From the NCBI RefSeq assembly GCF_015482585.1, contig NZ_CP049742.1:640501-704500 (forward strand): a stretch of 64,000 nucleotides of DNA. Reading direction: 5' to 3'. Shown piece after piece: positions 1 through 64,000 of the stretch (position 1 is the stretch's first letter; the number at the start of each line of letters is the position of its first letter). The notes under the pieces are model-generated. The model searched no databases and was not told the origin of the DNA. It saw only the letters and a list, made by a program, of their open reading frames with translations. This DNA comes from Mangrovibacillus cuniculi (GTDB taxonomy: Bacteria > Bacillota > Bacilli > Bacillales > R1DC41). The translations under genes were made by a program, and so were the position numbers.

Positions 1-414
1 GGTATTGCTCCACTTCCAACTCTTCCAAACGGAGAGGCTGTAACAACGTTCATGGGAGTTAAAGGATGGCACGTGTCTAACTACTCTAAAAACAAAGAGT
101 GGGCACAAAAGTTTGTTGAATTCATGACAACTGATGAAAACAGCTTAGCTCGTTTCCAAACAACGTTTGAAGTACCAACTAACGTTGCGTTAGTAGAAGA
201 TCCTGCAATTGCTGAAGACGAAGGTTCTAAAGCAGTAGCACAACAATCTCAAAATGCTATTCCAATGCCTAACATCCCAGAAATGTCTGAAGTTTGGGGT
301 CCAATGGCTAATGCCCTACAAACAGTGGTAACAGGAAAAGCGGAACCACAAGCAGCTCTTGAAAGTGCAGTTGAGCAAATCAACCAAAACATTCAAGCTA
401 ACCACTCTAACTAA
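1..414 (+). CDS. mdxE: Maltodextrin ABC transporter substrate-binding protein, C-terminal part (MdxE/MalE-like)
   Basis: The reading frame is open from the first base, so the gene begins upstream and only its last 137 residues are present. The sequence resembles the C-terminal lobe of family 1 solute-binding proteins, with the motif GVKGWHVSNYSKNKEWAQKF near the front and a helical tail. In Gram-positive bacteria this protein is a membrane-tethered lipoprotein that delivers maltodextrins to the permease; the lipobox would lie outside the window. Two MalF/MalG-type permease genes follow directly, which supports the sugar assignment. Exact substrate (maltose or longer dextrins) is inferred from context. 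Confidence 0.85.
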   Translation, partial: GIAPLPTLPNGEAVTTFMGVKGWHVSNYSKNKEWAQKFVEFMTTDENSLARFQTTFEVPTNVALVEDPAIAEDEGSKAVAQQSQNAIPMPNIPEMSEVWGPMANALQTVVTGKAEPQAALESAVEQINQNIQANHSN

Positions 415-425
415 TAAGTTATAAT

Positions 426-457
426 AGAGTAGCGGTACCAATTGGTACTGCTCTCTA
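426..457 (+). terminator. Stem-loop between binding protein and permease genes
   Basis: AGAG-T-AGCGGTACC pairs with GGTACTGCT-CTCT around an AATT loop, with one bulged T and one G-T pair. No strong T-run follows. It is best read as an attenuating or RNA-stabilising hairpin, which would allow more binding protein than permease to be made. Confidence 0.6.
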
Positions 458-580
458 TTTACTAGATATTGTGAAATAAAGTACAAAATTTAACATCTTT
501 TTGAAGGAAGAGCTACCTATTCCTTGAAAAAGCTTTTAAATTGGAAGCTTCAAAGTTCATTACAGAAAGGGGAATATAGG

Positions 581-1870
581 ATGTCGAAAAAATCCTATGC
601 GACCAACCACCGCAAAGTAGCGCCAGCCCTTTCCATTATTCCAGGGCTAGGACAACTGTATAATAAGCAACTATTAAAAGGTATTATCTTCCTAGTTTTA
701 TTCGCATCATTTTTAATTGTATTTGGAGATACAATTAGTTTAGGAATGTGGGGTATCTTTACTCTTGGAACACAAGTAGGAGATGATTCCGTTTATTACC
801 TAATCTTAGGTATCTTGGCTTTAATTATCCTCGTTATGTTTATAGGATTTTATTTATTCAACCTTCGAGATGCTTACAAAAATGGGTTGAAGCGAGATGA
901 AGGGGAGCAACTTAGCACATTAAGAGAACAGTATCGCAACGTAGTTGACTCTGGTTTCCCATATTTAATTATGTCACCTGGATTGCTATTACTAATCTTT
1001 GTTGTTATATTCCCGATCATATTCGTTATCTTATTAGCCTTTACTAACTATGATTTATACCATACTCCGCCTGCCGCGTTGGTAGATTGGGTAGGTTTCA
1101 AAAACTTTGTTGACATTTTCCAAATCCCAATTTGGAGAGATACGTTCTTCTCCGTTCTAGGTTGGACAATTGTTTGGACTTTTGGAGCGACAACACTTCA
1201 AGTTGCATTAGGAGTATTCCTTGCTATCCTTGTAAATCAAAAAGACTTAAAAGGAAAAGCAATTATTCGTACAGTGTTCATTATTCCTTGGGCAGTACCA
1301 GCTTTCGTTTCCATTTTAGTTTTTGCTGGAATGTTCAATGAGTCTTTCGGAACAATTAATAGAGATATTTTAACTTTCTTTGGATTAAAAGAGATCGTAG
1401 AATACCCATGGATGACGGATCCAATGTTCACACGTATAGCATTGATTCTAATGCAAGGTTGGTTAGGATTCCCATTTATTTTCGCAATGGTAACTGGTGT
1501 ACTTCAGTCTATTCCAGAAGAATTATATGAAGCAGCGACTGTAGATGGTGCATCTGCATTCCAAAAGTTTAAAAATATCACTTTACCTTTAGTGTTATTT
1601 GCAACAGCACCAATCCTGATTACACAGTACACGTTTAACTTTAATAACTTTAACGTAATTTACTTATTTAACGGTGGTGGACCTGCTATCCCGAACCAGA
1701 ATGCTGGAGGAACGGATATATTAATTTCGTGGATTTACAACTTAACGATGACTTCCGCTCAGTATTCTAAAGCAGCAGCAATTACCCTGTTACTATCTTT
1801 AGTCGTTATTACAGTTGCATTATGGCAATTCAAACGCACTAAATCATTCCAAGAAGAGGATATGATGTAA
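581..1870 (+). CDS. mdxF: Maltodextrin ABC transporter permease MdxF (MalF type)
   Basis: Integral membrane permease of the binding-protein-dependent sugar family, 429 residues. The hydrophobic profile gives about eight segments, with an extra N-terminal pair as in Bacillus MdxF. The cytoplasmic EAA loop that docks the ATPase is visible near residue 315 as EAATVDGASAFQKF followed by LPL. I chose ATG 581 because AAAGGGG lies about 8 bases upstream; an in-frame TTG at 524 would add 19 residues without a good ribosome binding site. mdxG follows after one base. The ATPase is not in the cluster, so a shared MsmX-type ATPase elsewhere is likely (inference). Confidence 0.9.
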   Translation: MSKKSYATNHRKVAPALSIIPGLGQLYNKQLLKGIIFLVLFASFLIVFGDTISLGMWGIFTLGTQVGDDSVYYLILGILALIILVMFIGFYLFNLRDAYKNGLKRDEGEQLSTLREQYRNVVDSGFPYLIMSPGLLLLIFVVIFPIIFVILLAFTNYDLYHTPPAALVDWVGFKNFVDIFQIPIWRDTFFSVLGWTIVWTFGATTLQVALGVFLAILVNQKDLKGKAIIRTVFIIPWAVPAFVSILVFAGMFNESFGTINRDILTFFGLKEIVEYPWMTDPMFTRIALILMQGWLGFPFIFAMVTGVLQSIPEELYEAATVDGASAFQKFKNITLPLVLFATAPILITQYTFNFNNFNVIYLFNGGGPAIPNQNAGGTDILISWIYNLTMTSAQYSKAAAITLLLSLVVITVALWQFKRTKSFQEEDMM

Positions 1871-1871
1871 T

Positions 1872-2714
1872 ATGAGTTATAAAACGCAGAAAATCGTTCG
1901 TCTCACGTTGTCGTATTTAGTCGTTGCATTTATGTTTGCAATAATTTTGTACCCACTAGCTTGGATTATTGGATCTTCCTTTAATCCAGGTCAAAGTTTA
2001 TCAGGTTCAAGTATAATTCCTGAAAATGCTACACTAGCTCATTATGAGAAGTTATTTGATAGAGAACAAAGTGATTATCTGATTTGGTATGCAAACTCTT
2101 TAAAAATTTCCACACTTACGATGATCTTTACCGTAATTATGGTTAGTTTTACAGCATATGCATTCTCAAGGTACCGTTTTGTTGGTAGAAAAAATGGGTT
2201 ATTAACATTCCTTATTCTACAAATGATTCCTAACTTTGCAGCATTAATTGCTATCTTTATCCTTGCAAGACTTACAGGATTATTAAACACTCACTTAGGT
2301 TTAATCTTGTTCTACGTTGGTGGAGCAATTCCAATGAATACATGGTTAATGAAGGGGTATTTAGATACAATTCCGAAAGAGTTAGACGAGTCAGCTAAAA
2401 TAGATGGAGCAGGGCATTTGCGTATTTTCATACAAATCGTTATGCCACTTGCTAAACCGATCATAGCAGTTATCGCTCTATTCTCCTTCATTGCACCGTT
2501 CACAGACTTCATTGTTGCTAGTATCTTACTTCGTTCAGAAAGTAAATACACCTTAGCAGTAGGTCTTTACAACATGGTAGCAAAGCAGTTCGGAGCAGAG
2601 TTTACAACATTTGCTGCTGGTTCCGTACTGATCGCAATTCCGATTGCAATTCTATTCTTATCTTTCCAACGTTACTTCGTTTCAGGACTAACGGCTGGAG
2701 GAACAAAGGGTTAA
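1872..2714 (+). CDS. mdxG: Maltodextrin ABC transporter permease MdxG (MalG type)
   Basis: 280-residue partner permease with six predicted membrane segments. The EAA-type loop appears near residue 172 as ELDESAKIDGAGHLRIF followed by MPL. Stop of mdxF and start of mdxG are one base apart, so translation is probably coupled. The protein would form a heterodimeric channel with MdxF. Length and order (binding protein, F, G) match the B. subtilis mdx locus, but the amylase and regulator downstream are arranged differently. Confidence 0.9.
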   Translation: MSYKTQKIVRLTLSYLVVAFMFAIILYPLAWIIGSSFNPGQSLSGSSIIPENATLAHYEKLFDREQSDYLIWYANSLKISTLTMIFTVIMVSFTAYAFSRYRFVGRKNGLLTFLILQMIPNFAALIAIFILARLTGLLNTHLGLILFYVGGAIPMNTWLMKGYLDTIPKELDESAKIDGAGHLRIFIQIVMPLAKPIIAVIALFSFIAPFTDFIVASILLRSESKYTLAVGLYNMVAKQFGAEFTTFAAGSVLIAIPIAILFLSFQRYFVSGLTAGGTKG

Positions 2715-2741
2715 TTAATTTAGAAAATGGGGGAAGCGGAG

Positions 2742-4277
2742 ATGCAAAAAAGAGTACTTACTCTTCTTTTGATCCCGTTTCTTCTTTTTTACGCGCCGAG
2801 TGTCTCAGCGCTTGAAGAAGAAGAAAGAACGTGGCAGGACGAACGAATTTACTTCTTAATGGTGGATCGTTTTGCTAATGGGGATCAGTCAAATGATATT
2901 GCAGTAAACCGAGATGATCCAAGAGCTTATCACGGTGGAGACTTTAGGGGTATTATTAATTCATTAGATTATATAAAAGAGATGGGTTTTACCGCAATCT
3001 GGCTAACACCAGTCTTTAATAATGAGCCTGGAGGTTACCACGGGTATTGGATTGAAGACTTCTATGGGGTAGAAGAACACTTCGGTACCGAAGAAGAACT
3101 TAAGGAGCTTGTCAATGAAGCTCATAAGCGTGACATGAAAGTTTTGTTAGATTTTGTGGTCAATCATGTTGGACCTAACCATCCTTGGGCGAATGACCCT
3201 GCAAAAACTTCTTGGTTCCATGAACAAAAAGGGATAACTAATGATAAAAATCAAACCGATGTAGAAAATGGTTGGATTTATGATTTGCCAGATTTAGCGC
3301 AAGAGAATCCTGAAGTAGAAAAATATTTATTAAATAACGCTAAGTGGTGGATTAATGAATTTGACGTGGACGGTTATCGACTTGATACGGTTAAACATGT
3401 CCCTAAATCATTTTGGCAAAAGTTTTCTAAAGCGGTAAAAGAAGAAAAAGAAGACTTTTATCTTATTGGAGAAGTTTGGTCTGAAGACCCTAGATACATT
3501 GCAGAATATATGGACACTGGTATTGATGGATTTGTTGACTTTCCTTTAAACCAGGAATTACGAAAAGTATTTAGTGAGCCAGATCAGTCAATGGAACGAT
3601 TATTTACGATGTGGAATTATAGTAAATCGTTTTACCAAGATCCCTACAAAATGGGTGTTTTCATTGATAACCATGATATGAAAAGAATGACGTGGGAAAT
3701 GACTGCTAAGCAACAGTTTCCAGGGACAAGGTGGAAACAAGCGCTAACGTACATGTACACAATTCCAGGAATACCAATTATTTATTATGGTAGTGAAATT
3801 GCACTAAATGGCGCAGATGATCCTGATAATAGAAGAATGATGCAATTTAATATCGATGAAGATCTAATTGATTATATCAGCACACTAAGTCAGTTACGTG
3901 ATACGCATGAACCGTTAAGAAGAGGAGATATGGGATTAATCACGGAAGAAATGGGTGTAGCTGTTTATAAGCGATTTACCGAAGATGAAACAATGTTGAT
4001 TGCAATTAATGATACGTCTGAAACAAAAACGGTTGCTATTTCTGCAGATGCAGTAGGGGGAAACCTTTCATGGAAAGGCTTGCTAGCAACAGATACAGTG
4101 AAAGAACAAAATGGAGAGTATAAAATTACATTAGAACGTGAAACAAGCCAAATTTATGAGCCTTTTGAAGATCGAGGGATTAATTATTGGTATGCAATAG
4201 TACTAGTAGGTGTATACGTACTCTTTATGGTTTTCTTATACATTGTAAAGAAAAAGGGGAAGAAACAAGCTAGTTAA
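2742..4277 (+). CDS. Membrane-anchored alpha-amylase family glycoside hydrolase (GH13)
   Basis: 511 residues. An N-terminal signal peptide (MQKRVLTLLLIPFLLFY) is followed by a GH13 barrel with all four signature regions: DFVVNH at 137-142, GYRLDTVKH with nucleophile Asp215, GEVW with acid/base Glu244, and FIDNHD ending at Asp312. A beta-rich domain follows, then a C-terminal hydrophobic helix (WYAIVLVGVYVLFMVFLYIV) and a Lys-rich tail. The enzyme should therefore sit outside the cell anchored at its C-terminus, cutting starch or dextrins for the adjacent transporter. The GGGGGA site favours ATG 2742 over ATG 2727. Product specificity cannot be read from sequence. Confidence 0.88.
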   Translation: MQKRVLTLLLIPFLLFYAPSVSALEEEERTWQDERIYFLMVDRFANGDQSNDIAVNRDDPRAYHGGDFRGIINSLDYIKEMGFTAIWLTPVFNNEPGGYHGYWIEDFYGVEEHFGTEEELKELVNEAHKRDMKVLLDFVVNHVGPNHPWANDPAKTSWFHEQKGITNDKNQTDVENGWIYDLPDLAQENPEVEKYLLNNAKWWINEFDVDGYRLDTVKHVPKSFWQKFSKAVKEEKEDFYLIGEVWSEDPRYIAEYMDTGIDGFVDFPLNQELRKVFSEPDQSMERLFTMWNYSKSFYQDPYKMGVFIDNHDMKRMTWEMTAKQQFPGTRWKQALTYMYTIPGIPIIYYGSEIALNGADDPDNRRMMQFNIDEDLIDYISTLSQLRDTHEPLRRGDMGLITEEMGVAVYKRFTEDETMLIAINDTSETKTVAISADAVGGNLSWKGLLATDTVKEQNGEYKITLERETSQIYEPFEDRGINYWYAIVLVGVYVLFMVFLYIVKKKGKKQAS

Positions 4278-4309
4278 TGGAGTAATTAGCTTTGGCAAGG
4301 GGGATGAAC

Positions 4310-5329
4310 ATGGGGATTACCATAAAAGACGTAGCGAAATTAGCTAATGTAGCACCGTCAACTGTTTCTAGGGTGATTGCAAATAACCCTAGAATTAGTG
4401 AAAAGACAAAAGAAAAAGTAAGGGAAGCAATGAGAGAACTTGGATACCATCCAAACTTTATTGCAAGAAGCCTAGCAAATCAATCTACACAGGTATTAGG
4501 TTTAATTACTCCTGGTTCAACGGATGTATTCTTTCAAAATCCATTCTTCCCTACTGTATTGCGTGGGATAAGTGAAGCAGCACATGAGAAACAATACGCA
4601 GTGCAATTAACCACAGGCCAAACGGATGAGGAGATTTACGAGGGTGTCGTTCAAATGGTACAAGGTGGACGAGTGGATGGAGTAGTATTACTATATTCAC
4701 GCGTAGAAGACCGTGTACTACAGTACTTACGTGAACGCCATTTCCCATTTGTGATGATTGGAAAGCCGTATGAGTTTGTGGAAGAAATTACACATGTTGA
4801 TAACGATAACTTCCGAGCTGCAAAAGATGTAACAGAATATTTGTTAGGATTAGGTCATGAGCGTATTGCTTTTATCGGAGGTAATCGTGAACTAGTCGTA
4901 ACTGTCGAACGTCTTTTAGGTTACGAGAAAGCGCTATCAGATGCCGGGATTGCGTTGAAAGAAGAGTACATTCTTTATGAAGAATTTCTAAAAGAAGGTG
5001 GCCAAGAGGCGGTTTGTGAGTTATTAGCTCTAGAGGAACCACCTACTGCTCTTGTGGTTATTGATGATTTAATGACGTTAGGTGTGTTAAACACTTTGTC
5101 TGAAGTGAAGGTAAAAGTGCCAACAGATATTTCTGTTGTTTCGTTTAACAACGTGTTATTTGCGGAAATGGCTTCTCCAGGGATCACTTCTGTGGATATT
5201 AATATCTTTGACCTTGGTTACCAAGCTGGTAAAAGTATCATTCAAAAGGTAGAGAACCCTACAGAACCTACGAAACGAATTATTGTTCCTTATAATATTG
5301 TTTGTAGAGAATCATGCTCTAAGATTTAA
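4310..5329 (+). CDS. malR: LacI/GalR-family transcriptional regulator of the maltodextrin operon (MalR-like)
   Basis: 339 residues. The N-terminus ITIKDVAKLANVAPSTVSRV is a LacI-type helix-turn-helix, with the hinge region after residue 45, followed by a periplasmic-binding-protein-like sugar domain (GLITPGS, FIGGN, PTALVVIDD, ISVVSFNN). AAGGGGG six bases upstream selects ATG 4310. Position at the end of the maltodextrin genes suggests it controls them in response to a sugar, as MalR does in related bacteria; that is inferred from context. The operator would lie upstream of the window. Confidence 0.85.
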   Translation: MGITIKDVAKLANVAPSTVSRVIANNPRISEKTKEKVREAMRELGYHPNFIARSLANQSTQVLGLITPGSTDVFFQNPFFPTVLRGISEAAHEKQYAVQLTTGQTDEEIYEGVVQMVQGGRVDGVVLLYSRVEDRVLQYLRERHFPFVMIGKPYEFVEEITHVDNDNFRAAKDVTEYLLGLGHERIAFIGGNRELVVTVERLLGYEKALSDAGIALKEEYILYEEFLKEGGQEAVCELLALEEPPTALVVIDDLMTLGVLNTLSEVKVKVPTDISVVSFNNVLFAEMASPGITSVDINIFDLGYQAGKSIIQKVENPTEPTKRIIVPYNIVCRESCSKI

Positions 5330-5330
5330 T

Positions 5331-5613
5331 AAAAAGAGACTGGGACAAAAATCAAAAAGGTACATTCCAAAAAAGCGAATGTATCTTTTTAATTTGTATT
5401 TTTGTTAATAATTCTGCAGAGATAGTGATTTTACAGAAAATATCTTTGGGATTGGAGCGGAAGGGGGCGACTCCTACGGGATAAGTGGGTTACTGAGACC
5501 CCACAGGAGTGTTCTTCAGCGACGAGGAGGCTCAGCAACCCGCCCCGTGGAAAGCGTCCCCCTGCAGCGGAAATCCCAGTGCAGTCACTTTCGGGTTTTG
5601 TCCCAGCCTTTTT
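5331..5613. repeat. GC-rich interspersed repeat, copy A (with terminal inverted repeats)
   Basis: Fills the gap between malR and the convergent CoA-disulfide reductase gene. The outer arms GAGACTGGGACAAAA (5336) and TTTTGTCCCAGCC are inverted. Inside are a terminator-like hairpin (GGTACATTC / GAATGTATC then TTTTT) and a GC-rich core at 5448-5577. The core is bounded by GGGATT/AATCCC and contains further paired arms (AGGGGG/CCCCCT, GGGTTACTGAG/CTCAGCAACCC). It is shared with copies near 24.9 and 34.0 kb. The type is familiar from Bacillaceae intergenic regions; function unknown. Confidence 0.85.
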
Positions 5614-5660
5614 GGGTTCAAAATGCTCTTACACATCAAGTGATTTATAGCCCACAATAT

Positions 5661-6956
5661 TCAGTGGATCTTTTGGAGAAGAGAAGGGGGAGCATAAGCA
5701 ATTTCCAATTGAGCTAACTGATCTACTGTACCACCTAATAAGATAAAGGCAGACAATACGTCAATTCGTTTATCGACACCTGTGGTTCCGCCAACTTGTG
5801 CTCCTAAAATCTTCATTGTCGCTTTGTCAAAAAACACTACTATTCTAATAGGATGTGCACCAGGGTAATATCCAGCATGTTGTTTAGACTCATGTTCTAT
5901 TCTGCCGAAATGGATGTTGGCTTCTTTCAGCTGGGATGATGTGGCACCCGTTGAAGCGACAACGTAATCAAAGCCTTTTACAATATTAGTTGCTTGCGAA
6001 CCGCTATAGGCAATGTTGTTTCCTGCTATATTATTGGCAATAACAAATGCTTGTCTGTGAGCCGGCCAAGCTAATGGAACTCTAAAAGGTTGATTAGTTA
6101 CGGTATGGATAACTTCCACAGCATCTCCAAGTGCATAAATGCTCGGATCACTGGTAAGCCCAACATTATTTACTTTGATACCTGAAGTTTCACCGATTGT
6201 GAGATTTGCTTTTTTAGCTAAATCAGTATTTGGTTGAATTCCAATGGAAAAAAGGACCATATCCGCTTGTAAGTTGCCGTTATGTTTAGTTGCTACTTGA
6301 TTATCCTCAGTAACTTCTATCACTTCATCTTCCGTAATGATTGAGATACCTTTAGATTCTAAGTCTTTTGCTAAACCTTCTGATATAAAAGGGTCTAGTC
6401 TGCTCATAACATGTTTATTTCGTTCAATGATAGTGGTTTCAATCTGCAGTAATTGAAGTGCTTCAGCCATTTCTACACCTATTGCTCCACCACCCACAAT
6501 GACAGCGGATATTGGTGTGTTTTCCTTTATGTATTGAAGAATGTGATCCATCTGTTCAATAGTTCTTAATCTAAAGCAGTGAGGAAGAGTACTACCTGGA
6601 ATGTCAGGTAATACAGCATGACCACCAGGTGATAAAATAAGCGTGTCATAAGGTATTTCAAAAGTTGTCGTATTATTTTTCACAATAACGGCCTTTGAAT
6701 CACGTTGAATATCTATGACTTCATGATGGAGATGTAATCGTACATCATATTTCTTAGAGAAATCTTCCGGATCAGGGATAATTTCTTCTCTATCTTCCAC
6801 CACTCCACCAACTACATAAGGCATTCCGCAATTGGAAAAAGCCACATATCCGTTTTTTTCAAAGATGTCTATTGTACATTCTTTGTCATAACGTCTTATT
6901 TGACTAGCTACTGTAGCGCCTCCGCCAACTGCACCTACGATGACAACTTTAGTCAT
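5661..6956 (-). CDS. cdr: CoA-disulfide reductase, C-terminus altered by a frameshift
   Basis: FAD/NAD(P)H pyridine-nucleotide disulfide oxidoreductase that reduces CoA disulfide to CoA-SH for thiol redox balance. The N-terminal dinucleotide fold (VVIVGAVGGGATVA) is followed by a single redox cysteine, Cys43, in SNCGMPY, the hallmark of this family instead of a CxxxxC pair. A second nucleotide fold is near 155 (VIVGGGAIGVE), then the dimerisation domain. As read, the protein is 431 residues ending YAPPSLLQKIH. One extra base near 5683-5690 restores YAPPFSSPKDPLN and continues to a stop at 5629, giving the usual family end and 442 residues. The start follows AGGAGG. Confidence 0.88.
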   Translation of the reverse strand: MTKVVIVGAVGGGATVASQIRRYDKECTIDIFEKNGYVAFSNCGMPYVVGGVVEDREEIIPDPEDFSKKYDVRLHLHHEVIDIQRDSKAVIVKNNTTTFEIPYDTLILSPGGHAVLPDIPGSTLPHCFRLRTIEQMDHILQYIKENTPISAVIVGGGAIGVEMAEALQLLQIETTIIERNKHVMSRLDPFISEGLAKDLESKGISIITEDEVIEVTEDNQVATKHNGNLQADMVLFSIGIQPNTDLAKKANLTIGETSGIKVNNVGLTSDPSIYALGDAVEVIHTVTNQPFRVPLAWPAHRQAFVIANNIAGNNIAYSGSQATNIVKGFDYVVASTGATSSQLKEANIHFGRIEHESKQHAGYYPGAHPIRIVVFFDKATMKILGAQVGGTTGVDKRIDVLSAFILLGGTVDQLAQLEIAYAPPSLLQKIH

Positions 6957-6973
6957 TTTTTGTACCTCCTATG

Positions 6974-7004
6974 AAAAAACACTCTGGGGAACCCTAGAGT
7001 GTTT
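6974..7004 (-). terminator. Rho-independent terminator of the 43-residue gene
   Basis: On the minus strand AAACACTCT and AGAGTGTTT form a perfect stem around a G/C-rich loop, followed by TTTTTT. It separates the small upstream gene from the reductase ribosome binding site. Confidence 0.85.
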
Positions 7005-7011
7005 AATGTGT

Positions 7012-7143
7012 TTATAGATGATCGGGTTTTTTGGAATAAGAATGTTTACCGTGTTGCGCATTTTCTTGATATTGCTGATTTTTTTGCTCTTGTTTTGCTT
7101 GGTTATCTTTCGCTTTTTTATCGTTATCAGATGTATGTGACAT
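7012..7143 (-). CDS. Small hydrophilic protein, 43 aa (possibly DUF3941 family)
   Basis: Start ATG 7143 has GGAGG seven bases upstream and the stop is followed by a strong terminator, so this is a convincing small gene. The product begins MSHTSDNDKKAKDNQAK and ends YSKKPDHL. It is very rich in Lys, Gln, Asn and His, with no membrane segment or cysteine. It resembles short Bacillus proteins of the DUF3941 type as I recall them; no function is known and the family call is tentative. Confidence 0.75.
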   Translation of the reverse strand: MSHTSDNDKKAKDNQAKQEQKNQQYQENAQHGKHSYSKKPDHL

Positions 7144-7208
7144 GTCAAAACCTCCATTTTATAAGATGTTCTTATTATGGAATGTTCTGCTATGACTATG
7201 CATGGAAG

Positions 7209-8063
7209 TTAGTTACTTGGAATGAAAAAGAGAGCTAACGTACCAGGACCAGCATGTGAACCTACGGATGCGCCTAATGTGTTGATATAGAATTCACGGT
7301 CAGTTACCACTCCCTGAAGTAGTTCTTTTAATTGAAGAGCTGTTTCTTCTTCGTCTCCGTGGCTAATTGCTATCGGTCCAGTGGAAGTGGTGATACCTCT
7401 TTCTACCGCAAGTTCAACCATGCGTTTTAATACTTTTTTCTTCCCTCGAATCTTTTCTAGCGGAACCAATTTCCCATCTTCCACATGTAAAAGTGGCTTA
7501 ATATTTAGTAAACCACCTACAAAAGCAGATGCTTTGGATACTCGCCCACCTCTTGCAAGGAATTCGAGGTCTTCTACGGTAAACAAATGGACCATTTTTG
7601 GAGCTAATGTGGAAATCTCAGAAATGATTTCTTCCTTTTGTTTTCCTTTTTCTAGCATTTCTACGGCGTGTTTGACTAGTAAGCCATGACCTAAAGAGGC
7701 ACACTTCGTATCAATAATAGTTAAGTCTAAGTTTGGATGCTCTTCTTTCACTTGTTCCATTACCATGACAGCAGTAGAATAAGTTCCAGATAGTTCAGAT
7801 GAGAAAGCTATGTATAATCCTGATGTATTTGTTTGAGCTAATTTAGTAAATTCCTCTAGCATGGTTTGAGGTGAAGCTTGTGAAGTTTTTGGAAGAGCGC
7901 CATTTCGTATTTCTTCAAAAACTTGTTTTGGTGGAATTGTCACCAAATCTAAATAATGATTTTCTTCAATTTGTACACTTAATGGTAATAAGGTGACGTT
8001 ATTATCTTTGAAAAATGATAAGGGTAGGTCACAAGCACTATCAGCAAGTAATTGTAAAGTCAT
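7209..8063 (-). CDS. DegV family fatty-acid-binding protein (YitS-like)
   Basis: 284 residues with the DegV signature at the N-terminus (LLADSACDLP), a TSQASP segment, the Ser-rich FSSELSGTYSTA loop and the EDLEFLARGGRVS motif. DegV/FakB proteins bind a fatty acid and present it to a fatty-acid kinase for phospholipid synthesis; the ligand here is not known. ATG 8063 is preferred because AAAGGAGG ends six bases before it; ATG 8069 abuts the site. A yitT-type gene is divergent, as in the B. subtilis yit region. Confidence 0.88.
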   Translation of the reverse strand: MTLQLLADSACDLPLSFFKDNNVTLLPLSVQIEENHYLDLVTIPPKQVFEEIRNGALPKTSQASPQTMLEEFTKLAQTNTSGLYIAFSSELSGTYSTAVMVMEQVKEEHPNLDLTIIDTKCASLGHGLLVKHAVEMLEKGKQKEEIISEISTLAPKMVHLFTVEDLEFLARGGRVSKASAFVGGLLNIKPLLHVEDGKLVPLEKIRGKKKVLKRMVELAVERGITTSTGPIAISHGDEEETALQLKELLQGVVTDREFYINTLGASVGSHAGPGTLALFFIPSN

Positions 8064-8218
8064 GGTCATCCTCCTTTTTGGATAAGCTAAACGTATAGTT
8101 TATTGATTATGAGTTCAGTTCAAGTGTTTTGCCTAAATTAGGACAAGTTATATATTGAAGTATATCATAATTATCTTGTATAATTCCTAGATTGACTGGA
8201 AAGAAGGAGGAGAATTAT

Positions 8219-9073
8219 TTGTCTACTATATGGAATACATACGGAAAAACGTTTGTGATTGTTATTATTGGAGCTATATTAAATGCGATTGCAATGAACT
8301 TTTTCTTAATACCTGCAAATGTTTACGCTAGCGGATTTACTGGTCTTGCTCAGTTAATATCAGGTATCTTAGCAAAATTTACGGACATTTCTTTATCTAC
8401 TGGTATTTTATTATTACTCTTAAATATACCTGTAACTATTTTAGCTTGGATGAAGTTAGGGAGAGCATTTACTATTTACAGTGCTATTTCGGTATTTTTT
8501 AGTTCTTTATTCCTAGAGATTATACCTGTTCAACAGCTTTCCCCAGATATCCTTCTTAACGCGGTTTTTGGAGGAGTTATTGCTGCAATTGGAGTTGGAT
8601 TAACACTTAGGTATGGTGGATCTACTGGTGGTATGGATATTGTAGCAATGTTCTTATCGAGGTTAAATGATCGTCCTGTGGGAATCTATTTCTTTCTTCT
8701 GAATGCAGTAATTATTGTAACTGCAGGAGAGGTGTTCGGCTGGGAGAAAGCTCTTTACACACTAGTAACGTTATACGCTTCGACACGTGTAATTGATGCT
8801 ATTCATACTAGACATGAGAAATTAACAGCAATGATCATTACAAAGAAAACGGACGCATTGCAAAAGGCTATTCATGCAAAATTAACGCGAGGAATTACAG
8901 TTGTCCCTGCACGAGGTGCTTTTAGTAGAGAAGAGAAAGAAATGATGATTACGGTTATCACTCGTTATGAGCTTTATTACTTGGAACAAATTATTAAGGA
9001 AGTAGATCCAAATGCGTTTACTAATATAGTGCAGACGACTGGAGTATTTGGATTCTTTCGTAAGGATAACTAG
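8219..9073 (+). CDS. yitT: YitT family membrane protein (DUF161 plus DUF2179)
   Basis: 284 residues from TTG 8219, chosen because AAGGAGGAG lies eight bases upstream. About five or six hydrophobic segments fill residues 10-190, including YGGSTGGMDIVAMFLSR, which is typical of the DUF161 half. A soluble C-terminal DUF2179 domain follows (HEKLTAMIITKKTD, ending TTGVFGFFRKDN). The family is widespread in Firmicutes and suspected to transport or sense a small molecule; no substrate is established. Its last codons merge into a tandem repeat array. Confidence 0.85.
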   Translation: MSTIWNTYGKTFVIVIIGAILNAIAMNFFLIPANVYASGFTGLAQLISGILAKFTDISLSTGILLLLLNIPVTILAWMKLGRAFTIYSAISVFFSSLFLEIIPVQQLSPDILLNAVFGGVIAAIGVGLTLRYGGSTGGMDIVAMFLSRLNDRPVGIYFFLLNAVIIVTAGEVFGWEKALYTLVTLYASTRVIDAIHTRHEKLTAMIITKKTDALQKAIHAKLTRGITVVPARGAFSREEKEMMITVITRYELYYLEQIIKEVDPNAFTNIVQTTGVFGFFRKDN

Positions 9074-9515
9074 TGCCTAAACTCAACTCGGGTGAGGAAA
9101 TGAGTGTTGAGGAGAGAATAGAAGCGTTCTATACTCATCTGGGGCAAGGAAATGAGTGTTGAGAAGAGAATAGAAGAGCTCTATAGTCACCTGGGTAGAG
9201 GAAATGAGTGGCGAGGAGAGAATAAAGGCGTCTAAAACTCACGAAGGAAGAAAAAGTTGCATGCGAGGAGAGAATAAAGGCGTCTAAAACTCACGAAGGA
9301 AGAGAAAGTTGCATGCTAGGAGAGAATAAAGGCGTCTAAAACTCACGAAGGAAGAGAAAGTTGCATGCGAGGAGAGAATAAAGGCGTCTAAAACTCACGA
9401 AGGAAGAGAAAGTTGCATGCTAGAAGAGAATAAGGGCGTCTAAAACTCACGAAGGAAGAGAAAGTTGCATGCGAGGAGAGAATAAGGGCGTCTAAAACTC
9501 ACGAAGGAAGAAAGA
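9064..9515. repeat. 52-bp tandem repeat array, eight units plus a degenerate first unit
   Basis: Units begin at 9111, 9163, 9215, 9267, 9319, 9371, 9423 and 9475, exactly 52 bp apart. The common core is GGAGAGAATAAAGGCGTCTA followed by AAACTCACGAAGGAAGAG and AAGTTGCATGC. The first two or three units have diverged; the last six are nearly identical. 52 is not a multiple of three and no ribosome binding site is linked, so the array is non-coding. It lies between two convergent genes. Confidence 0.93.
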
Positions 9516-9551
9516 ACTTCCTAAATAAAAAGAATTTACCTAATAAAATTC

Positions 9552-9588
9552 AAAAAGCCATCCAATAATTAAGCATTGGATGGCTTTT
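9552..9588. terminator. Bidirectional rho-independent terminator
   Basis: AAAAGCCATCCAAT pairs perfectly with ATTGGATGGCTTTT. A/T runs on both sides allow use from either strand; it ends the minus-strand small-protein genes. Confidence 0.85.
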
Positions 9589-9616
9589 GGCATTAGCTTA
9601 CATGAAGGAAAAAGAT

Positions 9617-9811
9617 TTATACAAGTGTATCCAGTTCATTCTGGTATGCTTGTAACTGCTTTTTCTCAGCATCTGTGGAGTTGGCAAATGCACTTGAGAG
9701 AGAGTTTTGCGCTTTGGCATAAGCCTTTTCAAAAGAATCTCGGTTACCGGTAGCACACTGACATGCTTCTTCGACATGTTGTTTTGCCTGTTGGAATAAT
9801 TGGTTGCCCAT
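9617..9811 (-). CDS. DUF3813 family small protein (YitR-like)
   Basis: 64 residues, mostly helical (NQLFQQAKQHVEEACQCATG, then AKAQNSLSSAFANSTDAEKK). It matches my recollection of the DUF3813 family of Bacillus, of unknown function. Its ATG overlaps the stop codon of the upstream small gene by one base (TAATG), so the pair should be translated together. A strong GGAGGTGGG precedes the start inside that upstream gene. Confidence 0.82.
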   Translation of the reverse strand: MGNQLFQQAKQHVEEACQCATGNRDSFEKAYAKAQNSLSSAFANSTDAEKKQLQAYQNELDTLV

Positions 9812-9972
9812 TAGTTCCCACCTCCGAGATTTTCTATTGAGTTAGCATTTGAGCTAAGCTTCATGGCTTCTGCTTCCGCATAGGTCATATGATAAGGAAA
9901 CTTTTGATCGTGCAATTGAACCGCGTTTTTCGAATCAATGCTAAATCTTCTTGATCCTTTACCTTTTCCCAT
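9811..9972 (-). CDS. Small hypothetical protein, 53 aa
   Basis: Begins MGKGKGSRRFSIDSKNAVQL at ATG 9972 and ends at a stop that shares its last base with the next start. A GAGGCGGTG segment lies upstream as a plausible ribosome binding site. The product is basic at its N-terminus and contains YHMTYAEAEAMKLSSNA. I do not recognise the family. Translational coupling to the DUF3813 gene is the main support that it is real. Confidence 0.72.
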   Translation of the reverse strand: MGKGKGSRRFSIDSKNAVQLHDQKFPYHMTYAEAEAMKLSSNANSIENLGGGN

Positions 9973-10069
9973 GATCAACACCGCCTCTTCAAGTTTGAAC
10001 AGTTAACCTGTTCCTAACTTAGTATGGATCTTAGCGTTAAAGTTAACCGTTCCAAACAATGCCAAGATT

Positions 10070-10882
10070 TTAGATGTTTATGGAAAATCGTTCTGCTAAA
10101 TAGTTACCAATACCATCTTCTTCGTTAGAACCAATTACTTCATTTGCAACAGCTTTTACTTCTTCCGTACCATTTCCCATTGCAAGGCCAGTTCCTGCAA
10201 ACGTAAGCATTTCCAAATCATTATCCTCATCACCAAATGCAATAATTCGATCATGAGGGATGTCATAATGCATAGCTACTTTTTTAATCCCTTCAAATTT
10301 ATTCATTCCTTTAGAGATAACTTCAATGACATGCCATGGGGCAGCCCAGCGACGATGATCTACTACTTCAGCATAGACATTGCTCAAATGTTGCCTTATA
10401 GAAGGCACATCTTCTTCATCCGCATGTATTAAGAGAGATGTGGGATTTTCTGTTAAGATTTCTTGGATTGGTCCAGTCTGTAAACTGGAAGAATTCTCAG
10501 AAAAAATACTCAGTAATTTTTCATCATGATAATGAATAAACACATGATCTTTTACTTCCGCTAACATATTATGGAATGAAAAGTCTTCGCATGCTTTCAC
10601 GATTTGGTGAACGGTTTGTAAATCAATAGTAGTATGTATTGCTTCCCACGAATCATCTTGTGGATGGTGCGTAAAAGCTCCATTAAAATTGACAATTGGT
10701 GTAGTTAATTCTAACTCTTTATAATACATTTCGCTTGCTCGAAAAGGTCTTCCTGTGGCGATCATGATTTCATGTCCTTGATGTTGAAGTTCTTTTAGTA
10801 CTGCTTTTGTGTAAGGGGAAATGACCTTTTCATCCGTCAATAATGTTCCGTCTAAATCTAAACATATTAAGTGCTTTTCCAT
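10070..10882 (-). CDS. yitU: Cof-type HAD-family phosphatase (YitU-like)
   Basis: 270 residues with the HAD motifs in order: CLDLDGTLLTDEKVIS at the N-terminus (nucleophile Asp in DLDGT), IATGRPF as motif II, and AFGDEDNDLEML as motif IV with metal-binding Asp residues. The region between carries the type IIB cap seen in Cof/YidA-like sugar-phosphate or flavin-nucleotide phosphatases. Substrate is not predictable. A GGAGG site precedes ATG 10882. Position beside yitW matches B. subtilis. Confidence 0.88.
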   Translation of the reverse strand: MEKHLICLDLDGTLLTDEKVISPYTKAVLKELQHQGHEIMIATGRPFRASEMYYKELELTTPIVNFNGAFTHHPQDDSWEAIHTTIDLQTVHQIVKACEDFSFHNMLAEVKDHVFIHYHDEKLLSIFSENSSSLQTGPIQEILTENPTSLLIHADEEDVPSIRQHLSNVYAEVVDHRRWAAPWHVIEVISKGMNKFEGIKKVAMHYDIPHDRIIAFGDEDNDLEMLTFAGTGLAMGNGTEEVKAVANEVIGSNEEDGIGNYLAERFSINI

Positions 10883-10985
10883 AAAAACGCCCTCCTGTAT
10901 AAATAGTTACCGATCTCTAGTCCATTAAAGTGTACTCTTTTTTTTACTAGACGTCTAACATCTAAGCTAAAACCGTTTCCTTTTG

Positions 10986-11014
10986 TTTACACGAAATCTT
11001 TGTTATCATATAAA
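10986..11014 (+). promoter_or_regulatory. Probable sigma-A promoter of yitW
   Basis: TTTACA at 10986-10991 and TATAAA at 11009-11014 are separated by 17 bases, 20 bases before the coding start. Confidence 0.55.
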
Positions 11015-11034
11015 AAGATAAAGGAGTGATAGGA

Positions 11035-11343
11035 ATGGATGCAGAATTAAAAGAGAGTTTAATGGGTGCCCTAGAACTAGTGGTTGATCCTGAATTAAAT
11101 ATTGATATTGTCAATTTAGGACTTGTTTACGATGTGGATGTAAATGAAGAAGGAGTAGCGACAGTTACAATGACGCTAACATCTATGGGATGTCCATTAG
11201 CAGGTACTATCGTCGATCAAATTAAAGCAGCATTTAACGACATTCCTGAAGTAAAAGAAACGGATGTTAATATTGTCTGGAATCCGCCTTGGACAAAAGA
11301 TAACATGTCCCGCTATGCGAAAATTGCATTAGGGATTAGATAA
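11035..11343 (+). CDS. yitW: MIP18/DUF59 family protein YitW (Fe-S assembly factor type)
   Basis: 102 residues with the DUF59 features: ELNIDIVNLGLVYDV, the TSMGCPLAG cysteine motif near residue 55, and WNPPWTKDNMS near the C-terminus. Relatives include PaaD and SufT, which assist iron-sulfur cluster assembly; YitW's own client is not established. AAGGAG with correct spacing selects ATG 11035 over 11026. A bidirectional terminator follows, and the next gene is convergent. Confidence 0.87.
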   Translation: MDAELKESLMGALELVVDPELNIDIVNLGLVYDVDVNEEGVATVTMTLTSMGCPLAGTIVDQIKAAFNDIPEVKETDVNIVWNPPWTKDNMSRYAKIALGIR

Positions 11344-11344
11344 G

Positions 11345-11383
11345 AAAAAAGGTTACCCAACAATTAAATTGGGTAACCTTTTT
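11345..11383. terminator. Bidirectional rho-independent terminator
   Basis: AAAAAGGTTACCCAA pairs with TTGGGTAACCTTTTT around CAATTAAA. It is shared by the convergent yitW and uppP genes. Confidence 0.92.
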
Positions 11384-11384
11384 C

Positions 11385-12203
11385 TTATATAGTAAGGAAG
11401 AAAATAATTGGTCCTACGATAAAACAGTAGATTGCAAAGTAAATTAGATTTCCTTTAGCCATAATTCCCATAAACCATTTCAAGGAATAATAAGAAGCGA
11501 CAAATGATCCAATAAATGCTACGACATATAGTAACCACTTGGAATTAAAATCAGGGTCACCTAAAATATCTGAAAAGGAAAGAACAGTTCCGCCAAGACT
11601 CACTGGGATAAATAGAAGAAAAGAATATCTCAAAGCTGTTTCTTGCTTTAACCCTCGAGCCATAGCAGCAACAATGGTAGCTCCAGAGCGAGAGATTCCA
11701 GGCATTAATGCCACACACTGGGCTAAACCAATAATAATGGCATCTTTTATCGTTAAACTTGCATCTCCACGCTTTCCGCGTAAATTTCTAATTAAGAACA
11801 ATGCGATACCTGTAACAATTAACGACAAGGCAACGAGATATATTCTACTTGATAAACTTTCAAAAACATCTCCAAATAATACACCTATTACCGCAGCAGG
11901 GATTGTTCCAACGATTAAGTATAGAATAAACTGAAAGTCATCTTTTTTTTCCACATCTTTTGTTCGAAGATATCCTATCCCATTTACCGTTAGTCTTACT
12001 AAATCCTCCCGATAAATAACTAAAATAGCTAGCAGGGAAGCAGTATTTACGAATAACTCAAAAGATAGCCCGTCAATTTCAATTCCTAAAAAGTATTGCG
12101 CGAACTGTAAATGCCCACTAGATGAAATAGGGATAGGCTCAGTAAAACCTTGAAAAAGCCCTAATAATAAATATTTTAAAACCTCAATTATGTTTGTTTC
12201 CAT
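11385..12203 (-). CDS. uppP: Undecaprenyl-diphosphatase UppP (BacA family)
   Basis: 272 residues with eight or so membrane helices. The two active-site segments are present: [17 protein letters not shown] near residue 20, with the Glu and Ser/His that contact pyrophosphate, and [11 protein letters not shown] near residue 165. The enzyme recycles undecaprenyl pyrophosphate to the monophosphate carrier for cell wall synthesis; the family confers bacitracin tolerance. Start ATG 12203 follows TTGGAGGTAACA; an upstream ATG at 12221 lacks a site. The EPIP variant replaces the commoner EFLP but is known in Bacilli. Confidence 0.92.
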
Positions 12204-12281
12204 TGTTACCTCCAAGTTCATGAATAGTTATGTGTAGATTGCTTATCCTAATACTATCTCACAGGAGAAGGAGAGAGGAAA

Positions 12282-12461
12282 ATGGGACAAGCACATCAAT
12301 TTAAGTCTGGTCAAAAAGCACCTAACAACGGAATGTATGTGGAAATTGGTGAAACTGGAAGTATGGTTCAACACCCTAAACAAGTAAAACTTAGAGCGGG
12401 AGATCGATTCCCTGAAACATCCAACGATGATCGTGTATGGACGTATAAACCTAAAGTATAA
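12282..12461 (+). CDS. yjzC: YjzC family small protein
   Basis: 59 residues from ATG 12282, preceded by GGAGAAGGAGAGAGG. The sequence GQAHQFKSGQKAPNNGMYVE and the tail DDRVWTYKPKV match the YjzC family of Bacillus in content and length. It is soluble and charged and has no known function. yjzD lies convergently next to it, with a shared terminator between, as part of the conserved yjz-yja order. Confidence 0.85.
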   Translation: MGQAHQFKSGQKAPNNGMYVEIGETGSMVQHPKQVKLRAGDRFPETSNDDRVWTYKPKV

Positions 12462-12507
12462 AGATACCTTAGGAAGTTTACCACAGATAAAATATAAATG
12501 TCGTCAT

Positions 12508-12547
12508 AAAAAAAACTGTGCTAATTTTCGTAGCACAGTTTTTTTTT
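12508..12547. terminator. Bidirectional rho-independent terminator
   Basis: AAAAACTGTGCTA pairs with TAGCACAGTTTTT around ATTTTCG, with long A and T runs. It lies between convergent yjzC and yjzD. Confidence 0.92.
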
Positions 12548-12725
12548 AATGCTGAACTTCTTCGTTAGGAATTATGGAAGAAATGATGAAAAGTAGGAGT
12601 GTAACTGCTACCGCAACGATGCTTCCAATAACATAGTTAAATGGAGAACCACTCATAGAGCTAACAACGTATGTAGCCATTTGAACTAACAAGAATGTCC
12701 AAAAAAATGTAAAGAAGAATTTCAC
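12546..12725 (-). CDS. yjzD: YjzD family membrane protein (DUF2929)
   Basis: 59 residues if translation starts at GTG 12725, six bases after GAGGTG; a longer reading with an ATG at 12821 has no ribosome binding site. Two hydrophobic helices are visible (FFFTFFWTFLLVQMATYVV and VIGSIVAVAVTLLLFIISS), then the tail IPNEEVQH. The DUF2929 assignment rests on length, two-helix layout and neighbourhood. Function unknown. Confidence 0.78.
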   Translation of the reverse strand: MKFFFTFFWTFLLVQMATYVVSSMSGSPFNYVIGSIVAVAVTLLLFIISSIIPNEEVQH

Positions 12726-12859
12726 CTTGTTCACCTCTTTGCGTCTATCAATAGAAATAGTATCTGTCCATAATCCTACCACATTACATAATAAAAAGAC
12801 ACGTTTTTTAAGCGCCTTCATATACTAAATGGACTTTTACTGTAAATGAGGGAACGCAA

Positions 12860-13597
12860 ATGGAACAGCGCACATTTCAGCTATTTAATGAATGGTGCAT
12901 CGTCCATTATCCGGAGAAACCTAGTGGGTTTGGTGTTCTCATAATTGGTGACACCCAGCATTTTGTAGATGAAAAATCTAGCTTTTGGCTACAACATTAT
13001 GGACGAAATCAAATGCTTGAAGAATTATTAGACGCCGGATACACCGTTTTTACATCTAATTTGTACGGAAAACATTGGGGTAGCGATAAGGCAGCTGAAC
13101 TAGTAATTTTATTGTATAAATACATGATAAAAACAGAAATTTTAAACCATCGCATCCACATTATTACAGAAGGCATGGGAAGCTTACTACTACCAAAGTT
13201 ATTGCATGAGCTTTCCGATAAAATACGTAGCATATGTATCGTGTCTCCTTGTGTATCCTTAAGACATTACGCGGAACAAGAGAAACACCAACGTCTGTTT
13301 TTTAAAAGGTGGTTGCAAGAGGTTAGTATAGCGCATCAACAATCAGTAGAAAGTACGATGGGTTCAATTAGTACAATTCTTGAAAATAATTGGTCTGTTG
13401 GAGATAATCCACTATTCATAGCACATATAGTAGAAAGAGGTAAGTATGAAGGGCAAATTGCTCATGTGAAAACCATTTTTGAAAAAAGAACCAGTAACGG
13501 TTTAACAACGGAGTTTCATTATATCATGCCAGAGAAAAGAATCTTACTAATGAGAAAAATGATCTATTTCATGAGGAAATTTGAAAAAGTGCTTTAA
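12860..13597 (+). CDS. yjaU: YjaU-like protein, alpha/beta-hydrolase-like without catalytic nucleophile
   Basis: 245 residues. The alternation VLIIGDTQHF, then YTVFTSNLYGKHWGSDKA, then IHIITEGMGSLLLPKL resembles the early strands of an alpha/beta hydrolase. The usual GxSxG elbow reads EGMGS, so the serine nucleophile is missing at the expected point. It may be a binding or degenerate protein. No signal peptide is seen. It precedes a short gene and med, the B. subtilis yjaU-yjaV-med order; the symbol is given for synteny. Confidence 0.6.
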   Translation: MEQRTFQLFNEWCIVHYPEKPSGFGVLIIGDTQHFVDEKSSFWLQHYGRNQMLEELLDAGYTVFTSNLYGKHWGSDKAAELVILLYKYMIKTEILNHRIHIITEGMGSLLLPKLLHELSDKIRSICIVSPCVSLRHYAEQEKHQRLFFKRWLQEVSIAHQQSVESTMGSISTILENNWSVGDNPLFIAHIVERGKYEGQIAHVKTIFEKRTSNGLTTEFHYIMPEKRILLMRKMIYFMRKFEKVL

Positions 13598-13612
13598 ATT
13601 GGAGGAACTCAC

Positions 13613-14023
13613 ATGGTACATGAAATTCATCACCCGTTATCTTTAGTAGGTAAAAAATTAATCCATTCCCTATTAAATGAAGGAGAAGAGGTACATGCAG
13701 TAACGTCTACACAAGAATTAGAAAACGAATTTTGGATGTATTATGGGAGAAATGCTTTATTTAAGGTATCGGATGAAGAGGAAAACGCGTATAACCACAA
13801 GTGGACAATTGAGAATTCTTTCTTAACGTACAAAGAAAACAATAAGAATGCAATCAAGATTGATTTACCTATTGAACGCTCATTAGAAAACTTTGATGAT
13901 AAAATTAGTGATTTTATCGTTGCCAACATAAAGAATTTGAAACCAGGTGATACGTATTGTTTGAGTTTATCATCTGCAAGAGAGAGTAAAGAATTAGAAA
14001 TTCGAATTGATAAAAAGAAGTGA
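13613..14023 (+). CDS. Hypothetical protein in the yjaV position
   Basis: 136 residues, 15 bases after the previous gene with GGAGG before ATG 13613, so the two are probably co-transcribed. The start (MVHEIHHPLSLVGKKLIHSL) recalls a Rossmann-like opening, but no dinucleotide motif follows and the rest is charged and helical. I cannot assign a function; it occupies the place of yjaV but is shorter than I would expect. Confidence 0.65.
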   Translation: MVHEIHHPLSLVGKKLIHSLLNEGEEVHAVTSTQELENEFWMYYGRNALFKVSDEEENAYNHKWTIENSFLTYKENNKNAIKIDLPIERSLENFDDKISDFIVANIKNLKPGDTYCLSLSSARESKELEIRIDKKK

Positions 14024-14102
14024 AAAGACATTTTTCTTCTTTTCTATTTAGTTTGTTAAAGGTACAATATCATGTAGGTTATTTATTTCAAGTAGTATGG
14101 AA

Positions 14103-14151
14103 CATCGACTTATTGTGTTTGTCGTGTTACCGATAAGTCGATATTCTTTCC
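14103..14151 (+). terminator. Stem-loop downstream of the yjaU operon
   Basis: ATCGACTTAT and ATAAGTCGAT form a 10-bp stem around a 19-base loop, followed by a modest ATTCTTT. A weak terminator is likely. Confidence 0.5.
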
Positions 14152-14203
14152 AAATTAACTAGTTAATTGCTTGTTTAATTTGAATAAACGAAAGGAGTAA
14201 CGG

Positions 14204-15160
14204 ATGAAGAAAACTAGGATGAATCTTGTCCTTAGCTTTCTCCTTTTCATACTTTCTGGATGCTCTGTCATTTCATCAGATGAGGAAAAACAGAAAGTAG
14301 GATTGTTGGTACCAAATACGGTTAACGATCAGGTATGGGGAACAAAGGGATATAAAGGACTCTTAAAATTACAGTCACGTTACGGCTTTGAAGTGTTTTA
14401 TAAAGAAGAGATTGTCAAAGAAATAGATATTAAAAACTCTGTTCAAGAACTACATAATAAGGGCGTTACGTTAATCTTCGGACATGGAAATGAGTATGTT
14501 GATATATTTAATGAAATAGCTTCTACATATCCAGAAATTCATTTTATTTCTTTTAACGGAGAAGCAACAGAAGAAAACACCACAACTTTATCCTTTGAAG
14601 GGTATGCGATGGGGTATTTTGGAGGAATGGTCGCTGCCGAGCATTCTTCTTCTCAAGAAATAGCGGTAATTGCTGCCTTTCCTTGGCAACCAGAGGTAGA
14701 GGGATTTATTGATGGAGCTAAATATCATAATCCTAAAACAAAAGTACATGCTTACTTTACAGAAGATTGGGATGACGAAGAAGTTGCGATGACTCATCTA
14801 CAATCTATTACAAAGGAAACGAATACAGATGTTTTTTATCCAGCAGGCGATGGTTTTAACATTCCTGTCATTGAAAAAGTAAAAGAAGACGGTAACTACG
14901 CCATAGGATATGTTTCTGATCAAGCTGATATAAGCGAAACAATGGTGCTAACAAGTACGATTCAACATGTTGATAAACTATATGACCTTGTAGCTAAGCA
15001 ATATATGGAAGATAAACTGCAGCATGGGAGTCTATCTTTTGACATGCAAGACGGAGTGATTTCGTTAGGACAATTTAGCCCGCTGTTAGAAGAAGACTTT
15101 ACAGAGCAATTAAACCAATATGTAGAAAAGTATAAAAAAACAGGTGAATTACCGAAATAA
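14204..15160 (+). CDS. med: Med lipoprotein (BMP family), positive regulator of ComK
   Basis: 318 residues. A short signal peptide ends in the lipobox LSGC, so Cys20 would be lipidated. The rest is a basic-membrane-protein/substrate-binding fold (VGLLVPNTVNDQVWGTKGYKG at the front, IFGHGNEYVDIF, AVIAAFPWQPEVEGFIDGAK). B. subtilis Med has the same size and place and raises competence through ComK. In that species comZ follows in the same operon; here no comZ-like frame lies downstream and a terminator comes at once. Confidence 0.82.
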   Translation: MKKTRMNLVLSFLLFILSGCSVISSDEEKQKVGLLVPNTVNDQVWGTKGYKGLLKLQSRYGFEVFYKEEIVKEIDIKNSVQELHNKGVTLIFGHGNEYVDIFNEIASTYPEIHFISFNGEATEENTTTLSFEGYAMGYFGGMVAAEHSSSQEIAVIAAFPWQPEVEGFIDGAKYHNPKTKVHAYFTEDWDDEEVAMTHLQSITKETNTDVFYPAGDGFNIPVIEKVKEDGNYAIGYVSDQADISETMVLTSTIQHVDKLYDLVAKQYMEDKLQHGSLSFDMQDGVISLGQFSPLLEEDFTEQLNQYVEKYKKTGELPK

Positions 15161-15205
15161 AACTACGGAGCAGGTCAGCGTTATGACTTGCTTCGTAGTT
15201 TTTTT
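15161..15205 (+). terminator. Rho-independent terminator of med
   Basis: AACTACGGAGCAGGTCA pairs along 17 positions with TGACTTGCTTCGTAGTT (two G-T pairs), followed by TTTTTTT. The T-run is directly followed by a 60-nt structured element. Confidence 0.9.
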
Positions 15206-15265
15206 GTTACGTGACCAGTAACAACTCATCGTTAGCCACGTGATGTGGCTTGCCCTTAGATGAGT
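15206..15265 (+). repeat. 60-nt three-stem element, copy 1
   Basis: Begins GTTACGTGACCAGTAAC (stem GTTAC/GTAAC). An outer stem ACTCATC/GATGAGT then encloses a second hairpin AGCCAC-gtgat-GTGGCT. The conserved CTTA precedes the closing arm. The same architecture with compensatory changes recurs at 25991 and 56267. No reading frame is associated. Confidence 0.85.
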
Positions 15266-15385
15266 CTCCTTTGTATTAATGATCATGCTCCAAGGGATAG
15301 AAAAGAGGAAAAAGGACTTTATGGTCCCTTGGCATATACAAAAAAGAAACCAAGATACCAACCAAAACTTCAAACGCACCAACCT

Positions 15386-15661
15386 CTATGATTTTTCAAT
15401 CTTTTCTGCTAAGTAAGACAATATTTTGGGGCCGTACTTCTTAATATACGGCTTCAACTCTTCATAACTAGAATATAGGGTTGTGCCGTGTTCTAATAAC
15501 TGGTCCATATCGACATCTTCCAACCACTTCGGAAGAGGAACTTGATTGAGCAGTTCCTCTTCTGAATGTTCGGAAGGCTCTTCAACTTGATTTACTTCTT
15601 GATTTCCACGTGTATATTTTGCTCCCATAAGCTGATCAAAAATATTCTTTTTTTCTGTCAT
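15386..15661 (-). CDS. Hypothetical acidic-then-basic protein, 91 aa
   Basis: Start ATG 15661 has AGGAGG seven bases upstream; a longer frame to 15715 lacks one. The middle is acidic (EEPSEHSEEELL) and the C-terminal third is helical and Lys-rich (YIKKYGPKILSYLAEKIEKS), resembling a short amphipathic anchor. It lies opposite in strand between med and fabH, about where B. subtilis has yjzB, but I cannot confirm homology. Confidence 0.68.
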   Translation of the reverse strand: MTEKKNIFDQLMGAKYTRGNQEVNQVEEPSEHSEEELLNQVPLPKWLEDVDMDQLLEHGTTLYSSYEELKPYIKKYGPKILSYLAEKIEKS

Positions 15662-15744
15662 GTCAACACCTCCTATTGCATACAATATGCAGCTTTTCAT
15701 TTGTGAGTTAGACATTTAACTAAAGAGATAGATAAATAAAATAG

Positions 15745-15790
15745 TTGCATAGCAAGTTCTTATCCTTTAAAATTAGTACCAAGTCATAAT
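15745..15790 (+). promoter_or_regulatory. fabH-fabF promoter with FapR operator
   Basis: TTGCAT (15745-15750) and TAAAAT (15768-15773) are 17 bases apart. ATTAGTACCAAGTCATAAT at 15772-15790 overlaps the expected transcription start and matches the FapR consensus (ATTAGTACC, partner TAAT arm). FapR is the malonyl-CoA-responsive repressor of lipid synthesis genes in Bacilli, so control of fabH-fabF by malonyl-CoA is expected. Confidence 0.78.
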
Positions 15791-15822
15791 AGTACATATA
15801 CAATAAAAGAGAGGTGTATGGA

Positions 15823-16761
15823 ATGGGTGCAGGAATAAAAGGTATTGGGATGTATGTTCCAGAAAATACTGTAACGAATAAAGATTTAGAAAAAATTATG
15901 GATACATCTGATGAATGGATTCGTACTAGAACTGGTATAGAAGAGAGAAGAATAGCGTTAGATGAGCAAGATACATCCTTCCTTGCCTTTCGAGCTGCGA
16001 AAGAAGCGATGGAAGATGCTGACATATCTCCTGACCAAATTGGTTTAATACTTGTAGCAACCGTTACACCTGATCAACCATTTCCAACAGTATCTTGTAT
16101 GCTTCAAGAGCAATTAGGAGCAAACGGTGCGGCTGCAATGGATGTGAGTGCAGCATGTTCAGGATTTATGTATGCAATGGCTACTGCAAAACAATTTGTG
16201 GATATGGGGACATATGATTATGTTTTAGTAGTAGGTGTTGAAAAACTTTCAAAGATTATTGATTGGAATGATCGTAATACTGCAGTTTTATTTGGAGATG
16301 GAGCGGGAGCAGTCATAATCGGTAAAACAGAAGAAGGAAAAGGATTACTTGCTTTTGACCTTGGTTCTGATGGAACTGGAGGAAAGTATCTATACCAAAC
16401 TCCAGAAGACACCATTTTTATGAACGGGCGAGAGGTATTCAAGTTTGCGGTTAGACAAATGGGTGATTCTTGTGTAAAAGTAACAGAGAAAGCTGGATGG
16501 TCAAAAGAGGATGTCGATTTCTTAATTCCTCATCAAGCCAATATTCGAATCATGGAGGCTGCTAGACAACGTCTGGATCTACCAGAAGAAAGAATGTCTA
16601 AAACAGTTCATAAATATGGTAATACATCTGCAGCGTCGATACCGATTTCTTTATATGAAGAAGTAAAGAACGGTAAAATTAAAAAAGATGATAAAGTAGT
16701 GCTTGTTGGATTCGGCGGAGGATTGACATGGGGAGCGGTAGCTCTTACATGGGAAAAATAA
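15823..16761 (+). CDS. fabH: Beta-ketoacyl-ACP synthase III (FabH)
   Basis: 312 residues. FabH condenses a short acyl-CoA primer with malonyl-ACP to start fatty-acid synthesis; in Bacilli it prefers branched primers. The triad is Cys112 (AACSGFMYA), His237 (PHQANIRI) and Asn267 (GNTSAAS). The front [16 protein letters not shown] and the end [15 protein letters not shown] are typical. ATG 15823 is chosen because AGAGAGGTG ends about six bases before it. fabF follows after 27 bases in one operon behind a FapR-type operator. Confidence 0.95.
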
Positions 16762-16788
16762 CGTAACTAGTGAAAGGAGCTCACCATA

Positions 16789-18021
16789 ATGAAGCGAAGA
16801 GTAGTCGTAACAGGAGTCGGAGCAGTTACCCCTTTAGGGAATGATGCAGAAACAACTTGGACGAAAATGAAAAACGGCGAAAGTGGTATAGGTCCACTTA
16901 CGAGATTAAACCCAGACGATTTCCCTGCAAAAGTTGCTGGGGAATTAAAAGACTTTTCTATAGAAGAATATGTAGAACGTAAAGAAGCACGTAAAATGGA
17001 TCGTTTCACTCATTATGCTATTGCAGCATCAATGATGGCGGTAAAAGATGCAGGATTAGAAATTACAGAGGAAAATGCAGAACGCGTTGGTGTTTGGATT
17101 GGTTCTGGCATTGGTGGTATGGAAACATTTGAACAACAACATCAAAATTTTCTAAACCGTGGTTACAAGAGAGTGAGTCCTTTCTTTGTACCAATGATGA
17201 TTCCAGATATGGCTACTGGACAAGTTTCTATCATGCTCGGAGCGAAAGGATTTAACTCGTGTACAGTAACAGCATGTGCAACAGGTACTAACTCTATTGG
17301 AGATGCCTTTAAGGTAATTCAACGAGGAGATGCAGATGCCATGATTACTGGTGGTGCAGAAGCGCCAATCACGAACATGAGTCTAGCTGGGTTCAGCTCA
17401 AATACGGCTTTATCCACAAATCCCGACCCTAATAGTGCAAGTAGACCGTTTGATAAAAATAGAGACGGATTTGTTATTGGAGAAGGTGCTGGGATTTTAG
17501 TTCTAGAAGAGTATGAAACAGCACTAGCTAGAGGAGCTACCATTTATGCAGAGATTGTAGGATACGGTTGTACTGGAGATGCCTACCATATCACTGCTCC
17601 TTCTCCAGAGGGTGAAGGTGGAGCTAGGGCAATGAAGATGGCAATCAAGGATGCAGGATTAGAGCCAGAAGAGGTAGATTACATTAATGCTCATGGAACA
17701 AGCACACCTTATAACGATCGTTTTGAAACAGCAGCAATCAAGTCTGTGTTTGGAGAGCATTCTTACAAATTAGCAGTTAGCTCAACGAAGTCGATGATTG
17801 GGCACTTACTTGGAGCTGCTGGTGGTGTTGAAGCTATTGCCACTATTTTAAGTATCCGTGACAACATTGTTCCACCAACGATTAACCTGCAAGAACAAGA
17901 TCCAGATTGTGATCTGAATTACGTACCAAATGAAGCACAAGAACGTAATGTGCAAGTTGGATTAAGTAACTCTCTAGGATTTGGTGGACATAACGCATCC
18001 ATCATATTTAGAAAGATATAA
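16789..18021 (+). CDS. fabF: Beta-ketoacyl-ACP synthase II (FabF)
   Basis: 410 residues, the standard length. FabF elongates acyl-ACP by condensation with malonyl-ACP in the cytosol. The catalytic residues are Cys163 ([11 protein letters not shown]), His302 ([11 protein letters not shown]) and His339 ([12 protein letters not shown]), with the C-terminal glycine-rich [19 protein letters not shown] lies before ATG 16789. It is co-transcribed with fabH and ends at a strong terminator. Confidence 0.96.
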
Positions 18022-18032
18022 CTTCTTTCTTT

Positions 18033-18064
18033 AAAACCCGCTTTCATTGGAAAGCGGGTTTTGT
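18033..18064 (+). terminator. Rho-independent terminator of fabHF
   Basis: AAAACCCGCTTTC pairs with GGAAAGCGGGTTTT around ATT. Confidence 0.88.
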
Positions 18065-18094
18065 CATATCTATGAAGGAAAGAGAGGAGTGGCT

Positions 18095-18829
18095 ATGGTG
18101 ACCGTAATTCCAACGAACGAATATATGCGTACTTCTTTAGTACATAAACTACCTACTCCATTCCAAAAACAATTAAAGCAGCTATCTTTTTATGGAATGG
18201 ATCAAAGAGTATCTTCTTTAGAAGAAATAATAGAAAAGATGGAAGAACAAAAATGGTGGGAGAAAATCCGTTATTTTGAATCTAAATATAAAGGTGAGTG
18301 GAGTGGAGTAGATTGTCCTATTTATATATATCCAATTTCCGCTAAATATTTAAAAAGTAACAAGAGTCATGTTGCAGGAGGGGCAACATTTAAAGAGGCA
18401 GTGTTCTTATTCTTACCTGCAGAACAAATTAATGGAAAAAAACTAGAAGCGCTGTTTGTTCACGAATATCATCATTATCAGAGATTAAATAAACTTCCAA
18501 AAACGATAGAGAATTTTACTTTGCTAGATTCATGTGTAATGGAAGGACTAGCCGAACATGCTGTGAGAGAATATTGTGGAGATAACTTTGTTCAATATAA
18601 AACAAAGTTATCTAAAGAAGAAGCGTTAGAAATGTGGAATAAGTATATTCTTCCAAACATAGATGAAAAGAAAAACAGTAAAATTCATGACGAAATACTC
18701 TTCGGTAAGGGTAATTATGGAAAATATTTAGGGTATGAATTAGGGTATTGGCTAGTAGATAGGTATCAGGAAAAGAATGCTTTTTCGACAAAGATAGCGT
18801 TATCACTAGATTCTAAACATTTTCTTTGA
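18095..18829 (+). CDS. yjaZ: YjaZ, DUF2268 putative Zn-protease domain protein
   Basis: 244 residues. A zinc-binding HExxH motif is present (VHEYHHYQRL near residue 128), followed by the downstream glutamate segment VMEGLAEHAVREY, the layout of DUF2268 proteins. The acceptor GAGGAG sits five bases before ATG 18095; a longer frame from 18047 would start inside the fabF terminator. Position after fabF matches B. subtilis yjaZ. Proteolytic activity and substrate are unproven. Confidence 0.85.
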   Translation: MVTVIPTNEYMRTSLVHKLPTPFQKQLKQLSFYGMDQRVSSLEEIIEKMEEQKWWEKIRYFESKYKGEWSGVDCPIYIYPISAKYLKSNKSHVAGGATFKEAVFLFLPAEQINGKKLEALFVHEYHHYQRLNKLPKTIENFTLLDSCVMEGLAEHAVREYCGDNFVQYKTKLSKEEALEMWNKYILPNIDEKKNSKIHDEILFGKGNYGKYLGYELGYWLVDRYQEKNAFSTKIALSLDSKHFL

Positions 18830-18846
18830 AAAATTTTTTTATGTAG

Positions 18847-18873
18847 GAAAAGCCCATTATATTGGGCTTTTTC
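18847..18873 (+). terminator. Rho-independent terminator of yjaZ
   Basis: AAAAGCCCA and TGGGCTTTT pair around TTATAT, followed by TTTTC. Confidence 0.85.
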
Positions 18874-18900
18874 TTGTTTTTTCCTAGAAAGAAACTTTTA

Positions 18901-18945
18901 AATTTTCAAAAAAGTGTTGCAAGTGTAATATATCTGTAATAATAT
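18901..18945 (+). promoter_or_regulatory. app operon promoter with a CodY-like box
   Basis: TTGCAA (18917-18922) and TAATAT (18940-18945) have 17-base spacing. AATTTTCAAAAAAGT at 18901-18915 agrees with the CodY consensus AATTTTCWGAAAATT at 13 of 15 positions and lies just upstream of the -35 element. Confidence 0.6.
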
Positions 18946-18995
18946 TTTATTCAAATGTTACGAATTGACAGAAAATTAGCGGTTGAGGTGATCTC

Positions 18996-20024
18996 ATGAC
19001 AGTTGCAAGAAAAGGTACTTCTAACGAAACACTCCTAGAAGTAAAAGACCTAGAAACAGCTTTTAAAATCGATGGTAAATATTACAACGCAGTAGATCGC
19101 GTTTCCTTCAATGTTAAAAAACGCCAAATACTAGGAATTGTTGGAGAATCTGGTTGCGGTAAAAGTGTAATGTCTTTATCCGTAATGAGATTATTACCAA
19201 AAGGTATTGGTGAAATAAAAGGTGGTCAAATTGACTTTGAAGGTCAAGACCTTGCAGGTAAAACGGAAAAAGACATGTTAAAGCTTCGCGGAAAAGATAT
19301 CTCTATGATCTTCCAAGAACCAATGACATCTTTAAATCCAGTGTTCACGATTGGTTATCAGATAGAGGAAGTCTTATTCAACCATCTATCCATCTCAAAA
19401 AAAGAAGCTAGATTAAAAAGTATTGCTTTATTGAAATCAGTAGGTATTTCTCGCCCAGATAAAATCGTTGATGAGTATCCTCACCAACTTTCTGGTGGTA
19501 TGAGACAGCGTGTAATGATTGCAATCGCAATTGCACTACAACCAAAACTATTAATCGCTGACGAGCCTACAACAGCGCTTGATGTAACGGTACAGGCACA
19601 GATCCTAGAACTACTTAAAGAAATTCAAGAAGTAAATGAAATGTCCATCATTTTAATTACTCATGACTTAGGTGTTGTAGCAGAAATGTGTGATGAAGTA
19701 GTAGTTATGTACGCTGGCAGAATCGTAGAACGTGCAGACGTAGATACACTATTCCATAACCCTAAGCATCCTTATACAGAGTTACTGTTAGGAGCTATTC
19801 CAAAAATGGACGAAGAAGTAGAAACGTTAAGTTCCATTGGTGGTATTGTTCCTTCACTAAAAAATATGCCAGAGGTTGGTTGCCGTTTCGCTAACCGTTG
19901 TCCGAAGGCAATGGAGTCGTGCTTACAAGTAACACCTGCTCTTGGTGAAGTTGAAGCAAATCATGATGTAGCTTGTTTACTTTATGAGACTAGTCAACAG
20001 AAGGAAGGAGCAGCAGCGCGATGA
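18996..20024 (+). CDS. appD: Oligopeptide ABC transporter ATP-binding protein AppD
   Basis: 342-residue ABC ATPase of the peptide family. Walker A is GESGCGKS, the signature is [14 protein letters not shown], and Walker B ends [12 protein letters not shown]; a Cys-rich C-terminal oligopeptide/dipeptide domain ([12 protein letters not shown]) is present as in OppD/DppD. First gene of a five-gene operon in the order D-F-A-B-C, identical to B. subtilis app. AppD and AppF power the AppB/AppC channel. The stop overlaps appF by four bases. Confidence 0.93.
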
Positions 20025-21019
20025 CAGTAAATCTTGAAGAAAAAGTAGTTGAAGGTAAAAGAGTATTATTAAATATTAAAAATTTAAAAACTCATTTCCC
20101 TGTAAAAGGCGGAATCTTAAAAAAGACTGTAGGTCATGTGAAAGCCGTTGATGGAGTTTCTTTTGAAATACTAGAAGGAGAAACTTTGGGACTAGTTGGG
20201 GAGTCCGGTTGTGGTAAGTCTACAACAGGACGAACAATTATGCGACTAATTAAACCTACTGAAGGTGCCATTGAGTTTGATGGAAAAGATATTACTAGTT
20301 TAAGAGGAAAGACGTTACGAGAAATTCGACAAGATATTCAAATGGTGTTCCAAGATCCATATGCTTCTCTAAACCCAATGCAAATGGTAGGAGACATTGT
20401 ATCCGAACCTATTAGAAACTTTACAAAAAAGAGCATGAAATCACTAGAAGGCGAAGTGAAAGAACTTCTACAAAGAGTAGGTCTTCCAGAAGAGTCTTAC
20501 TATAAATATGCTCATGAATTCTCCGGTGGTCAGCGTCAACGTATCGGGATCGCTCGTGCGTTAGCGCTAAAGCCAAAACTTATTATTGCGGATGAGCCGG
20601 TTTCTGCACTAGATGTTTCCGTTCAATCGCAAGTACTAAACCTTTTAAAAGAGTTACAAGATGAATTCAACTTAACATTCTTATTTATTGCTCATGATTT
20701 AAGTGTTGTAAAACATATGAGTGATCGTATCGGAGTAATGTATCTTGGTCAGTTGGTGGAACTTGCTGATAAAGATAGCTTATATAAAGAACCTTTGCAT
20801 CCTTACACGAAAGCATTGGTTTCAGCTATACCGGAGCCAGACCCACGCAAACGTAAACAACGTATTGTCTTAGAAGGGGATGTTCCGAGCCCATTAAATC
20901 CACCAACTGGTTGTCCATTCCATACTCGTTGTCCAGAGGCACGAGAGGAGTGCAAGGCAGCAAGACCAGCCTTAAAGGAGGTGAAGCCGGGCCATAGTGT
21001 AGCTTGTGTACTTTATTAA
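20021..21019 (+). CDS. appF: Oligopeptide ABC transporter ATP-binding protein AppF
   Basis: 332 residues. Walker [18 protein letters not shown], signature [17 protein letters not shown] and Walker [14 protein letters not shown] mark the second ATPase subunit. The C-terminal [17 protein letters not shown] segment is the Cys-containing peptide-transporter domain. The start overlaps the appD stop as ATGA, suggesting coupled translation and equal subunit amounts. Confidence 0.93.
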
Positions 21020-21049
21020 ATTTTAAAAACATTCTGGGGGAAAAATACA

Positions 21050-22783
21050 ATGAAAAAGAAATCATTATTAACTTTAGGTACTAGTGTACTAGCATTATCA
21101 GCATTCCTTGCTGCATGTAGTGAAGAACCGGCTGCAACGCCTGAAAAGCCAGCGGATGATGGTCAAGGTACAACGGAAGAGCCAGCTGCAGTCGAAGGCG
21201 GTACAGTAACATTTGGTTACACACAACCATTTGCTGGAGTATTATCTTATGCGTTCTATGAAGGGGAAGATGATGCAAATATTCTTCAATTCATGCATGA
21301 AGGCTTAACTCAATTAGATGACGAGCTAGTAGCTGTTCCTAATTTAGCTTCTTGGGAAGTTGCAGAAGACTACAAATCTGTTAAGTTTACTCTAGAACAA
21401 GGTGTTAAATGGCACGATGGTGTAGAGCTAACAGCGAAAGATATGGTGTTCGCTTGGGAAATCATCGGTCACAAAGACTACACTGGACCTCGTTTCGCAA
21501 ACGTATCAAACATCGTTGGTATTGATGAGTATAAAGAAGGAACTGCTGAGACTATCTCTGGGGTTGAAGTTCATGATGACTACAGCTTCACAGTTAACTT
21601 TAAAGAACCATCTGTTGTACTAGTTGAAAATCTATGGACAATTCCAGAGCCAAAGCACCACTATGAAGGTGTAGCTATTGCTGATTTAGCAGCTTCTGCA
21701 CAAGTTCGTCAAACTCCTATTGGGGTTGGACCATTCAAAATCAAATCTATCACTCCAGGTGAGAGCGTTGAACTTGAGCGCTATGAAGACTACTGGCAAG
21801 GTGCAGCAAAACTTGATGGTGTAGTTTATAAAATCATCGACGGAGCGCTTGCACAAGGTTTAATCCAAAATGGTGAAATCGATATCATTGAAGCACCAAA
21901 AGATCAATGGGCTACAATCTCTACTCTAGAAAACGTAAACCCTGTAACAGCTGATGCAATGTCCTATAGTTACATCGCATTTGATTGGGGTAAATATGAT
22001 CACGATAAAGGTATGGTTGTATCTGACAACCCTAAATTCCAAGAAAAGAAACTACGTCATGCATTAGCGCATGCACTTGATCGTCAAGCGTTCATTGATG
22101 CATTTGCTAATGGACTTGGTAAACCGCTTAACGCGCCATTCCCATCCATCTCATGGGCTGCTATTCCAGATAGCGAAATCAATACGTACGAGTATGACGT
22201 GGAAAAAGCAAAATCACTTCTTGATGAAGCTGGTTATGTAGATAAGGATGGAGACGGTTTCCGTGAAGATCCAAAAGGAGAACAATTCTCTGTAAACTTC
22301 GACGCAATGAGCGGAGCAGAAACATCAGAAGCACGTGCACAATTCATCATCCAATCTTGGGGTGAAGTTGGAATTAAAGCACAACTTAACGGTGGAGCTC
22401 TTAAAGAGTTCAACTTATTCTATGACACAATCGAAGCAGATGATCCATCTGTTGAAACGTTCATGGGTGCATGGGGTCTAGCGGCTGATCCAGATCCAGC
22501 TGGTATCTGGTTATCTACGGATACTTGGAACATGTGGAGATGGTATAACGAAGAGTCTGACGCTCTAATCAAAAAAGGTACAACGTTACCAGCTGAAGGT
22601 CAAGATGTTATCGAGCACCGTACTGCAATCTACCACGACTGGCAAAAACTTGTTAACGAAGAGCTTCCTGTAATCTTCTTCGAACAACGTGTAGACCCTT
22701 GGGCAATCAACAAACGCGTTCAAGGTGTAGAAGTAACGCCATTCGGTGTATCTGACTACCACTTATGGTCTGTTACAGAATAA
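21050..22783 (+). CDS. appA: Oligopeptide-binding lipoprotein AppA
   Basis: 577-residue family 5 substrate-binding protein. The signal peptide ends in the lipobox LAAC, so Cys23 is lipidated and the protein sits outside the membrane, passing peptides to AppB/AppC. An acidic/Pro linker follows (EEPAATPEKPADDG). The binding fold shows KFTLEQGVKWHDGVELTAKD, typical for the family. A TTGTGAT-type strong hairpin follows before appB. In some laboratory B. subtilis appA is broken; here it is intact. Confidence 0.93.
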   Translation: MKKKSLLTLGTSVLALSAFLAACSEEPAATPEKPADDGQGTTEEPAAVEGGTVTFGYTQPFAGVLSYAFYEGEDDANILQFMHEGLTQLDDELVAVPNLASWEVAEDYKSVKFTLEQGVKWHDGVELTAKDMVFAWEIIGHKDYTGPRFANVSNIVGIDEYKEGTAETISGVEVHDDYSFTVNFKEPSVVLVENLWTIPEPKHHYEGVAIADLAASAQVRQTPIGVGPFKIKSITPGESVELERYEDYWQGAAKLDGVVYKIIDGALAQGLIQNGEIDIIEAPKDQWATISTLENVNPVTADAMSYSYIAFDWGKYDHDKGMVVSDNPKFQEKKLRHALAHALDRQAFIDAFANGLGKPLNAPFPSISWAAIPDSEINTYEYDVEKAKSLLDEAGYVDKDGDGFREDPKGEQFSVNFDAMSGAETSEARAQFIIQSWGEVGIKAQLNGGALKEFNLFYDTIEADDPSVETFMGAWGLAADPDPAGIWLSTDTWNMWRWYNEESDALIKKGTTLPAEGQDVIEHRTAIYHDWQKLVNEELPVIFFEQRVDPWAINKRVQGVEVTPFGVSDYHLWSVTE

Positions 22784-22801
22784 TAGATTTACCTTGTGAT
22801 G

Positions 22802-22827
22802 GTGATTCAGCCTTATGGCTGAATCAC
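22802..22827 (+). terminator. Stem-loop between appA and appB
   Basis: GTGATTCAGCC and GGCTGAATCAC form a perfect 11-bp stem with loop TTAT. No T-run follows, so transcript stabilisation or partial attenuation is more likely than full termination. Confidence 0.7.
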
Positions 22828-22905
22828 ATCATCTTATGGAAATTCCATCGCTTAAATGAAAGTAGGCGAGATATGGACTAGACTGAAACAGAAGGAGAAT
22901 AAGCC

Positions 22906-23868
22906 ATGCTTCAATATACGATTAGACGTATTCTTATCATGATCCCCATGCTACTTTTAATTTCTGTAGTGATTTTCTCTTTGGCAAAAGCAATGCCAGG
23001 TGATCCACTGTCAGGAAAAATTGATCCTCTTAACTCAGATCCTCATTATATTGCTGATATGCGAGAACAGCTTGGATTAAATGATCCATTACCTGTCCAA
23101 TATGCAAGATGGGTAGGTGGCCTAGTACAAGGTGATTTGGGTGAATCATTTAGACACAAACGTGAAGTATCCGATTTAATCGCATCTCGAATCCCCAATA
23201 CGTTATTACTAGCTGTTATGTCTTTAGTTATTACGTACATTTTTGCATTTATTATGGGAAGCTACTCTGGTCGTAAACCATATACATTAGGTGATAATTT
23301 GATAGCAGGATTTAACTACCTTGGAATAGCAATTCCTAGTTTCGTAGCTGCTATTGTATGTATTTATGTCTTCTCAATCCAACTTCAATGGTTCCCAGCA
23401 ACTGGATCAGTTGGTTCTGGAGTAGAAGCAGGATTTGGATATTGGGTTAGTAAGCTAAAACACACGTTGCTACCAGCTTTAGTTTTAGGTTTACTTTCCA
23501 CAGCTTCTTATACACAATATTTACGTAACGATATTATCGAAAGTGCTAGAAAAGATTACGTTCGTACAGCCCGTGCAAAAGGTACGAAAGAGTCTAAGAT
23601 CTATAACGTTCATATTCTAAGAAACTCTATTATTCCAATTGTTACATTATTAGGTTTTGATTTTGCTGGATTACTAGGTGGAGCTATTATCATTGAAACC
23701 ATCTTTACTTATCCAGGAATTGGTTACTTATTTATTGATGCAGTAAACGGTCGTGACTATTCTGTTATGATGGCGATTGCCATGATCTTAACTGTCTTTA
23801 CATTACTAGGAAACTTACTATCAGATCTTCTATACGGTGTGGTTGATCCACGTATCCGTTTAGATTAA
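22906..23868 (+). CDS. appB: Oligopeptide ABC transporter permease AppB
   Basis: 320 residues with six membrane helices in the DppB/OppB pattern. The front MLQYTIRRILIMIPMLLLIS and the family segment SARKDYVRTARAKG (EAA-like loop near residue 215) are clear, and it ends VDPRIRLD as usual. AGAAGGAG lies before ATG 22906. It pairs with AppC to make the membrane channel. Confidence 0.93.
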   Translation: MLQYTIRRILIMIPMLLLISVVIFSLAKAMPGDPLSGKIDPLNSDPHYIADMREQLGLNDPLPVQYARWVGGLVQGDLGESFRHKREVSDLIASRIPNTLLLAVMSLVITYIFAFIMGSYSGRKPYTLGDNLIAGFNYLGIAIPSFVAAIVCIYVFSIQLQWFPATGSVGSGVEAGFGYWVSKLKHTLLPALVLGLLSTASYTQYLRNDIIESARKDYVRTARAKGTKESKIYNVHILRNSIIPIVTLLGFDFAGLLGGAIIIETIFTYPGIGYLFIDAVNGRDYSVMMAIAMILTVFTLLGNLLSDLLYGVVDPRIRLD

Positions 23869-23884
23869 GGAGGCAAAGAATTCG

Positions 23885-24811
23885 ATGGAACCTCAAGTGA
23901 ATATACAAACATCTACACCGCCTTCTACTGGTGGTACTCCTGCTCAGACAAAAGGATTATCTCCATGGGCAATCGCAAGAAAGAAATTTTTAAGAAACAA
24001 GTTAGCAATGGGATCCCTGGTTGTATTGTTACTTATTGCTGGGTTATCCATATTTGCAGAACCATTAACAATGCCAATGGAAGAAACAGCTAAACAGAAC
24101 ATTATGGCATTAAGTAAACAACCTGGTGATGAATATATCCTAGGAACTGATAAGCAAGGAAGAGATGTGTTTGCAAGACTATTACACGGCGGAAAGATCT
24201 CCCTTACGTTAGCATTCTCGATCACTTCAATTATTCTAATCATTGGATCACTAGTTGGTTCAATGGCAGGGTACTTTGGTGGTAAAGTGGATGCTGTGTT
24301 AATGAGATTCGTAGACTTTGTCATGACATTCCCATTCTTACTATTCGTAATCGTTGTACAAGCAACGTTCGGTGGTGGGGGAATCATCTCCCTAATCTTA
24401 GTAATTAGTTTACTGAGCTGGGGTGGGGTAGCACGTATGGTACGTGGTAAGATCATGGCGGAAAAAGAAAATGAGTACATTTTAGCAGCTGTATCGATTG
24501 GATGTAAGACGCACCAAGTTATCTTGAAGCATCTAATTCCAAACGTGCTTTCTACTATTATCGTAAACGGAACCTTAATCCTAGCATCTATGATCGTTGC
24601 AGAAACGGCACTTTCTTTCCTAGGCTTCGGTGTTCCACTAACAACGCCAACTTGGGGTAACATGCTGCAAGAAGCAAGAAGCCCAGATGTTCTAGCACAA
24701 AAAATCTGGATCTGGATTCCACCAGCAGCAGTATTAACAACAACAATCCTTTGTATCAACTTCATCGGAGAAGGTCTAAAGGACGCACTAAACCCAAAAT
24801 CTTTCCGTTAA
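23885..24811 (+). CDS. appC: Oligopeptide ABC transporter permease AppC
   Basis: 308 residues. An N-terminal cytoplasmic stretch precedes the first helix (FLRNKLAMGSLVVLLLIAGL). The conserved LGTDKQGRDVFARLLHGG loop and the EAA region ENEYILAAVSIGCKTHQVILKHLIP mark the DppC/OppC family; it ends EGLKDALNPKSFR. The long antisense frame within it is a codon-bias shadow. A terminator and repeat copy B follow. Confidence 0.93.
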   Translation: MEPQVNIQTSTPPSTGGTPAQTKGLSPWAIARKKFLRNKLAMGSLVVLLLIAGLSIFAEPLTMPMEETAKQNIMALSKQPGDEYILGTDKQGRDVFARLLHGGKISLTLAFSITSIILIIGSLVGSMAGYFGGKVDAVLMRFVDFVMTFPFLLFVIVVQATFGGGGIISLILVISLLSWGGVARMVRGKIMAEKENEYILAAVSIGCKTHQVILKHLIPNVLSTIIVNGTLILASMIVAETALSFLGFGVPLTTPTWGNMLQEARSPDVLAQKIWIWIPPAAVLTTTILCINFIGEGLKDALNPKSFR

Positions 24812-24828
24812 TAAAACGAATTGTAAAG

Positions 24829-24863
24829 ACAGGTACATTCTTTATAGAGTGTACCTGTTTTTG
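24829..24863 (+). terminator. Rho-independent terminator of the app operon
   Basis: ACAGGTACA pairs with TGTACCTGT, followed by TTTTTG. The same GGTACATTC hairpin forms the left part of repeat copies A and C, so this terminator appears to be part of the repeat family. Confidence 0.82.
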
Positions 24864-24938
24864 TGTGTTTAGGATTTAGAACTATGTATTAAAAATGAGA
24901 GTACTACAGATTAAAAAGGTATTAACCATATTTTCTTA

Positions 24939-25070
24939 GGGATTGGAGCGGAAGGGGGCGACTCCTACGGGAAAGGTGGGTTACTGAGACCCCACAGGAG
25001 CGCGTACTTCAGCGACGAGGAGGCTCAGCAACCCGCCCCGTGGAAAGCGTCCCCCTGCAGCGGAAATCCC
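24939..25070. repeat. GC-rich interspersed repeat, copy B (core)
   Basis: From GGGATTGGAGCGGAAGGGGG to GCGGAAATCCC it is nearly identical to the cores at 5448 and 34005. Unlike those copies it lacks the GGCTGGGAC / GTCCCAGCC outer inverted repeats. It fills the 395-base gap between appC and yjbA together with the terminator. Confidence 0.88.
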
Positions 25071-25206
25071 TGTGCAGTCTCTTGTTCTCTTGTAATTCAC
25101 ATATTTTTTTAGGTCCATTCATAATCACTATTTATCCATCAAAGGAATAAATTAACTAATTTCTGTTCATACTGTTCCACATAAACATGGAAGAGAGGGA
25201 TCAGAC

Positions 25207-25971
25207 ATGCAGTATCTTCATGACGTATGGGTAAACTGGTTTGAAGGGGAAGAAAACGGTTATAACGTTTGTCATTTTCACGAATGGAAAAGAGAAGATG
25301 TCATTGAACTCTTAGATCAAGTACCTCTACTATACATATCAAGAGACCTATTCGAGTATATAGAAAATGACCTTTCAGAGCTTCCGGCATTATTACTAGA
25401 AGAAATCTATCAAAAATCATACTTACGGAAAAATCACGAGAGAACAACGGTTGATTACGCATGTGTGCTAACAGATGGGAATCGAATTATAGCGATTGAT
25501 ACGATTGGATATCAGATACCTATTCGTAAAAGCAGAATTATCCCAAGACATGAACAACTGGTGTATGAAATGATTCAACAAGAAGAACCGAGACGATTTG
25601 AAATTCCAAGAAACGCGTATAAAAAAGAGCATCATATTTTATCTCCCTCACCAATAGAAATGCGTGGATTAACACGAAAAGAACGTCAATTAAAACAGTT
25701 GCTTTATATGGCATTAGATCATCTTTACACAAGCAAAAATGTTTCAGAACTTCGCTACTGGTTTACAGAGTGGGAGCCAGACCAGTACCGCAACATTCAA
25801 CATCTATCTTTTGAAGAGCTGTGGACACCATTCTATTCAGCAATTAAATCAGGATGGAGCAAAGAACATGTGTTACTTTGTGAAAGAATGATTAAAGGGC
25901 AACCTTTCTTCGAGAGACTTTGGGAAGTTGAAACACAGTCCGTAAATGAAAAACCACCGTTATGGCATTAA
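25207..25971 (+). CDS. yjbA: YjbA family protein (UPF0736, DUF3603)
   Basis: 254 residues, similar in length to B. subtilis YjbA. The front [20 protein letters not shown] and the Trp/Glu-rich body are characteristic of UPF0736. No membrane segment, signal or catalytic motif is visible and the function is unknown. GAGAGGGA precedes ATG 25207. It lies between the app operon and trpS as in B. subtilis. Its stop codon falls inside its own terminator. Confidence 0.88.
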
Positions 25972-25990
25972 TGCCTAACGGTGGTTTTTT
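25950..25990 (+). terminator. Rho-independent terminator of yjbA, overlapping its stop
   Basis: AAAACCACCGTTA pairs with TAACGGTGGTTTT; the loop TGGCATTAATGCC is itself palindromic. The T-run abuts copy 2 of the 60-nt element. Confidence 0.9.
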
Positions 25991-26050
25991 GTTACGTGAC
26001 TAGTAACAACTCAGGATTGGCAACGTGAAGTTGCCGGTACTTACCTGAGT
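25991..26050 (+). repeat. 60-nt three-stem element, copy 2
   Basis: GTTAC/GTAAC first stem, then outer stem ACTCAGG/CCTGAGT enclosing GGCAAC-gtgaa-GTTGCC. Compared with copy 1, both arms of the outer and inner stems have changed together. It starts immediately after the T-run of the yjbA terminator. Confidence 0.86.
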
Positions 26051-26109
26051 ATCCTTAAAATAAATCCTCCAGGCGGCAAGTTTGTGCACAAATTCATGTA
26101 TTGTAAATA

Positions 26110-27381
<1,272 letters not shown>

Positions 27382-27386
27382 CTTAT

Positions 27387-27415
27387 AGTATAGAAAAACT
27401 AGTACATAATATCAA
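27387..27415 (-). promoter_or_regulatory. Sigma-A promoter of trpS
   Basis: On the minus strand TTGATA (27410-27415) and TATACT (27387-27392) are separated by exactly 17 bases. The -35 box overlaps the stop of the upstream DUF3899 gene. Confidence 0.78.
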
Positions 27416-27756
27416 GAGTGCAACAGATAAATTCCTATTCCCATTAGGATCAGTAACACTAATCCGTTCCACAATAAAAAGCCAAAAGGGAGAGTGATTA
27501 ACTCTGAGAGATATCGATTTTCATCATCATTTTCTAACACTGCTTTAGGTGCAAATGTTTTCTTTACACCATATGCCATTAAATCAAAAAAGCCACTTGA
27601 TAAAATGTAGATGGAAACACCTATAAAAGCAGAAGTTCCTCCTATATAAAAGAGAGTATTGACAAAATTTAAAAGGGTAAATCCTCCATCTGAAAAGAAA
27701 ACTAACAGAAATACTAGAAAGATGGAAATCGAAAAAGTATAAAGAAAAGATTTCAA
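27412..27756 (-). CDS. DUF3899-like small membrane protein
   Basis: 114 residues from TTG 27756, preceded by GAGGTG with six-base spacing; the longer frame to 27885 has no site. Three hydrophobic segments are visible (FLYTFSISIFLVFLLVFF, LFYIGGTSAFIGVSIYIL, LLWNGLVLLILMGIGIYLL), separated by a charged loop. The arrangement recalls DUF3899 proteins of Bacilli; the family call is tentative and no function is known. Confidence 0.68.
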   Translation of the reverse strand: MKSFLYTFSISIFLVFLLVFFSDGGFTLLNFVNTLFYIGGTSAFIGVSIYILSSGFFDLMAYGVKKTFAPKAVLENDDENRYLSELITLPFGFLLWNGLVLLILMGIGIYLLHS

Positions 27757-28050
27757 ATTGTACACCTCGCATAAACAATTGTATACTCTAAAACACCAGC
27801 ACAAAATATAGTAGAATAAACGTGAATAATTATTCTGAAATACCACATTTTTATGCGTGCTAAGTTTGTTGTAGTTTTTATACAATTGAAAACATTGTTA
27901 TATTTCTAAAATACATAATCTCTTGTAGAATGTCCAATTTTGTTGATTTCAAGGGAAATTATCCAGAAATAAACACTAGTTTCAAGGTAATATGTTATTG
28001 AATAGAGATTAATATTATTTCAATTGTGTAAATTTTTTTTGAAAAATTAA

Positions 28051-28106
28051 TGTACAAACCGAAAAAATTATGTATAATAATCATTGTAGAAATTTTTCAG
28101 AAAAAT
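28051..28106 (+). promoter_or_regulatory. opp promoter region with CodY-like box
   Basis: TATAAT at 28073-28078 is preceded by TGTACA at 28051-28056 (16 bases). ATTTTTCAGAAAAAT at 28092-28106 is a perfect palindrome matching the CodY consensus at 13 of 15 positions and lies downstream of the start site, a position fit for repression. Confidence 0.65.
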
Positions 28107-28126
28107 AAAAAAGGGAGGTCAATCGA

Positions 28127-29805
28127 ATGAGAAAATCAAAACTTTCATTCCTACTAGCACTATCATTAGTATTAAGCATGTTTCTAGCAGCTTGTTACGG
28201 TGGTGGTGATTCTTCGGAGCCAGCTAAAGAAGGTAACGGAGAAGGCGGCGAGTCAGCTGCACCACAAGTACTTAATGTATTAGAAACAGCAGAAATTCCT
28301 ACTATGAACACAATCATGGCGCAAGACGCTGTAGCGTTCAACGTTATGAACCAAGTATTTGAAGGTCTTTACCGTTTAGATAAAGACAACCAACCAACTC
28401 CAGGTATGGCAGATGGTGAACCAGAAGTAAATGAAGACGGAACAGTTTATACGTTTAAACTACGTGATGCTGAATGGTCTAATGGAACTCCTGTAACTGC
28501 TAACGATTTCGTATTTGCTTGGCAACAAGCTGTAAACCCAGATAACGCTACTCCATATGGAGCATACATGATGAACGGTGTTATCAAAGGTGCTACAGAA
28601 GTTTCTGAAGGTGCTTCTCTAGATACTTTAGGAGTAGTAGCGAAAGACGATAAAACTCTAGAGGTTACTCTTGAGCGTCCAGTACCATACTTCATGTCTT
28701 TAATGACATTCCCAACTTTCTACCCTCTAAACCAAGAGTACTATGAGTCTCAAGGTGAGGCGTATGCAACAAACAGCGACACGATGATCTACAACGGTCC
28801 TTTCACATTATCTGATTGGAACGGAACAGGTTTATCTTGGAAATATAAAAAGAATGATTCTTATTGGGATGCAGAAACAGTACAATTATCTCAAATTAAC
28901 GTAGAAGTTGTTAAAGAGCCAGGTACTGCTGTAAACCTTTATGAAACTGGTGAAACTGACCGCGCTGGTTTATCTGGTGAGTATGCTGCACAATATGCTA
29001 ACCATGAAGACCTGAAAAAATTCTTGAGCCAACAGTATTCTATTTTAAATACAATCAAGATAATAACGGAAAAACAGATTTAGCTAACGAAAATATCCGT
29101 AAGGCTATTTCATTAGCAATTGATAAAGAAGCTATGGTTAACAATATCTTAGCTAATGGTTCTATTGCAGCTAACCAATTAGTACCAAAAGAATTCACTT
29201 TCCACCCAGAAACAAACGAAGATTTCTTCAACAACAACAGTGATGTTGGTTTAGGTTACGATGTTGAGCAAGCAAAAGAATACTTTGCAACTGGTTTAGA
29301 AGAGTTAGGTAAAGATGCAATTTCTTTAGAAATCCTAGGTGGAGACACAGAAGCTTCTAAGAACATCCATGCTTACATTAAGAACCAACTTGAAACTAAC
29401 CTTGAAGGTTTAACAATTTCTGTATCAGAAGTACCATTCAAGATTCGTTTAGATCGTGATACAAAAGAAGATTATGACATCCAAGTTGCTGGATGGGGTC
29501 CTGACTATCAAGATCCAATGACTTTCGTTGATCTATTTGTTACGGATGGTGGTCATAACCACTCAAACTATTCTAACGCTGAATATGATCAGTTAGTTGA
29601 AGATGCTAAGACTACTCTTTCTGGCGATGTTAATGCACGCTGGGAAGCAATGGTTCAAGCTGAACGCATCCTTCTTGAAGAAGCTGCATTTGGTCCACTT
29701 TACCAACGTGCTGCTGCAGTTCTTCAACAAGACTATGTAAAAGGTTTAATCGAGCATCCATTTGGAGCTGACTTCTCATACAAGTGGGCTACTGTGGAAA
29801 AATAA
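28127..29805 (+). pseudogene. oppA: Oligopeptide-binding lipoprotein OppA, interrupted by a -1 frameshift
   Basis: A family 5 peptide-binding lipoprotein (lipobox LAAC, Cys23). The first frame ends at 29083 with an abnormal tail (SQQYSILNTIKIITEKQI). From 29015-29020 the next frame continues the protein exactly (EPTVFYFKYNQDNNGKTDLA, then NENIRKAISLAIDKEA) to the stop at 29805. One extra A in the six-A run restores about 559 residues, the family length. It is the first gene of oppABCDF, and both halves are well conserved, so either a recent mutation or a sequence error is likely. As written, the transporter would lack its receptor unless frameshifting occurs. Confidence 0.9.
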
Positions 29806-29838
29806 TATAGTTTTGGTTCATCCAACTATATTAAGCAA

Positions 29839-29873
29839 GAAAAGAGAGTATATAAGTATATACTCTCTTTTCC
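29839..29873 (+). terminator. Stem-loop between oppA and oppB
   Basis: AAAGAGAGTATATA pairs with TATATACTCTCTTT, followed by TTCC. Like the hairpin after appA, it would favour binding-protein expression over the permease genes. Confidence 0.75.
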
Positions 29874-29945
29874 AATGCTAGAGAATTGTCGAATTTTGTT
29901 TAATTTTCAAACTACTTTATGTTAAAAAGATCAGGAGGTGCAACG

Positions 29946-30878
29946 ATGGTAAAATACATTGCCCAACGTTTAATTTATATGGTTATTACGTTATTTCTAA
30001 TCGCTTCTTTTACATTCTTCCTCATGCAGTTACTGCCAGGGACACCCTATAATAACCAAGATAAACTATCAGATGCACAAATAGAAATTATGAATGAAAA
30101 GTATGGACTTAATAAATCTGTGCCAGAGCAATATGCATTATATATCGGTGGTTTAGTACAAGGTGACCTTGGCGTGTCTTTCCAATTTGATAACCGCGAC
30201 GTATCTGACCTCATCGCTAATCGCATCGGTCCTTCCGCAATTTTAGGTTTCCAAGCAATGTTCTTTGGTACAATCATCGGAATAGTTCTAGGAATTTTAG
30301 GAGCCTTATTTCAGAACACATGGATTGATTATGGTAGTACATTTATTGCGGTTTTAGGTAAATCAATACCTTCATTCGTTTTTGCTGCACTATTACAATA
30401 CTGGATAGGTGTTAAGGCAGGATGGTTACCTGTAGCATTCTGGAGAGGGCCTGAATATTCGATTCTGCCTACAATAGCTCTTGCAATGTTCCCAATTTCC
30501 ATTGCTGCTCGTTTTATGAGAACAGAATTAATAGAAGTATTTAATTCTGATTACATCATGTTAGCTAGAGCAAAGGGAGCAAGCACGTTTGAAATTTCTG
30601 TTAAGCATGCATTGCGTAATGCGTTAATTCCATTAATTACTGTTCTTGGACCACTAGCTATTGGACTAATCACTGGTTCACTAGTAATTGAGAAAATCTT
30701 CTCTATTCCTGGTTTAGGAGAACAGTTCGTAAAATCTATCCAAGTAAATGACTATCCTATAATCATGGGAACAACTTTGCTATTCTCATTCTTATTAATT
30801 GTCATTATTCTTGTAGTAGATATTTTATATGGAATTATCGATCCGCGAATTCGTCTAGCGGGAGGTAAAAAGAAATGA
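29946..30878 (+). CDS. oppB: Oligopeptide ABC transporter permease OppB
   Basis: 310 residues with six membrane helices. The family segments YIAQRLIYMVITLFLIASF at the front and FNSDYIMLARAKGASTFEISVKHALRN (EAA loop) are present, and it ends IIDPRIRLAGGKKK. AGGAGG six bases upstream supports ATG 29946 rather than the upstream ATG 29919. Overlaps oppC by four bases. Confidence 0.93.
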   Translation: MVKYIAQRLIYMVITLFLIASFTFFLMQLLPGTPYNNQDKLSDAQIEIMNEKYGLNKSVPEQYALYIGGLVQGDLGVSFQFDNRDVSDLIANRIGPSAILGFQAMFFGTIIGIVLGILGALFQNTWIDYGSTFIAVLGKSIPSFVFAALLQYWIGVKAGWLPVAFWRGPEYSILPTIALAMFPISIAARFMRTELIEVFNSDYIMLARAKGASTFEISVKHALRNALIPLITVLGPLAIGLITGSLVIEKIFSIPGLGEQFVKSIQVNDYPIIMGTTLLFSFLLIVIILVVDILYGIIDPRIRLAGGKKK

Positions 30879-31894
30879 GTCAACAAAACGAAACAATTTC
30901 AAAAGATCTATTTAAACCGGCAGTAATGACTGGTCAAGATAATGAAAGAATTGAGAAGCCAAGTTTAAATTATTGGCAAGATGCATGGCTTCGTTTACGT
31001 AAAAATACAGGTGCAGTTGTAAGTTTAGTTATCGTTATATTATTAACGATCATGGCATTTGCAGGGCCTTACATGTCTCCACATGATTCTCAAACGCAAA
31101 ACTTAGCACATTCCAACTTACCTCCAAAAATCCCTGGTATTGAAAACCTAGGTATCTTTAACGGAGAAATGGAAGTAGCTGGTACAGTCCAAAACGTCTA
31201 TGAAACAAAAGGTGTGGATGCATACTATTGGTTTGGTACAGATGGTTTAGGACGTGACTTATTCTCCCGTGTTTGGGAAGGTACCCAAATTTCTTTATAC
31301 ATTGCTATCGTTGCCGCACTAATTGATATGGTAATCGGTGTAGCATATGGTGGTATTTCTGCTTACTACGGTGGTAGAGTGGATAATGTTCTGCAACGTA
31401 TCATTGAAGTTATTGTTGGTATTCCAAACTTAGTAATTGTAATTTTAATGATTCTATTACTAGATCCAGGATTAACTTCAATCATTATTGCCCTAACTAT
31501 TACCGGTTGGGTAGGTATGGCACGTGTTGTTCGTGGTCAAACATTAAAATTGAAGAACCAAGAGTTTGTTCTTGCTGCCAAGACACTTGGAGCAAAAGAT
31601 TCTACTATAATTTTCAAACATCTAATTCCTAACTTAGCTGGTGTTATTCTAATCAACACTATGTTTACGATCCCAAGTGCTATTTTCTTCGAAGCATTCT
31701 TAAGCTTTATTGGATTAGGATTACCAGAAGAAAATGCTTCTCTAGGGTCATTAGTAGAGAATGGGTATAAAACATTACAGTTCTTACCTCACTTAATGGT
31801 GTGGCCTTCTGTAGTAATCAGTTTAATCATGATTACATTTAACTTATTAGCTGACGGAGTGCGTGATGCACTAGATCCAAAAATGCGTGATTAA
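30875..31894 (+). CDS. oppC: Oligopeptide ABC transporter permease OppC
   Basis: 339 residues. A 40-residue cytoplasmic N-terminus leads to the first helix. The extracytoplasmic FGTDGLGRDLFSRVWEGTQI motif and the EAA loop NQEFVLAAKTLGAKDSTIIFKHLIP identify OppC. It ends DGVRDALDPKMRD. The ATGA overlap with oppB indicates coupled translation; it forms the channel with OppB. Confidence 0.93.
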   Translation: MSQQNETISKDLFKPAVMTGQDNERIEKPSLNYWQDAWLRLRKNTGAVVSLVIVILLTIMAFAGPYMSPHDSQTQNLAHSNLPPKIPGIENLGIFNGEMEVAGTVQNVYETKGVDAYYWFGTDGLGRDLFSRVWEGTQISLYIAIVAALIDMVIGVAYGGISAYYGGRVDNVLQRIIEVIVGIPNLVIVILMILLLDPGLTSIIIALTITGWVGMARVVRGQTLKLKNQEFVLAAKTLGAKDSTIIFKHLIPNLAGVILINTMFTIPSAIFFEAFLSFIGLGLPEENASLGSLVENGYKTLQFLPHLMVWPSVVISLIMITFNLLADGVRDALDPKMRD

Positions 31895-31908
31895 GGTAGG
31901 TGAACAAA

Positions 31909-32946
31909 ATGACAAACGTTTTAGAAGTAAAAGATCTTCATATTTCTTTCCATACATTCGGTGGAGAAGTACAAGCTATTCGTGGTGTTGACTTTGAATT
32001 GAAAAAAGGGGAAACGCTAGCGATCGTTGGAGAATCAGGTTCTGGTAAATCTGTTACGACAAAAAGCATTATGCGTCTTTTACCAGAGCAAAACTCCGAA
32101 GTGAAATCAGGTCAAATCCTTTTTGAAGGAAAAGACTTAGCGTCGATTTCTGAAAAGAAAATGCAATCTGTTCGTGGAAAAGATATTTCGATGATTTTCC
32201 AAGACCCAATGACATCTCTAAACCCAACGATGACTATCGGTAAGCAGATTATGGAACCATTATTAAAGCATCAAAAATTATCATCATCAGAAGCTAAAGC
32301 ACGTTCTATTGAATTATTGAACTTAGTAGGTATTCCTAATGCACAAGAGCGTTTTAAGCAATATCCTCACCAATTCTCTGGTGGTATGAGACAACGTGTT
32401 GTTATTGCGATTGCTCTTGCTTGTAATCCTAAAGTTCTCATTGCTGATGAACCAACAACAGCATTAGACGTAACAATCCAAGCCCAAATTTTAGAATTAA
32501 TGAAGGACCTTCAAAAGAAAATTGATACATCCATTATCTTTATTACACATGATTTGGGTGTAGTTGCGAACGTTGCAGATCGCGTAGCAGTAATGTATGC
32601 AGGTAAAATTGTAGAAGTTGGAACAGTAGATGAAATCTTCTATAATCCAAAACACCCTTATACATGGGGCCTTATTAGTTCAATGCCTTCTCTAGATGCT
32701 ACAGAGGAAGAGTTATATGCAATACCAGGAACACCTCCAGACTTATTATCTCCACCTAAAGGAGATGCATTTGCACCTCGTAATCCTTATGCGATGCAAA
32801 TTGATTTAGAGAAACAACCTCCTATGTTCAAAGTATCTGATACACATTATGCAGCTACTTGGTTATTACACCCAGATGCTCCTAAAGTAGAGCCACCTGA
32901 GGCAGTAAAGATGCGCATGCATAAGTTCCAAGGTAAGGGGGAATAA
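31909..32946 (+). CDS. oppD: Oligopeptide ABC transporter ATP-binding protein OppD
   Basis: 345 residues. Walker A GESGSGKSVTTKSIM, signature [14 protein letters not shown] and Walker [13 protein letters not shown] are visible. The C-terminus is longer than AppD's and lacks the Cys-rich pattern, as is typical of OppD (PPDLLSPPKGDAFAPRN). ATG 31909 has GGTAGGTGA upstream and fits better than TTG/ATG choices at 31900. Confidence 0.93.
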   Translation: MTNVLEVKDLHISFHTFGGEVQAIRGVDFELKKGETLAIVGESGSGKSVTTKSIMRLLPEQNSEVKSGQILFEGKDLASISEKKMQSVRGKDISMIFQDPMTSLNPTMTIGKQIMEPLLKHQKLSSSEAKARSIELLNLVGIPNAQERFKQYPHQFSGGMRQRVVIAIALACNPKVLIADEPTTALDVTIQAQILELMKDLQKKIDTSIIFITHDLGVVANVADRVAVMYAGKIVEVGTVDEIFYNPKHPYTWGLISSMPSLDATEEELYAIPGTPPDLLSPPKGDAFAPRNPYAMQIDLEKQPPMFKVSDTHYAATWLLHPDAPKVEPPEAVKMRMHKFQGKGE

Positions 32947-32948
32947 GT

Positions 32949-33887
32949 ATGACAGAACAAAAAAAGTTATTAGAAATTAAAAATTTAAAACAACATTTCA
33001 ATATTGGTAGACCAAACGAAGTAAAAGCAGTTGATGGTATCTCTTTTGATATTTATAAGGGAGAAACATTAGGTTTAGTTGGTGAATCAGGTTGTGGTAA
33101 ATCCACTACTGGTCGTACAATTATCCGCCTTTATGATGCTACTGATGGAGAAGTAATTTATGACGGTGAAAATGTTCATGGCAAGAAATCTAAAGCAGAT
33201 TTAAAGAAATTTAACCGTAAAATGCAAATGATCTTCCAAGATCCTTATGCATCATTAAACCCAAGAATGAAAGTGGAAGACATTATCGCGGAAGGTATTG
33301 ATATTCACGGTCTTGCGAAGTCGAAAGAAGAACGCAAAAAAATGGTTCATGATCTTTTAGAGACGGTAGGGTTAAATAAAGAACACGCGAACAGATACCC
33401 ACATGAATTCTCTGGTGGACAACGTCAGCGTATCGGGATTGCAAGAGCATTAGCTGTTCAACCTGAATTTATCATCGCGGATGAGCCGATTTCTGCACTT
33501 GACGTATCTATCCAAGCGCAAGTAGTTAACTTAATGAAACGACTTCAGCGTGAAAAAGGTCTTACGTATTTATTCATTGCCCATGATTTATCGATGGTTA
33601 AATACATTTCAGATCGAATTGGAGTAATGTATTTCGGTAAGTTAGTAGAGCTTACAACAGCGGAGAACTTATACAAAAACCCATTACATCCGTATACTCA
33701 ATCGCTATTATCAGCAATTCCACTTCCAGACCCAGACTATGAACGTCAACGTGTACGTAAAACATATGACCCTAAGTCTCATGGTTATGGAGAAGGGGAA
33801 GAAGTAAAAATGAGAGAAGTAGCGCCTGATCACTTTGTTCTGTGTTCAGAATCAGAATTTAAACAGTATCAAGCTGCTTATAAGTAA
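32949..33887 (+). CDS. oppF: Oligopeptide ABC transporter ATP-binding protein OppF
   Basis: 312 residues. Walker [18 protein letters not shown], signature [17 protein letters not shown] and Walker B IIADEPISALDVS are present. The C-terminal tail (VREVAPDHFVLCSESEFKQ-like) matches OppF. Two bases separate it from oppD. It closes the operon; repeat copy C begins seven bases after its stop and probably supplies the terminator. Confidence 0.93.
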   Translation: MTEQKKLLEIKNLKQHFNIGRPNEVKAVDGISFDIYKGETLGLVGESGCGKSTTGRTIIRLYDATDGEVIYDGENVHGKKSKADLKKFNRKMQMIFQDPYASLNPRMKVEDIIAEGIDIHGLAKSKEERKKMVHDLLETVGLNKEHANRYPHEFSGGQRQRIGIARALAVQPEFIIADEPISALDVSIQAQVVNLMKRLQREKGLTYLFIAHDLSMVKYISDRIGVMYFGKLVELTTAENLYKNPLHPYTQSLLSAIPLPDPDYERQRVRKTYDPKSHGYGEGEEVKMREVAPDHFVLCSESEFKQYQAAYK

Positions 33888-33893
33888 AAAAAT

Positions 33894-34293
33894 GAGGCTG
33901 GGACTGAACAAAAAGGTACATTTCGAAAAAACGAATGTACCTTTTTTGTGTTGTATTTAAGATTATAATACTGCAGAATTAGTGCAATTATAGAATATTT
34001 CTTAGGGATTGGAGCGGAAGGGGGCGACTCCTACGGGATAGGTGGGTTACTGAGACCCCACAGGAGCGCGTTCTTCAGCGACGAGGAGGCATGTCTAGCT
34101 TCAGGTGCGCAGATGCTCGGCAAACTCAGATGGCCCTGTGGTGGCTGAAGAACTGCCTCCTCGGTCCCTCCAAGTTTGTTGCCGCATCTAAACGCGCACC
34201 TTACGCTTTTCGAAACAGCAACCCACCCCGTGGAAAGCGTCCCCCTGCAGCGGAAATCCCTGTGCAATCACTTTCGGGTTTTGTCCCAGCCTC
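33894..34293. repeat. GC-rich interspersed repeat, copy C, interrupted by a 125-bp insert
   Basis: Bounded by inverted GAGGCTGGGAC (33894) and GTCCCAGCCTC (34283-34293). A hairpin GGTACATTTCG/CGAATGTACC with TTTTTT lies just inside and likely terminates opp. The core 34005-34260 matches copies A and B until GAGGAGGC, is broken at 34091-34215, and resumes at CAGCAACCC. Confidence 0.88.
34091..34215. repeat. Insert within repeat copy C (second repeat family)
   Basis: About 125 bp, starting ATGTCTAGCTTCAGGTGCGC and ending GCGCACCTTACGCTTTTCG. GGTGCGC and GCGCACC near the ends are inverted, as are GATGC and GCATC, so it can fold back on itself. CTTACGCTTTTC recurs at 35758-35769. A frame reading through it has no ribosome binding site. 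Confidence 0.7.
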
Positions 34294-34426
34294 TTTTTTT
34301 TCGCTTTGTAAATGCGAATTGTACGTATTCGACATACAATTTATTACCTTGGAAATATCGACACGAAAAAGGTTAATTTTGCAGAATATAGGGAAAAAGA
34401 AGGATATACAAAAATAAGGAGCGATT

Positions 34427-35005
34427 ATGATGGACTGGTATGAAAAACTAAATCAATATTTTCCGGTAGAAGAAATGAAATCAAAGCAACATATGGAGTC
34501 TCTCTTAAAAGAAAAAAAAGATGTTTACTTCAAAGAGGAAGGGCCTCATCACGTATTAATGTATGCAGAGTTTAAACATTTTGTATTTGTAGATTATTTA
34601 TTTGTTTCAAAGGATGCTAGAGGCCAAGGTTTAGGTAAGAAGCTAATGAAGTTTCTTCAAGACAAAAACAAACCTATTTTACTCGAAGTTGAACCTGTAG
34701 ATGTGAACGACGAAGATACAGCTAAAAGGTTGTATTTTTACAAACGAATAGGCTTTAAGCATGCAGATAAAATTGGCTATGAAAGAAAATCATTAGCTAC
34801 TGGTGAAGTAACTACAATGGAGATCTTATATTGGTCTCCAACGAATGCAAGTGAAGAAGAGATTTATGAAGCTATGAAGACTATTTATGAGGACATTCAT
34901 ACGTATAAAGATGAAGAATTCTATAAAGGGAAATATGAAGATGTTGAACAAGTATTATCCATTGACGAAAAGAATAAGGAAAATATTTTGAAATCTTTAG
35001 ACTGA
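34427..35005 (+). CDS. yjbC: GNAT-family acetyltransferase YjbC
   Basis: 192 residues. The acetyl-CoA-binding segment is DYLFVSKDARGQGLGKKLMKFL near residues 62-84, with R/Q-x-x-G-x-G/A as ARGQGLG. The C-terminal 60 residues are acidic and helical. AAGGAG precedes the ATG pair at 34427/34430. In B. subtilis yjbC lies upstream of and is partly co-transcribed with spx; it is proposed as a GNAT protein of unknown target. Confidence 0.85.
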   Translation: MMDWYEKLNQYFPVEEMKSKQHMESLLKEKKDVYFKEEGPHHVLMYAEFKHFVFVDYLFVSKDARGQGLGKKLMKFLQDKNKPILLEVEPVDVNDEDTAKRLYFYKRIGFKHADKIGYERKSLATGEVTTMEILYWSPTNASEEEIYEAMKTIYEDIHTYKDEEFYKGKYEDVEQVLSIDEKNKENILKSLD

Positions 35006-35093
35006 TTTTTTATTTTTTTCATCTAATTTTCATCTTGAACCTTTAGTATGTAACTTGTACACGATGTTTATCAACTTTACAAGGAGGGTATAG

Positions 35094-35129
35094 ATGAATG
35101 TGTACAAATCTTCTACATCTAAAGAATGA
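35094..35129 (+). CDS. Possible 11-codon leader peptide upstream of spx
   Basis: ATG 35094 is preceded by AAGGAGGGT at ideal spacing and encodes MNVYKSSTSKE, then TGA. A site that strong in front of such a short frame is unusual. The 250-base yjbC-spx interval is otherwise non-coding. It could be a regulatory upstream frame, a remnant, or chance. Confidence 0.4.
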   Translation: MNVYKSSTSKE

Positions 35130-35144
35130 TTAATAAAAAACGTC

Positions 35145-35173
35145 TATTCATAGAGTGAAATATTGTGTATAAT
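35145..35173 (+). promoter_or_regulatory. Possible promoter close to spx
   Basis: A perfect TATAAT (35168-35173) has a weak -35 TATTCA 17 bases upstream (35145-35150). An AT-rich, activator-dependent or stress-controlled promoter would fit the multiple promoters known for spx in B. subtilis. Confidence 0.45.
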
Positions 35174-35254
35174 AATTATAGAAATTCCTAAATTAAAGTA
35201 ATTACAAATAACTTACATCATAATCTTACATTAAATGAAGGAGTGTTGATGATC

Positions 35255-35650
35255 ATGGTAACATTGTACACTTCACCAAGTTGCACATCTTGTCGCAAAG
35301 CGAAAGCATGGTTAGAAGAACATGATATTCCATATACAGAAAGAAATATTTTCTCAGAGTCTATGTCATTAGATGAGATTAAAGAGATTTTACGTATGAC
35401 GGAAGATGGAACAGATGAGATTATCTCTACACGTTCTAAAACGTTCCAAAAGCTTAACGTAGATTTAGATAGTTTGCCACTTCAACAATTGTATGAGATC
35501 ATTCAAGGTAATCCTGGTCTTTTACGTCGTCCAATTATTATTGATGAAAAAAGACTGCAAGTAGGGTACAATGAAGATGAAATTCGTCGTTTCTTACCTC
35601 GTAAAGTAAGAACGTATCAATTGATGGAAGCAAGAAAAATGGTCAACTAA
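35255..35650 (+). CDS. spx: Global stress regulator Spx (ArsC-like, RNA polymerase alpha-CTD binder)
   Basis: 131 residues if started at ATG 35255, the length of B. subtilis Spx; ATG 35249 would add two residues and is closer to AAGGAG. The redox CxxC switch is Cys10-Cys13 ([11 protein letters not shown]). The segment [20 protein letters not shown] and the C-terminal [19 protein letters not shown] are nearly invariant in the family. Spx binds the polymerase alpha subunit during thiol stress and is degraded by ClpXP with the SpxH adaptor, encoded at 41851. A strong terminator follows. Confidence 0.95.
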
Positions 35651-35653
35651 TGA

Positions 35654-35691
35654 TAAAACCTTCATACGTTAGTGTATGAAGGTTTTTTTAT
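35654..35691 (+). terminator. Rho-independent terminator of spx
   Basis: AAAACCTTCATAC pairs with GTATGAAGGTTTT around GTTAGT, then TTTTTTT. Confidence 0.92.
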
Positions 35692-35911
35692 AAATTTGGG
35701 TAAGCTAATTAGTACTAAAGATTTACCAAACTTTTCTGCCGCGCCAGAGCACACTCCTTACGCTTTTCTATGAAATTTGGGCAATCTTTTCATTTCCCTT
35801 TCGCTTCAACTTATCATAAAATATAAGTACAAGATGGAATTCATCTAGTAAGGACATTGGTCCAGGGTGAGATTCCCTTCACCAAAAATATTAGAAGGGA
35901 GATGGGATACA

Positions 35912-36568
35912 ATGGAAATCGAACGTATTAATGATAACACAGTAAAGTTTTACGTCTCTTACATGGATATTGAAGAGAGAGGTTTTGATCGAGAAGAAAT
36001 TTGGTACAACCGAGATAAGAGTGAAGAATTATTTTGGGAAATGATGGATGAAGTGCATCAAGAAGAGGAATTTACAGTGGAAGGCCCACTATGGATACAA
36101 GTTCAAGCATTAGATAAAGGCTTAGAAATACTTGTTACTCGAGCACATATGACGAAAGATGGTCAACGGTTTGAGTTACCTGTACCAGAGGAAAAGCTAA
36201 AAGATATTGGTGTGGATGGTCAAATTGAAGATTTCTTAGATGAGCATTTCCAAATGAAAAGCCACGGACAGGATGATTCATCCTTTGAGTTTATGTTACA
36301 GTTCGCTGACTTTGAAGATATTATCTCATTATCCAAACGACCAGGACTAGAATTTGTTCAAACATCCCTTTATGCGGCAAATAATAAATATTATTTATAT
36401 GTGGAATTCCCAGAGGACGACTTTACAGAGGACTTAATTGAAGATACTCTAAGTATCCTATTAGAATATGGTAGAGAATCACACACAACCGTACACTGGT
36501 TACAAGAGTATGGTAAAACGGTTATGAAAGAAGATGTCTTTTCACAAGTTCAAAACTTTTTTGCATAA
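35912..36568 (+). CDS. mecA: Adaptor protein MecA
   Basis: 218 residues, identical in length to B. subtilis MecA. MecA delivers ComK and other targets to ClpCP and blocks competence. The N-terminal target-binding domain starts MEIERINDNTVKFYVSYMDI; an acidic linker leads to the C-terminal ClpC-binding domain (FEFMLQFADFEDIISLSKR through TVMKEDVFSQVQNFFA). GAAGGGAGATGGG upstream supports ATG 35912 over the 35867 frame start. It is followed by its own terminator. Confidence 0.94.
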   Translation: MEIERINDNTVKFYVSYMDIEERGFDREEIWYNRDKSEELFWEMMDEVHQEEEFTVEGPLWIQVQALDKGLEILVTRAHMTKDGQRFELPVPEEKLKDIGVDGQIEDFLDEHFQMKSHGQDDSSFEFMLQFADFEDIISLSKRPGLEFVQTSLYAANNKYYLYVEFPEDDFTEDLIEDTLSILLEYGRESHTTVHWLQEYGKTVMKEDVFSQVQNFFA

Positions 36569-36571
36569 CTA

Positions 36572-36604
36572 GAGCCGATTTCTTATTAGGAATCGGCTTT
36601 TTCA
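36572..36604 (+). terminator. Rho-independent terminator of mecA
   Basis: AGCCGATT pairs with AATCGGCT around a 10-base loop, followed by TTTTTC. Confidence 0.88.
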
Positions 36605-36640
36605 AAATTTAATGGTGCTTTACATCCCGGAGGCAACGTA

Positions 36641-38152
36641 ATGAAAAATACGTTTCGTGTTATATTATTTGGTTTAGCGATTGGATTATTTTATTTTGCA
36701 ATTAGAGATTTTTTACCATTTGATTGGACAAACTATGTTAGTTTAGCTTTAACTATGATGGTCATTATTATTGGGTTTATTATCTTTTTTGAAAATCGTC
36801 ATCCTACTCAGACACTTACATGGCTTGTTGTACTAGGAGCTTTTCCTTTGCTAGGGTTTATTTTTTACTTATTATTTGGTCGAAGTTATCGTAAAGAAAA
36901 AACGTTTAAGCAGAAATATATATTGGACCAAAAGTGGGTAAAGAAATATTTTACAAGTACCACTCATGAGTTACTGGATTTACCTTCTTCCAAAAGGCAT
37001 CAAAACTTCTACCAGTTAACTCAAAAATTAAGCCAGTCACCTATTACTTTTGCAACAGAAACAAAGGTTTTGACAGATGGGAAAGAGACTTTTTCTACAA
37101 TTATAGAAGAATTAGAAAAGGCACAACACCATATTCATTTCCAATACTACATTGTGCGAAATGATGAGTTAGGTAATAAAATTGGCGATATCTTAAAGAG
37201 GAAGGCAGAAAGCGGTGTGCAAGTCCGTTTTATGTATGATGCAGTAGGGTCTTGGAGTTTGTCCAAAAAATATCTTACTAGACTAAAACATTCAGGTGTA
37301 GAGGTTGTTGCTTTCAATCCAGTATATTTACCTTTTTTAAACAACAAATTTAATTATCGTAACCACCGTAAAATCATTGTTATCGATGGAGATACAGGGT
37401 TTATGGGTGGCTTAAATGTTGGGGATGAATATCTTGGTAAGAATTCAGACTTTGGATATTGGAGAGATACTCATTTACTATTAAAGGGTGAGGGTGTAAG
37501 AAATCTTCAATTAATTTTCTTCCAAGATTGGTTTTATATGACGAATGAGAGCTTTTTAACGCCAGGTTACCTTCAATCAAATAGCAAAGACTCTTTAGCT
37601 TCGCAAGGTGGGGTTCAATTGATTGCAGGTGGCCCAGATAGTGAATGGAGTACAATGAAGAATTTATTTTTCTCCATGATTACTTCTGCTAAAAAGTCAG
37701 TGTGGATTGCATCACCTTATTTCATACCAGATGATGACATCTTTACAGCTTTAAAAGTAGCTGCGTTATCTGGTATTGACGTAAAACTGTTAGTACCCGC
37801 TAAACCAGACAAACGAATCGTCTTTCATGCTTCTAGATCGTATTTTCCAGAACTTATGGAGGCAGGAGGCAAGGTGTATGAATATGAAAGAGGTTTTATG
37901 CACAGTAAGATCTTAATGATTGATGATGATTTTGCTTCCATCGGTACGGCTAATATGGATATGAGGAGCTTTCACTTAAATTTCGAGGTAAATGCGTTCC
38001 TTTATGAAACAGAAAGTATTAAAACACTCAGATCTGATTTCCAGCACGACCTGTCGTATAGCAAAGAGTTAGACCTTGAGCTTTTTAATAAACGACATGT
38101 AGGCTATCGTGTTCTAGAATCAACGTCTAGACTTCTTTCTCCACTTTTATAA
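36641..38152 (+). CDS. cls: Cardiolipin synthase (phospholipase D family)
   Basis: 503 residues. Two N-terminal membrane helices (residues 1-25 and 30-50, plus WLVVLGAFPLLGFIFYLLFG) anchor the enzyme. The two PLD catalytic motifs are HRKIIVIDGDTGFMGGLN (near 245) and HSKILMIDDDFASIGTANMD (near 425). The family transfers phosphatidyl groups between phosphatidylglycerol molecules to make cardiolipin. GGAGGC precedes ATG 36641. Its place between mecA and coiA differs from B. subtilis 168. Confidence 0.92.
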   Translation: MKNTFRVILFGLAIGLFYFAIRDFLPFDWTNYVSLALTMMVIIIGFIIFFENRHPTQTLTWLVVLGAFPLLGFIFYLLFGRSYRKEKTFKQKYILDQKWVKKYFTSTTHELLDLPSSKRHQNFYQLTQKLSQSPITFATETKVLTDGKETFSTIIEELEKAQHHIHFQYYIVRNDELGNKIGDILKRKAESGVQVRFMYDAVGSWSLSKKYLTRLKHSGVEVVAFNPVYLPFLNNKFNYRNHRKIIVIDGDTGFMGGLNVGDEYLGKNSDFGYWRDTHLLLKGEGVRNLQLIFFQDWFYMTNESFLTPGYLQSNSKDSLASQGGVQLIAGGPDSEWSTMKNLFFSMITSAKKSVWIASPYFIPDDDIFTALKVAALSGIDVKLLVPAKPDKRIVFHASRSYFPELMEAGGKVYEYERGFMHSKILMIDDDFASIGTANMDMRSFHLNFEVNAFLYETESIKTLRSDFQHDLSYSKELDLELFNKRHVGYRVLESTSRLLSPLL

Positions 38153-38233
38153 GACATTTTTGTTGAATAATAGCAGGACTTTTATGATTTTTGTCGAATA
38201 AACACTTAACCAAAATATTGGGGAGGTGTTTAT

Positions 38234-39403
38234 TTGTTTTCTGCAATAAATGCAAAAGGAGAAGAATTTCACCTATATAGAAATGGAAGTCAGATTTCTT
38301 ACGGTCTTCTCAGAAAGGAAAAATGGTATTGCTCTGATTGTGAAACAGAAGTAATATATCGACATGGAACAAGGAAAGTACCTCATTTTTCTCACAGAGC
38401 GTTAAAAGAATGTGCATATTCTCATGAATCAGAAAGTGCTCTTCACCTTAGTGGAAAACTAGATTTGTATAGAGCCTTTTTAAACTTCACCTCAGCTAAT
38501 CTTGAGTACAAATTGACTAATCTTTCACAAAGAGCGGATATTTACTTACCACGAGAACATTTAGCTATCGAATTTCAGTGTTCCTCTATACCATTCTCCA
38601 CTTTCCAAATAAGAAAAGAAGGATATGAAAAACACAACGTAACATCTTGGTGGATTATAGGTGGCCCTCCGCGTTTTGTAACCTTTAACCCTTACACGAT
38701 AGTTAATCTCCGTTCCTTTGAACTAATGATGCTAAGTTTTCACCCCAACTTGAAGTGGCACATCCACTTTTATGATCCCAGTCAAAAAAGACTTTATTTT
38801 TTACACCACATACAGATACTTTCTGCTACAAAATATGTAGCTACTGTTCATTATTATCCTCTTTCCGCTGTTCACCCAAATCTATTCTTTTCCCCTCCAT
38901 TACTAAATTCACAAAAGATAAATCTTGAAAAGTGGCTTGTTGATCGAGATCATTGGCTAATCAATAAAATGATGTATACAAAAAATCGAAAGGATCCAAT
39001 GCTTAGTTCTTTATATTTTCATCAGATTGCTCCGTCAAATGTTCCGTCTTATATTGGTTTACCAAATTCTTATCAATCACTTATGCTTTGTTCTCCTTTT
39101 GAATGGCAATGGTATTTATGGGCTGAAGGTTTTCTTTCAATAGAATGTATAAGTATAGATGGCCTAGTTGCGATACTGGAAAGAAAAATGAAGTTTAATG
39201 TAATAAAGCACTCTTTGGTTGAAGTTAAGGATAAGCAGCTGTTTCGACTATTAGTGAAAGAGTACGTACAAGTTCTTTTAAGAATTGGTGTTTTATCTCT
39301 AGAAGATGGAAATTTATTATGTGTTCGTCCTGAGTATAAGAAATACACAATTTTGGAGAAAGAAGAAGAACGAAAGACCTTTTTAGCGAAATTTAAAGAA
39401 TAG
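38234..39403 (+). CDS. coiA: Competence protein CoiA
   Basis: 389 residues from TTG 38234 with GGGGAGGTG upstream. The N-terminal zinc-like CSDCETEVIYRHG motif and HFSHRALKECAYSHESE precede the nuclease-like core RADIYLPREHLAIEFQCSSI (DxxxExQ-type). CoiA supports recombination of incoming DNA during transformation and is ComK-controlled in B. subtilis. I did not find a convincing ComK box in the 80-base upstream gap. Gene order mecA-(cls)-coiA-pepF is conserved. Confidence 0.88.
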   Translation: MFSAINAKGEEFHLYRNGSQISYGLLRKEKWYCSDCETEVIYRHGTRKVPHFSHRALKECAYSHESESALHLSGKLDLYRAFLNFTSANLEYKLTNLSQRADIYLPREHLAIEFQCSSIPFSTFQIRKEGYEKHNVTSWWIIGGPPRFVTFNPYTIVNLRSFELMMLSFHPNLKWHIHFYDPSQKRLYFLHHIQILSATKYVATVHYYPLSAVHPNLFFSPPLLNSQKINLEKWLVDRDHWLINKMMYTKNRKDPMLSSLYFHQIAPSNVPSYIGLPNSYQSLMLCSPFEWQWYLWAEGFLSIECISIDGLVAILERKMKFNVIKHSLVEVKDKQLFRLLVKEYVQVLLRIGVLSLEDGNLLCVRPEYKKYTILEKEEERKTFLAKFKE

Positions 39404-39503
39404 AATATAGGTAAGAACGAAACAAATGAGTGGAAAGAATATTCTGAAATATGGTATGATATAGAAGAAATTATTCGAATATCGAAATAATGGAGGGAAT
39501 AGT

Positions 39504-41321
39504 ATGACAACAAAAACATCTTCCTTACCTACTCGTTCAGAAGTAGAAGAGAACTTAACATGGAGACTAGAAGATATTTTTTCATCCGATGAAGATTGGA
39601 ATGAAGAGTTTAAACAAGTTCAAACATTGTTAAAAGATGCGGAAGGATATAAAGGTACAATTAAAAACGGAGCTGCAGCTTTATTAGAAGTTTTAACATA
39701 TCGTGACAATGTCATGCAACGACTAGGCAAATTATATACATATGCTCACATGAGATACGATCAAGATACAGGTAATTCTTTCTATCAAGGTTTGGATGAC
39801 CGTATCAAGACACTTTACACGCAAGCAGCAAGTGGATTATCTTATCTTGTACCGGAGATTTTAGAGTTATCTGATGAGGAACTTTCTTCTTATTTATCAG
39901 AAGAACCTAAATTAGAACTATATCGCCATGCTTTAGAAGAAATCGCGAAAGAACGTCCTCATGTTCTATCTGCAGAGCAGGAAGCATTACTTGCACAAGC
40001 TTCAGAGGTTATGGCAGCGTCTAGTAACACATTTGGTATGTTAAATAATGCAGACCTAACCTTCCCAGTAGTAAAAGACGAAAATGGTCAAGAAGTAGAG
40101 ATTACACATGGTAGGTATATTAGATTCCTAGAATCTGAAAATCGCCAAGTTCGAGAAGATGCTTTCAAAGGGGTCTATGGAACGTATGGTTCATATAAAA
40201 ATACTTTTGCTAGTACATTAGCAGGTACAGTGAAAAAGGATAACTTTAATGCTAGAGTTAGAAATTATCCTTCTGCACGTGCAGCTGCTTTAGCAAATAA
40301 CCATATTCCTGAGACGGTATACGATCAATTAGTAGACACAGTAAACAAAAACTTACCTCTATTGCATCGTTATGTTGCTCTACGTAAGAAGGTCCTAGGT
40401 TTAGAAGAACTTCACATGTATGATCTATTTACACCACTTGTAAAAGATGTGAAAATGGAAGTTTCATATGATGAAGCAAAAGAGTTAATGTTAGAGTCCA
40501 TGAAACCTCTTGGAGAAGAATATGTATCTATCGTTGAAGATGGTTTAAACAACCGTTGGGTAGATGTCTATGAGAATAAAGGAAAGCGTAGTGGAGCTTA
40601 TTCATCTGGAACATATGGAACGAATCCATATATTCTAATGAACTGGCAAGATAACGTGAATAACTTATTTACCCTTACACATGAATTTGGACATAGTGTT
40701 CACAGTTATTACACGAGAAAATCACAACCATATCCATATGGTAACTATTCTATCTTCGTTGCAGAAGTAGCTTCTACTTGTAATGAAGCCTTACTAAATG
40801 ATCATTTATTAAAAACGACAACAGACCCTAAAAAGCGCCTGTATCTATTAAATCACTTCTTAGAAGGTTTTAGAGGAACGGTATTCAGACAAACAATGTT
40901 TGCTGAATTCGAGTTATTAATTCATCAAAAAGCACAAGAAGGAGAAGCGTTAACAGCTGAACTTCTTACTAAAGAGTACTATGCTTTAAATGAAAAATAT
41001 TTTGGAAAAGATAATATGGTAATCGATGAAGAAATCGGTCTAGAATGGGCTAGAATTCCGCACTTCTACTATAACTTCTATGTATACCAATACGCTACAG
41101 GATACAGTGCAGCAACTGCGTTAAGTAAACAAATTCTTGAAGAAGGTCAACCGGCAGTGGATCGCTATGTTGAGTTCTTAAAAGCTGGAAGCTCTGATTA
41201 TCCTATTGAAGTATTGAAAAAAGCTGGAGTGGATATGACAACTTCTAAGCCAATTGAAGATGCTTGTAAAGTGTTTGAGGAAAAATTAGCGGAAATGGAA
41301 CAGCTTTTAGAAGAATTGTAA
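39504..41321 (+). CDS. pepF: Oligoendopeptidase F (M3B family)
   Basis: 605 residues, full length. The zinc motif is THEFGHSVHSYYTR near residue 392 with the downstream glutamate in IFVAEVASTCNEALL. PepF is a cytosolic metallopeptidase cutting 7-17 residue peptides; it would process peptides imported by Opp or App. GGAGGG precedes ATG 39504. A terminator follows, then the RoxS/RsaE gene, the neighbourhood seen in other Bacillales. Confidence 0.94.
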   Translation: MTTKTSSLPTRSEVEENLTWRLEDIFSSDEDWNEEFKQVQTLLKDAEGYKGTIKNGAAALLEVLTYRDNVMQRLGKLYTYAHMRYDQDTGNSFYQGLDDRIKTLYTQAASGLSYLVPEILELSDEELSSYLSEEPKLELYRHALEEIAKERPHVLSAEQEALLAQASEVMAASSNTFGMLNNADLTFPVVKDENGQEVEITHGRYIRFLESENRQVREDAFKGVYGTYGSYKNTFASTLAGTVKKDNFNARVRNYPSARAAALANNHIPETVYDQLVDTVNKNLPLLHRYVALRKKVLGLEELHMYDLFTPLVKDVKMEVSYDEAKELMLESMKPLGEEYVSIVEDGLNNRWVDVYENKGKRSGAYSSGTYGTNPYILMNWQDNVNNLFTLTHEFGHSVHSYYTRKSQPYPYGNYSIFVAEVASTCNEALLNDHLLKTTTDPKKRLYLLNHFLEGFRGTVFRQTMFAEFELLIHQKAQEGEALTAELLTKEYYALNEKYFGKDNMVIDEEIGLEWARIPHFYYNFYVYQYATGYSAATALSKQILEEGQPAVDRYVEFLKAGSSDYPIEVLKKAGVDMTTSKPIEDACKVFEEKLAEMEQLLEEL

Positions 41322-41350
41322 TAGTTTTTTACTAAATTGAATAAGACTGA

Positions 41351-41385
41351 AACCAGGTGTATCCTAAACGATGCACCTGGTTTTG
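41351..41385 (+). terminator. Rho-independent terminator of pepF
   Basis: ACCAGGTG-T-ATC pairs with GAT-G-CACCTGGT, followed by TTTTG. Confidence 0.85.
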
Positions 41386-41503
41386 TGCATGATGGAGTAC
41401 AATAATTTTTAAAGATAGTTATAGTGGCATATATGTGGAATAGTTTTAGGATTGGAGAGAGAGTGACACCGGCAGTAATTCCTCTTTAGTCAATATGGTT
41501 ATT

Positions 41504-41547
41504 TGAGAATCGTTTTCATTTTAACAAAAATGTGAACAACAGCACAA
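41504..41547 (+). promoter_or_regulatory. Candidate regulator sites upstream of RoxS (Fur-like and Rex-like)
   Basis: ATGTGAACAACAGCACAA at 41530-41547 resembles the Rex box (TTGTGAA-N4-TTCACAA; right half 5 of 7). TGAGAATCGTTTTCA at 41504-41518 resembles a 7-1-7 Fur-family box. RoxS/RsaE is known to be controlled by Rex and by ResD/SrrA; binding here is inferred. Confidence 0.45.
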
Positions 41548-41551
41548 ATCC

Positions 41552-41581
41552 TTGTCAAAGAATGTCGGATTATGATACTAT
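41552..41581 (+). promoter_or_regulatory. Promoter of the RoxS RNA
   Basis: TTGTCA (41552-41557) and an extended TGA-TACTAT -10 (41576-41581) lie 18 bases apart, just before the conserved RNA sequence. Confidence 0.65.
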
Positions 41582-41587
41582 ACAGGT

Positions 41588-41703
41588 GTGAAGTTGATCA
41601 CAAGCAAACATATACCCCTTTGTTTGACCGTGAAAAATTTCTCCCATCCCCTTTGTTCGTAAAGAGAAAAGACACCGTGGTTCCCCTGCGGTGTCTTTTC
41701 ATA
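41588..41703 (+). ncRNA. roxS: Small regulatory RNA RoxS (RsaE family)
   Basis: The stretch carries the RsaE/RoxS hallmarks: a 5' region ending ATACCCCTTTGTTTGA, then GTGAAAAATTTCTCCCAT, then the C-rich seed CATCCCCTTTGTTCG, then a terminator hairpin AAAAGACACCG/CGGTGTCTTTT. The C-rich single-stranded seeds bind Shine-Dalgarno regions of central-metabolism mRNAs. Location between pepF and spxH/yjbH matches S. aureus RsaE. Ends are estimated: the start from the promoter, the end from the terminator, giving about 115 nt. Confidence 0.88.
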
Positions 41704-41850
41704 TTTCCCCGTTGTGAGTAGCTTTAACCCTCTTGTTGCGACGAGAAGTTCTTTTTCTAACAGAGTATTATTATCATCGAAAGAATTTTTTCTTTTACAC
41801 CATATAGGATTTTGCAATGATATAACCAACTTTCAAAATGAAAGCGATTA

Positions 41851-42681
41851 CTATTCAATAAACTGCCAGAATGTGCCGTATTTCACATGGAGCGGATTTA
41901 CCCGTTGTTGGAAGTGTAATTTCTTTAATTCTTTTGTAGCTTTCTCCCTCGACCAGTTAAAAACTGTGGCTACCTCATTAGTACCAACGAATTGATAGGC
42001 CTTCAAAAAGTCTAATAAATTAGGCAAAGATTTTTTGGTTAGAGTTTGTCCAGCTAATTCTTGCAAAATCTCTACATAGATTTCATATTCATATAAGCCA
42101 CTAATCTTTAATCCCTCATCTTCAATATTCTCATTAAAAAATACCAAAGTAGGGCTTTCTGTTACTTCCATTTCAGAAGTTATCTTCATGTCGCATTGAA
42201 AAGCTTTTTTTGCACTGGGAGAGTTTATGTCTTCTGCGAAAACAGGTACGTCCAAACCAACTTTTTTTGCACAGTTCTCAAGTACAGATTGGTTAGAGAT
42301 ATCTTGTTTTTCTAAAAATAATTCTTCTTGGATCTTACGTAAAAATTTTGCTCCCAGTCTTTTACCTTGTAACTCAGCTGCTTTAATTGCTAGAGATACT
42401 AGGGAGGGAGATTTAAGGGAATGTTCTAACCATAGATCCCCGTCACAACTCATTCCAGTTCTTGAAGCGGTTCTCTCCCAATGGTTTGCAAGGTGTTGAG
42501 GATTTTGCAAATTAGCATTCAAATTAATTAGGCTACTACTAAGTACCTTTCGTAATGTGAAGTAATCTCCATACTCTAACACCAACTTTTTCATTGTTGG
42601 TTCTAATGCCCAACATTCTGGACAAAGTGGATCAATGAAAAGATATATTTCTAGTCCCGTTACTTGCTTATCACTCATCAT
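41851..42681 (-). CDS. spxH: ClpXP adaptor SpxH (YjbH)
   Basis: 276 residues with a DsbA/thioredoxin-like N-terminus: LEIYLFIDPLCPECWALEP, including the CPEC pair. SpxH binds Spx and hands it to ClpXP, keeping Spx low without stress. The Spx gene itself is 6 kb away. The start lies within the last codons of the haemoglobin gene (overlap of 11 bases), with GAAGGTGATG upstream, so the two form one operon as in B. subtilis yjbI-yjbH. Confidence 0.9.
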   Translation of the reverse strand: MMSDKQVTGLEIYLFIDPLCPECWALEPTMKKLVLEYGDYFTLRKVLSSSLINLNANLQNPQHLANHWERTASRTGMSCDGDLWLEHSLKSPSLVSLAIKAAELQGKRLGAKFLRKIQEELFLEKQDISNQSVLENCAKKVGLDVPVFAEDINSPSAKKAFQCDMKITSEMEVTESPTLVFFNENIEDEGLKISGLYEYEIYVEILQELAGQTLTKKSLPNLLDFLKAYQFVGTNEVATVFNWSREKATKELKKLHFQQRVNPLHVKYGTFWQFIE

Positions 42682-43060
42682 TTACATCACCTTCTTCAGG
42701 CGTATTAACCATATGTCTAGCAGTCAAGGCAAGTCTAGCAAAGCACTCTTCACGGATATCTAATGGAAAGTCAATAACATCCATCGCTTTTTCCATACAC
42801 TTTAACCACGCTGTTGCAAGCTTTGGTGTAATAGGATGTGGAAGATGCCTTGCACGGAGCATAGGATGACCGTGCTCATTCGTATATAAAGAGGGACCGC
42901 CAAAATATTGGGTTAAAAATTGGGTCTGTTTTCTTTTCGTTTCACCCATATCATCAGGAAATAGCGGCGCCAGATTTACGTCATCTTTGACAAAATCATA
43001 AAATGTATCTACTAATTCTATTAGTTTTTCTTCGCCGATACGTTCATATGGTGTCAACAT
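42671..43060 (-). CDS. yjbI: Group II truncated haemoglobin (YjbI-like)
   Basis: 129 residues from ATG 43060. Typical features are FLTQYFGGPSLYTNEHGHPMLRARH and the proximal region after HLPHPI; B. subtilis YjbI binds haem and O2 and aids SpxH function. The start is odd: the good AAAGGAG site serves ATG 43072, whose frame reads M-N-Q-stop (TAA at 43061-43063) and then runs in frame into this ATG. B. subtilis YjbI begins with about four extra residues, so the stop probably replaced a sense codon; see findings. Confidence 0.85.
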   Translation of the reverse strand: MLTPYERIGEEKLIELVDTFYDFVKDDVNLAPLFPDDMGETKRKQTQFLTQYFGGPSLYTNEHGHPMLRARHLPHPITPKLATAWLKCMEKAMDVIDFPLDIREECFARLALTARHMVNTPEEGDVNDE

Positions 43061-43125
43061 TTATTGGTTCATATAGGCGCTCCTTTAATACTAAATGGAA
43101 AATGATTGGTATGTTTCTTCACTAT

Positions 43126-43154
43126 ATTGTAACAATAGGGACTATTGAACTCAA
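43126..43154 (-). promoter_or_regulatory. Promoter of the yjbI-spxH operon
   Basis: On the minus strand TTGAGT (43149-43154) and TACAAT (43126-43131) are 17 bases apart. The -10 region lies in the palindrome ATTGTTACAAT, which could be an operator. Confidence 0.6.
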
Positions 43155-43224
43155 ACAATGTGACTTTATTTTGTATAGATAATGAAATTATGATGTACTA
43201 GTGGTTGTAATTGTGAGGCATAGA

Positions 43225-43370
43225 GGAGAAGTCGCTGTTAATTGGAGAGAAACCAGCGGCAAGTCGGAGAAGCCGCAGGAATTCGGAGAAAAAAGCAACG
43301 GCAAGTAGGAGAAGCCGCAGGAATCCGAAAAGAAACCAGCGGCAACTCCAAAAAGCCGCCAAAAATACAG
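43225..43370. repeat. 41-42-bp tandem repeat array, three units plus a partial
   Basis: Units start at 43225, 43266 and 43308 with GGAGAAGCCGCAGGAA and share a second half ending AAACCAGCGGCAAGT; a decayed unit starts near 43350. It lies between the divergently read yjbI promoter region and the end of cwlQ. Frames through it on the minus strand lack start signals and are not genes. Confidence 0.85.
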
Positions 43371-43400
43371 AAAAAGCTGAGACACAGCATCTCAGCTTTT
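43371..43400 (-). terminator. Rho-independent terminator of cwlQ
   Basis: AAAAGCTGAGA pairs with TCTCAGCTTTT around CACAGCA, nine bases past the cwlQ stop on the minus strand. Confidence 0.9.
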
Positions 43401-43409
43401 CCGCACTAA

Positions 43410-44030
43410 TCAAGCATAGTAAGTAGCAGTTACCTTTTTAACATAATTAGTCGTTTCTTTAAACGGAGGAATCCCATTGTATTTATCTACATTTCCAGGC
43501 CCAGCATTGTAAGCTGCCAAGGCGAGTTCAATGTTTTGGCCAAATTTATCTAGCATTTGTCTAAGGTACTTGGTACCACCCATGATATTTTGCTCTGCAT
43601 TAAATATATCTGTCACACCCAAGTACTTTGCCGTTGCAGGCATAAGTTGCATGTAGCCACTAGCTCCTGCAGAACTTACAGCATCTTTTCTAAAACCGGA
43701 TTCTTGCTTAATCACCGCTTCTATAAGGCGAACAGGTACATTGTATTTCTGTGATGCAGCATGAATAATTTCTTTTACATCCTCAGGGGCATTCGTGCCG
43801 CTCGGAGAAACGGTTCCTACAGTTGGGGTAGGAAGAAACGATTGCTGAAGAAACAGGGAGTTATTTTGTTGCATGAAATTTGCTACACTGCCTAGTTGAT
43901 TTTCTAAAGTTGTTGCTAAAACAGTGGAAAATGGACTCTCTACGAAGGAAGTAGAGGAACTATTCAATTGTTGAAGCTGTCTAATGGCTTGCAATTGACC
44001 CAATGCCTGAAGGGAAGCGGGTGTAGTCAT
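43410..44030 (-). CDS. cwlQ: Lytic transglycosylase/muramidase CwlQ (YjbJ), SLT domain
   Basis: 206 residues. The SLT domain occupies the C-terminal half: VRLIEAVIKQESGFRKDAVS contains the catalytic Glu, followed by GASGYMQLMPATAKYLGV, GGTKYLRQMLDKF and LALAAYNAGPGNVDKY. B. subtilis CwlQ cleaves peptidoglycan by both muramidase and transglycosylase action. The N-terminal 100 residues are Gln/Ser-rich without an obvious signal peptide, so the export route is unclear. Confidence 0.9.
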   Translation of the reverse strand: MTTPASLQALGQLQAIRQLQQLNSSSTSFVESPFSTVLATTLENQLGSVANFMQQNNSLFLQQSFLPTPTVGTVSPSGTNAPEDVKEIIHAASQKYNVPVRLIEAVIKQESGFRKDAVSSAGASGYMQLMPATAKYLGVTDIFNAEQNIMGGTKYLRQMLDKFGQNIELALAAYNAGPGNVDKYNGIPPFKETTNYVKKVTATYYA

Positions 44031-44061
44031 GAACTAGATCACCTTTTTCTTTATTTTTCAC

Positions 44062-44643
44062 TTATAGAGTGGGGAATTTCTTTTTAAAAAATCTCTTTAC
44101 CTTTGTATCGGTTGGAGTTTGGATAATATTAAACTGTTTTAATAAGTTTTCAAATACTTCTTTACCTCTTTGGTAATCGGAAGCCTCGTATTCCAACTCG
44201 TAATCTGTTTCACCTAGGTAGTTGCTTTTGTCAAAGAACAGTACTCCATCTTGGAATGGGATGTATGCTCTTTCTGTTGAAAGGGTTCCGAAGTGATAAA
44301 GATCATTTAAAGTAACATGGAATTCACTTAATGCCCCTATCATTTCAACAGTAGGTGTGAATTGTTGGTTAAAAACACTCTCCGCGTCCTCTTTAGACAA
44401 CGTTTGGTGTGTTTCTTCCACAGCATTTTCTTTTGGCACTTTTAATGTGAGCGTGAATGTCTCTGCTTTTTCACGAATACGAACGGAGCATTTCTTCTCT
44501 TTTAACAAAAACTCTTTCGTATCTAAGTAATGATTATGTTGTTCCACAAATGTATCTTGGTCTATAGTAAAATGATTCACTAATTCTTGGAATTGTTTAT
44601 CTGTGACAAGTTGTTTAAATTCGATTTCTACTTCCTTTACCAT
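44062..44643 (-). CDS. yjbK: CYTH-domain protein YjbK (triphosphate tunnel family)
   Basis: 193 residues. The N-terminal EIEFKQLVTDKQF carries the ExExK motif that coordinates metal-triphosphate in CYTH/TTM enzymes; later charged strands (CSVRIREKAETFTLTLKVPK) alternate as in the tunnel fold. The family includes triphosphatases and adenylate cyclases; YjbK activity is unknown. GGAGG precedes ATG 44643. It is divergent from yjbL and next to relQ, a (p)ppGpp enzyme, so a nucleotide-related job is possible. Confidence 0.87.
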   Translation of the reverse strand: MVKEVEIEFKQLVTDKQFQELVNHFTIDQDTFVEQHNHYLDTKEFLLKEKKCSVRIREKAETFTLTLKVPKENAVEETHQTLSKEDAESVFNQQFTPTVEMIGALSEFHVTLNDLYHFGTLSTERAYIPFQDGVLFFDKSNYLGETDYELEYEASDYQRGKEVFENLLKQFNIIQTPTDTKVKRFFKKKFPTL

Positions 44644-44769
44644 AGGAACCTCCTGAGATGTAGTATCTTGTCCATTATGAATGAATTGGATAATTTGTTC
44701 AATGCTTAGAACTTACTATTATTGTGTGGTAGAATGATGATGGATTGAATGAGGAAGGGGCAACACATA

Positions 44770-45138
44770 ATGAGAAAAACACTTACACTTAAAAATAGTA
44801 CTTGGGAAGAAAATAATTTACTTTTTGCTGTGGAAGGTGATGTTTCCATTGAAACGTTAACACCTACAGGACAAATGATCGTTGACTCTGATCAAGCAGC
44901 TTTTGTCTACTTAGCTGAAAATGAAGATGAATATATCTATCTATACATATATGAAAATGAATGGACAAATTTAAAAGAGGCATTGGACAAACAAGCTCGT
45001 GTCTACGCAATGCAAGGAGATAGTGAATTAGGTCTAGCAAGTATTACAGAGGAATTAGAATACCTTGTGCAAAACATTGAAGGTAACAGTAATTATGGAG
45101 AGGAACTTGTCACGAAAGTCGAATCCATTTTCTTGTAG
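44770..45138 (+). CDS. yjbL: YjbL-like protein of unknown function
   Basis: 122 residues, acidic, without membrane segments (LKNSTWEENNLLFAVEGDVS at the front, EDEYIYLYIYENEW in the middle). ATG 44770 follows GGAAGGGG; an earlier in-frame ATG at 44749 is part of the 5' region. It heads the run yjbL-relQ-nadF-yjbO with short gaps, so all may be co-expressed. The symbol rests on position. Confidence 0.78.
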   Translation: MRKTLTLKNSTWEENNLLFAVEGDVSIETLTPTGQMIVDSDQAAFVYLAENEDEYIYLYIYENEWTNLKEALDKQARVYAMQGDSELGLASITEELEYLVQNIEGNSNYGEELVTKVESIFL

Positions 45139-45164
45139 TAGATTTTGTAACGAGGTGAAATGCA

Positions 45165-45785
45165 TTGAAGGTTTGGGAGTTATTTTTAGCACCATATAAA
45201 CAAGCGGTAGATGAATTAAAAGTGAAATTTAAAGGAATGCGAGCACAATTTGAGTTAGATGGGGGACACTCTCCGATTGAATTTGTAACAGGAAGAGTGA
45301 AGCCGACAGCTAGTATTATTGATAAAGCTCAACGAAAAGCAATTCCATTAGACAAGTTAGAAGCGGAAATGCAAGACATTGCTGGAGTGCGCATCATGTG
45401 TCAATTCGTGGAAGATATAATGTCCATGGTTGATTTAATTCGAGCTCGTAAAGATTTCACCATCATAGAAGAGAGGGACTATATTTCTTCTAAAAAAGAG
45501 AGTGGATATCGTTCGTATCACATGGTTATCGATTACCCAGTTCAAACCATTAATGGGGAAAAACATATTCTTGTTGAGATTCAGATTCGTACACTAGCAA
45601 TGAATTTTTGGGCAACTATTGAACATTCGTTAAATTATAAATACAAAGGGCAGTTTCCAGAAGATATGCGAAAAAGACTGGAACGTGCAGCGGAGGCAGC
45701 TTTCCAACTTGATGAAGAGATGAGCGAAATTCGTGAGGAGATTCAAGAAGCTCAAGCTATCTTTACGAAGAAAAAAGAAGAGTAA
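45165..45785 (+). CDS. relQ: Small alarmone synthetase RelQ (YjbM, SAS1)
   Basis: 206 residues from TTG 45165, with GAGGTGAAATG upstream. Single-domain (p)ppGpp synthetase: VTGRVKPTASIIDKAQRK, DIAGVRIMCQFVEDI, and ESGYRSYHMVIDYPV plus EIQIRTLAMNFWATIEHSLNY match the synthetase motifs; there is no hydrolase or ACT domain. B. subtilis SasB/YjbM forms a tetramer that transfers pyrophosphate from ATP to GDP/GTP. Upstream of nadF, as in many Firmicutes. Confidence 0.93.
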   Translation: MKVWELFLAPYKQAVDELKVKFKGMRAQFELDGGHSPIEFVTGRVKPTASIIDKAQRKAIPLDKLEAEMQDIAGVRIMCQFVEDIMSMVDLIRARKDFTIIEERDYISSKKESGYRSYHMVIDYPVQTINGEKHILVEIQIRTLAMNFWATIEHSLNYKYKGQFPEDMRKRLERAAEAAFQLDEEMSEIREEIQEAQAIFTKKKEE

Positions 45786-45822
45786 TGGGTTTTCATTCTA
45801 AGTTCACTAGGAGATGGTGAAA

Positions 45823-46617
45823 ATGAAATTTGCTGTAACGTCTAAGGGAGATCCAAAATCGAATACATTGACGCACAAAATAAAAACATATTTGCAAGAC
45901 TTTGATTTAAAATATGATGAAGATACTCCTGATATTGTTATTTCAGTAGGGGGAGATGGAACACTACTATATGCGTTTCATCGATATAGTTCCAGATTAG
46001 ATAAGACTGCTTTTATTGGTGTGCATACTGGTCATCTTGGTTTTTATGCGGATTGGGTACCAGAAGAAATAGAAAAGATGATCATTGCTATTGCAAAAAC
46101 TCCTTATCAAATTATTGAATACCCTCTTTTGGAGGTTATGGTTCGATATCAGCATGGCGGCAGAGAATCAAGGTATTTAGCATTGAATGAAGCGACTGTG
46201 AAATCAGTAGATGGAACGTTAGTGATGGATGTTGATATGAGAGGACAGCATTTTGAACGTTTTAGAGGAGATGGATTATGTGTGTCTACTCCTTCAGGAA
46301 GTACGGCATACAATAAAGCATTAGGTGGAGCAATTATTCACCCTTCTATTCCAGCCATTCAGGTGGCGGAAATGGCATCTATTAATAATCGTGTTTTCCG
46401 AACAATCGGTTCTCCACTAATTTTACCAGCCCATCATACATGTACATTAAAGCCGGTTAATAGACCCGATTTTCAACTTACAATTGATCACCTCTCGCTA
46501 TTGCATAAAGATGTAAAATCGATTCAATTCCGAGTAGCAGATGAAAAGATTCGTTTTGCTAGATTTAAACCATTTCCATTTTGGAAGAGAGTGCAGTACT
46601 CCTTTATTAAGGATTAA
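45823..46617 (+). CDS. nadF: NAD kinase (NadF/PpnK)
   Basis: 264 residues. The kinase signature [11 protein letters not shown] is near residue 47, followed by [13 protein letters not shown] and the NE/D segment ALNEATVKS; the C-terminus [14 protein letters not shown] is typical of the Bacillus enzyme. It phosphorylates NAD to NADP. ATG 45823 is chosen by homology ([10 protein letters not shown]) and AGGAGATGG; ATG 45814 is too close to the site. Confidence 0.94.
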
Positions 46618-46677
46618 AAGACCAATCAGAAAAACTTTATCATCTCAACATAGATTGACGAGTGGAGTGGTAGTCTA

Positions 46678-47586
46678 ATGAAATTACAACGTTACGAGGA
46701 ATCTTATCGTGTTCATAAAGACGAAGGAGGAATTCTCTTAAGGGAATTCCTTTTTTTACGTGGGATTACAAGGAGAGCTCTTACTTCTATAAAGTTTGGA
46801 GGTGGCTTAATTGAAGTGAATGGGCATGAAGTGAATGTTAGGGAAGTGGTTCGTGAAGGTGATCAAGTGCGTGTTATGTTTCCACCGGAAAACCGAGGTA
46901 AAACACTAATTGGGGAAAACATCCCTTTACGGATACTTTACGAAGACGAATATGTCTTAGTTATAAATAAAGGACCTGGGATGAATACGATACCTTCAAG
47001 AGAACACCCCACGGGGAGTCTTGCGCAAGCATTAATTTATTATTATGAAAGTGTAGGTTTACCTTCTACCGTTCATGTTGTGACGAGACTTGATAGAGAT
47101 ACTTCAGGAGCCGTCCTCATCGCAAAATATAGCCCTGTTCATGAAAAATTAAGTCTCCAACAAAAAGAGAAGAAAGTGAAGCGAACATATGAAGCGATTG
47201 TTCATGGGAAGGTGGAACCGCTAGAAGGAACCTATACAGCTCCAATTGGAAGAAAAGATGATAGTATTATTGAACGAACAGTAAGAGAAGATGGTCAAAC
47301 AGCCATTACGCATTATAACGTTAAAAGGTATACAACTTTTTTTTCTCACATACACGTTCAATTAGAGACGGGAAGAACGCACCAAATTCGCGTTCACTTT
47401 TCCCATGCGGGTTACCCTTTAGTGGGGGACACACTTTATGGAGGAGCTAAAAACGACTTAAATCGTCAGGCTTTACACTGTGTGAGTGTGGAGTGGTTGG
47501 ATATCAAGTCGGGTGAAGTAAAGAAAGTAGTGTGTGAATTAGAAGATGATTTGAAGAAATTTGTGGAAGAAAAGTTCCGTCCATAA
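46678..47586 (+). CDS. yjbO: RluA/RluD-family pseudouridine synthase (YjbO)
   Basis: 302 residues. An S4-like RNA-binding N-terminus (residues 15-65, REFLFLRGITRRALTSIKFG) precedes the catalytic domain with VVTRLDRDTSGAVLIAK (catalytic Asp near 142), TYEAIVHG, GRTHQIRVHFSHAGYPLVGDTLYGG. The RNA target (probably rRNA) is not established. Its last codons form one arm of a terminator shared with convergent prpE. Confidence 0.92.
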   Translation: MKLQRYEESYRVHKDEGGILLREFLFLRGITRRALTSIKFGGGLIEVNGHEVNVREVVREGDQVRVMFPPENRGKTLIGENIPLRILYEDEYVLVINKGPGMNTIPSREHPTGSLAQALIYYYESVGLPSTVHVVTRLDRDTSGAVLIAKYSPVHEKLSLQQKEKKVKRTYEAIVHGKVEPLEGTYTAPIGRKDDSIIERTVREDGQTAITHYNVKRYTTFFSHIHVQLETGRTHQIRVHFSHAGYPLVGDTLYGGAKNDLNRQALHCVSVEWLDIKSGEVKKVVCELEDDLKKFVEEKFRP

Positions 47587-47606
47587 TTAAATAGGACGGA
47601 ATTTTT
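47571..47606. terminator. Bidirectional terminator inside the ends of yjbO and prpE
   Basis: AAAGTTCCGTCC pairs with GGACGGAATTTTT; each arm is coding for one of the two convergent genes. Confidence 0.82.
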
Positions 47607-48318
47607 CCTCAACATATGGCATGGTAGAAGGGACGGATAAGGTACTCATTTCTGGGTATCTTATTGCAGTGAGTTTGTTACCAAATATGCAGCCAGTGTC
47701 TATATTTACAGTGTTATTGACGAATCTAGGGGTTTTAACAGGAGTGTGCCCATATACAATCCATGTATCTCCTGTGTGTTCTTTTGCCCAATCTCTTCTA
47801 ACTGGAAAACCATCTTCATGTGTTTCTCCTGTAATATCTCCATATAAAACAAACGTTTTTACCTTCTTATCTGTTCTACCTATATAAGCATCTTTCATTC
47901 CTGCATGGGCAATTACTAACTTAGCATTATCTAAGACGGCATATAATGGACTGTTTTCATATAACCAAATAAATTGCTCTTTTGCTTTTTCTTGTTGTTT
48001 AGCTGATAACCGTTCATATTCCGCAACCGTTGTTTCTAATCCATGTTTTTGCTGCACATTCCTACCTATTAGAAAACGATAATATTTATCACAATGATTG
48101 CCAGGGACGTAAATAGATTTTTGGGTTTTTACTAACTCATAAACAATATCAACTACTTTAAGTGAATTAGGGCCACGATCGGTCAAGTCACCTACAAAAC
48201 CAAGTGTTCTGTCTTTATGTATGGGTAATCCGCTTGACCAGTCATAGTCTAAGGCAACAGTTAATTCTTTGAATTCCTGCAAACATCCATGAATATCACC
48301 AATAATATCAATTTTCAT
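47587..48318 (-). CDS. prpE: Bis(5'-nucleosyl)-tetraphosphatase PrpE (Ap4A hydrolase)
   Basis: 243 residues with calcineurin-like metallophosphatase motifs: [13 protein letters not shown] at the N-terminus, [30 protein letters not shown] and YGHTP. B. subtilis PrpE cleaves asymmetric Ap4A and has been linked to spore germination. ATG 48318 has AGGAG upstream. It is convergent with yjbO as in B. subtilis. Confidence 0.92.
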
Positions 48319-48451
48319 GTTAATCTCCTTTTTCCATAGTGTTTATCTTTCAATAGAAATTATGTGTAATTGATTACTTCCAGTTGCAAGATGGTTATCC
48401 TAAGATTAAAATAATGTACGGTAATTAGACAACAGAAGGGAGTGAGTTGTC

Positions 48452-49813
48452 GTGACAGAAGATAAAAATACATTTAACCAAGAATTATTATTTGAGCTAC
48501 TAGAGAAGAAAGAATATGAAAAGTTCAGACTAGAGTTTCTAGATCTTCACTCGTATGATCAGGCAACCTTTTTCTTATCCTTAGAAGAAGAACAGCGTGT
48601 GACCTTATATCATTTTCTCTCTCCAGAGGAAATGGCAACAGTATTTGAAAACGTAGAACAACCTGAGGATAATTATCAAGACGTGATGGCTGAAATGACA
48701 CCAGAGTATGCTGCATCTATGTTAGCAAATATGTATGTCGATGATGCTGTAGACGTTTTAAATGAATTAGATAAAGACCAAGTTGCAAGTTATTTAACTA
48801 TCATGGACAAAGAGTCTGCGACGGAGATTAAAGAGTTATTACATTATGAAGAGTATACTGCTGGTAGTATCATGACTACTGAATTTATAGCGATCTCTTC
48901 TAATCAAACCGTTAAGTCTGCAATGGCCATTCTAAAAAGAGAAGCTCCTGATGCGGAGACGATTTATTATATTTATGTGGTGGATGAGGTTGAACGTTTA
49001 GTAGGTGTTATTTCCTTACGTGACCTAATCATTAGTGATGATGATACGATGATTGCAGAAGTTATGTCAGATAGAGTAGTTTCTGTTTCTGTAGGAGAAG
49101 ATCAGGAAGAAGTAGCAAGAAAAATGAGAGACTATAACTTTTTAGCAATGCCTGTAGTTGATTTCCAAGATCATCTTCTTGGAATCATTACCGTTGATGA
49201 TATTGTTGACGTAATTGACGAAGAAGCATCTGACGACTACTCCAAATTAGCGGGTGTCTCTGATGTTGACACGCTAGATTACAATCCAATAACCTCTGCG
49301 AAAAAACGTTTACCTTGGCTTATCATCCTTTTATTCCTAGGTATGATGACAGCTAGTTTAATTGGTCGATTTGAATCGACATTAGACCAGGTACCAGTAT
49401 TGGCAGCATTTATCCCTTTGATTGCTGGGATGGCTGGAAATACGGGAACGCAAGCATTAGCGGTTGCAGTTAGAGGTATTGCCAAAGGGGAAATGGCACA
49501 ACAATCTATTATAAAAATATTAGGTCGAGAACTCGGCACGGGGCTTATTACAGGTTCTAGTTCTGGGATCGTAGCTACTATCATGATTTACTTATGGAAA
49601 GGCGATTTCTATGTCGCGTTGTTAGTAGGATTTTCAATTTTCATCTCTCTAATCATTGCAACACTTGCTGGAGCAGTTATCCCGTTATTAATGCATAAAG
49701 TTAAAATCGACCCAGCTGTTGCATCTGGTCCATTTATCACAACGATTAATGATATTATCTCCACTCTAATCTATTTTGGTTTTGCTACATTATTTTTAAG
49801 TTATTTTTTATAA
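48452..49813 (+). CDS. mgtE: Magnesium transporter MgtE
   Basis: 453 residues from GTG 48452 (GAAGGGAG upstream). An N-terminal helical superfamily domain (residues 1-130), two CBS modules (about 135-255) and five C-terminal membrane helices follow the MgtE plan; the pore helix segment PLIAGMAGNTGTQALAVAVRG is present. The cytosolic domains close the pore when Mg2+ is plentiful. I looked for an M-box riboswitch in the 130 bases upstream and found none. Confidence 0.93.
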   Translation: MTEDKNTFNQELLFELLEKKEYEKFRLEFLDLHSYDQATFFLSLEEEQRVTLYHFLSPEEMATVFENVEQPEDNYQDVMAEMTPEYAASMLANMYVDDAVDVLNELDKDQVASYLTIMDKESATEIKELLHYEEYTAGSIMTTEFIAISSNQTVKSAMAILKREAPDAETIYYIYVVDEVERLVGVISLRDLIISDDDTMIAEVMSDRVVSVSVGEDQEEVARKMRDYNFLAMPVVDFQDHLLGIITVDDIVDVIDEEASDDYSKLAGVSDVDTLDYNPITSAKKRLPWLIILLFLGMMTASLIGRFESTLDQVPVLAAFIPLIAGMAGNTGTQALAVAVRGIAKGEMAQQSIIKILGRELGTGLITGSSSGIVATIMIYLWKGDFYVALLVGFSIFISLIIATLAGAVIPLLMHKVKIDPAVASGPFITTINDIISTLIYFGFATLFLSYFL

Positions 49814-49825
49814 ACATTTGTTACA

Positions 49826-49863
49826 AGAGCTATTAACTGATATTACAAGTTAATAGCTTTTCT
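49826..49863 (+). terminator. Rho-independent terminator of mgtE
   Basis: AGCTATTAACT pairs with AGTTAATAGCT, followed by TTTTCTTC. Confidence 0.85.
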
Positions 49864-49916
49864 TCTTGTTAATGAGAAATTATGTTAACCTTAAAGAAAA
49901 ACATGGAGGCTTAGCG

Positions 49917-50395
49917 ATGAATAATTCTTTAAGCAATGTTAGAGATACACTTATACAACTAATCATCCCTTTAACGTATGAGCAACTTAACTGGAAACCA
50001 ACTCAATCTAATTGGTCTGTTGCTCAAGTTGTTCTTCATGTCGCGGAAGCGGAAGCAAGATTTTTAAAATTGGTGGAAACAGCTGTTCAAGAAAAAAATT
50101 CGGAAGTGCAGCAAAAGTGGATTTTTCTAAAATGAAAGATCGTACGATGAAAATGGTAGCTCCTATCGAACCTTCAGAAGATGAAATGAGTTTAGATGCT
50201 TGTATAGAAGCGTTAAATGATTCACGAACAAATACACTTCAAGTTCTATTGCATACACCTGATCTAGAGAAGTATGTCCTTCACCATCATCGGTTTGGTG
50301 ATATGACTGCGAATCAAATCTTTGAACTGATGGTAGAACATGAATTAAGACATGTAGAGCAGATAAAAGAACTAGTAGATGGAATGCCAAAATAA
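49917..50395 (+). pseudogene. DinB/YfiT-family protein, interrupted by a -1 frameshift
   Basis: The first frame from ATG 49917 (AGG-rich site upstream) gives a DinB-like start with the metal-ligand helix QSNWSVAQVVLHVAEAEARF, then stops at 50135. The second frame supplies the rest (FSKMKDRTMKMVAPIEPSED, later FELMVEHELRHVEQIKEL with the second and third His ligands). Adding one A to the seven-A run at 50092-50098 joins both into about 159 residues. DinB-superfamily proteins are four-helix metal-binding proteins, some with thiol transferase roles. Sequence error or recent loss cannot be told apart here. Confidence 0.85.
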
Positions 50396-50404
50396 ATATA
50401 GTTC

Positions 50405-50450
50405 TTTTCAAAATAAGTTTCTTCCTGTAGAATTATGACTAGGTACTAAT
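50405..50450 (+). promoter_or_regulatory. fabI promoter with FapR operator
   Basis: TTTTCA (50405-50410) and TAGAAT (50428-50433) are 17 bases apart. ATTATGACTAGGTACTAAT at 50432-50450 is the FapR-type operator, in the inverse orientation to that of fabH, covering the expected start site. Confidence 0.78.
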
Positions 50451-50480
50451 AACAAGTTATATATGGGGAGGCTTATAACC

Positions 50481-51263
50481 ATGTCATTATCTGTTGAAGG
50501 ACAAACATTTATTGTAATGGGTGTTGCAAACAAAAGAAGTATTGCGTGGGGGATTGCTCGTTCTCTACATGATGCAGGAGCAAAATTAGTTTTTACATAT
50601 GCAGGAGATCGAATGGAAAAGAGTGTTCGTGAATTAGCGGAATCCCTGGAAGGTCAAAATGCGGACTATGTATTCCCTTGTGATATTACAAACGATGAAG
50701 AGATCAATGAAGCATTTACTACGATTAAAAATAAAGTTGGGCAAGTAAACGGAATTGCTCATTGTATTGCGTTTGCAAGGAAAGAAGAGCTTAACGGCGA
50801 CTATATCTCCACTACACGTGATGGTTTTTTATTAGCTCATAACATTAGTTCTTATTCTTTAACTGCCGTTGTGAAAGTCGCTAAGGAATTAGAATTATTC
50901 ACAGAAAATGCAAGCGTCGTAACATTAACGTATCTTGGTGGAGAAAAAGTTATTGAAAACTACAATGTCATGGGTGTTGCAAAAGCATCCTTAGAAGCAA
51001 GTGTTAAATACCTTGCCAATGACATGGGTAAATACGGCGTGCGAGTGAATTCCATTTCAGCTGGTCCAATTAGAACTCTGTCTGCAAAAGGTGTAAGTGA
51101 TTTTAATTCAATCTTAAAAGAGATTGAAGAAAGCGCACCATTAAGAAGAATTACTACGCAAGAAGAAGTGGGAGATGCAGCTGTGTTCTTATTTAGTTCG
51201 ATGGCTAGAGGAATTACAGGGGAGAACTTACATGTTGACTCCGGTTACCATGTGAAAGCATGA
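50481..51263 (+). CDS. fabI: Enoyl-ACP reductase FabI
   Basis: 260 residues. Short-chain dehydrogenase fold with VMGVANKRSIAWGIARSL at the NAD(P)-binding site, the catalytic Tyr/Lys in ENYNVMGVAKASLEASVKY, and ISAGPIRTLSAKG. It performs the last reduction in each elongation cycle and is the triclosan target. ATG 50481 is chosen from GGGGAGG at good spacing; TTG/ATG alternatives upstream are not supported. Behind a FapR-type operator, like fabHF. Confidence 0.96.
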   Translation: MSLSVEGQTFIVMGVANKRSIAWGIARSLHDAGAKLVFTYAGDRMEKSVRELAESLEGQNADYVFPCDITNDEEINEAFTTIKNKVGQVNGIAHCIAFARKEELNGDYISTTRDGFLLAHNISSYSLTAVVKVAKELELFTENASVVTLTYLGGEKVIENYNVMGVAKASLEASVKYLANDMGKYGVRVNSISAGPIRTLSAKGVSDFNSILKEIEESAPLRRITTQEEVGDAAVFLFSSMARGITGENLHVDSGYHVKA

Positions 51264-51281
51264 TGTTAATTTAATATTCTA

Positions 51282-51320
51282 GCAAAGAAGGTGAATTTGA
51301 TACAAATTCACCTTCTTTGC
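51282..51320 (+). terminator. Perfect 18-bp stem-loop after fabI
   Basis: GCAAAGAAGGTGAATTTG and CAAATTCACCTTCTTTGC are perfectly inverted around ATA. The T-run after it is weak (GTTTAATT), but termination is likely. Confidence 0.8.
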
Positions 51321-51552
51321 GTTTAATTAAAAATAAAAAAACTCGCTACCATAGTAACGAGGCAAGAAAAAACTGGGGGTCAATAACTTACGAATGGAAA
51401 ACAAAACGATCTTACTCGTCATGTTTCGATACTCTTCAACAATAACATCTCTTCTTTAAGCCTATGTTAATGAAATGTAAAAGTTATGTGAGAAGTCACT
51501 GTAAACGAAAATTCGCCATAAGCATATACATAAAAGTAGGGAGGTGTGCAGT
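51321..51552. other. fabI-cotO interval
   Basis: About 230 AT-rich bases with no gene. An imperfect repeat CTCGCTACCATAGTAACGAG forms a short hairpin at 51341-51360. A sporulation sigma-K promoter for cotO is expected before 51540, but I could not pick a convincing -10. Confidence 0.4.
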
Positions 51553-51969
51553 ATGCAAAAACCATTTATATTATCTAACAAACAGGAGCCATTGAAGGCA
51601 TCTATGCAACAATTATACTCTTCTAAAGAAGTGCGTGCACTGGTAGTAGAGGACTTAACAGAACCTAAGAGTGATGAAGCAAGCACGATTGTTGACCATG
51701 TTGAACAGAAAGATAACAACATAGGATTTGGATTGAAGAGACTAAAACCTTTTAAAGAAATGAGTACGAAGGAAAGATTAGACTACTTAGAAACTTTTAT
51801 TGGTAAAAAGGTTCCATTTCCATGTGAATTTTATACGGATGAAAGAGTGGCAAAAGGGATCATAGAGAGTGTGGATAGTGACAACATCTATGTAAAAGAA
51901 TTCGACAATTTATTAGTGAAATTAAAGAAAAGAGAAGTAACTGCCGTTAAGATTATCGGTTTCGTTTAA
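51553..51969 (+). CDS. cotO: Spore coat protein CotO
   Basis: 138 residues from ATG 51553 (GGGAGGTG upstream). The N-terminal half is variable and charged. The C-terminal CotO domain reads MSTKERLDYLETFIGKKVPF, PCEFYTDERVAKGIIESV and ends REVTAVKIIGFV. In B. subtilis CotO helps assemble the coat/crust and needs CotH. Position beside cotZ and fabI matches yjbX. Confidence 0.84.
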   Translation: MQKPFILSNKQEPLKASMQQLYSSKEVRALVVEDLTEPKSDEASTIVDHVEQKDNNIGFGLKRLKPFKEMSTKERLDYLETFIGKKVPFPCEFYTDERVAKGIIESVDSDNIYVKEFDNLLVKLKKREVTAVKIIGFV

Positions 51970-51978
51970 GGAACAAGA

Positions 51979-52016
51979 AGCAAGTCGGTATAAAACCGAC
52001 TTGCTACTCCTTTTTT
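51979..52016. terminator. Terminator between convergent cotO and cotZ
   Basis: AGCAAGTCGGT pairs perfectly with ACCGACTTGCT around ATAAA, followed by ACTCCTTTTTT. Confidence 0.88.
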
Positions 52017-52485
52017 AGTTGCAAACATCTGGTAAGAAAACATCAGCGATACATTGGATAGCACAGAAGCAAGCTAGATCTACAGTGATACAAGTGTCCG
52101 TTGATACGAATTTCTCGCGTCCACGACCGCTTTCTTCATTGTCTTCGCATTTTGATACTTTTTCAAGAACACGTAATGTTGCACAGCAACCATCAAATAC
52201 ATCTTCTACACGGAAATACTTAGATTTTTCGTACCCGTCACAATGATTGTCTACCAAAGCTTTGAATAGTTCGCCTTCTTTGTTGTAAAGGACAAATACA
52301 CGAGTATTAGGGTTGTTGCGGTCTCTTGCTCCTCCTACGCGTCCTTTTCCAAGATCTCCAAGTGGCTCTAAGAAACAACTAGTTTCACAATCGCGACAGT
52401 TATCTACAGCATTGTCTTGAAGGTCTTTAATGAAACGTACTACTTCACATACGCAGTTTTTACCTTTGTGGTCGTAACAAGACAT
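52015..52485 (-). CDS. cotZ: Spore coat/crust protein of the CotY/CotZ family
   Basis: 156 residues, Cys-rich (CYDHKGKNCVCEVVRFIKDL, DNCRDCETSCFLEPLGDL, DGCCATLRVLEK, LACFCAIQCIADVFLPDVC). The Cys pattern and the FIKDLQD-like N-terminus identify the CotY/CotZ family, which cross-links the spore crust or the B. cereus exosporium basal layer (ExsY/CotY). AAGGAGG supports ATG 52485 over the longer frame to 52584. Only one copy is seen here, unlike the paired cotZ-cotY of B. subtilis. Confidence 0.9.
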   Translation of the reverse strand: MSCYDHKGKNCVCEVVRFIKDLQDNAVDNCRDCETSCFLEPLGDLGKGRVGGARDRNNPNTRVFVLYNKEGELFKALVDNHCDGYEKSKYFRVEDVFDGCCATLRVLEKVSKCEDNEESGRGREKFVSTDTCITVDLACFCAIQCIADVFLPDVCN

Positions 52486-52619
52486 AATAATTTTCCTCCT
52501 TGTAGGAATTAATAGGTTATTTACACTTATAACATATTGCAAAAAGGTAGTAATGGACTCGGACAATAGCCCTTTGTTTTGCAAAATGGACTAATGTCCT
52601 ACAATTAAAGGAGGATATT

Positions 52620-52967
52620 ATGGATTGGTTAGATTTTGTTATTCTTGCGTTTGCATCTTTTCGAATTACGCATCTTTTCGTTTATGACAAAATTATGGAA
52701 TGGTTTAGGGCTCCTTTTTTTGATGAAGTAAAGATTATCGAGGATCATGGAAAAGAAGAAACATATATAATCCCGAAGAAAAATGGAATAAAAGGATTTA
52801 TCGGTGAGTTGCTTCATTGTTATTGGTGTACTGGTGTTTGGAGTGCAGCTATTTGCTATGGAATATATGTTTATGTACCTCTGATAGGAATACCCTTACT
52901 TACTATCTTTGCAGTAGCTGGTATTGCAGCAATAGCTGAAACAATTGTCCAAAGATGGAGTGAATAG
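52620..52967 (+). CDS. yjcA: Sporulation membrane protein YjcA (DUF1360)
   Basis: 115 residues. Hydrophobic N-terminal helix (WLDFVILAFASFRITHLFVYD), a polar loop, then LLHCYWCTGVWSAAICYGIY with the CxWCxG-like motif of DUF1360 and a last helix. AAAGGAGG precedes ATG 52620. It is divergent from cotZ. B. subtilis yjcA is a mother-cell-expressed sporulation gene of unknown mechanism. Confidence 0.85.
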   Translation: MDWLDFVILAFASFRITHLFVYDKIMEWFRAPFFDEVKIIEDHGKEETYIIPKKNGIKGFIGELLHCYWCTGVWSAAICYGIYVYVPLIGIPLLTIFAVAGIAAIAETIVQRWSE

Positions 52968-52997
52968 ACACTAGTGGAGGCAATCTTTTTAATTACA

Positions 52998-53006
52998 CAT
53001 ATCGTA
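52998..53006 (+). promoter_or_regulatory. Candidate sigma-K type -10 element
   Basis: CATATCGTA fits the sigma-K -10 pattern CATAnnnTA, 28 bases before a small sporulation-like gene. No clear -35 AC lies at the right distance. Confidence 0.35.
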
Positions 53007-53033
53007 TTAGAGAGATAAGAAAGGAGAGATAGT

Positions 53034-53135
53034 ATGAAAAAATCTACAGCTTCTCCAACCAAAGCAACTACTTCATCTACTCCTAAGAAAAAGGGTTGCG
53101 GTTGCGGTAAGCCAAAACCAAAGAATAGTAACTAA
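53034..53135 (+). CDS. Small Lys/Cys/Gly protein, 33 aa (probable spore protein)
   Basis: MKKSTASPTKATTSSTPKKK leads to a GCGCGKPKPKNSN tail. GAAAGGAGAG is well placed before ATG 53034 and a strong terminator follows within a base of the stop, so the gene is likely real. The Cys-Gly-Cys-Gly motif and surrounding coat genes suggest a minor coat or spore protein; no family is recognised. Confidence 0.7.
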   Translation: MKKSTASPTKATTSSTPKKKGCGCGKPKPKNSN

Positions 53136-53166
53136 AAAACGCCAGAATGTGGGCGTTTTTTTTTTG
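53135..53166 (+). terminator. Rho-independent terminator
   Basis: AAAAACGCC pairs with GGCGTTTTT around AGAATGTG, followed by ten Ts. Confidence 0.92.
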
Positions 53167-53230
53167 TTCTCGAGAGAAGTAACAATTAATTTGACTAGAT
53201 GTCATGTGTTTCAAAGGTAAAGGAAGCGTG

Positions 53231-53490
53231 AGCGGTATAGCAGAAGAGAAAAAAGCAGGTGCAAGTATACCGGAGGAAGCTTCAGCGGTATAGCAGAAGA
53301 GAAAAAAGCAGGTGCAGGTATACCAGAGGAAGCTTCAGCGGTATAGCAGAAGAGAAAAAAGCAGGTGCAGGTATACCAGAGGAAGCTTCAGCGGTATAGC
53401 AGAAGAGAAAAAAGCAGGGCAGGTATACCAGAAGAACCTCCACCGATATTGCAGTAGATACATAAACCAAGATCAGGTATAGGAAACGGA
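53231..53490. repeat. 53-bp tandem repeat array, four units plus a decayed fifth
   Basis: Units start at 53231, 53284, 53337 and 53390 with AGCGGTATAGCAGAAGAG, then AAAAAGCAGGTGCAGGTATA and CCAGAGGAAGCTTC. Units 2 and 3 are identical; unit 4 has lost a base. A decayed fifth unit runs to about 53490. The 53-bp period excludes a coding repeat. It fills the 480-base gap before the SpoVA block. Confidence 0.9.
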
Positions 53491-53621
53491 TAACTATTTG
53501 ATTTACCAGTAATTAACCATAAAATAAGAATTCCTCATAAATTAAACAGAAACGAACACACTAGGTAGAGGTGAATATTGGTGTCTATCAATACTGAAAC
53601 TTTAAAAGGTAGGTGAATGAG

Positions 53622-54107
53622 TTGAAAAAAAGACTTTCCGTATTACTAGCTATAGCGTTACTTATTTTGGTCGGCTGTACAAATGAAAAAGAAGTGGTAG
53701 AACCTAATCAAACGCATAGCAGTTTATCGCTTATAAAAAAGGCAAAACCTGCTCCCATTGAATTAAAAGCAAGACCCGAAGAAGATAGTATAGGTTATCA
53801 AGTTAGGCAACTTGTTAACAAAGAAAAAGAGCTATATGATGCAGCGATTATTGAAGGGGAAAAGGAAACATTAGTTGTTTATAAAGTGAAACATTTTAAA
53901 CGACATCAAATGAAAGAAATTGAAAAAAAAGTCCGTAAACATTTAGAAGACAAGTTTCCAGAAGAAGAGTTTATTGTATCGAGTGATTATAAAATATTTC
54001 TCGAAGCAATGAGGCTGAAAGAAAAGTTTGAATCAGGAAAAATTAACCAAGATCAAGCAATTAAACGTTATGAAGAAATAAAAAAATTACAAAAAGAAAT
54101 GACGTAA
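53622..54107 (+). CDS. YhcN/YlaJ-type sporulation lipoprotein
   Basis: 161 residues from TTG 53622 (GGTAGGTGA upstream; GTG 53613 is possible). The signal peptide ends in the lipobox ILVGC. A helical, Lys/Glu-rich body includes AAIIEGEKETLVVYKVKHFK, which resembles the YhcN/YlaJ domain found in spore lipoproteins. The spoVAC gene follows after 13 bases. Lipoproteins of this type accompany accessory spoVA clusters in other spore formers. Confidence 0.75.
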   Translation: MKKRLSVLLAIALLILVGCTNEKEVVEPNQTHSSLSLIKKAKPAPIELKARPEEDSIGYQVRQLVNKEKELYDAAIIEGEKETLVVYKVKHFKRHQMKEIEKKVRKHLEDKFPEEEFIVSSDYKIFLEAMRLKEKFESGKINQDQAIKRYEEIKKLQKEMT

Positions 54108-54120
54108 GGAGTGCACCAGT

Positions 54121-54594
54121 ATGGCGAAAAAACCAAAGACGGCTGAACAAGCTGCTTACGAAAAAAAAGAAAAACTATATGAGACAAAAAGGCCGGTAGT
54201 TAAAAACTGTATAAAAGCCTTTTTGGTCGGAGGAACGATTTGTTTGTTAGGACAAGTATTTAGTTATTTTTATATGTACAATTTTAATTTTACTGAGGCA
54301 ACTGTTGGTAACCCTACGGTGGCAACGATGGTATTCCTAGCAATGTTACTTACTGGTTTTGGTGTATATGATCATTTAGGACAAATTGGTGGAGCAGGAA
54401 GTGCAGTACCAGTTACTGGATTCGGGAACGCTGTTATTTCAGCTGCTATTGAGCATAGAACGGAAGGGTTTGTACTCGGTGTAGGTGGTAACATATTTAA
54501 GCTTGCAGGTTCTGTAATTGTATTTGGTGTATTTTCAGCCTTTGTTGTTGCTCTAATTAAAACAATTCTTATGTCATTAGGGGTGATAGGATGA
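54121..54594 (+). CDS. spoVAC: Stage V sporulation protein SpoVAC
   Basis: 157 residues with four hydrophobic segments (CIKAFLVGGTICLLGQVFSY, MVFLAMLLTGFGVYDHLGQI, FVLGVGGNIFKLAGSVIVF, VVALIKTILMSLGV). The GGAGSAVPVTGFGNAV motif is family-specific. SpoVAC is a membrane component of the dipicolinic-acid uptake/release channel in the spore inner membrane. Overlaps spoVAD by four bases (ATGA). Confidence 0.92.
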   Translation: MAKKPKTAEQAAYEKKEKLYETKRPVVKNCIKAFLVGGTICLLGQVFSYFYMYNFNFTEATVGNPTVATMVFLAMLLTGFGVYDHLGQIGGAGSAVPVTGFGNAVISAAIEHRTEGFVLGVGGNIFKLAGSVIVFGVFSAFVVALIKTILMSLGVIG

Positions 54595-55604
54595 ACAGGC
54601 AAGTAGGAACATGGTTTTTTCCGAGCAGACCTTCCATTCTATCTACCGGTGTTGTAGGAGGACCTTTTGAAAAGAAAAGTCCACTTGCTAGCCACTTTGA
54701 TCACTTTTACGATGATCTATGGATGGGACAAGAAACCTATGAAAAAGCACATAGGGAGCTAATCGAAGCAGCAGTACATTATTCGTTAGATAAAATAAAC
54801 AAACAAGAATCCGAAATGGACATCTTTTTGTCAGGTGATCTAATTAATCAAATTACTCCATCTAGTTTCGCAGCAAGAACTAATGCAATACCATACTTAG
54901 GGTTATTTGGTGCCTGTTCTACTTCAATGGAAGGGTTAGCAATGGCAGCCCTTCTTGTAGATAGAGAAGCTGGAAAGTATGCTTTAACTGGTGCTGGTAG
55001 TCATAATTCTGCTGTAGAAAAGCAATTTCGTTATCCAACGGAGTATGGCGGGCAAAAGCCACCAACAGCTCAGTGGACCGTTACAGGTGCTGGATACGCA
55101 GTAGTAGGGAAAAACGAAACTACTGAAAAACTTCCCTGTGTCACATCGGCTACTATAGGAAAAGTGATTGATTTAGGATTAACCGATCCATTTAATATGG
55201 GTGGTGCTATGGCTCCAGCTGCTGCAGATACTATTGAGAGACATCTAAAGAATACAGGAACTACAGTAGAGGATTACGATGTCATTTTTACAGGTGACTT
55301 GGCAACTATAGGTAGGAAAACAGCCATGCATTTACTACATGAAAAAGGAATCGCTGTGAAAGAAGAAACATTTAAAGATTGTGGATTACTGATCTATCGT
55401 GCTGAAGAAGCGCCAGTACAAAGTGGTGCAAGTGGCCCTGGATGCAGTGCAACAGTGTTGTATGGTTATATCTTAAATGAAATGAAAAAAGGAACATGGA
55501 AAAAAATATTGCTTTGTGCGACGGGTGCTTTATTATCTCCAGTGACTTTTCAACAAAATGAATCTATTCCATGTATAGCTCATGCAGTAACGATAGAAAT
55601 TTAA
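54591..55604 (+). CDS. spoVAD: Stage V sporulation protein SpoVAD
   Basis: 337 residues, thiolase-like fold. Characteristic segments are FLSGDLINQITPSSFAART, GLFGACSTSMEGLAMAALL, GGQKPPTAQWTVTGAGYAVV and QSGASGPGCSATVLYGYIL. SpoVAD binds dipicolinic acid on the membrane face. Start is coupled to spoVAC. Neither spoVAA, AB nor AF is nearby, so this is probably a second, shorter spoVA set. Confidence 0.94.
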   Translation: MNRQVGTWFFPSRPSILSTGVVGGPFEKKSPLASHFDHFYDDLWMGQETYEKAHRELIEAAVHYSLDKINKQESEMDIFLSGDLINQITPSSFAARTNAIPYLGLFGACSTSMEGLAMAALLVDREAGKYALTGAGSHNSAVEKQFRYPTEYGGQKPPTAQWTVTGAGYAVVGKNETTEKLPCVTSATIGKVIDLGLTDPFNMGGAMAPAAADTIERHLKNTGTTVEDYDVIFTGDLATIGRKTAMHLLHEKGIAVKEETFKDCGLLIYRAEEAPVQSGASGPGCSATVLYGYILNEMKKGTWKKILLCATGALLSPVTFQQNESIPCIAHAVTIEI

Positions 55605-55620
55605 AGAAAGGAGTGGGTAT

Positions 55621-55977
55621 ATGCTTACTATGTTTATTTGGTCTTTTGTCGTAGGTGGACTGATTTGTGTGATTGGTCAACTTATGTTTGATGTGGGAAA
55701 AATGACTCCAGCACATACGTTAAGCACAATGGTGGTAGCGGGTGCCATTTTATCTGGATTTGGACTATATGAAAAATTAATTTATTTTGCAGGCGCAGGA
55801 GCTACTATTCCAATTACAAGTTTTGGGAATGCGCTTGTGAATGGAGCAATGAATGAAGTGGAGAAACACGGGTATATCGGAGTTTTGACAGGAATGTTTG
55901 AAGTTACATCGTCGGGTATTTCCAGTGCTATTGTCTTTGGTTTTATCGGTGCTTTGTTATTTAAACCTAAAGGATGA
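55621..55977 (+). CDS. spoVAE: Stage V sporulation protein SpoVAE (SpoVAEb)
   Basis: 118 residues, mostly membrane-embedded (FIWSFVVGGLICVIGQLMF, LSTMVVAGAILSGFGLYEKL, GISSAIVFGFIGALLF). It shares the GAGATIPITSFGNALVNGAM motif with SpoVAC, to which it is paralogous. AGAAAGGAGTGG precedes ATG 55621. Completes the C-D-Eb core needed for dipicolinic acid movement. Confidence 0.9.
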   Translation: MLTMFIWSFVVGGLICVIGQLMFDVGKMTPAHTLSTMVVAGAILSGFGLYEKLIYFAGAGATIPITSFGNALVNGAMNEVEKHGYIGVLTGMFEVTSSGISSAIVFGFIGALLFKPKG

Positions 55978-56024
55978 ATAATTAGATTTTAGTCATTCAA
56001 ATGAGATTTTTAAAATTTGCCCAA

Positions 56025-56052
56025 ACACTTTTGATACTTCGCACATATGCTA
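56025..56052 (+). promoter_or_regulatory. Candidate sigma-K promoter of the yjcZ-like gene
   Basis: CATATGCTA (56044-56052) matches the sigma-K -10 pattern CATAnnnTA fully, and ACAC (56025-56028) gives the AC of a -35 element 15-17 bases upstream. Confidence 0.5.
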
Positions 56053-56085
56053 ACACTGACTCAAGAAAAAGAGAGGTGACAGTAC

Positions 56086-56211
56086 ATGTACGGATATGGT
56101 TACGGTAACTGCTGTGGTTACGGTGGAGTAGGTGGAGTTGGTTCTACTTTTGTTTTAATCGTAGTTCTTTTCATCCTTTTAATTATCGTTGGTGCTTCTT
56201 TTTGCAGCTAA
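56086..56211 (+). CDS. yjcZ: YjcZ family small sporulation protein
   Basis: 41 residues. A Gly/Tyr-rich head with two Cys ([20 protein letters not shown]) is followed by one hydrophobic helix ([19 protein letters not shown]) and CS. This is the classic YjcZ layout. GAGAGGTGA precedes ATG 56086 and a sigma-K-like promoter lies upstream. The family is expressed in the mother cell or spore; role unknown. Confidence 0.88.
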
Positions 56212-56237
56212 TAACTAAAGAGAAATAGTGTAATCTG

Positions 56238-56266
56238 AAGAGGGGCTAGAAATTAGCCTCTTTTTT
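56238..56266 (+). terminator. Rho-independent terminator of yjcZ
   Basis: GAGG-GG-CTA pairs with TTAG-CCTC around GAAA, followed by TTTTTT. The T-run abuts copy 3 of the 60-nt element. Confidence 0.82.
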
Positions 56267-56324
56267 GTTGCGTGACGCAACAACTCCGTGTTGACCACGT
56301 GAAGTGGTCCGCCCTTAACGGAGT
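56267..56324 (+). repeat. 58-nt three-stem element, copy 3
   Basis: GTTGC/GCAAC replaces GTTAC/GTAAC of the other copies. The outer stem is ACTCCGT/ACGGAGT and the inner hairpin GACCAC-gtgaa-GTGGTC. The first loop is two bases shorter. Its 3' arm is duplicated in the following tandem array. Confidence 0.87.
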
Positions 56325-56650
56325 ATCCGTACTAAAAAACGATAACTAAGCAACAAACCAAAAACATGCCCATGCAGATAAATCACAACTCCAAACAAGA
56401 AACAAAGGAAGAAAGTAGGCCCTTAACGGAGTATCCGCCCCCAAAAAGCTAACTAAGCAACAAGCCCAAAACAAGCCCATGCAGATAAATCACAACGCTA
56501 AGCAAAAAAAAGGAAGAAAGTAGGCCCTTAACGGAGTATCCGCCCCCAAAAAGCTAACTAAGCAACAAACCCAAAACAAGCCCATGCAGATAAATCACAA
56601 CGCTAAGCAAAAAACAAAGGAAGAAAGTAAAGCCCTTAACGGAGTAACTA
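56312..56650. repeat. 105-108-bp tandem repeat array, three units plus a partial
   Basis: Units start at 56312, 56420 and 56525 with CCCTTAACGGAGTATCCG; a fourth begins at 56633 and stops after the first 15 bases. Each unit contains AACTAAGCAACAA, CCCATGCAGATAAATCACAA and GGAAGAAAGTA. The repeating 5' part is the 3' arm of copy 3 of the structured element. It occupies most of the 540-base gap before spoVIF. Confidence 0.9.
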
Positions 56651-56700
56651 GTAAATAGAGATATCAAAACCTCCCCATCACAATTTTTCATCAGTCATGC

Positions 56701-56727
56701 ACCATCCGCTAATTTTTACATACACTG
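56701..56727 (+). promoter_or_regulatory. Candidate sigma-K promoter of spoVIF
   Basis: ACC at 56701-56703 and CATACACTG at 56719-56727 (8 of 9 matching the important positions loosely) with about 16-base spacing, 28 bases before spoVIF. Confidence 0.42.
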
Positions 56728-56754
56728 ACTTATGTAAAAAAGGAGGGCGATTAA

Positions 56755-57012
56755 ATGGAAAATCCATTTTTTAAAAACATTGAAAAGAAAACTGGTGTCA
56801 ATATGGCCGAAGTTCTTAAATTAGCAAACTCCCTACAAAATGCAAACTTTAAAGATGAAAAAACAGTACGTGAAGTCATACAAAAAGTTTCAAGAATCGC
56901 TAATAAACCAGTACCTAAAGACATGGAAAATAAGATTGTTGAATCTATCGTTAAAGATGGAAAGAAACTGGATATGAATACAATAAGTGATATGATCAAC
57001 AATAAGAAATAA
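56755..57012 (+). CDS. spoVIF: Stage VI sporulation protein F (SpoVIF)
   Basis: 85 residues: NPFFKNIEKKTGVNMAEVLK at the front, then KDEKTVREVIQKVSRIANK and DMNTISDMINNKK. Length and sequence match the SpoVIF/YjcC family; in B. subtilis it is a mother-cell protein needed for GerE activity and late coat assembly. AAAAGGAGGG precedes ATG 56755. A terminator follows. Confidence 0.9.
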   Translation: MENPFFKNIEKKTGVNMAEVLKLANSLQNANFKDEKTVREVIQKVSRIANKPVPKDMENKIVESIVKDGKKLDMNTISDMINNKK

Positions 57013-57019
57013 CACACAC

Positions 57020-57044
57020 TTGGGGCGAAAACGCCTCTTTTTTG
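57020..57044 (+). terminator. Rho-independent terminator of spoVIF
   Basis: GGGGCG pairs with CGCCTC (one G-T) around AAAA, followed by TTTTTT. Confidence 0.8.
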
Positions 57045-57116
57045 TATTTGTACAGGAATAAAGATTGGATTAGCCGATATAAATAGTGGGTAAAGGTAAA
57101 TAAGGAGGGGAGATAG

Positions 57117-57395
57117 ATGGGATATATCTTACCAATTACTCAAACAAGTTATCAGCAATACCAGAATCGTACGATTGAATTAGATAAGACTTACAATGGT
57201 GTGAAAATGGTAACCAAAACGGAGAAAATAAAATCTTTTCCAAAAAAGCTAGAGGAACATAAAAAGAAAAAAAGACGACCAACAACAAATAAAAACTTTT
57301 CCCTAGAGCTTCCTCATCAAAAGGCTACAGTAAAATTTCCAAAAAGCAGCGATTCACTTAAAGGACAAAAATCTATTATTGATGTAAAAATGTAA
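57117..57395 (+). CDS. Hypothetical basic protein, 92 aa
   Basis: Start ATG 57117 follows AAGGAGGGGAG. The product opens MGYILPITQTSYQQYQNRTI and has a Lys-rich centre (KKLEEHKKKKRRPTTNKNFS) with no hydrophobic helix. I do not recognise it. Lying in the sporulation block, it may be a spore protein; that is inference from location. Confidence 0.68.
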   Translation: MGYILPITQTSYQQYQNRTIELDKTYNGVKMVTKTEKIKSFPKKLEEHKKKKRRPTTNKNFSLELPHQKATVKFPKSSDSLKGQKSIIDVKM

Positions 57396-57437
57396 CTTAC
57401 CGGAGGATCACATGTTATCAAACTTCGAAGACGAACT

Positions 57438-57490
57438 AAAATAGCGCTTATCGAACCTTATACAAAGGCCGATAAGCGCTTTTATTTTTA
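57438..57490. terminator. Bidirectional terminator between the hypothetical gene and yjcF
   Basis: AGCGCTTATCG pairs with CGATAAGCGCT around 16 bases, with AAAAT before and TTTTATTTTT after. Confidence 0.85.
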
Positions 57491-57922
57491 TGTTAGATCT
57501 TTTTTCATTTTCATATGTGGGATTCCTGCTTCTTCATATAAATTCGATGCAGGTAAATAGCCTAATGTAGTATAAAAAGGAATGGCATGTTCCTGAGCAT
57601 TCAACACAATTGCAGAGAATTTTTGCTGCAAAGCGTATTCTTCTAACGAGTCCATTACTAGTTTACCTAATCCCTTACCACGTGAACTCTTAAGAACGGC
57701 TACTCTTTCTACCTTCGCTTCTCCTTGAACATTTCTTAACCTGCCAGTAGCGACTGGCATATCGTCTTCTTTCACGATTACGTGTGCAGCAATAGAGTCT
57801 AGTCCATCCATTTCTAACGATTCTGGAATCTGTTGTTCCTCGATAAATACCGATCTTCTAACTTGAAGAACTTCTTGTAAATCTAATGAATCTTGAACAA
57901 TTTTAGCTGAAATAGTTGTCAC
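57488..57922 (-). CDS. yjcF: GNAT-family acetyltransferase YjcF
   Basis: 144 residues. Acetyl-CoA motif [24 protein letters not shown] (R/Q-GKGLG) near residue 70-93; the front [17 protein letters not shown] is typical of the ElaA/YjcF subgroup. Target unknown. The start ATG overlaps the stop of yjcG (ATGA), so the two are coupled. Confidence 0.87.
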
Positions 57923-58437
57923 AGGTCTTTGCCCTCTAATCTAAACGTCTCGTAAACTGTCCATGAACCATTATCTAATTGATAAAGAAGGTGAAAACGG
58001 TCAATAGTTTCTTCATAAGACACGTCTTCCATGCGTAAAGAGCCATAAACATCAGAATGCTCATCGTCAGAAAGTTTTTGTCCGATGGTAATATGCGGAA
58101 CAAAAGAATAGTCTGGTTGCTCTTGCCCAATATTTTCATACATCGTTTGGTGAAGAGTACTAAGTTCTTCAGTAGGAGCAACTTTAAAATAAATAACATT
58201 ATTTACGGGTTGGAAAGAGCTAACTTTTTGAATGGTCAGTTTTAAAGGTGCAGTTGTTTTTGCGATTTCTCTTAGTTTTTCGTTATATTCGTTTAACTGA
58301 GCATCTGTAGCTTCAAAAGCGCCTTTAAGGGTGATATGAGGAGAGATTAGTGCATAGTGTGGATCGTAGCGCTTTCTAAATGCATTAGCTTTATCTTGTA
58401 GTTGTTTCGATGGAAACATAACAATTCCATATTTCAT
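57919..58437 (-). CDS. yjcG: 2H phosphoesterase superfamily protein YjcG
   Basis: 172 residues with the two HxT/S motifs of 2'-5' RNA ligase-like proteins: [10 protein letters not shown] (near residue 35) and [11 protein letters not shown] (near 118). ATG 58437 follows GGAGGAGATAC; an upstream in-frame ATG at 58458 is less likely. The B. subtilis protein has a solved fold but unknown substrate. First or second gene of the yjcH/yjcG/yjcF string. Confidence 0.9.
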
Positions 58438-58504
58438 AAGTATCTCCTCCGTTTTCAATGGTTATTTTATTATATCAAATTCTAGTTCCAAATTGGAAAT
58501 AGCT

Positions 58505-59227
58505 TTAAAGCATCATTTTTAGAGCTCTCTTTAAATCAGGTTGCCAATACTTCCAGCTATGTGAACCCTCAAACTCTTCGTAAAAAACTTGATATCCTTT
58601 TCTTGACATCAGTTCACGTAAATCTCTATTCGGATGTAAAAAATCCTTTCGAACACCACTTGGAGCTAAGAAATCATCTTCTTGATCTCCAATTACATGG
58701 TAAACAGATAATAATTCAGGTTGCGACATTTCTGCTACTTTGGATAATACCGTTTCATTTACATATGGTGAATAAACAGCTACTTTTCCAAAGGTATGTG
58801 GGTACTGTAGAGCAATCATCAGAGACGCGGTACCAGCTAAGGAATCTCCCATAAGCATTCTTCCATTACCAATTTGAAAAGTGGGGTAGTTTGCATCAAT
58901 ATATGGTGTTAATTCATGGGCTATGAAACGAATATAATTTTCTTTTAGAGAACCGTCTGGATGATACCACTGCTCTCGAGTTTTTACATCTGGGTAAGGG
59001 ATAGCAAAAAATAAAGTGTTTTCCATCTTACCCTCTGCTAACAGCTCATCAGCTATTCTCGGTAATCTTCCTAATTGAAAATAGTCTTTTCCATCTTGGA
59101 CGATTACTGTGTGGTATTTATACAAAGGTGAATAATTTGCTGGTTTGTATAATAGTACGGATATGGTTGATTCTAATGACTTACTGTAAAATTCAATTTC
59201 TTCTACTCTTCCTTGCGGATAAGACAT
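58505..59227 (-). CDS. yjcH: Esterase-family alpha/beta hydrolase YjcH
   Basis: 240 residues. The nucleophile elbow is GDSLAGTAS (Ser near 131) inside NGRMLMGDSLAGTASLMIAL, with an Asp in VIGDQEDDFL and the catalytic His in FEGSHSWKYW. This is the Putative_esterase/Fes-like fold. Substrate unknown. AGGTCT upstream is a weak site before ATG 59227. Order yjcF-yjcG-yjcH on one strand is conserved in Bacillus. Confidence 0.87.
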   Translation of the reverse strand: MSYPQGRVEEIEFYSKSLESTISVLLYKPANYSPLYKYHTVIVQDGKDYFQLGRLPRIADELLAEGKMENTLFFAIPYPDVKTREQWYHPDGSLKENYIRFIAHELTPYIDANYPTFQIGNGRMLMGDSLAGTASLMIALQYPHTFGKVAVYSPYVNETVLSKVAEMSQPELLSVYHVIGDQEDDFLAPSGVRKDFLHPNRDLRELMSRKGYQVFYEEFEGSHSWKYWQPDLKRALKMML

Positions 59228-59414
59228 AATAGACCTCCAAATTAAGCGGTTTCAAAAGTAGTGTATCATAATTTAATTGAACCGTCTTGTGATTGAATTT
59301 GGATGTAAAGTTTTCCAATATTTAAGTGTTTATTCATTATCTATGCATAAGTAATTTTTCTGTAAAAATGCTGTTATACTGTACCTTGCTGATTCGGCAT
59401 TGAATTAGCAGAGA

Positions 59415-59476
59415 TTACAGCTGTAAAAGTAACAGAGAGAGATAAATTTGACAATTGTATAACAGCCTGTGATAAA
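59415..59476 (+). promoter_or_regulatory. Promoter and palindrome upstream of the TRAP operon
   Basis: TTGACA (59448-59453) and GATAAA (59471-59476) have 17-base spacing. The perfect 12-base palindrome TTACAGCTGTAA (59415-59426) lies 22 bases upstream of the -35 and could bind an activator or repressor. Confidence 0.62.
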
Positions 59477-59521
59477 ATGATATTCGTAACTATGCAATTT
59501 TATAAATAAGGGGGAATACGA

Positions 59522-60499
59522 ATGAAAAAGAAAACAGTTGCGTTATTAACAACGATGTTACTTGTACTTTCGGCCTTTTTAGCAGCTTGCGGTTCTTCAG
59601 AAGGTGGAAATGGAAGCGGCGGCGAAGGTAATCCTGAATTCATTTCCATGGTTACTGGAGGAACAGGCGGTACATACTTTCCACTAGGTGGAACATTTGC
59701 AAAACAAATTGAAGATGCTACAGGGATCACAACTAACTCTGTAACCTCTGGTGCTTCTGCTGAAAACATGGCTACTCTTCAAAAAGAAGAAGCGGAAATT
59801 GCTTTTACTCAAACAGATATCGCATCATATGCTCTAAAAGGAGAGCTAATGTTTGATGGAAACAAAGTAGAGAATGTTCAAGCGATTGGCGCTCTTTATC
59901 CAGAAACGATTCAAATTGTTACAACGGCTAAGTCTGGAATTACTTCAGTAGAAGACCTGAAAGGAAAAGTTGTTTCTGTTGGAGAAGCAGGTTCAGGAAC
60001 ACTTGCTAACGCAGAACAGATCTTAGAGGTTCATGGATTAACTACAGATGACTTAGATGCGCGTAACTTATCGTTTGCTGATTCTACAACTGGTCTGCAG
60101 GACGGAACGATTGATGCTGCATTCATTACTTCTGGAACACCTACTGGAGCTGTTGAAGGTCTAGCTGCTACTGTTGATGTAGTAATTGTTCCAGTTGAAG
60201 ATGCAAAAGCTGATGAACTTATTAAAAAATATCCATATTATGCAAAAGAAGTTGTACCGAATGGAACATATGGTTTAACTTCCGAGGTTGCAACTGTTGC
60301 AGTTCAAGCGATGTTGGTAACACGTTCTGATTTATCAGAAGATCTAGTGTATGAAATTACAAAAGCTATCTTTGATAATACGGACAAAATTGAACATGCA
60401 AAAGGTGAACTAATTAAAGCAGAGAATGCTTTAAATGGTGTTGGAATTGACATTCACCCTGGTGCAAAGAAGTACTTTGAAGAAAAAGGCGTAAAGTAA
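59522..60499 (+). CDS. TAXI-family TRAP transporter solute-binding lipoprotein
   Basis: 325 residues. Signal peptide with lipobox LAAC, then a Gly/Ser linker. The TAXI family motif is MVTGGTGGTYFPLGGTFAKQ, followed by TSGASAENMATLQKEEAEIA. It would capture a substrate (often glutamate or another dicarboxylate in this family) for the fused permease at 61113. GGGGGA precedes ATG 59522. A terminator-like hairpin and a perfect palindrome follow. Confidence 0.93.
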   Translation: MKKKTVALLTTMLLVLSAFLAACGSSEGGNGSGGEGNPEFISMVTGGTGGTYFPLGGTFAKQIEDATGITTNSVTSGASAENMATLQKEEAEIAFTQTDIASYALKGELMFDGNKVENVQAIGALYPETIQIVTTAKSGITSVEDLKGKVVSVGEAGSGTLANAEQILEVHGLTTDDLDARNLSFADSTTGLQDGTIDAAFITSGTPTGAVEGLAATVDVVIVPVEDAKADELIKKYPYYAKEVVPNGTYGLTSEVATVAVQAMLVTRSDLSEDLVYEITKAIFDNTDKIEHAKGELIKAENALNGVGIDIHPGAKKYFEEKGVK

Positions 60500-60501
60500 A
60501 A

Positions 60502-60545
60502 CAAAAGAGAAATGGGTCTACTTTAGACCTGTTTCTCTTGTTTTT
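60502..60545 (+). terminator. Stem-loop after the TAXI gene
   Basis: AAGAGAAA-T-GGGTCTA pairs with TAGACC-TG-TTTCTCTT around CTT, then GTTTTT. It would reduce read-through into the permease genes. Confidence 0.8.
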
Positions 60546-60588
60546 ACTTACGAGTGTTCCCTATCAAGATAGGGAACACTCGTAAGTA
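60545..60588. repeat. Perfect 20-bp inverted repeat with 4-base loop
   Basis: TACTTACGAGTGTTCCCTAT is followed by CAAG and its exact reverse complement ending at 60588. It directly follows the T-run of the previous hairpin and lies 40 bases before the DUF1850 gene. Confidence 0.9.
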
Positions 60589-60627
60589 TGGATAGAAAAG
60601 GTATTTCTATCTTTAAGGAGAATTAAA

Positions 60628-61116
60628 ATGAAGAAAGTTTGGATTTCTAGTTTCTGTTTACTACTTGTTCTAGGGGCATTCCCCTTATTTTCCTCCTTAT
60701 CCATTTACAGCCTACAAGACAAACTACTTTTTAGCACCCACATAAAAAACCATCGTTCATTTATTATTACGTATGAACACTCTATTCACAAAAGCCCTGT
60801 AATGGAATACTTTCAATTGGATGACCTTGAGTTGGTATTGAAAAAAGTAAAATACGAAGATACTAGTATTGGTATGCCCAGCAATGCACCTGAGGGGGCT
60901 TCATTCAAGTTAGAAAATGGGAAATATATTATCGAGAATTTAGATACTAGGTTAGATGAAATTTTTTTGTTAGTTGATCAAGTTAGTGCAAATTATCAAC
61001 TACTAGTTAATAATGAAAAAATTACACTTCATACCATTGCACCGAAAGGATCTACGATTAAAATAAAAGTAGAGAAGATATCTTTTTACCAATGGTTAGA
61101 AAGGAGAATGAAATGA
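60628..61116 (+). CDS. DUF1850 protein of the TAXI-TRAP operon
   Basis: 162 residues with a signal peptide or N-terminal anchor (VWISSFCLLLVLGAFPLFSS) and the DUF1850 pattern FIITYEHSIHKSPVMEYFQL and MPSNAPEGASFKLENGKYII. These proteins are regularly encoded between TAXI receptors and fused TRAP permeases; the role is not known. AAGGAG precedes ATG 60628. Its stop overlaps the permease start (ATGA). Confidence 0.88.
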   Translation: MKKVWISSFCLLLVLGAFPLFSSLSIYSLQDKLLFSTHIKNHRSFIITYEHSIHKSPVMEYFQLDDLELVLKKVKYEDTSIGMPSNAPEGASFKLENGKYIIENLDTRLDEIFLLVDQVSANYQLLVNNEKITLHTIAPKGSTIKIKVEKISFYQWLERRMK

Positions 61117-63068
61117 AAAAGAATCATGAGGAAACAATTACACAAGAAGAACAACAAAAAATATTAGAAAAGTACGACCCTGAGTCTGCGACTAGGACGT
61201 TAAAAGGTGTATATGGTTATATTGCATTTTTAGGTTTATTAGCTTTTTCTATCTATCAAATTTGGACAGTTTTAGTACCTGTATTACCAAGGCAAGTTTT
61301 ATTATCCATACATCTGGGCTTTGCATTATCCTTAATTTTTATTTTATTTCCTGCTACAAAGAAATTAAGAAGTACCACAAAGCCTGCGTGGTATGATGTA
61401 ATTCTAGCAATTGCATCTATTTTCGTCGGTTCCTATTGGCCAATTAACATCGATAAAATAGTGAACAGTGTTGGATATTTAAATTCACTAGATATGGTTG
61501 CGGGAATCTTAGCAATTCTTTTAGTGTTAGAGGCAACTAGACGTGCGGTGGGGTTACCAATCACCATTATTACCATATTAGCACTTGCTTTTGCTTACTT
61601 TGGTCAAGACATGCCAGGCTTTTTAAAGCATCGAGGGTTAAGCCTTGAACAATTAGTACAAACGATGTTCTTTACTTCAGAAGGTATACTAGGTACACCA
61701 TTGTACGTATCAGGTACGTTTATTTTCTTATTTCTATTATTCGGTTCTTTCCTTGTTCAAACAGGAGTGGGACAGTATTTCAATGATTTAGCAGTAGCGA
61801 TTGCTGGTAAACGTACTGGTGGACCTGCTAAAGTTGCCATTTTCTCCAGTGCCTTGCAAGGGACAATAAGCGGAAGTTCCGTTGCCAATGTTGTAACATC
61901 AGGATCATTCACTATTCCTATGATGAAACGCTTAGGGTATAAAAAAGAGTTTGCTGGTGGAGTAGAAGCCGCTGCTTCCACTGGTGGTCAATTAATGCCT
62001 CCAATTATGGGAGCTGCTGCTTTCTTAATGGTGGAATTTATTGGCGGCATTACGTATTGGGAAATTGCCAAAGCAGCTGCAATACCAGCCCTTCTTTACT
62101 TTACAGGTGTGTGGATTATGACTCACTTTGAAGCTCGAAAGCTTGGTCTTCAAGGGCTTAAAGATGAGGAAATGCCTAATCGCAAAGAAGTAGTAAAAAA
62201 GCTTTATCTATTAACACCAATCCTTATCGTTATTATTTTACTAATGACTGGTATGAGCCCAATGATGGCTGCATTATGGTCTATTTTATCTACTTTAGTC
62301 GTATCCGCTGTAAACAAAGCAACTAGAATGGGTATTAAGAAGACGATTGCAGCATTAGTGGAAGGTGCTAGAACTGCGTTAAGTGTAGCAGCAGCAACTG
62401 CTTGTGCGGGTATGATTGTAGGGGTTGTGACAAAAACAGGTTTAGGTTTAAAGCTTGCTAATAGCTTAGTAGAGTTAGCAAATGAACAAATTCTATTAAC
62501 ATTGTTCTTTACCATGATTACGGCGATTATCTTAGGAATGGGTTCTCCCACAACAGCTAACTATGTTATTACGTCAACTATTGCAGCCCCAGCCATTATT
62601 TTATTAGGATATCCTGAATTATCTGCTCATTTATTCGTGTTCTATTTCGGTATTATTGCAGATATTACACCACCTGTAGCATTAGCAGCTTTTGCAGCAG
62701 CAGGGGTTTCAAAAGGTGAACCGATTAAAACTGGTATAAATGCTGCCAAGTTAGCCATTGCGGCATTTATTATTCCGTATATGTTTGTTTTAAGTCCAGA
62801 GCTATTAATGATTGATGCTACACCACTCGAGATTGTTTGGGTAGTATTTACAGCAATTGCTGGAATGATTGCAATTGGTGCTGGTATTATTGGATTCTGG
62901 AATCACAAACTTTCTGCTGTCTTGCGAATAGTAGCAGTGGTGACTGGTTTGATGTTAGTGTATCCGGAAGGAATGACTGACACAATCGGACTAATCATCT
63001 TTATTGCATTTGTTGTATATCAATATTTTATTAAAAAATCTTCCACACCAGCAGAGAAAGTAGCTTAA
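61113..63068 (+). CDS. TRAP transporter fused permease (4TM/12TM, DctQM type)
   Basis: 651 residues. After a charged N-terminus (about 40 residues), four helices correspond to the small DctQ-like subunit and some 12 more to the DctM-like large subunit. Typical motifs are GTISGSSVANVVTSGSFTIP, STGGQLMPPIMGAAAFLM and GMGSPTTANYVITSTIAAPA. It works as an ion-coupled importer with the TAXI receptor. ATG 61113, six bases after AAAGGAG and overlapping the previous stop, is preferred to ATG 61092. Confidence 0.93.
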   Translation: MKKNHEETITQEEQQKILEKYDPESATRTLKGVYGYIAFLGLLAFSIYQIWTVLVPVLPRQVLLSIHLGFALSLIFILFPATKKLRSTTKPAWYDVILAIASIFVGSYWPINIDKIVNSVGYLNSLDMVAGILAILLVLEATRRAVGLPITIITILALAFAYFGQDMPGFLKHRGLSLEQLVQTMFFTSEGILGTPLYVSGTFIFLFLLFGSFLVQTGVGQYFNDLAVAIAGKRTGGPAKVAIFSSALQGTISGSSVANVVTSGSFTIPMMKRLGYKKEFAGGVEAAASTGGQLMPPIMGAAAFLMVEFIGGITYWEIAKAAAIPALLYFTGVWIMTHFEARKLGLQGLKDEEMPNRKEVVKKLYLLTPILIVIILLMTGMSPMMAALWSILSTLVVSAVNKATRMGIKKTIAALVEGARTALSVAAATACAGMIVGVVTKTGLGLKLANSLVELANEQILLTLFFTMITAIILGMGSPTTANYVITSTIAAPAIILLGYPELSAHLFVFYFGIIADITPPVALAAFAAAGVSKGEPIKTGINAAKLAIAAFIIPYMFVLSPELLMIDATPLEIVWVVFTAIAGMIAIGAGIIGFWNHKLSAVLRIVAVVTGLMLVYPEGMTDTIGLIIFIAFVVYQYFIKKSSTPAEKVA

Positions 63069-63201
63069 TTCATAAACTACAACTGGTGAAGAAAAGATGA
63101 ATTTGTTTACTTGCAAATTCATCTTTCTTTTATTTAATCTCCTAAATGGAGAATGTTTATTTCAATGGCATTTCGTTATTAAACTATTCTCAACAAAAAC
63201 A

Positions 63202-63229
63202 TTGCTCTATTCTAGAAATATGGTATACT
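63202..63229 (+). promoter_or_regulatory. Promoter of tRNA-Val
   Basis: TTGCTC (63202-63207) and TATACT (63224-63229, preceded by TGG as an extended -10) with 16-base spacing, 21 bases before the tRNA. Confidence 0.6.
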
Positions 63230-63250
63230 ATTATTTATCTGTAAAAGAAA

Positions 63251-63323
63251 GATTCCTTAGCTCAGCTGGGAGAGCGCTACCTTGACAGGGTAGAGGTCGC
63301 TGGTTCGAACCCAGTAGGAATCA
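63251..63323 (+). tRNA. tRNA-Val (anticodon GAC)
   Basis: Acceptor arms GATTCCT/AGGAATC with discriminator A, D-arm with AGCTCAGCTGGGAGAGC, anticodon arm CTACC-TTGACAG-GGTAG (anticodon GAC), variable loop AGGTC and T-arm CTGGT-TCGAACC-CAG. It closely resembles the B. subtilis valine GAC tRNA. The CCA end is not encoded (TTG follows the discriminator). Confidence 0.97.
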
Positions 63324-63397
63324 TTGGGTGCCAAACCCTCGGAACTCTGCTGGAACCAGAGTTCTCCATAAGTCGTTCCCGAATGGAACGCCAAAAA

Positions 63398-63426
63398 AAC
63401 CACTACTTTTTAGTAGTGGTTTTTTT
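63398..63426 (+). terminator. Rho-independent terminator after tRNA-Val
   Basis: AACCACTAC pairs with GTAGTGGTT around TTTTTA, followed by TTTTTT. Two more hairpins lie between the tRNA and this terminator. Confidence 0.9.
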
Positions 63427-63488
63427 GTTAGGTCTTAGTATAAATGCAAGAAAAGAGGAGCAAATCCCCTCATATTTCTAAAAAAGTG

Positions 63489-64000
63489 TTACAGCTGATC
63501 AGCTGGATAACGTAATCCAACTAAATTTCTAGCTTTATCCAATACTTTAATAGTGGATAAAGAGTATTCATAATACTCGGTAGGTGGCATAGATTCTTGG
63601 ATAAACGTTATAAACTTTTCTACTTCATATACCATATTCTTATCCGACTGGGATACAGTTATATCTTCTTTCGTGCCATCTTTATACTGAATCATTACAT
63701 TCTCTGGTGTACTGATCTTATCAATTAATATACTGCCATTCTCTCCTTGAATCTCTGAAGGCACATAGGAATTAGTAATCTTAGAATACATAAGTACTGC
63801 ATCCATCTCATCGTATTGTAGAATCATACTTCCTTTACCATCTACACCTGAATCTAATAAATAACTAGAAGCTGATACGTTACTAGGTTCTCCAAAAAGA
63901 GCGATGGCAGGAGCAACACAGTAGATCCCGATATCCATTATGGAACCATTAGAAAACTCTGGGCGGAATGCGTTCAATACTTCCCCATTTTTATATTTGT
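63489..64000 (-). CDS. Gfo/Idh/MocA-family oxidoreductase, C-terminal part
   Basis: The frame is open to the end of the window, so the N-terminal NAD-binding domain lies outside. The visible 170 residues begin KYKNGEVLNAFRPEFSNGSI and contain MDIGIYCVAPAIALFG, the conserved substrate-domain helix of this family with its Asp-x-Gly and the position normally His/Tyr. The end is FITFIQESMPPTEYYEYSLS then VLDKARNLVGLRYPADQL. Sugar or inositol dehydrogenases are relatives; substrate unknown. Confidence 0.85.
   Translation of the reverse strand, partial: KYKNGEVLNAFRPEFSNGSIMDIGIYCVAPAIALFGEPSNVSASSYLLDSGVDGKGSMILQYDEMDAVLMYSKITNSYVPSEIQGENGSILIDKISTPENVMIQYKDGTKEDITVSQSDKNMVYEVEKFITFIQESMPPTEYYEYSLSTIKVLDKARNLVGLRYPADQL

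Follow-up and report, generated by a model that had tools for sequence, protein, structure and literature searches.

Bacillaceae-1 (Rfam RF01690) was rated a likely non-cis RNA in its discovery paper (Weinberg 2010; PMC2864571), is filed by Rfam under sRNA, and, as cited in PMC10440787, has been reported as two classes (Gene 2022 841:146756). Its reverse complement has been proposed to bind CsrA, as both loops match the CsrA motif, a GGA in a hairpin loop (PMC4333381). The REP and REPIN elements, which are associated with RAYT transposases, are GTAG- and CGTC-tagged palindromes (PMC3733652). The miniature elements of the IS200/IS605 type (palindrome-associated elements) contain hairpins inside both ends, use a fixed left target, and are orientation-specific with no obvious target duplication. 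Group IIC introns insert 3' of intrinsic terminator hairpins. The element described here is a divergent form of RF01690 on the minus strand. In this lineage the roughly 66-nt element is probably a non-autonomous mobile hairpin DNA, a Bacillaceae-1 variant that has spread to about 147 sites directly 3' of terminators in a fixed orientation.

Three copies of 64–66 nt each, all on the plus strand, are located in the window, which is the whole 64,000-nt stretch analysed. The scores given below refer to R1, a covariance model trained on 28 copies from the host genome, and to RF01690, with a gathering score (GA) of 35:

14204 to 15160: gene served by the terminator of copy 1, PnrA-like/Bmp (Pfam PF02608).
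15161 to 15205, plus strand: intrinsic terminator (long hairpin and T-tract), target of copy 1, from sequence and fold.
15206 to 15271, plus strand: copy 1 (R1 90.5 bits; RF01690 33.4 bits on the minus strand), with hairpin 1 GTTAC/GTAAC, a 7-bp outer stem ACTCATC/GATGAGT enclosing hairpin 2 AGCCAC/GTGGCT, and, as single strands, GTGA loops, CTTA and the tail CTCCTT.
25207 to 25971: gene served by the terminator of copy 2, DUF3603 (Pfam PF12227).
25950 to 25990, plus strand: intrinsic terminator (hairpin and T6), target of copy 2, from sequence and fold.
25991 to 26056, plus strand: copy 2 (R1 84.7 bits; no RF01690 match up to E=1), with outer stem ACTCAGG/CCTGAGT, hairpin 2 GGCAAC/GTTGCC and tail ATCCTT.
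56239 to 56266, plus strand: intrinsic terminator (hairpin and T6) after a small ORF, target of copy 3, from sequence and fold.
56267 to 56330, plus strand: copy 3 (R1 81.7 bits; RF01690 38.3 bits on the minus strand, above GA), with hairpin 1 GTTGC/GCAAC, outer stem ACTCCGT/ACGGAGT, hairpin 2 GACCAC/GTGGTC and tail ATCCGT.
56311 to 56646, plus strand: tandem array of period 105 and 3.1 copies, from TRF and sequence.

The preliminary description had located these three copies and drawn their fold as we find it. Its start points hold, but the unit runs 6 nt beyond the ends it gave, to a right edge of (A/C)TCC(T/G)T. A 42-nt core pattern (7-bp outer stem, loops, and CTTA) matches the window at these three sites only and found nothing in 100 dinucleotide shuffles of the window, and the runner-up R1 match in the window scores 10.1 bits. 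The first base of every window copy directly follows the T-tract of an intrinsic terminator. The 105-bp array starts inside copy 3 and its unit begins with the 3' end of that copy (GCCCTTAACGGAGTATCC); the array looks to be derived from the element. Three other tandem arrays in the window, at 9077-9511, 43224-43359, and 53221-53458 (periods of 52, 41, and 53 bp), are unrelated. The window also contains a T-box leader upstream of a tRNA synthetase gene (27155-27375, minus strand) and an RsaE/RoxS sRNA (41588-41700, plus strand).

The three copies are part of a far larger set, which the preliminary description had missed together with the junction to the terminator T-tract. R1 matches the host genome (3.15 Mb) about 147 times at E<=0.01, among 150 candidates scored, and a pattern search of the same genome gave 115 matches versus none for the reversed-pattern control. 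When all column pairs of 88 distinct copies are ranked by G-test for covariation, the top five (6-37, 7-36, 11-27, 12-26, and 5-38) each correspond to a predicted base pair, and none of these pairs is constrained by the search pattern. The base pairing of the element is real and its structure is constrained. The compensatory changes first noticed in three copies are thus abundant throughout the genome, and the constraint on structure proposed from them is borne out. The one-sided stem changes are balanced, with 23 G-T and 27 A-C. Selection for an RNA on one strand is expected to leave an excess of the wobbles of that strand, so this lack of asymmetry gives no sign of it.

On the minus strand, 24 host-genome copies pass the RF01690 gathering score, the best with 49.2 bits, and all 67 positions of the RF01690 model align to the copy at L014, including two hairpins, one of them within the 7-bp outer stem, and the CUAAG and AAC(G) strands. 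The preliminary description knew of no named family with this consensus; the comparison with Rfam supplies one, an outcome that the description itself had listed as refuting. An Rfam scan of the window at the gathering threshold missed the copies, and permissive filters recovered two of the three (copies 1 and 3, not copy 2). Copies 1 and 2 remain below the RF01690 cut-off, which indicates a divergent branch. The host element and RF01690 share the two-hairpin plan, the 7-bp outer stem, the TAAG (CTTA) and AAC single strands, and the AAGGA (TCCTT) edge. In contrast to RF01690, the host element has RUCAC loops in both hairpins instead of RUC[CG]U, reaches its high copy number next to terminators, and is here interpreted, on the opposite strand, as mobile DNA. 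The loop GTGA, corresponding to RUCAC on the Rfam strand, is present in 88 and 85 of 96 host-genome copies in the two hairpins, respectively, and the host genome does not have the RF01690-typical RUCCU-type loops in both hairpins. RF01690 is present in 30 of 61 Bacillales genomes, with as many as 68 copies in a single genome, and also in B. subtilis. Of 66 copies taken from at least 12 genomes besides the host, nearly all have A[GC]GA loops (RUC[CG]U on the Rfam strand). When 22 other genomes were searched for the GTGA-loop variant, matches stayed at chance level, as in the reversed control. The supposition that the two loops agree in any given genome was abandoned, since other genomes mix AGGA and ACGA.

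The loops also bear on the proposal that the element, read from the plus strand, binds CsrA or acts as a sponge for it. AGGA predominates among the loops of the other genomes sampled, with some ACGA, in line with this proposal, and the host genome has two CsrA proteins, the second of which is divergent:

L308, about 1639 to 1815, plus strand: second CsrA, near two flagellin genes, with the C-terminal -RKE- replaced by -RGE-.

However, none of the 96 host copies has GGA in a hairpin loop, and a CsrA sponge was rejected for the host genome on this ground. Elements are also present in G051, G052, and G033, where CsrA was not detected. Similar copies of the second CsrA occur in G002, G022, G025, and G030; the loops of G002 and G030 are AGGA and G025 has no RF01690 match, so this CsrA type does not track the loop change. 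We regard a CsrA role as extremely improbable.

At least four T residues lie directly 5' of the element in 88 of 96 copies, an arrangement found by chance at 1.3% of positions. The T-run is on the same side in all 88, giving the element a fixed left motif and an orientation specificity like those of the IS200/IS605 miniature elements. A hairpin of -10 kcal/mol or lower abuts the T-run in 80 of 89 copies, compared with 7% of control T-runs. By a simple ORF call, 90 of 96 copies are intergenic, with a median distance of 55 nt to the nearest ORF upstream, and 75 of these 90 point in the same direction as that ORF; the ORF counts, like the truncation counts given below, come from loci chosen for holding a copy. 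Copies are situated right after T-box attenuators (L019 and L029), a purine-riboswitch terminator (L018), and the RNase P RNA terminator (L021), which indicates that the target is the terminator and not a type of gene. In other Bacillales genomes, only one of 66 copies follows a T-run; terminator targeting is not a trait of RF01690 elsewhere, and we read it as lineage-specific. In about 90 sampled stretches of the host genome, from which skew and gene context were drawn, 87% of copies have the leading-strand orientation, and the orientation switch point calculated from the copies is at 2.717 Mb, 3.6 kb from dnaA. Gene orientation is biased too, close to 87%, so that replication and transcription are not separable by orientation. 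Lagging-oriented copies also lie behind T-runs, and together with the gene bias this means that the orientation seems to be set by the terminator. Both the terminator targeting and the covariation are well shown.

These positions weigh on the reading of the element as a functional Bacillaceae-1-type RNA of either strand, whether an sRNA, a site of RNA processing or a site bound by protein; rRNA leaders and transcripts that read through a terminator are examples of where it could act. The constrained pairing and the RNA classification by Rfam and in the discovery paper (PMC2864571) agree with such an RNA, as do the copies in 16S leaders of G042 and G039, the G042 copy ending exactly at the 16S 5' end. 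But the T-tract is 5' of the element, so a terminated transcript of the upstream gene would exclude it; the roughly 147 copies sit behind unrelated terminators; the G-U versus A-C asymmetry that would mark a functional strand is lacking; and orthologous sites are without the element, which was found next to none of 80 orthologues of the DUF3603 gene preceding copy 2. A general RNA function is accordingly improbable in our assessment. A function is possible for copies in 16S rRNA leaders outside the host genome (L111 and G042), and individual copies, such as the one before the 16S 5' end in G042, may have been put to use. A further rRNA-associated copy was observed in the relative G004 (L107, 350-500): the helix IV hairpin of a degraded second 5S rRNA-like copy, which adjoins an intact 5S gene, holds a Bacillaceae-1 element. 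5S rRNA expansion segments were considered for this 5S-like copy and set aside, as the orders listed for them include no Bacillales (PMC7812874).

The site behind terminator hairpins is shared with group IIC introns, and, on the minus strand, an A-run resembling a retroelement tail comes directly after the element. Both features would suit spread by an RNA copy that is reverse-transcribed at the T-tract, in the manner of a group IIC intron or by SINE-like target-primed insertion. Unlike group IIC introns, however, the host element is only about 66 nt long and has no intron core or maturase. The group II maturase domain GIIM (PF08388) has no match in the host genome (G000), for which a group II maturase was rejected as mobiliser, and it is missing from most high-copy genomes. 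Truncated copies are practically absent, with 77 complete left ends versus no left-only copy, and retrotransposition with truncation was rejected accordingly; the one-sided changes, again, show no wobble asymmetry. Spread through RNA is very unlikely.

Movement of the element as DNA is well supported indirectly. A structured repeat of 124 nt that is distinct from the element (GTGTCTAGCTCCAGGTGCGC...GCGCGCCTGGAGCTTTTC) occurs in the host genome, often as tandem copies, at L009, L010, L036, L055, L082, and other loci. Copies of the element are found either behind the T-tract of this repeat or within its hairpin. The tandem repeat ends in a hairpin plus CTTTT, and at L055 and L082 the junctions between GCTTTT and ..TGTCTAGC within the 124-nt repeats are in some cases empty and in one case filled by a complete element at the same locus. 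A subfamily of nine matches lies inside the repeat's own hairpin (L036, two at L069, L087-L089, and L091-L093). At L053, L054, L088, L089, and L091-L093, the 124-nt repeat occurs as nested copies with another repeat (GGGATTGGAGCGGAAGGGGGCGACTCC...) on their flanks, and several repeat families are stacked inside one another. In the host genome, one element lies inside hairpin 2 of another at L086 and L094. In the arrays of the relative G014, a single complete copy is preceded by 5' halves that break off at the hairpin-2 loop and followed by 3' halves, with stem types partly mirrored; this order is what successive nested insertion into the hairpin-2 loop would give, and the nested arrays could in part be slippage products. 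Searches of plasmid and phage collections gave no match. Taken together, the terminator targeting, the empty sites, and the nested copies in relatives are more readily explained by a mobile hairpin DNA than by a conserved RNA gene.

A REP-like repeat mobilised by the host's own RAYT (Y1) transposase would be one such DNA. The host genome has a single, apparently intact Y1 gene with the HUH motif HVH, located beside a tandem repeat:

L123, 1234 to 1821, minus strand: RAYT-like Y1 transposase of 195 aa, sole Y1 of the host genome.
L123, 1920 to 2488: 85-bp tandem repeat adjoining the RAYT-like gene.

Like REP and REPIN, the element is short, high-copy, extragenic, non-coding, palindromic hairpin DNA, and it has a fixed orientation with no obvious target duplication. 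In contrast to them, it has no GTAG or CGTC tag (its left flank is TTTT and its right edge ATCCTT), its two dissimilar hairpins are in direct orientation, its left end lies at terminator T-tracts, and it does not flank the RAYT gene. The 85-bp repeat that does so is a different one and is probably the transposase's own, and the 3.3-kb locus L123 contains no element (no R1 match above 6.5 bits). Y1 genes are present in 53 of 61 Bacillales genomes with no clear link to element copy number, and the high-copy genome G007 has its Y1 gene only in a broken form. RAYT was rejected as the mobiliser, since its gene is not linked to any element copy, and we consider a REP-like origin unlikely.

The preferred reading, a mobile hairpin DNA directed to terminators, resembles single-stranded DNA transposition of the IS200/IS605 type in several respects: hairpins inside both ends, a fixed left target, orientation specificity, no evident target duplication, and whole units only. 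The host element differs in having no linked TnpA. By analogy, an HUH (Y1) route like that of IS200/IS605 may be envisaged, for which the host genome offers one candidate Y1 gene, and in which the element would insert directly 3' of the terminator hairpin and T-tract in a fixed orientation, with a TTTT-type motif retained as the left target and not duplicated. One enzyme might recognise both hairpins by their identical loops, and its substrate would be single-stranded DNA, either of the lagging strand or of the non-template strand at a paused terminator. Structure would be maintained since only folded copies could move, so that compensatory changes would arise without need of a cellular function. 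A bolder version is a new kind of terminator-targeting miniature transposon, in which one loop-reading enzyme changed its specificity in the host lineage, so that the change of both loops from RUC[CG]U to RUCAC went together with a shift of target to the hairpin and T-tract of terminators, possibly to the non-template strand left single-stranded by a paused polymerase; this we put forward tentatively, as a doubtful though conceivable extension.

The RF01690 family itself was already known, and what is new is the element's position at terminators and its origin. In the host lineage at least, the evidence suggests that RF01690 is a mobile hairpin DNA homing to transcription terminators, as opposed to the sRNA and CsrA-sponge readings. 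If so, the annotation of many genomic matches of RF01690 would change, and the mobilising agent becomes a testable question. Strong covariation alone is no proof of RNA function: transposition that depends on structure imprints it as well.
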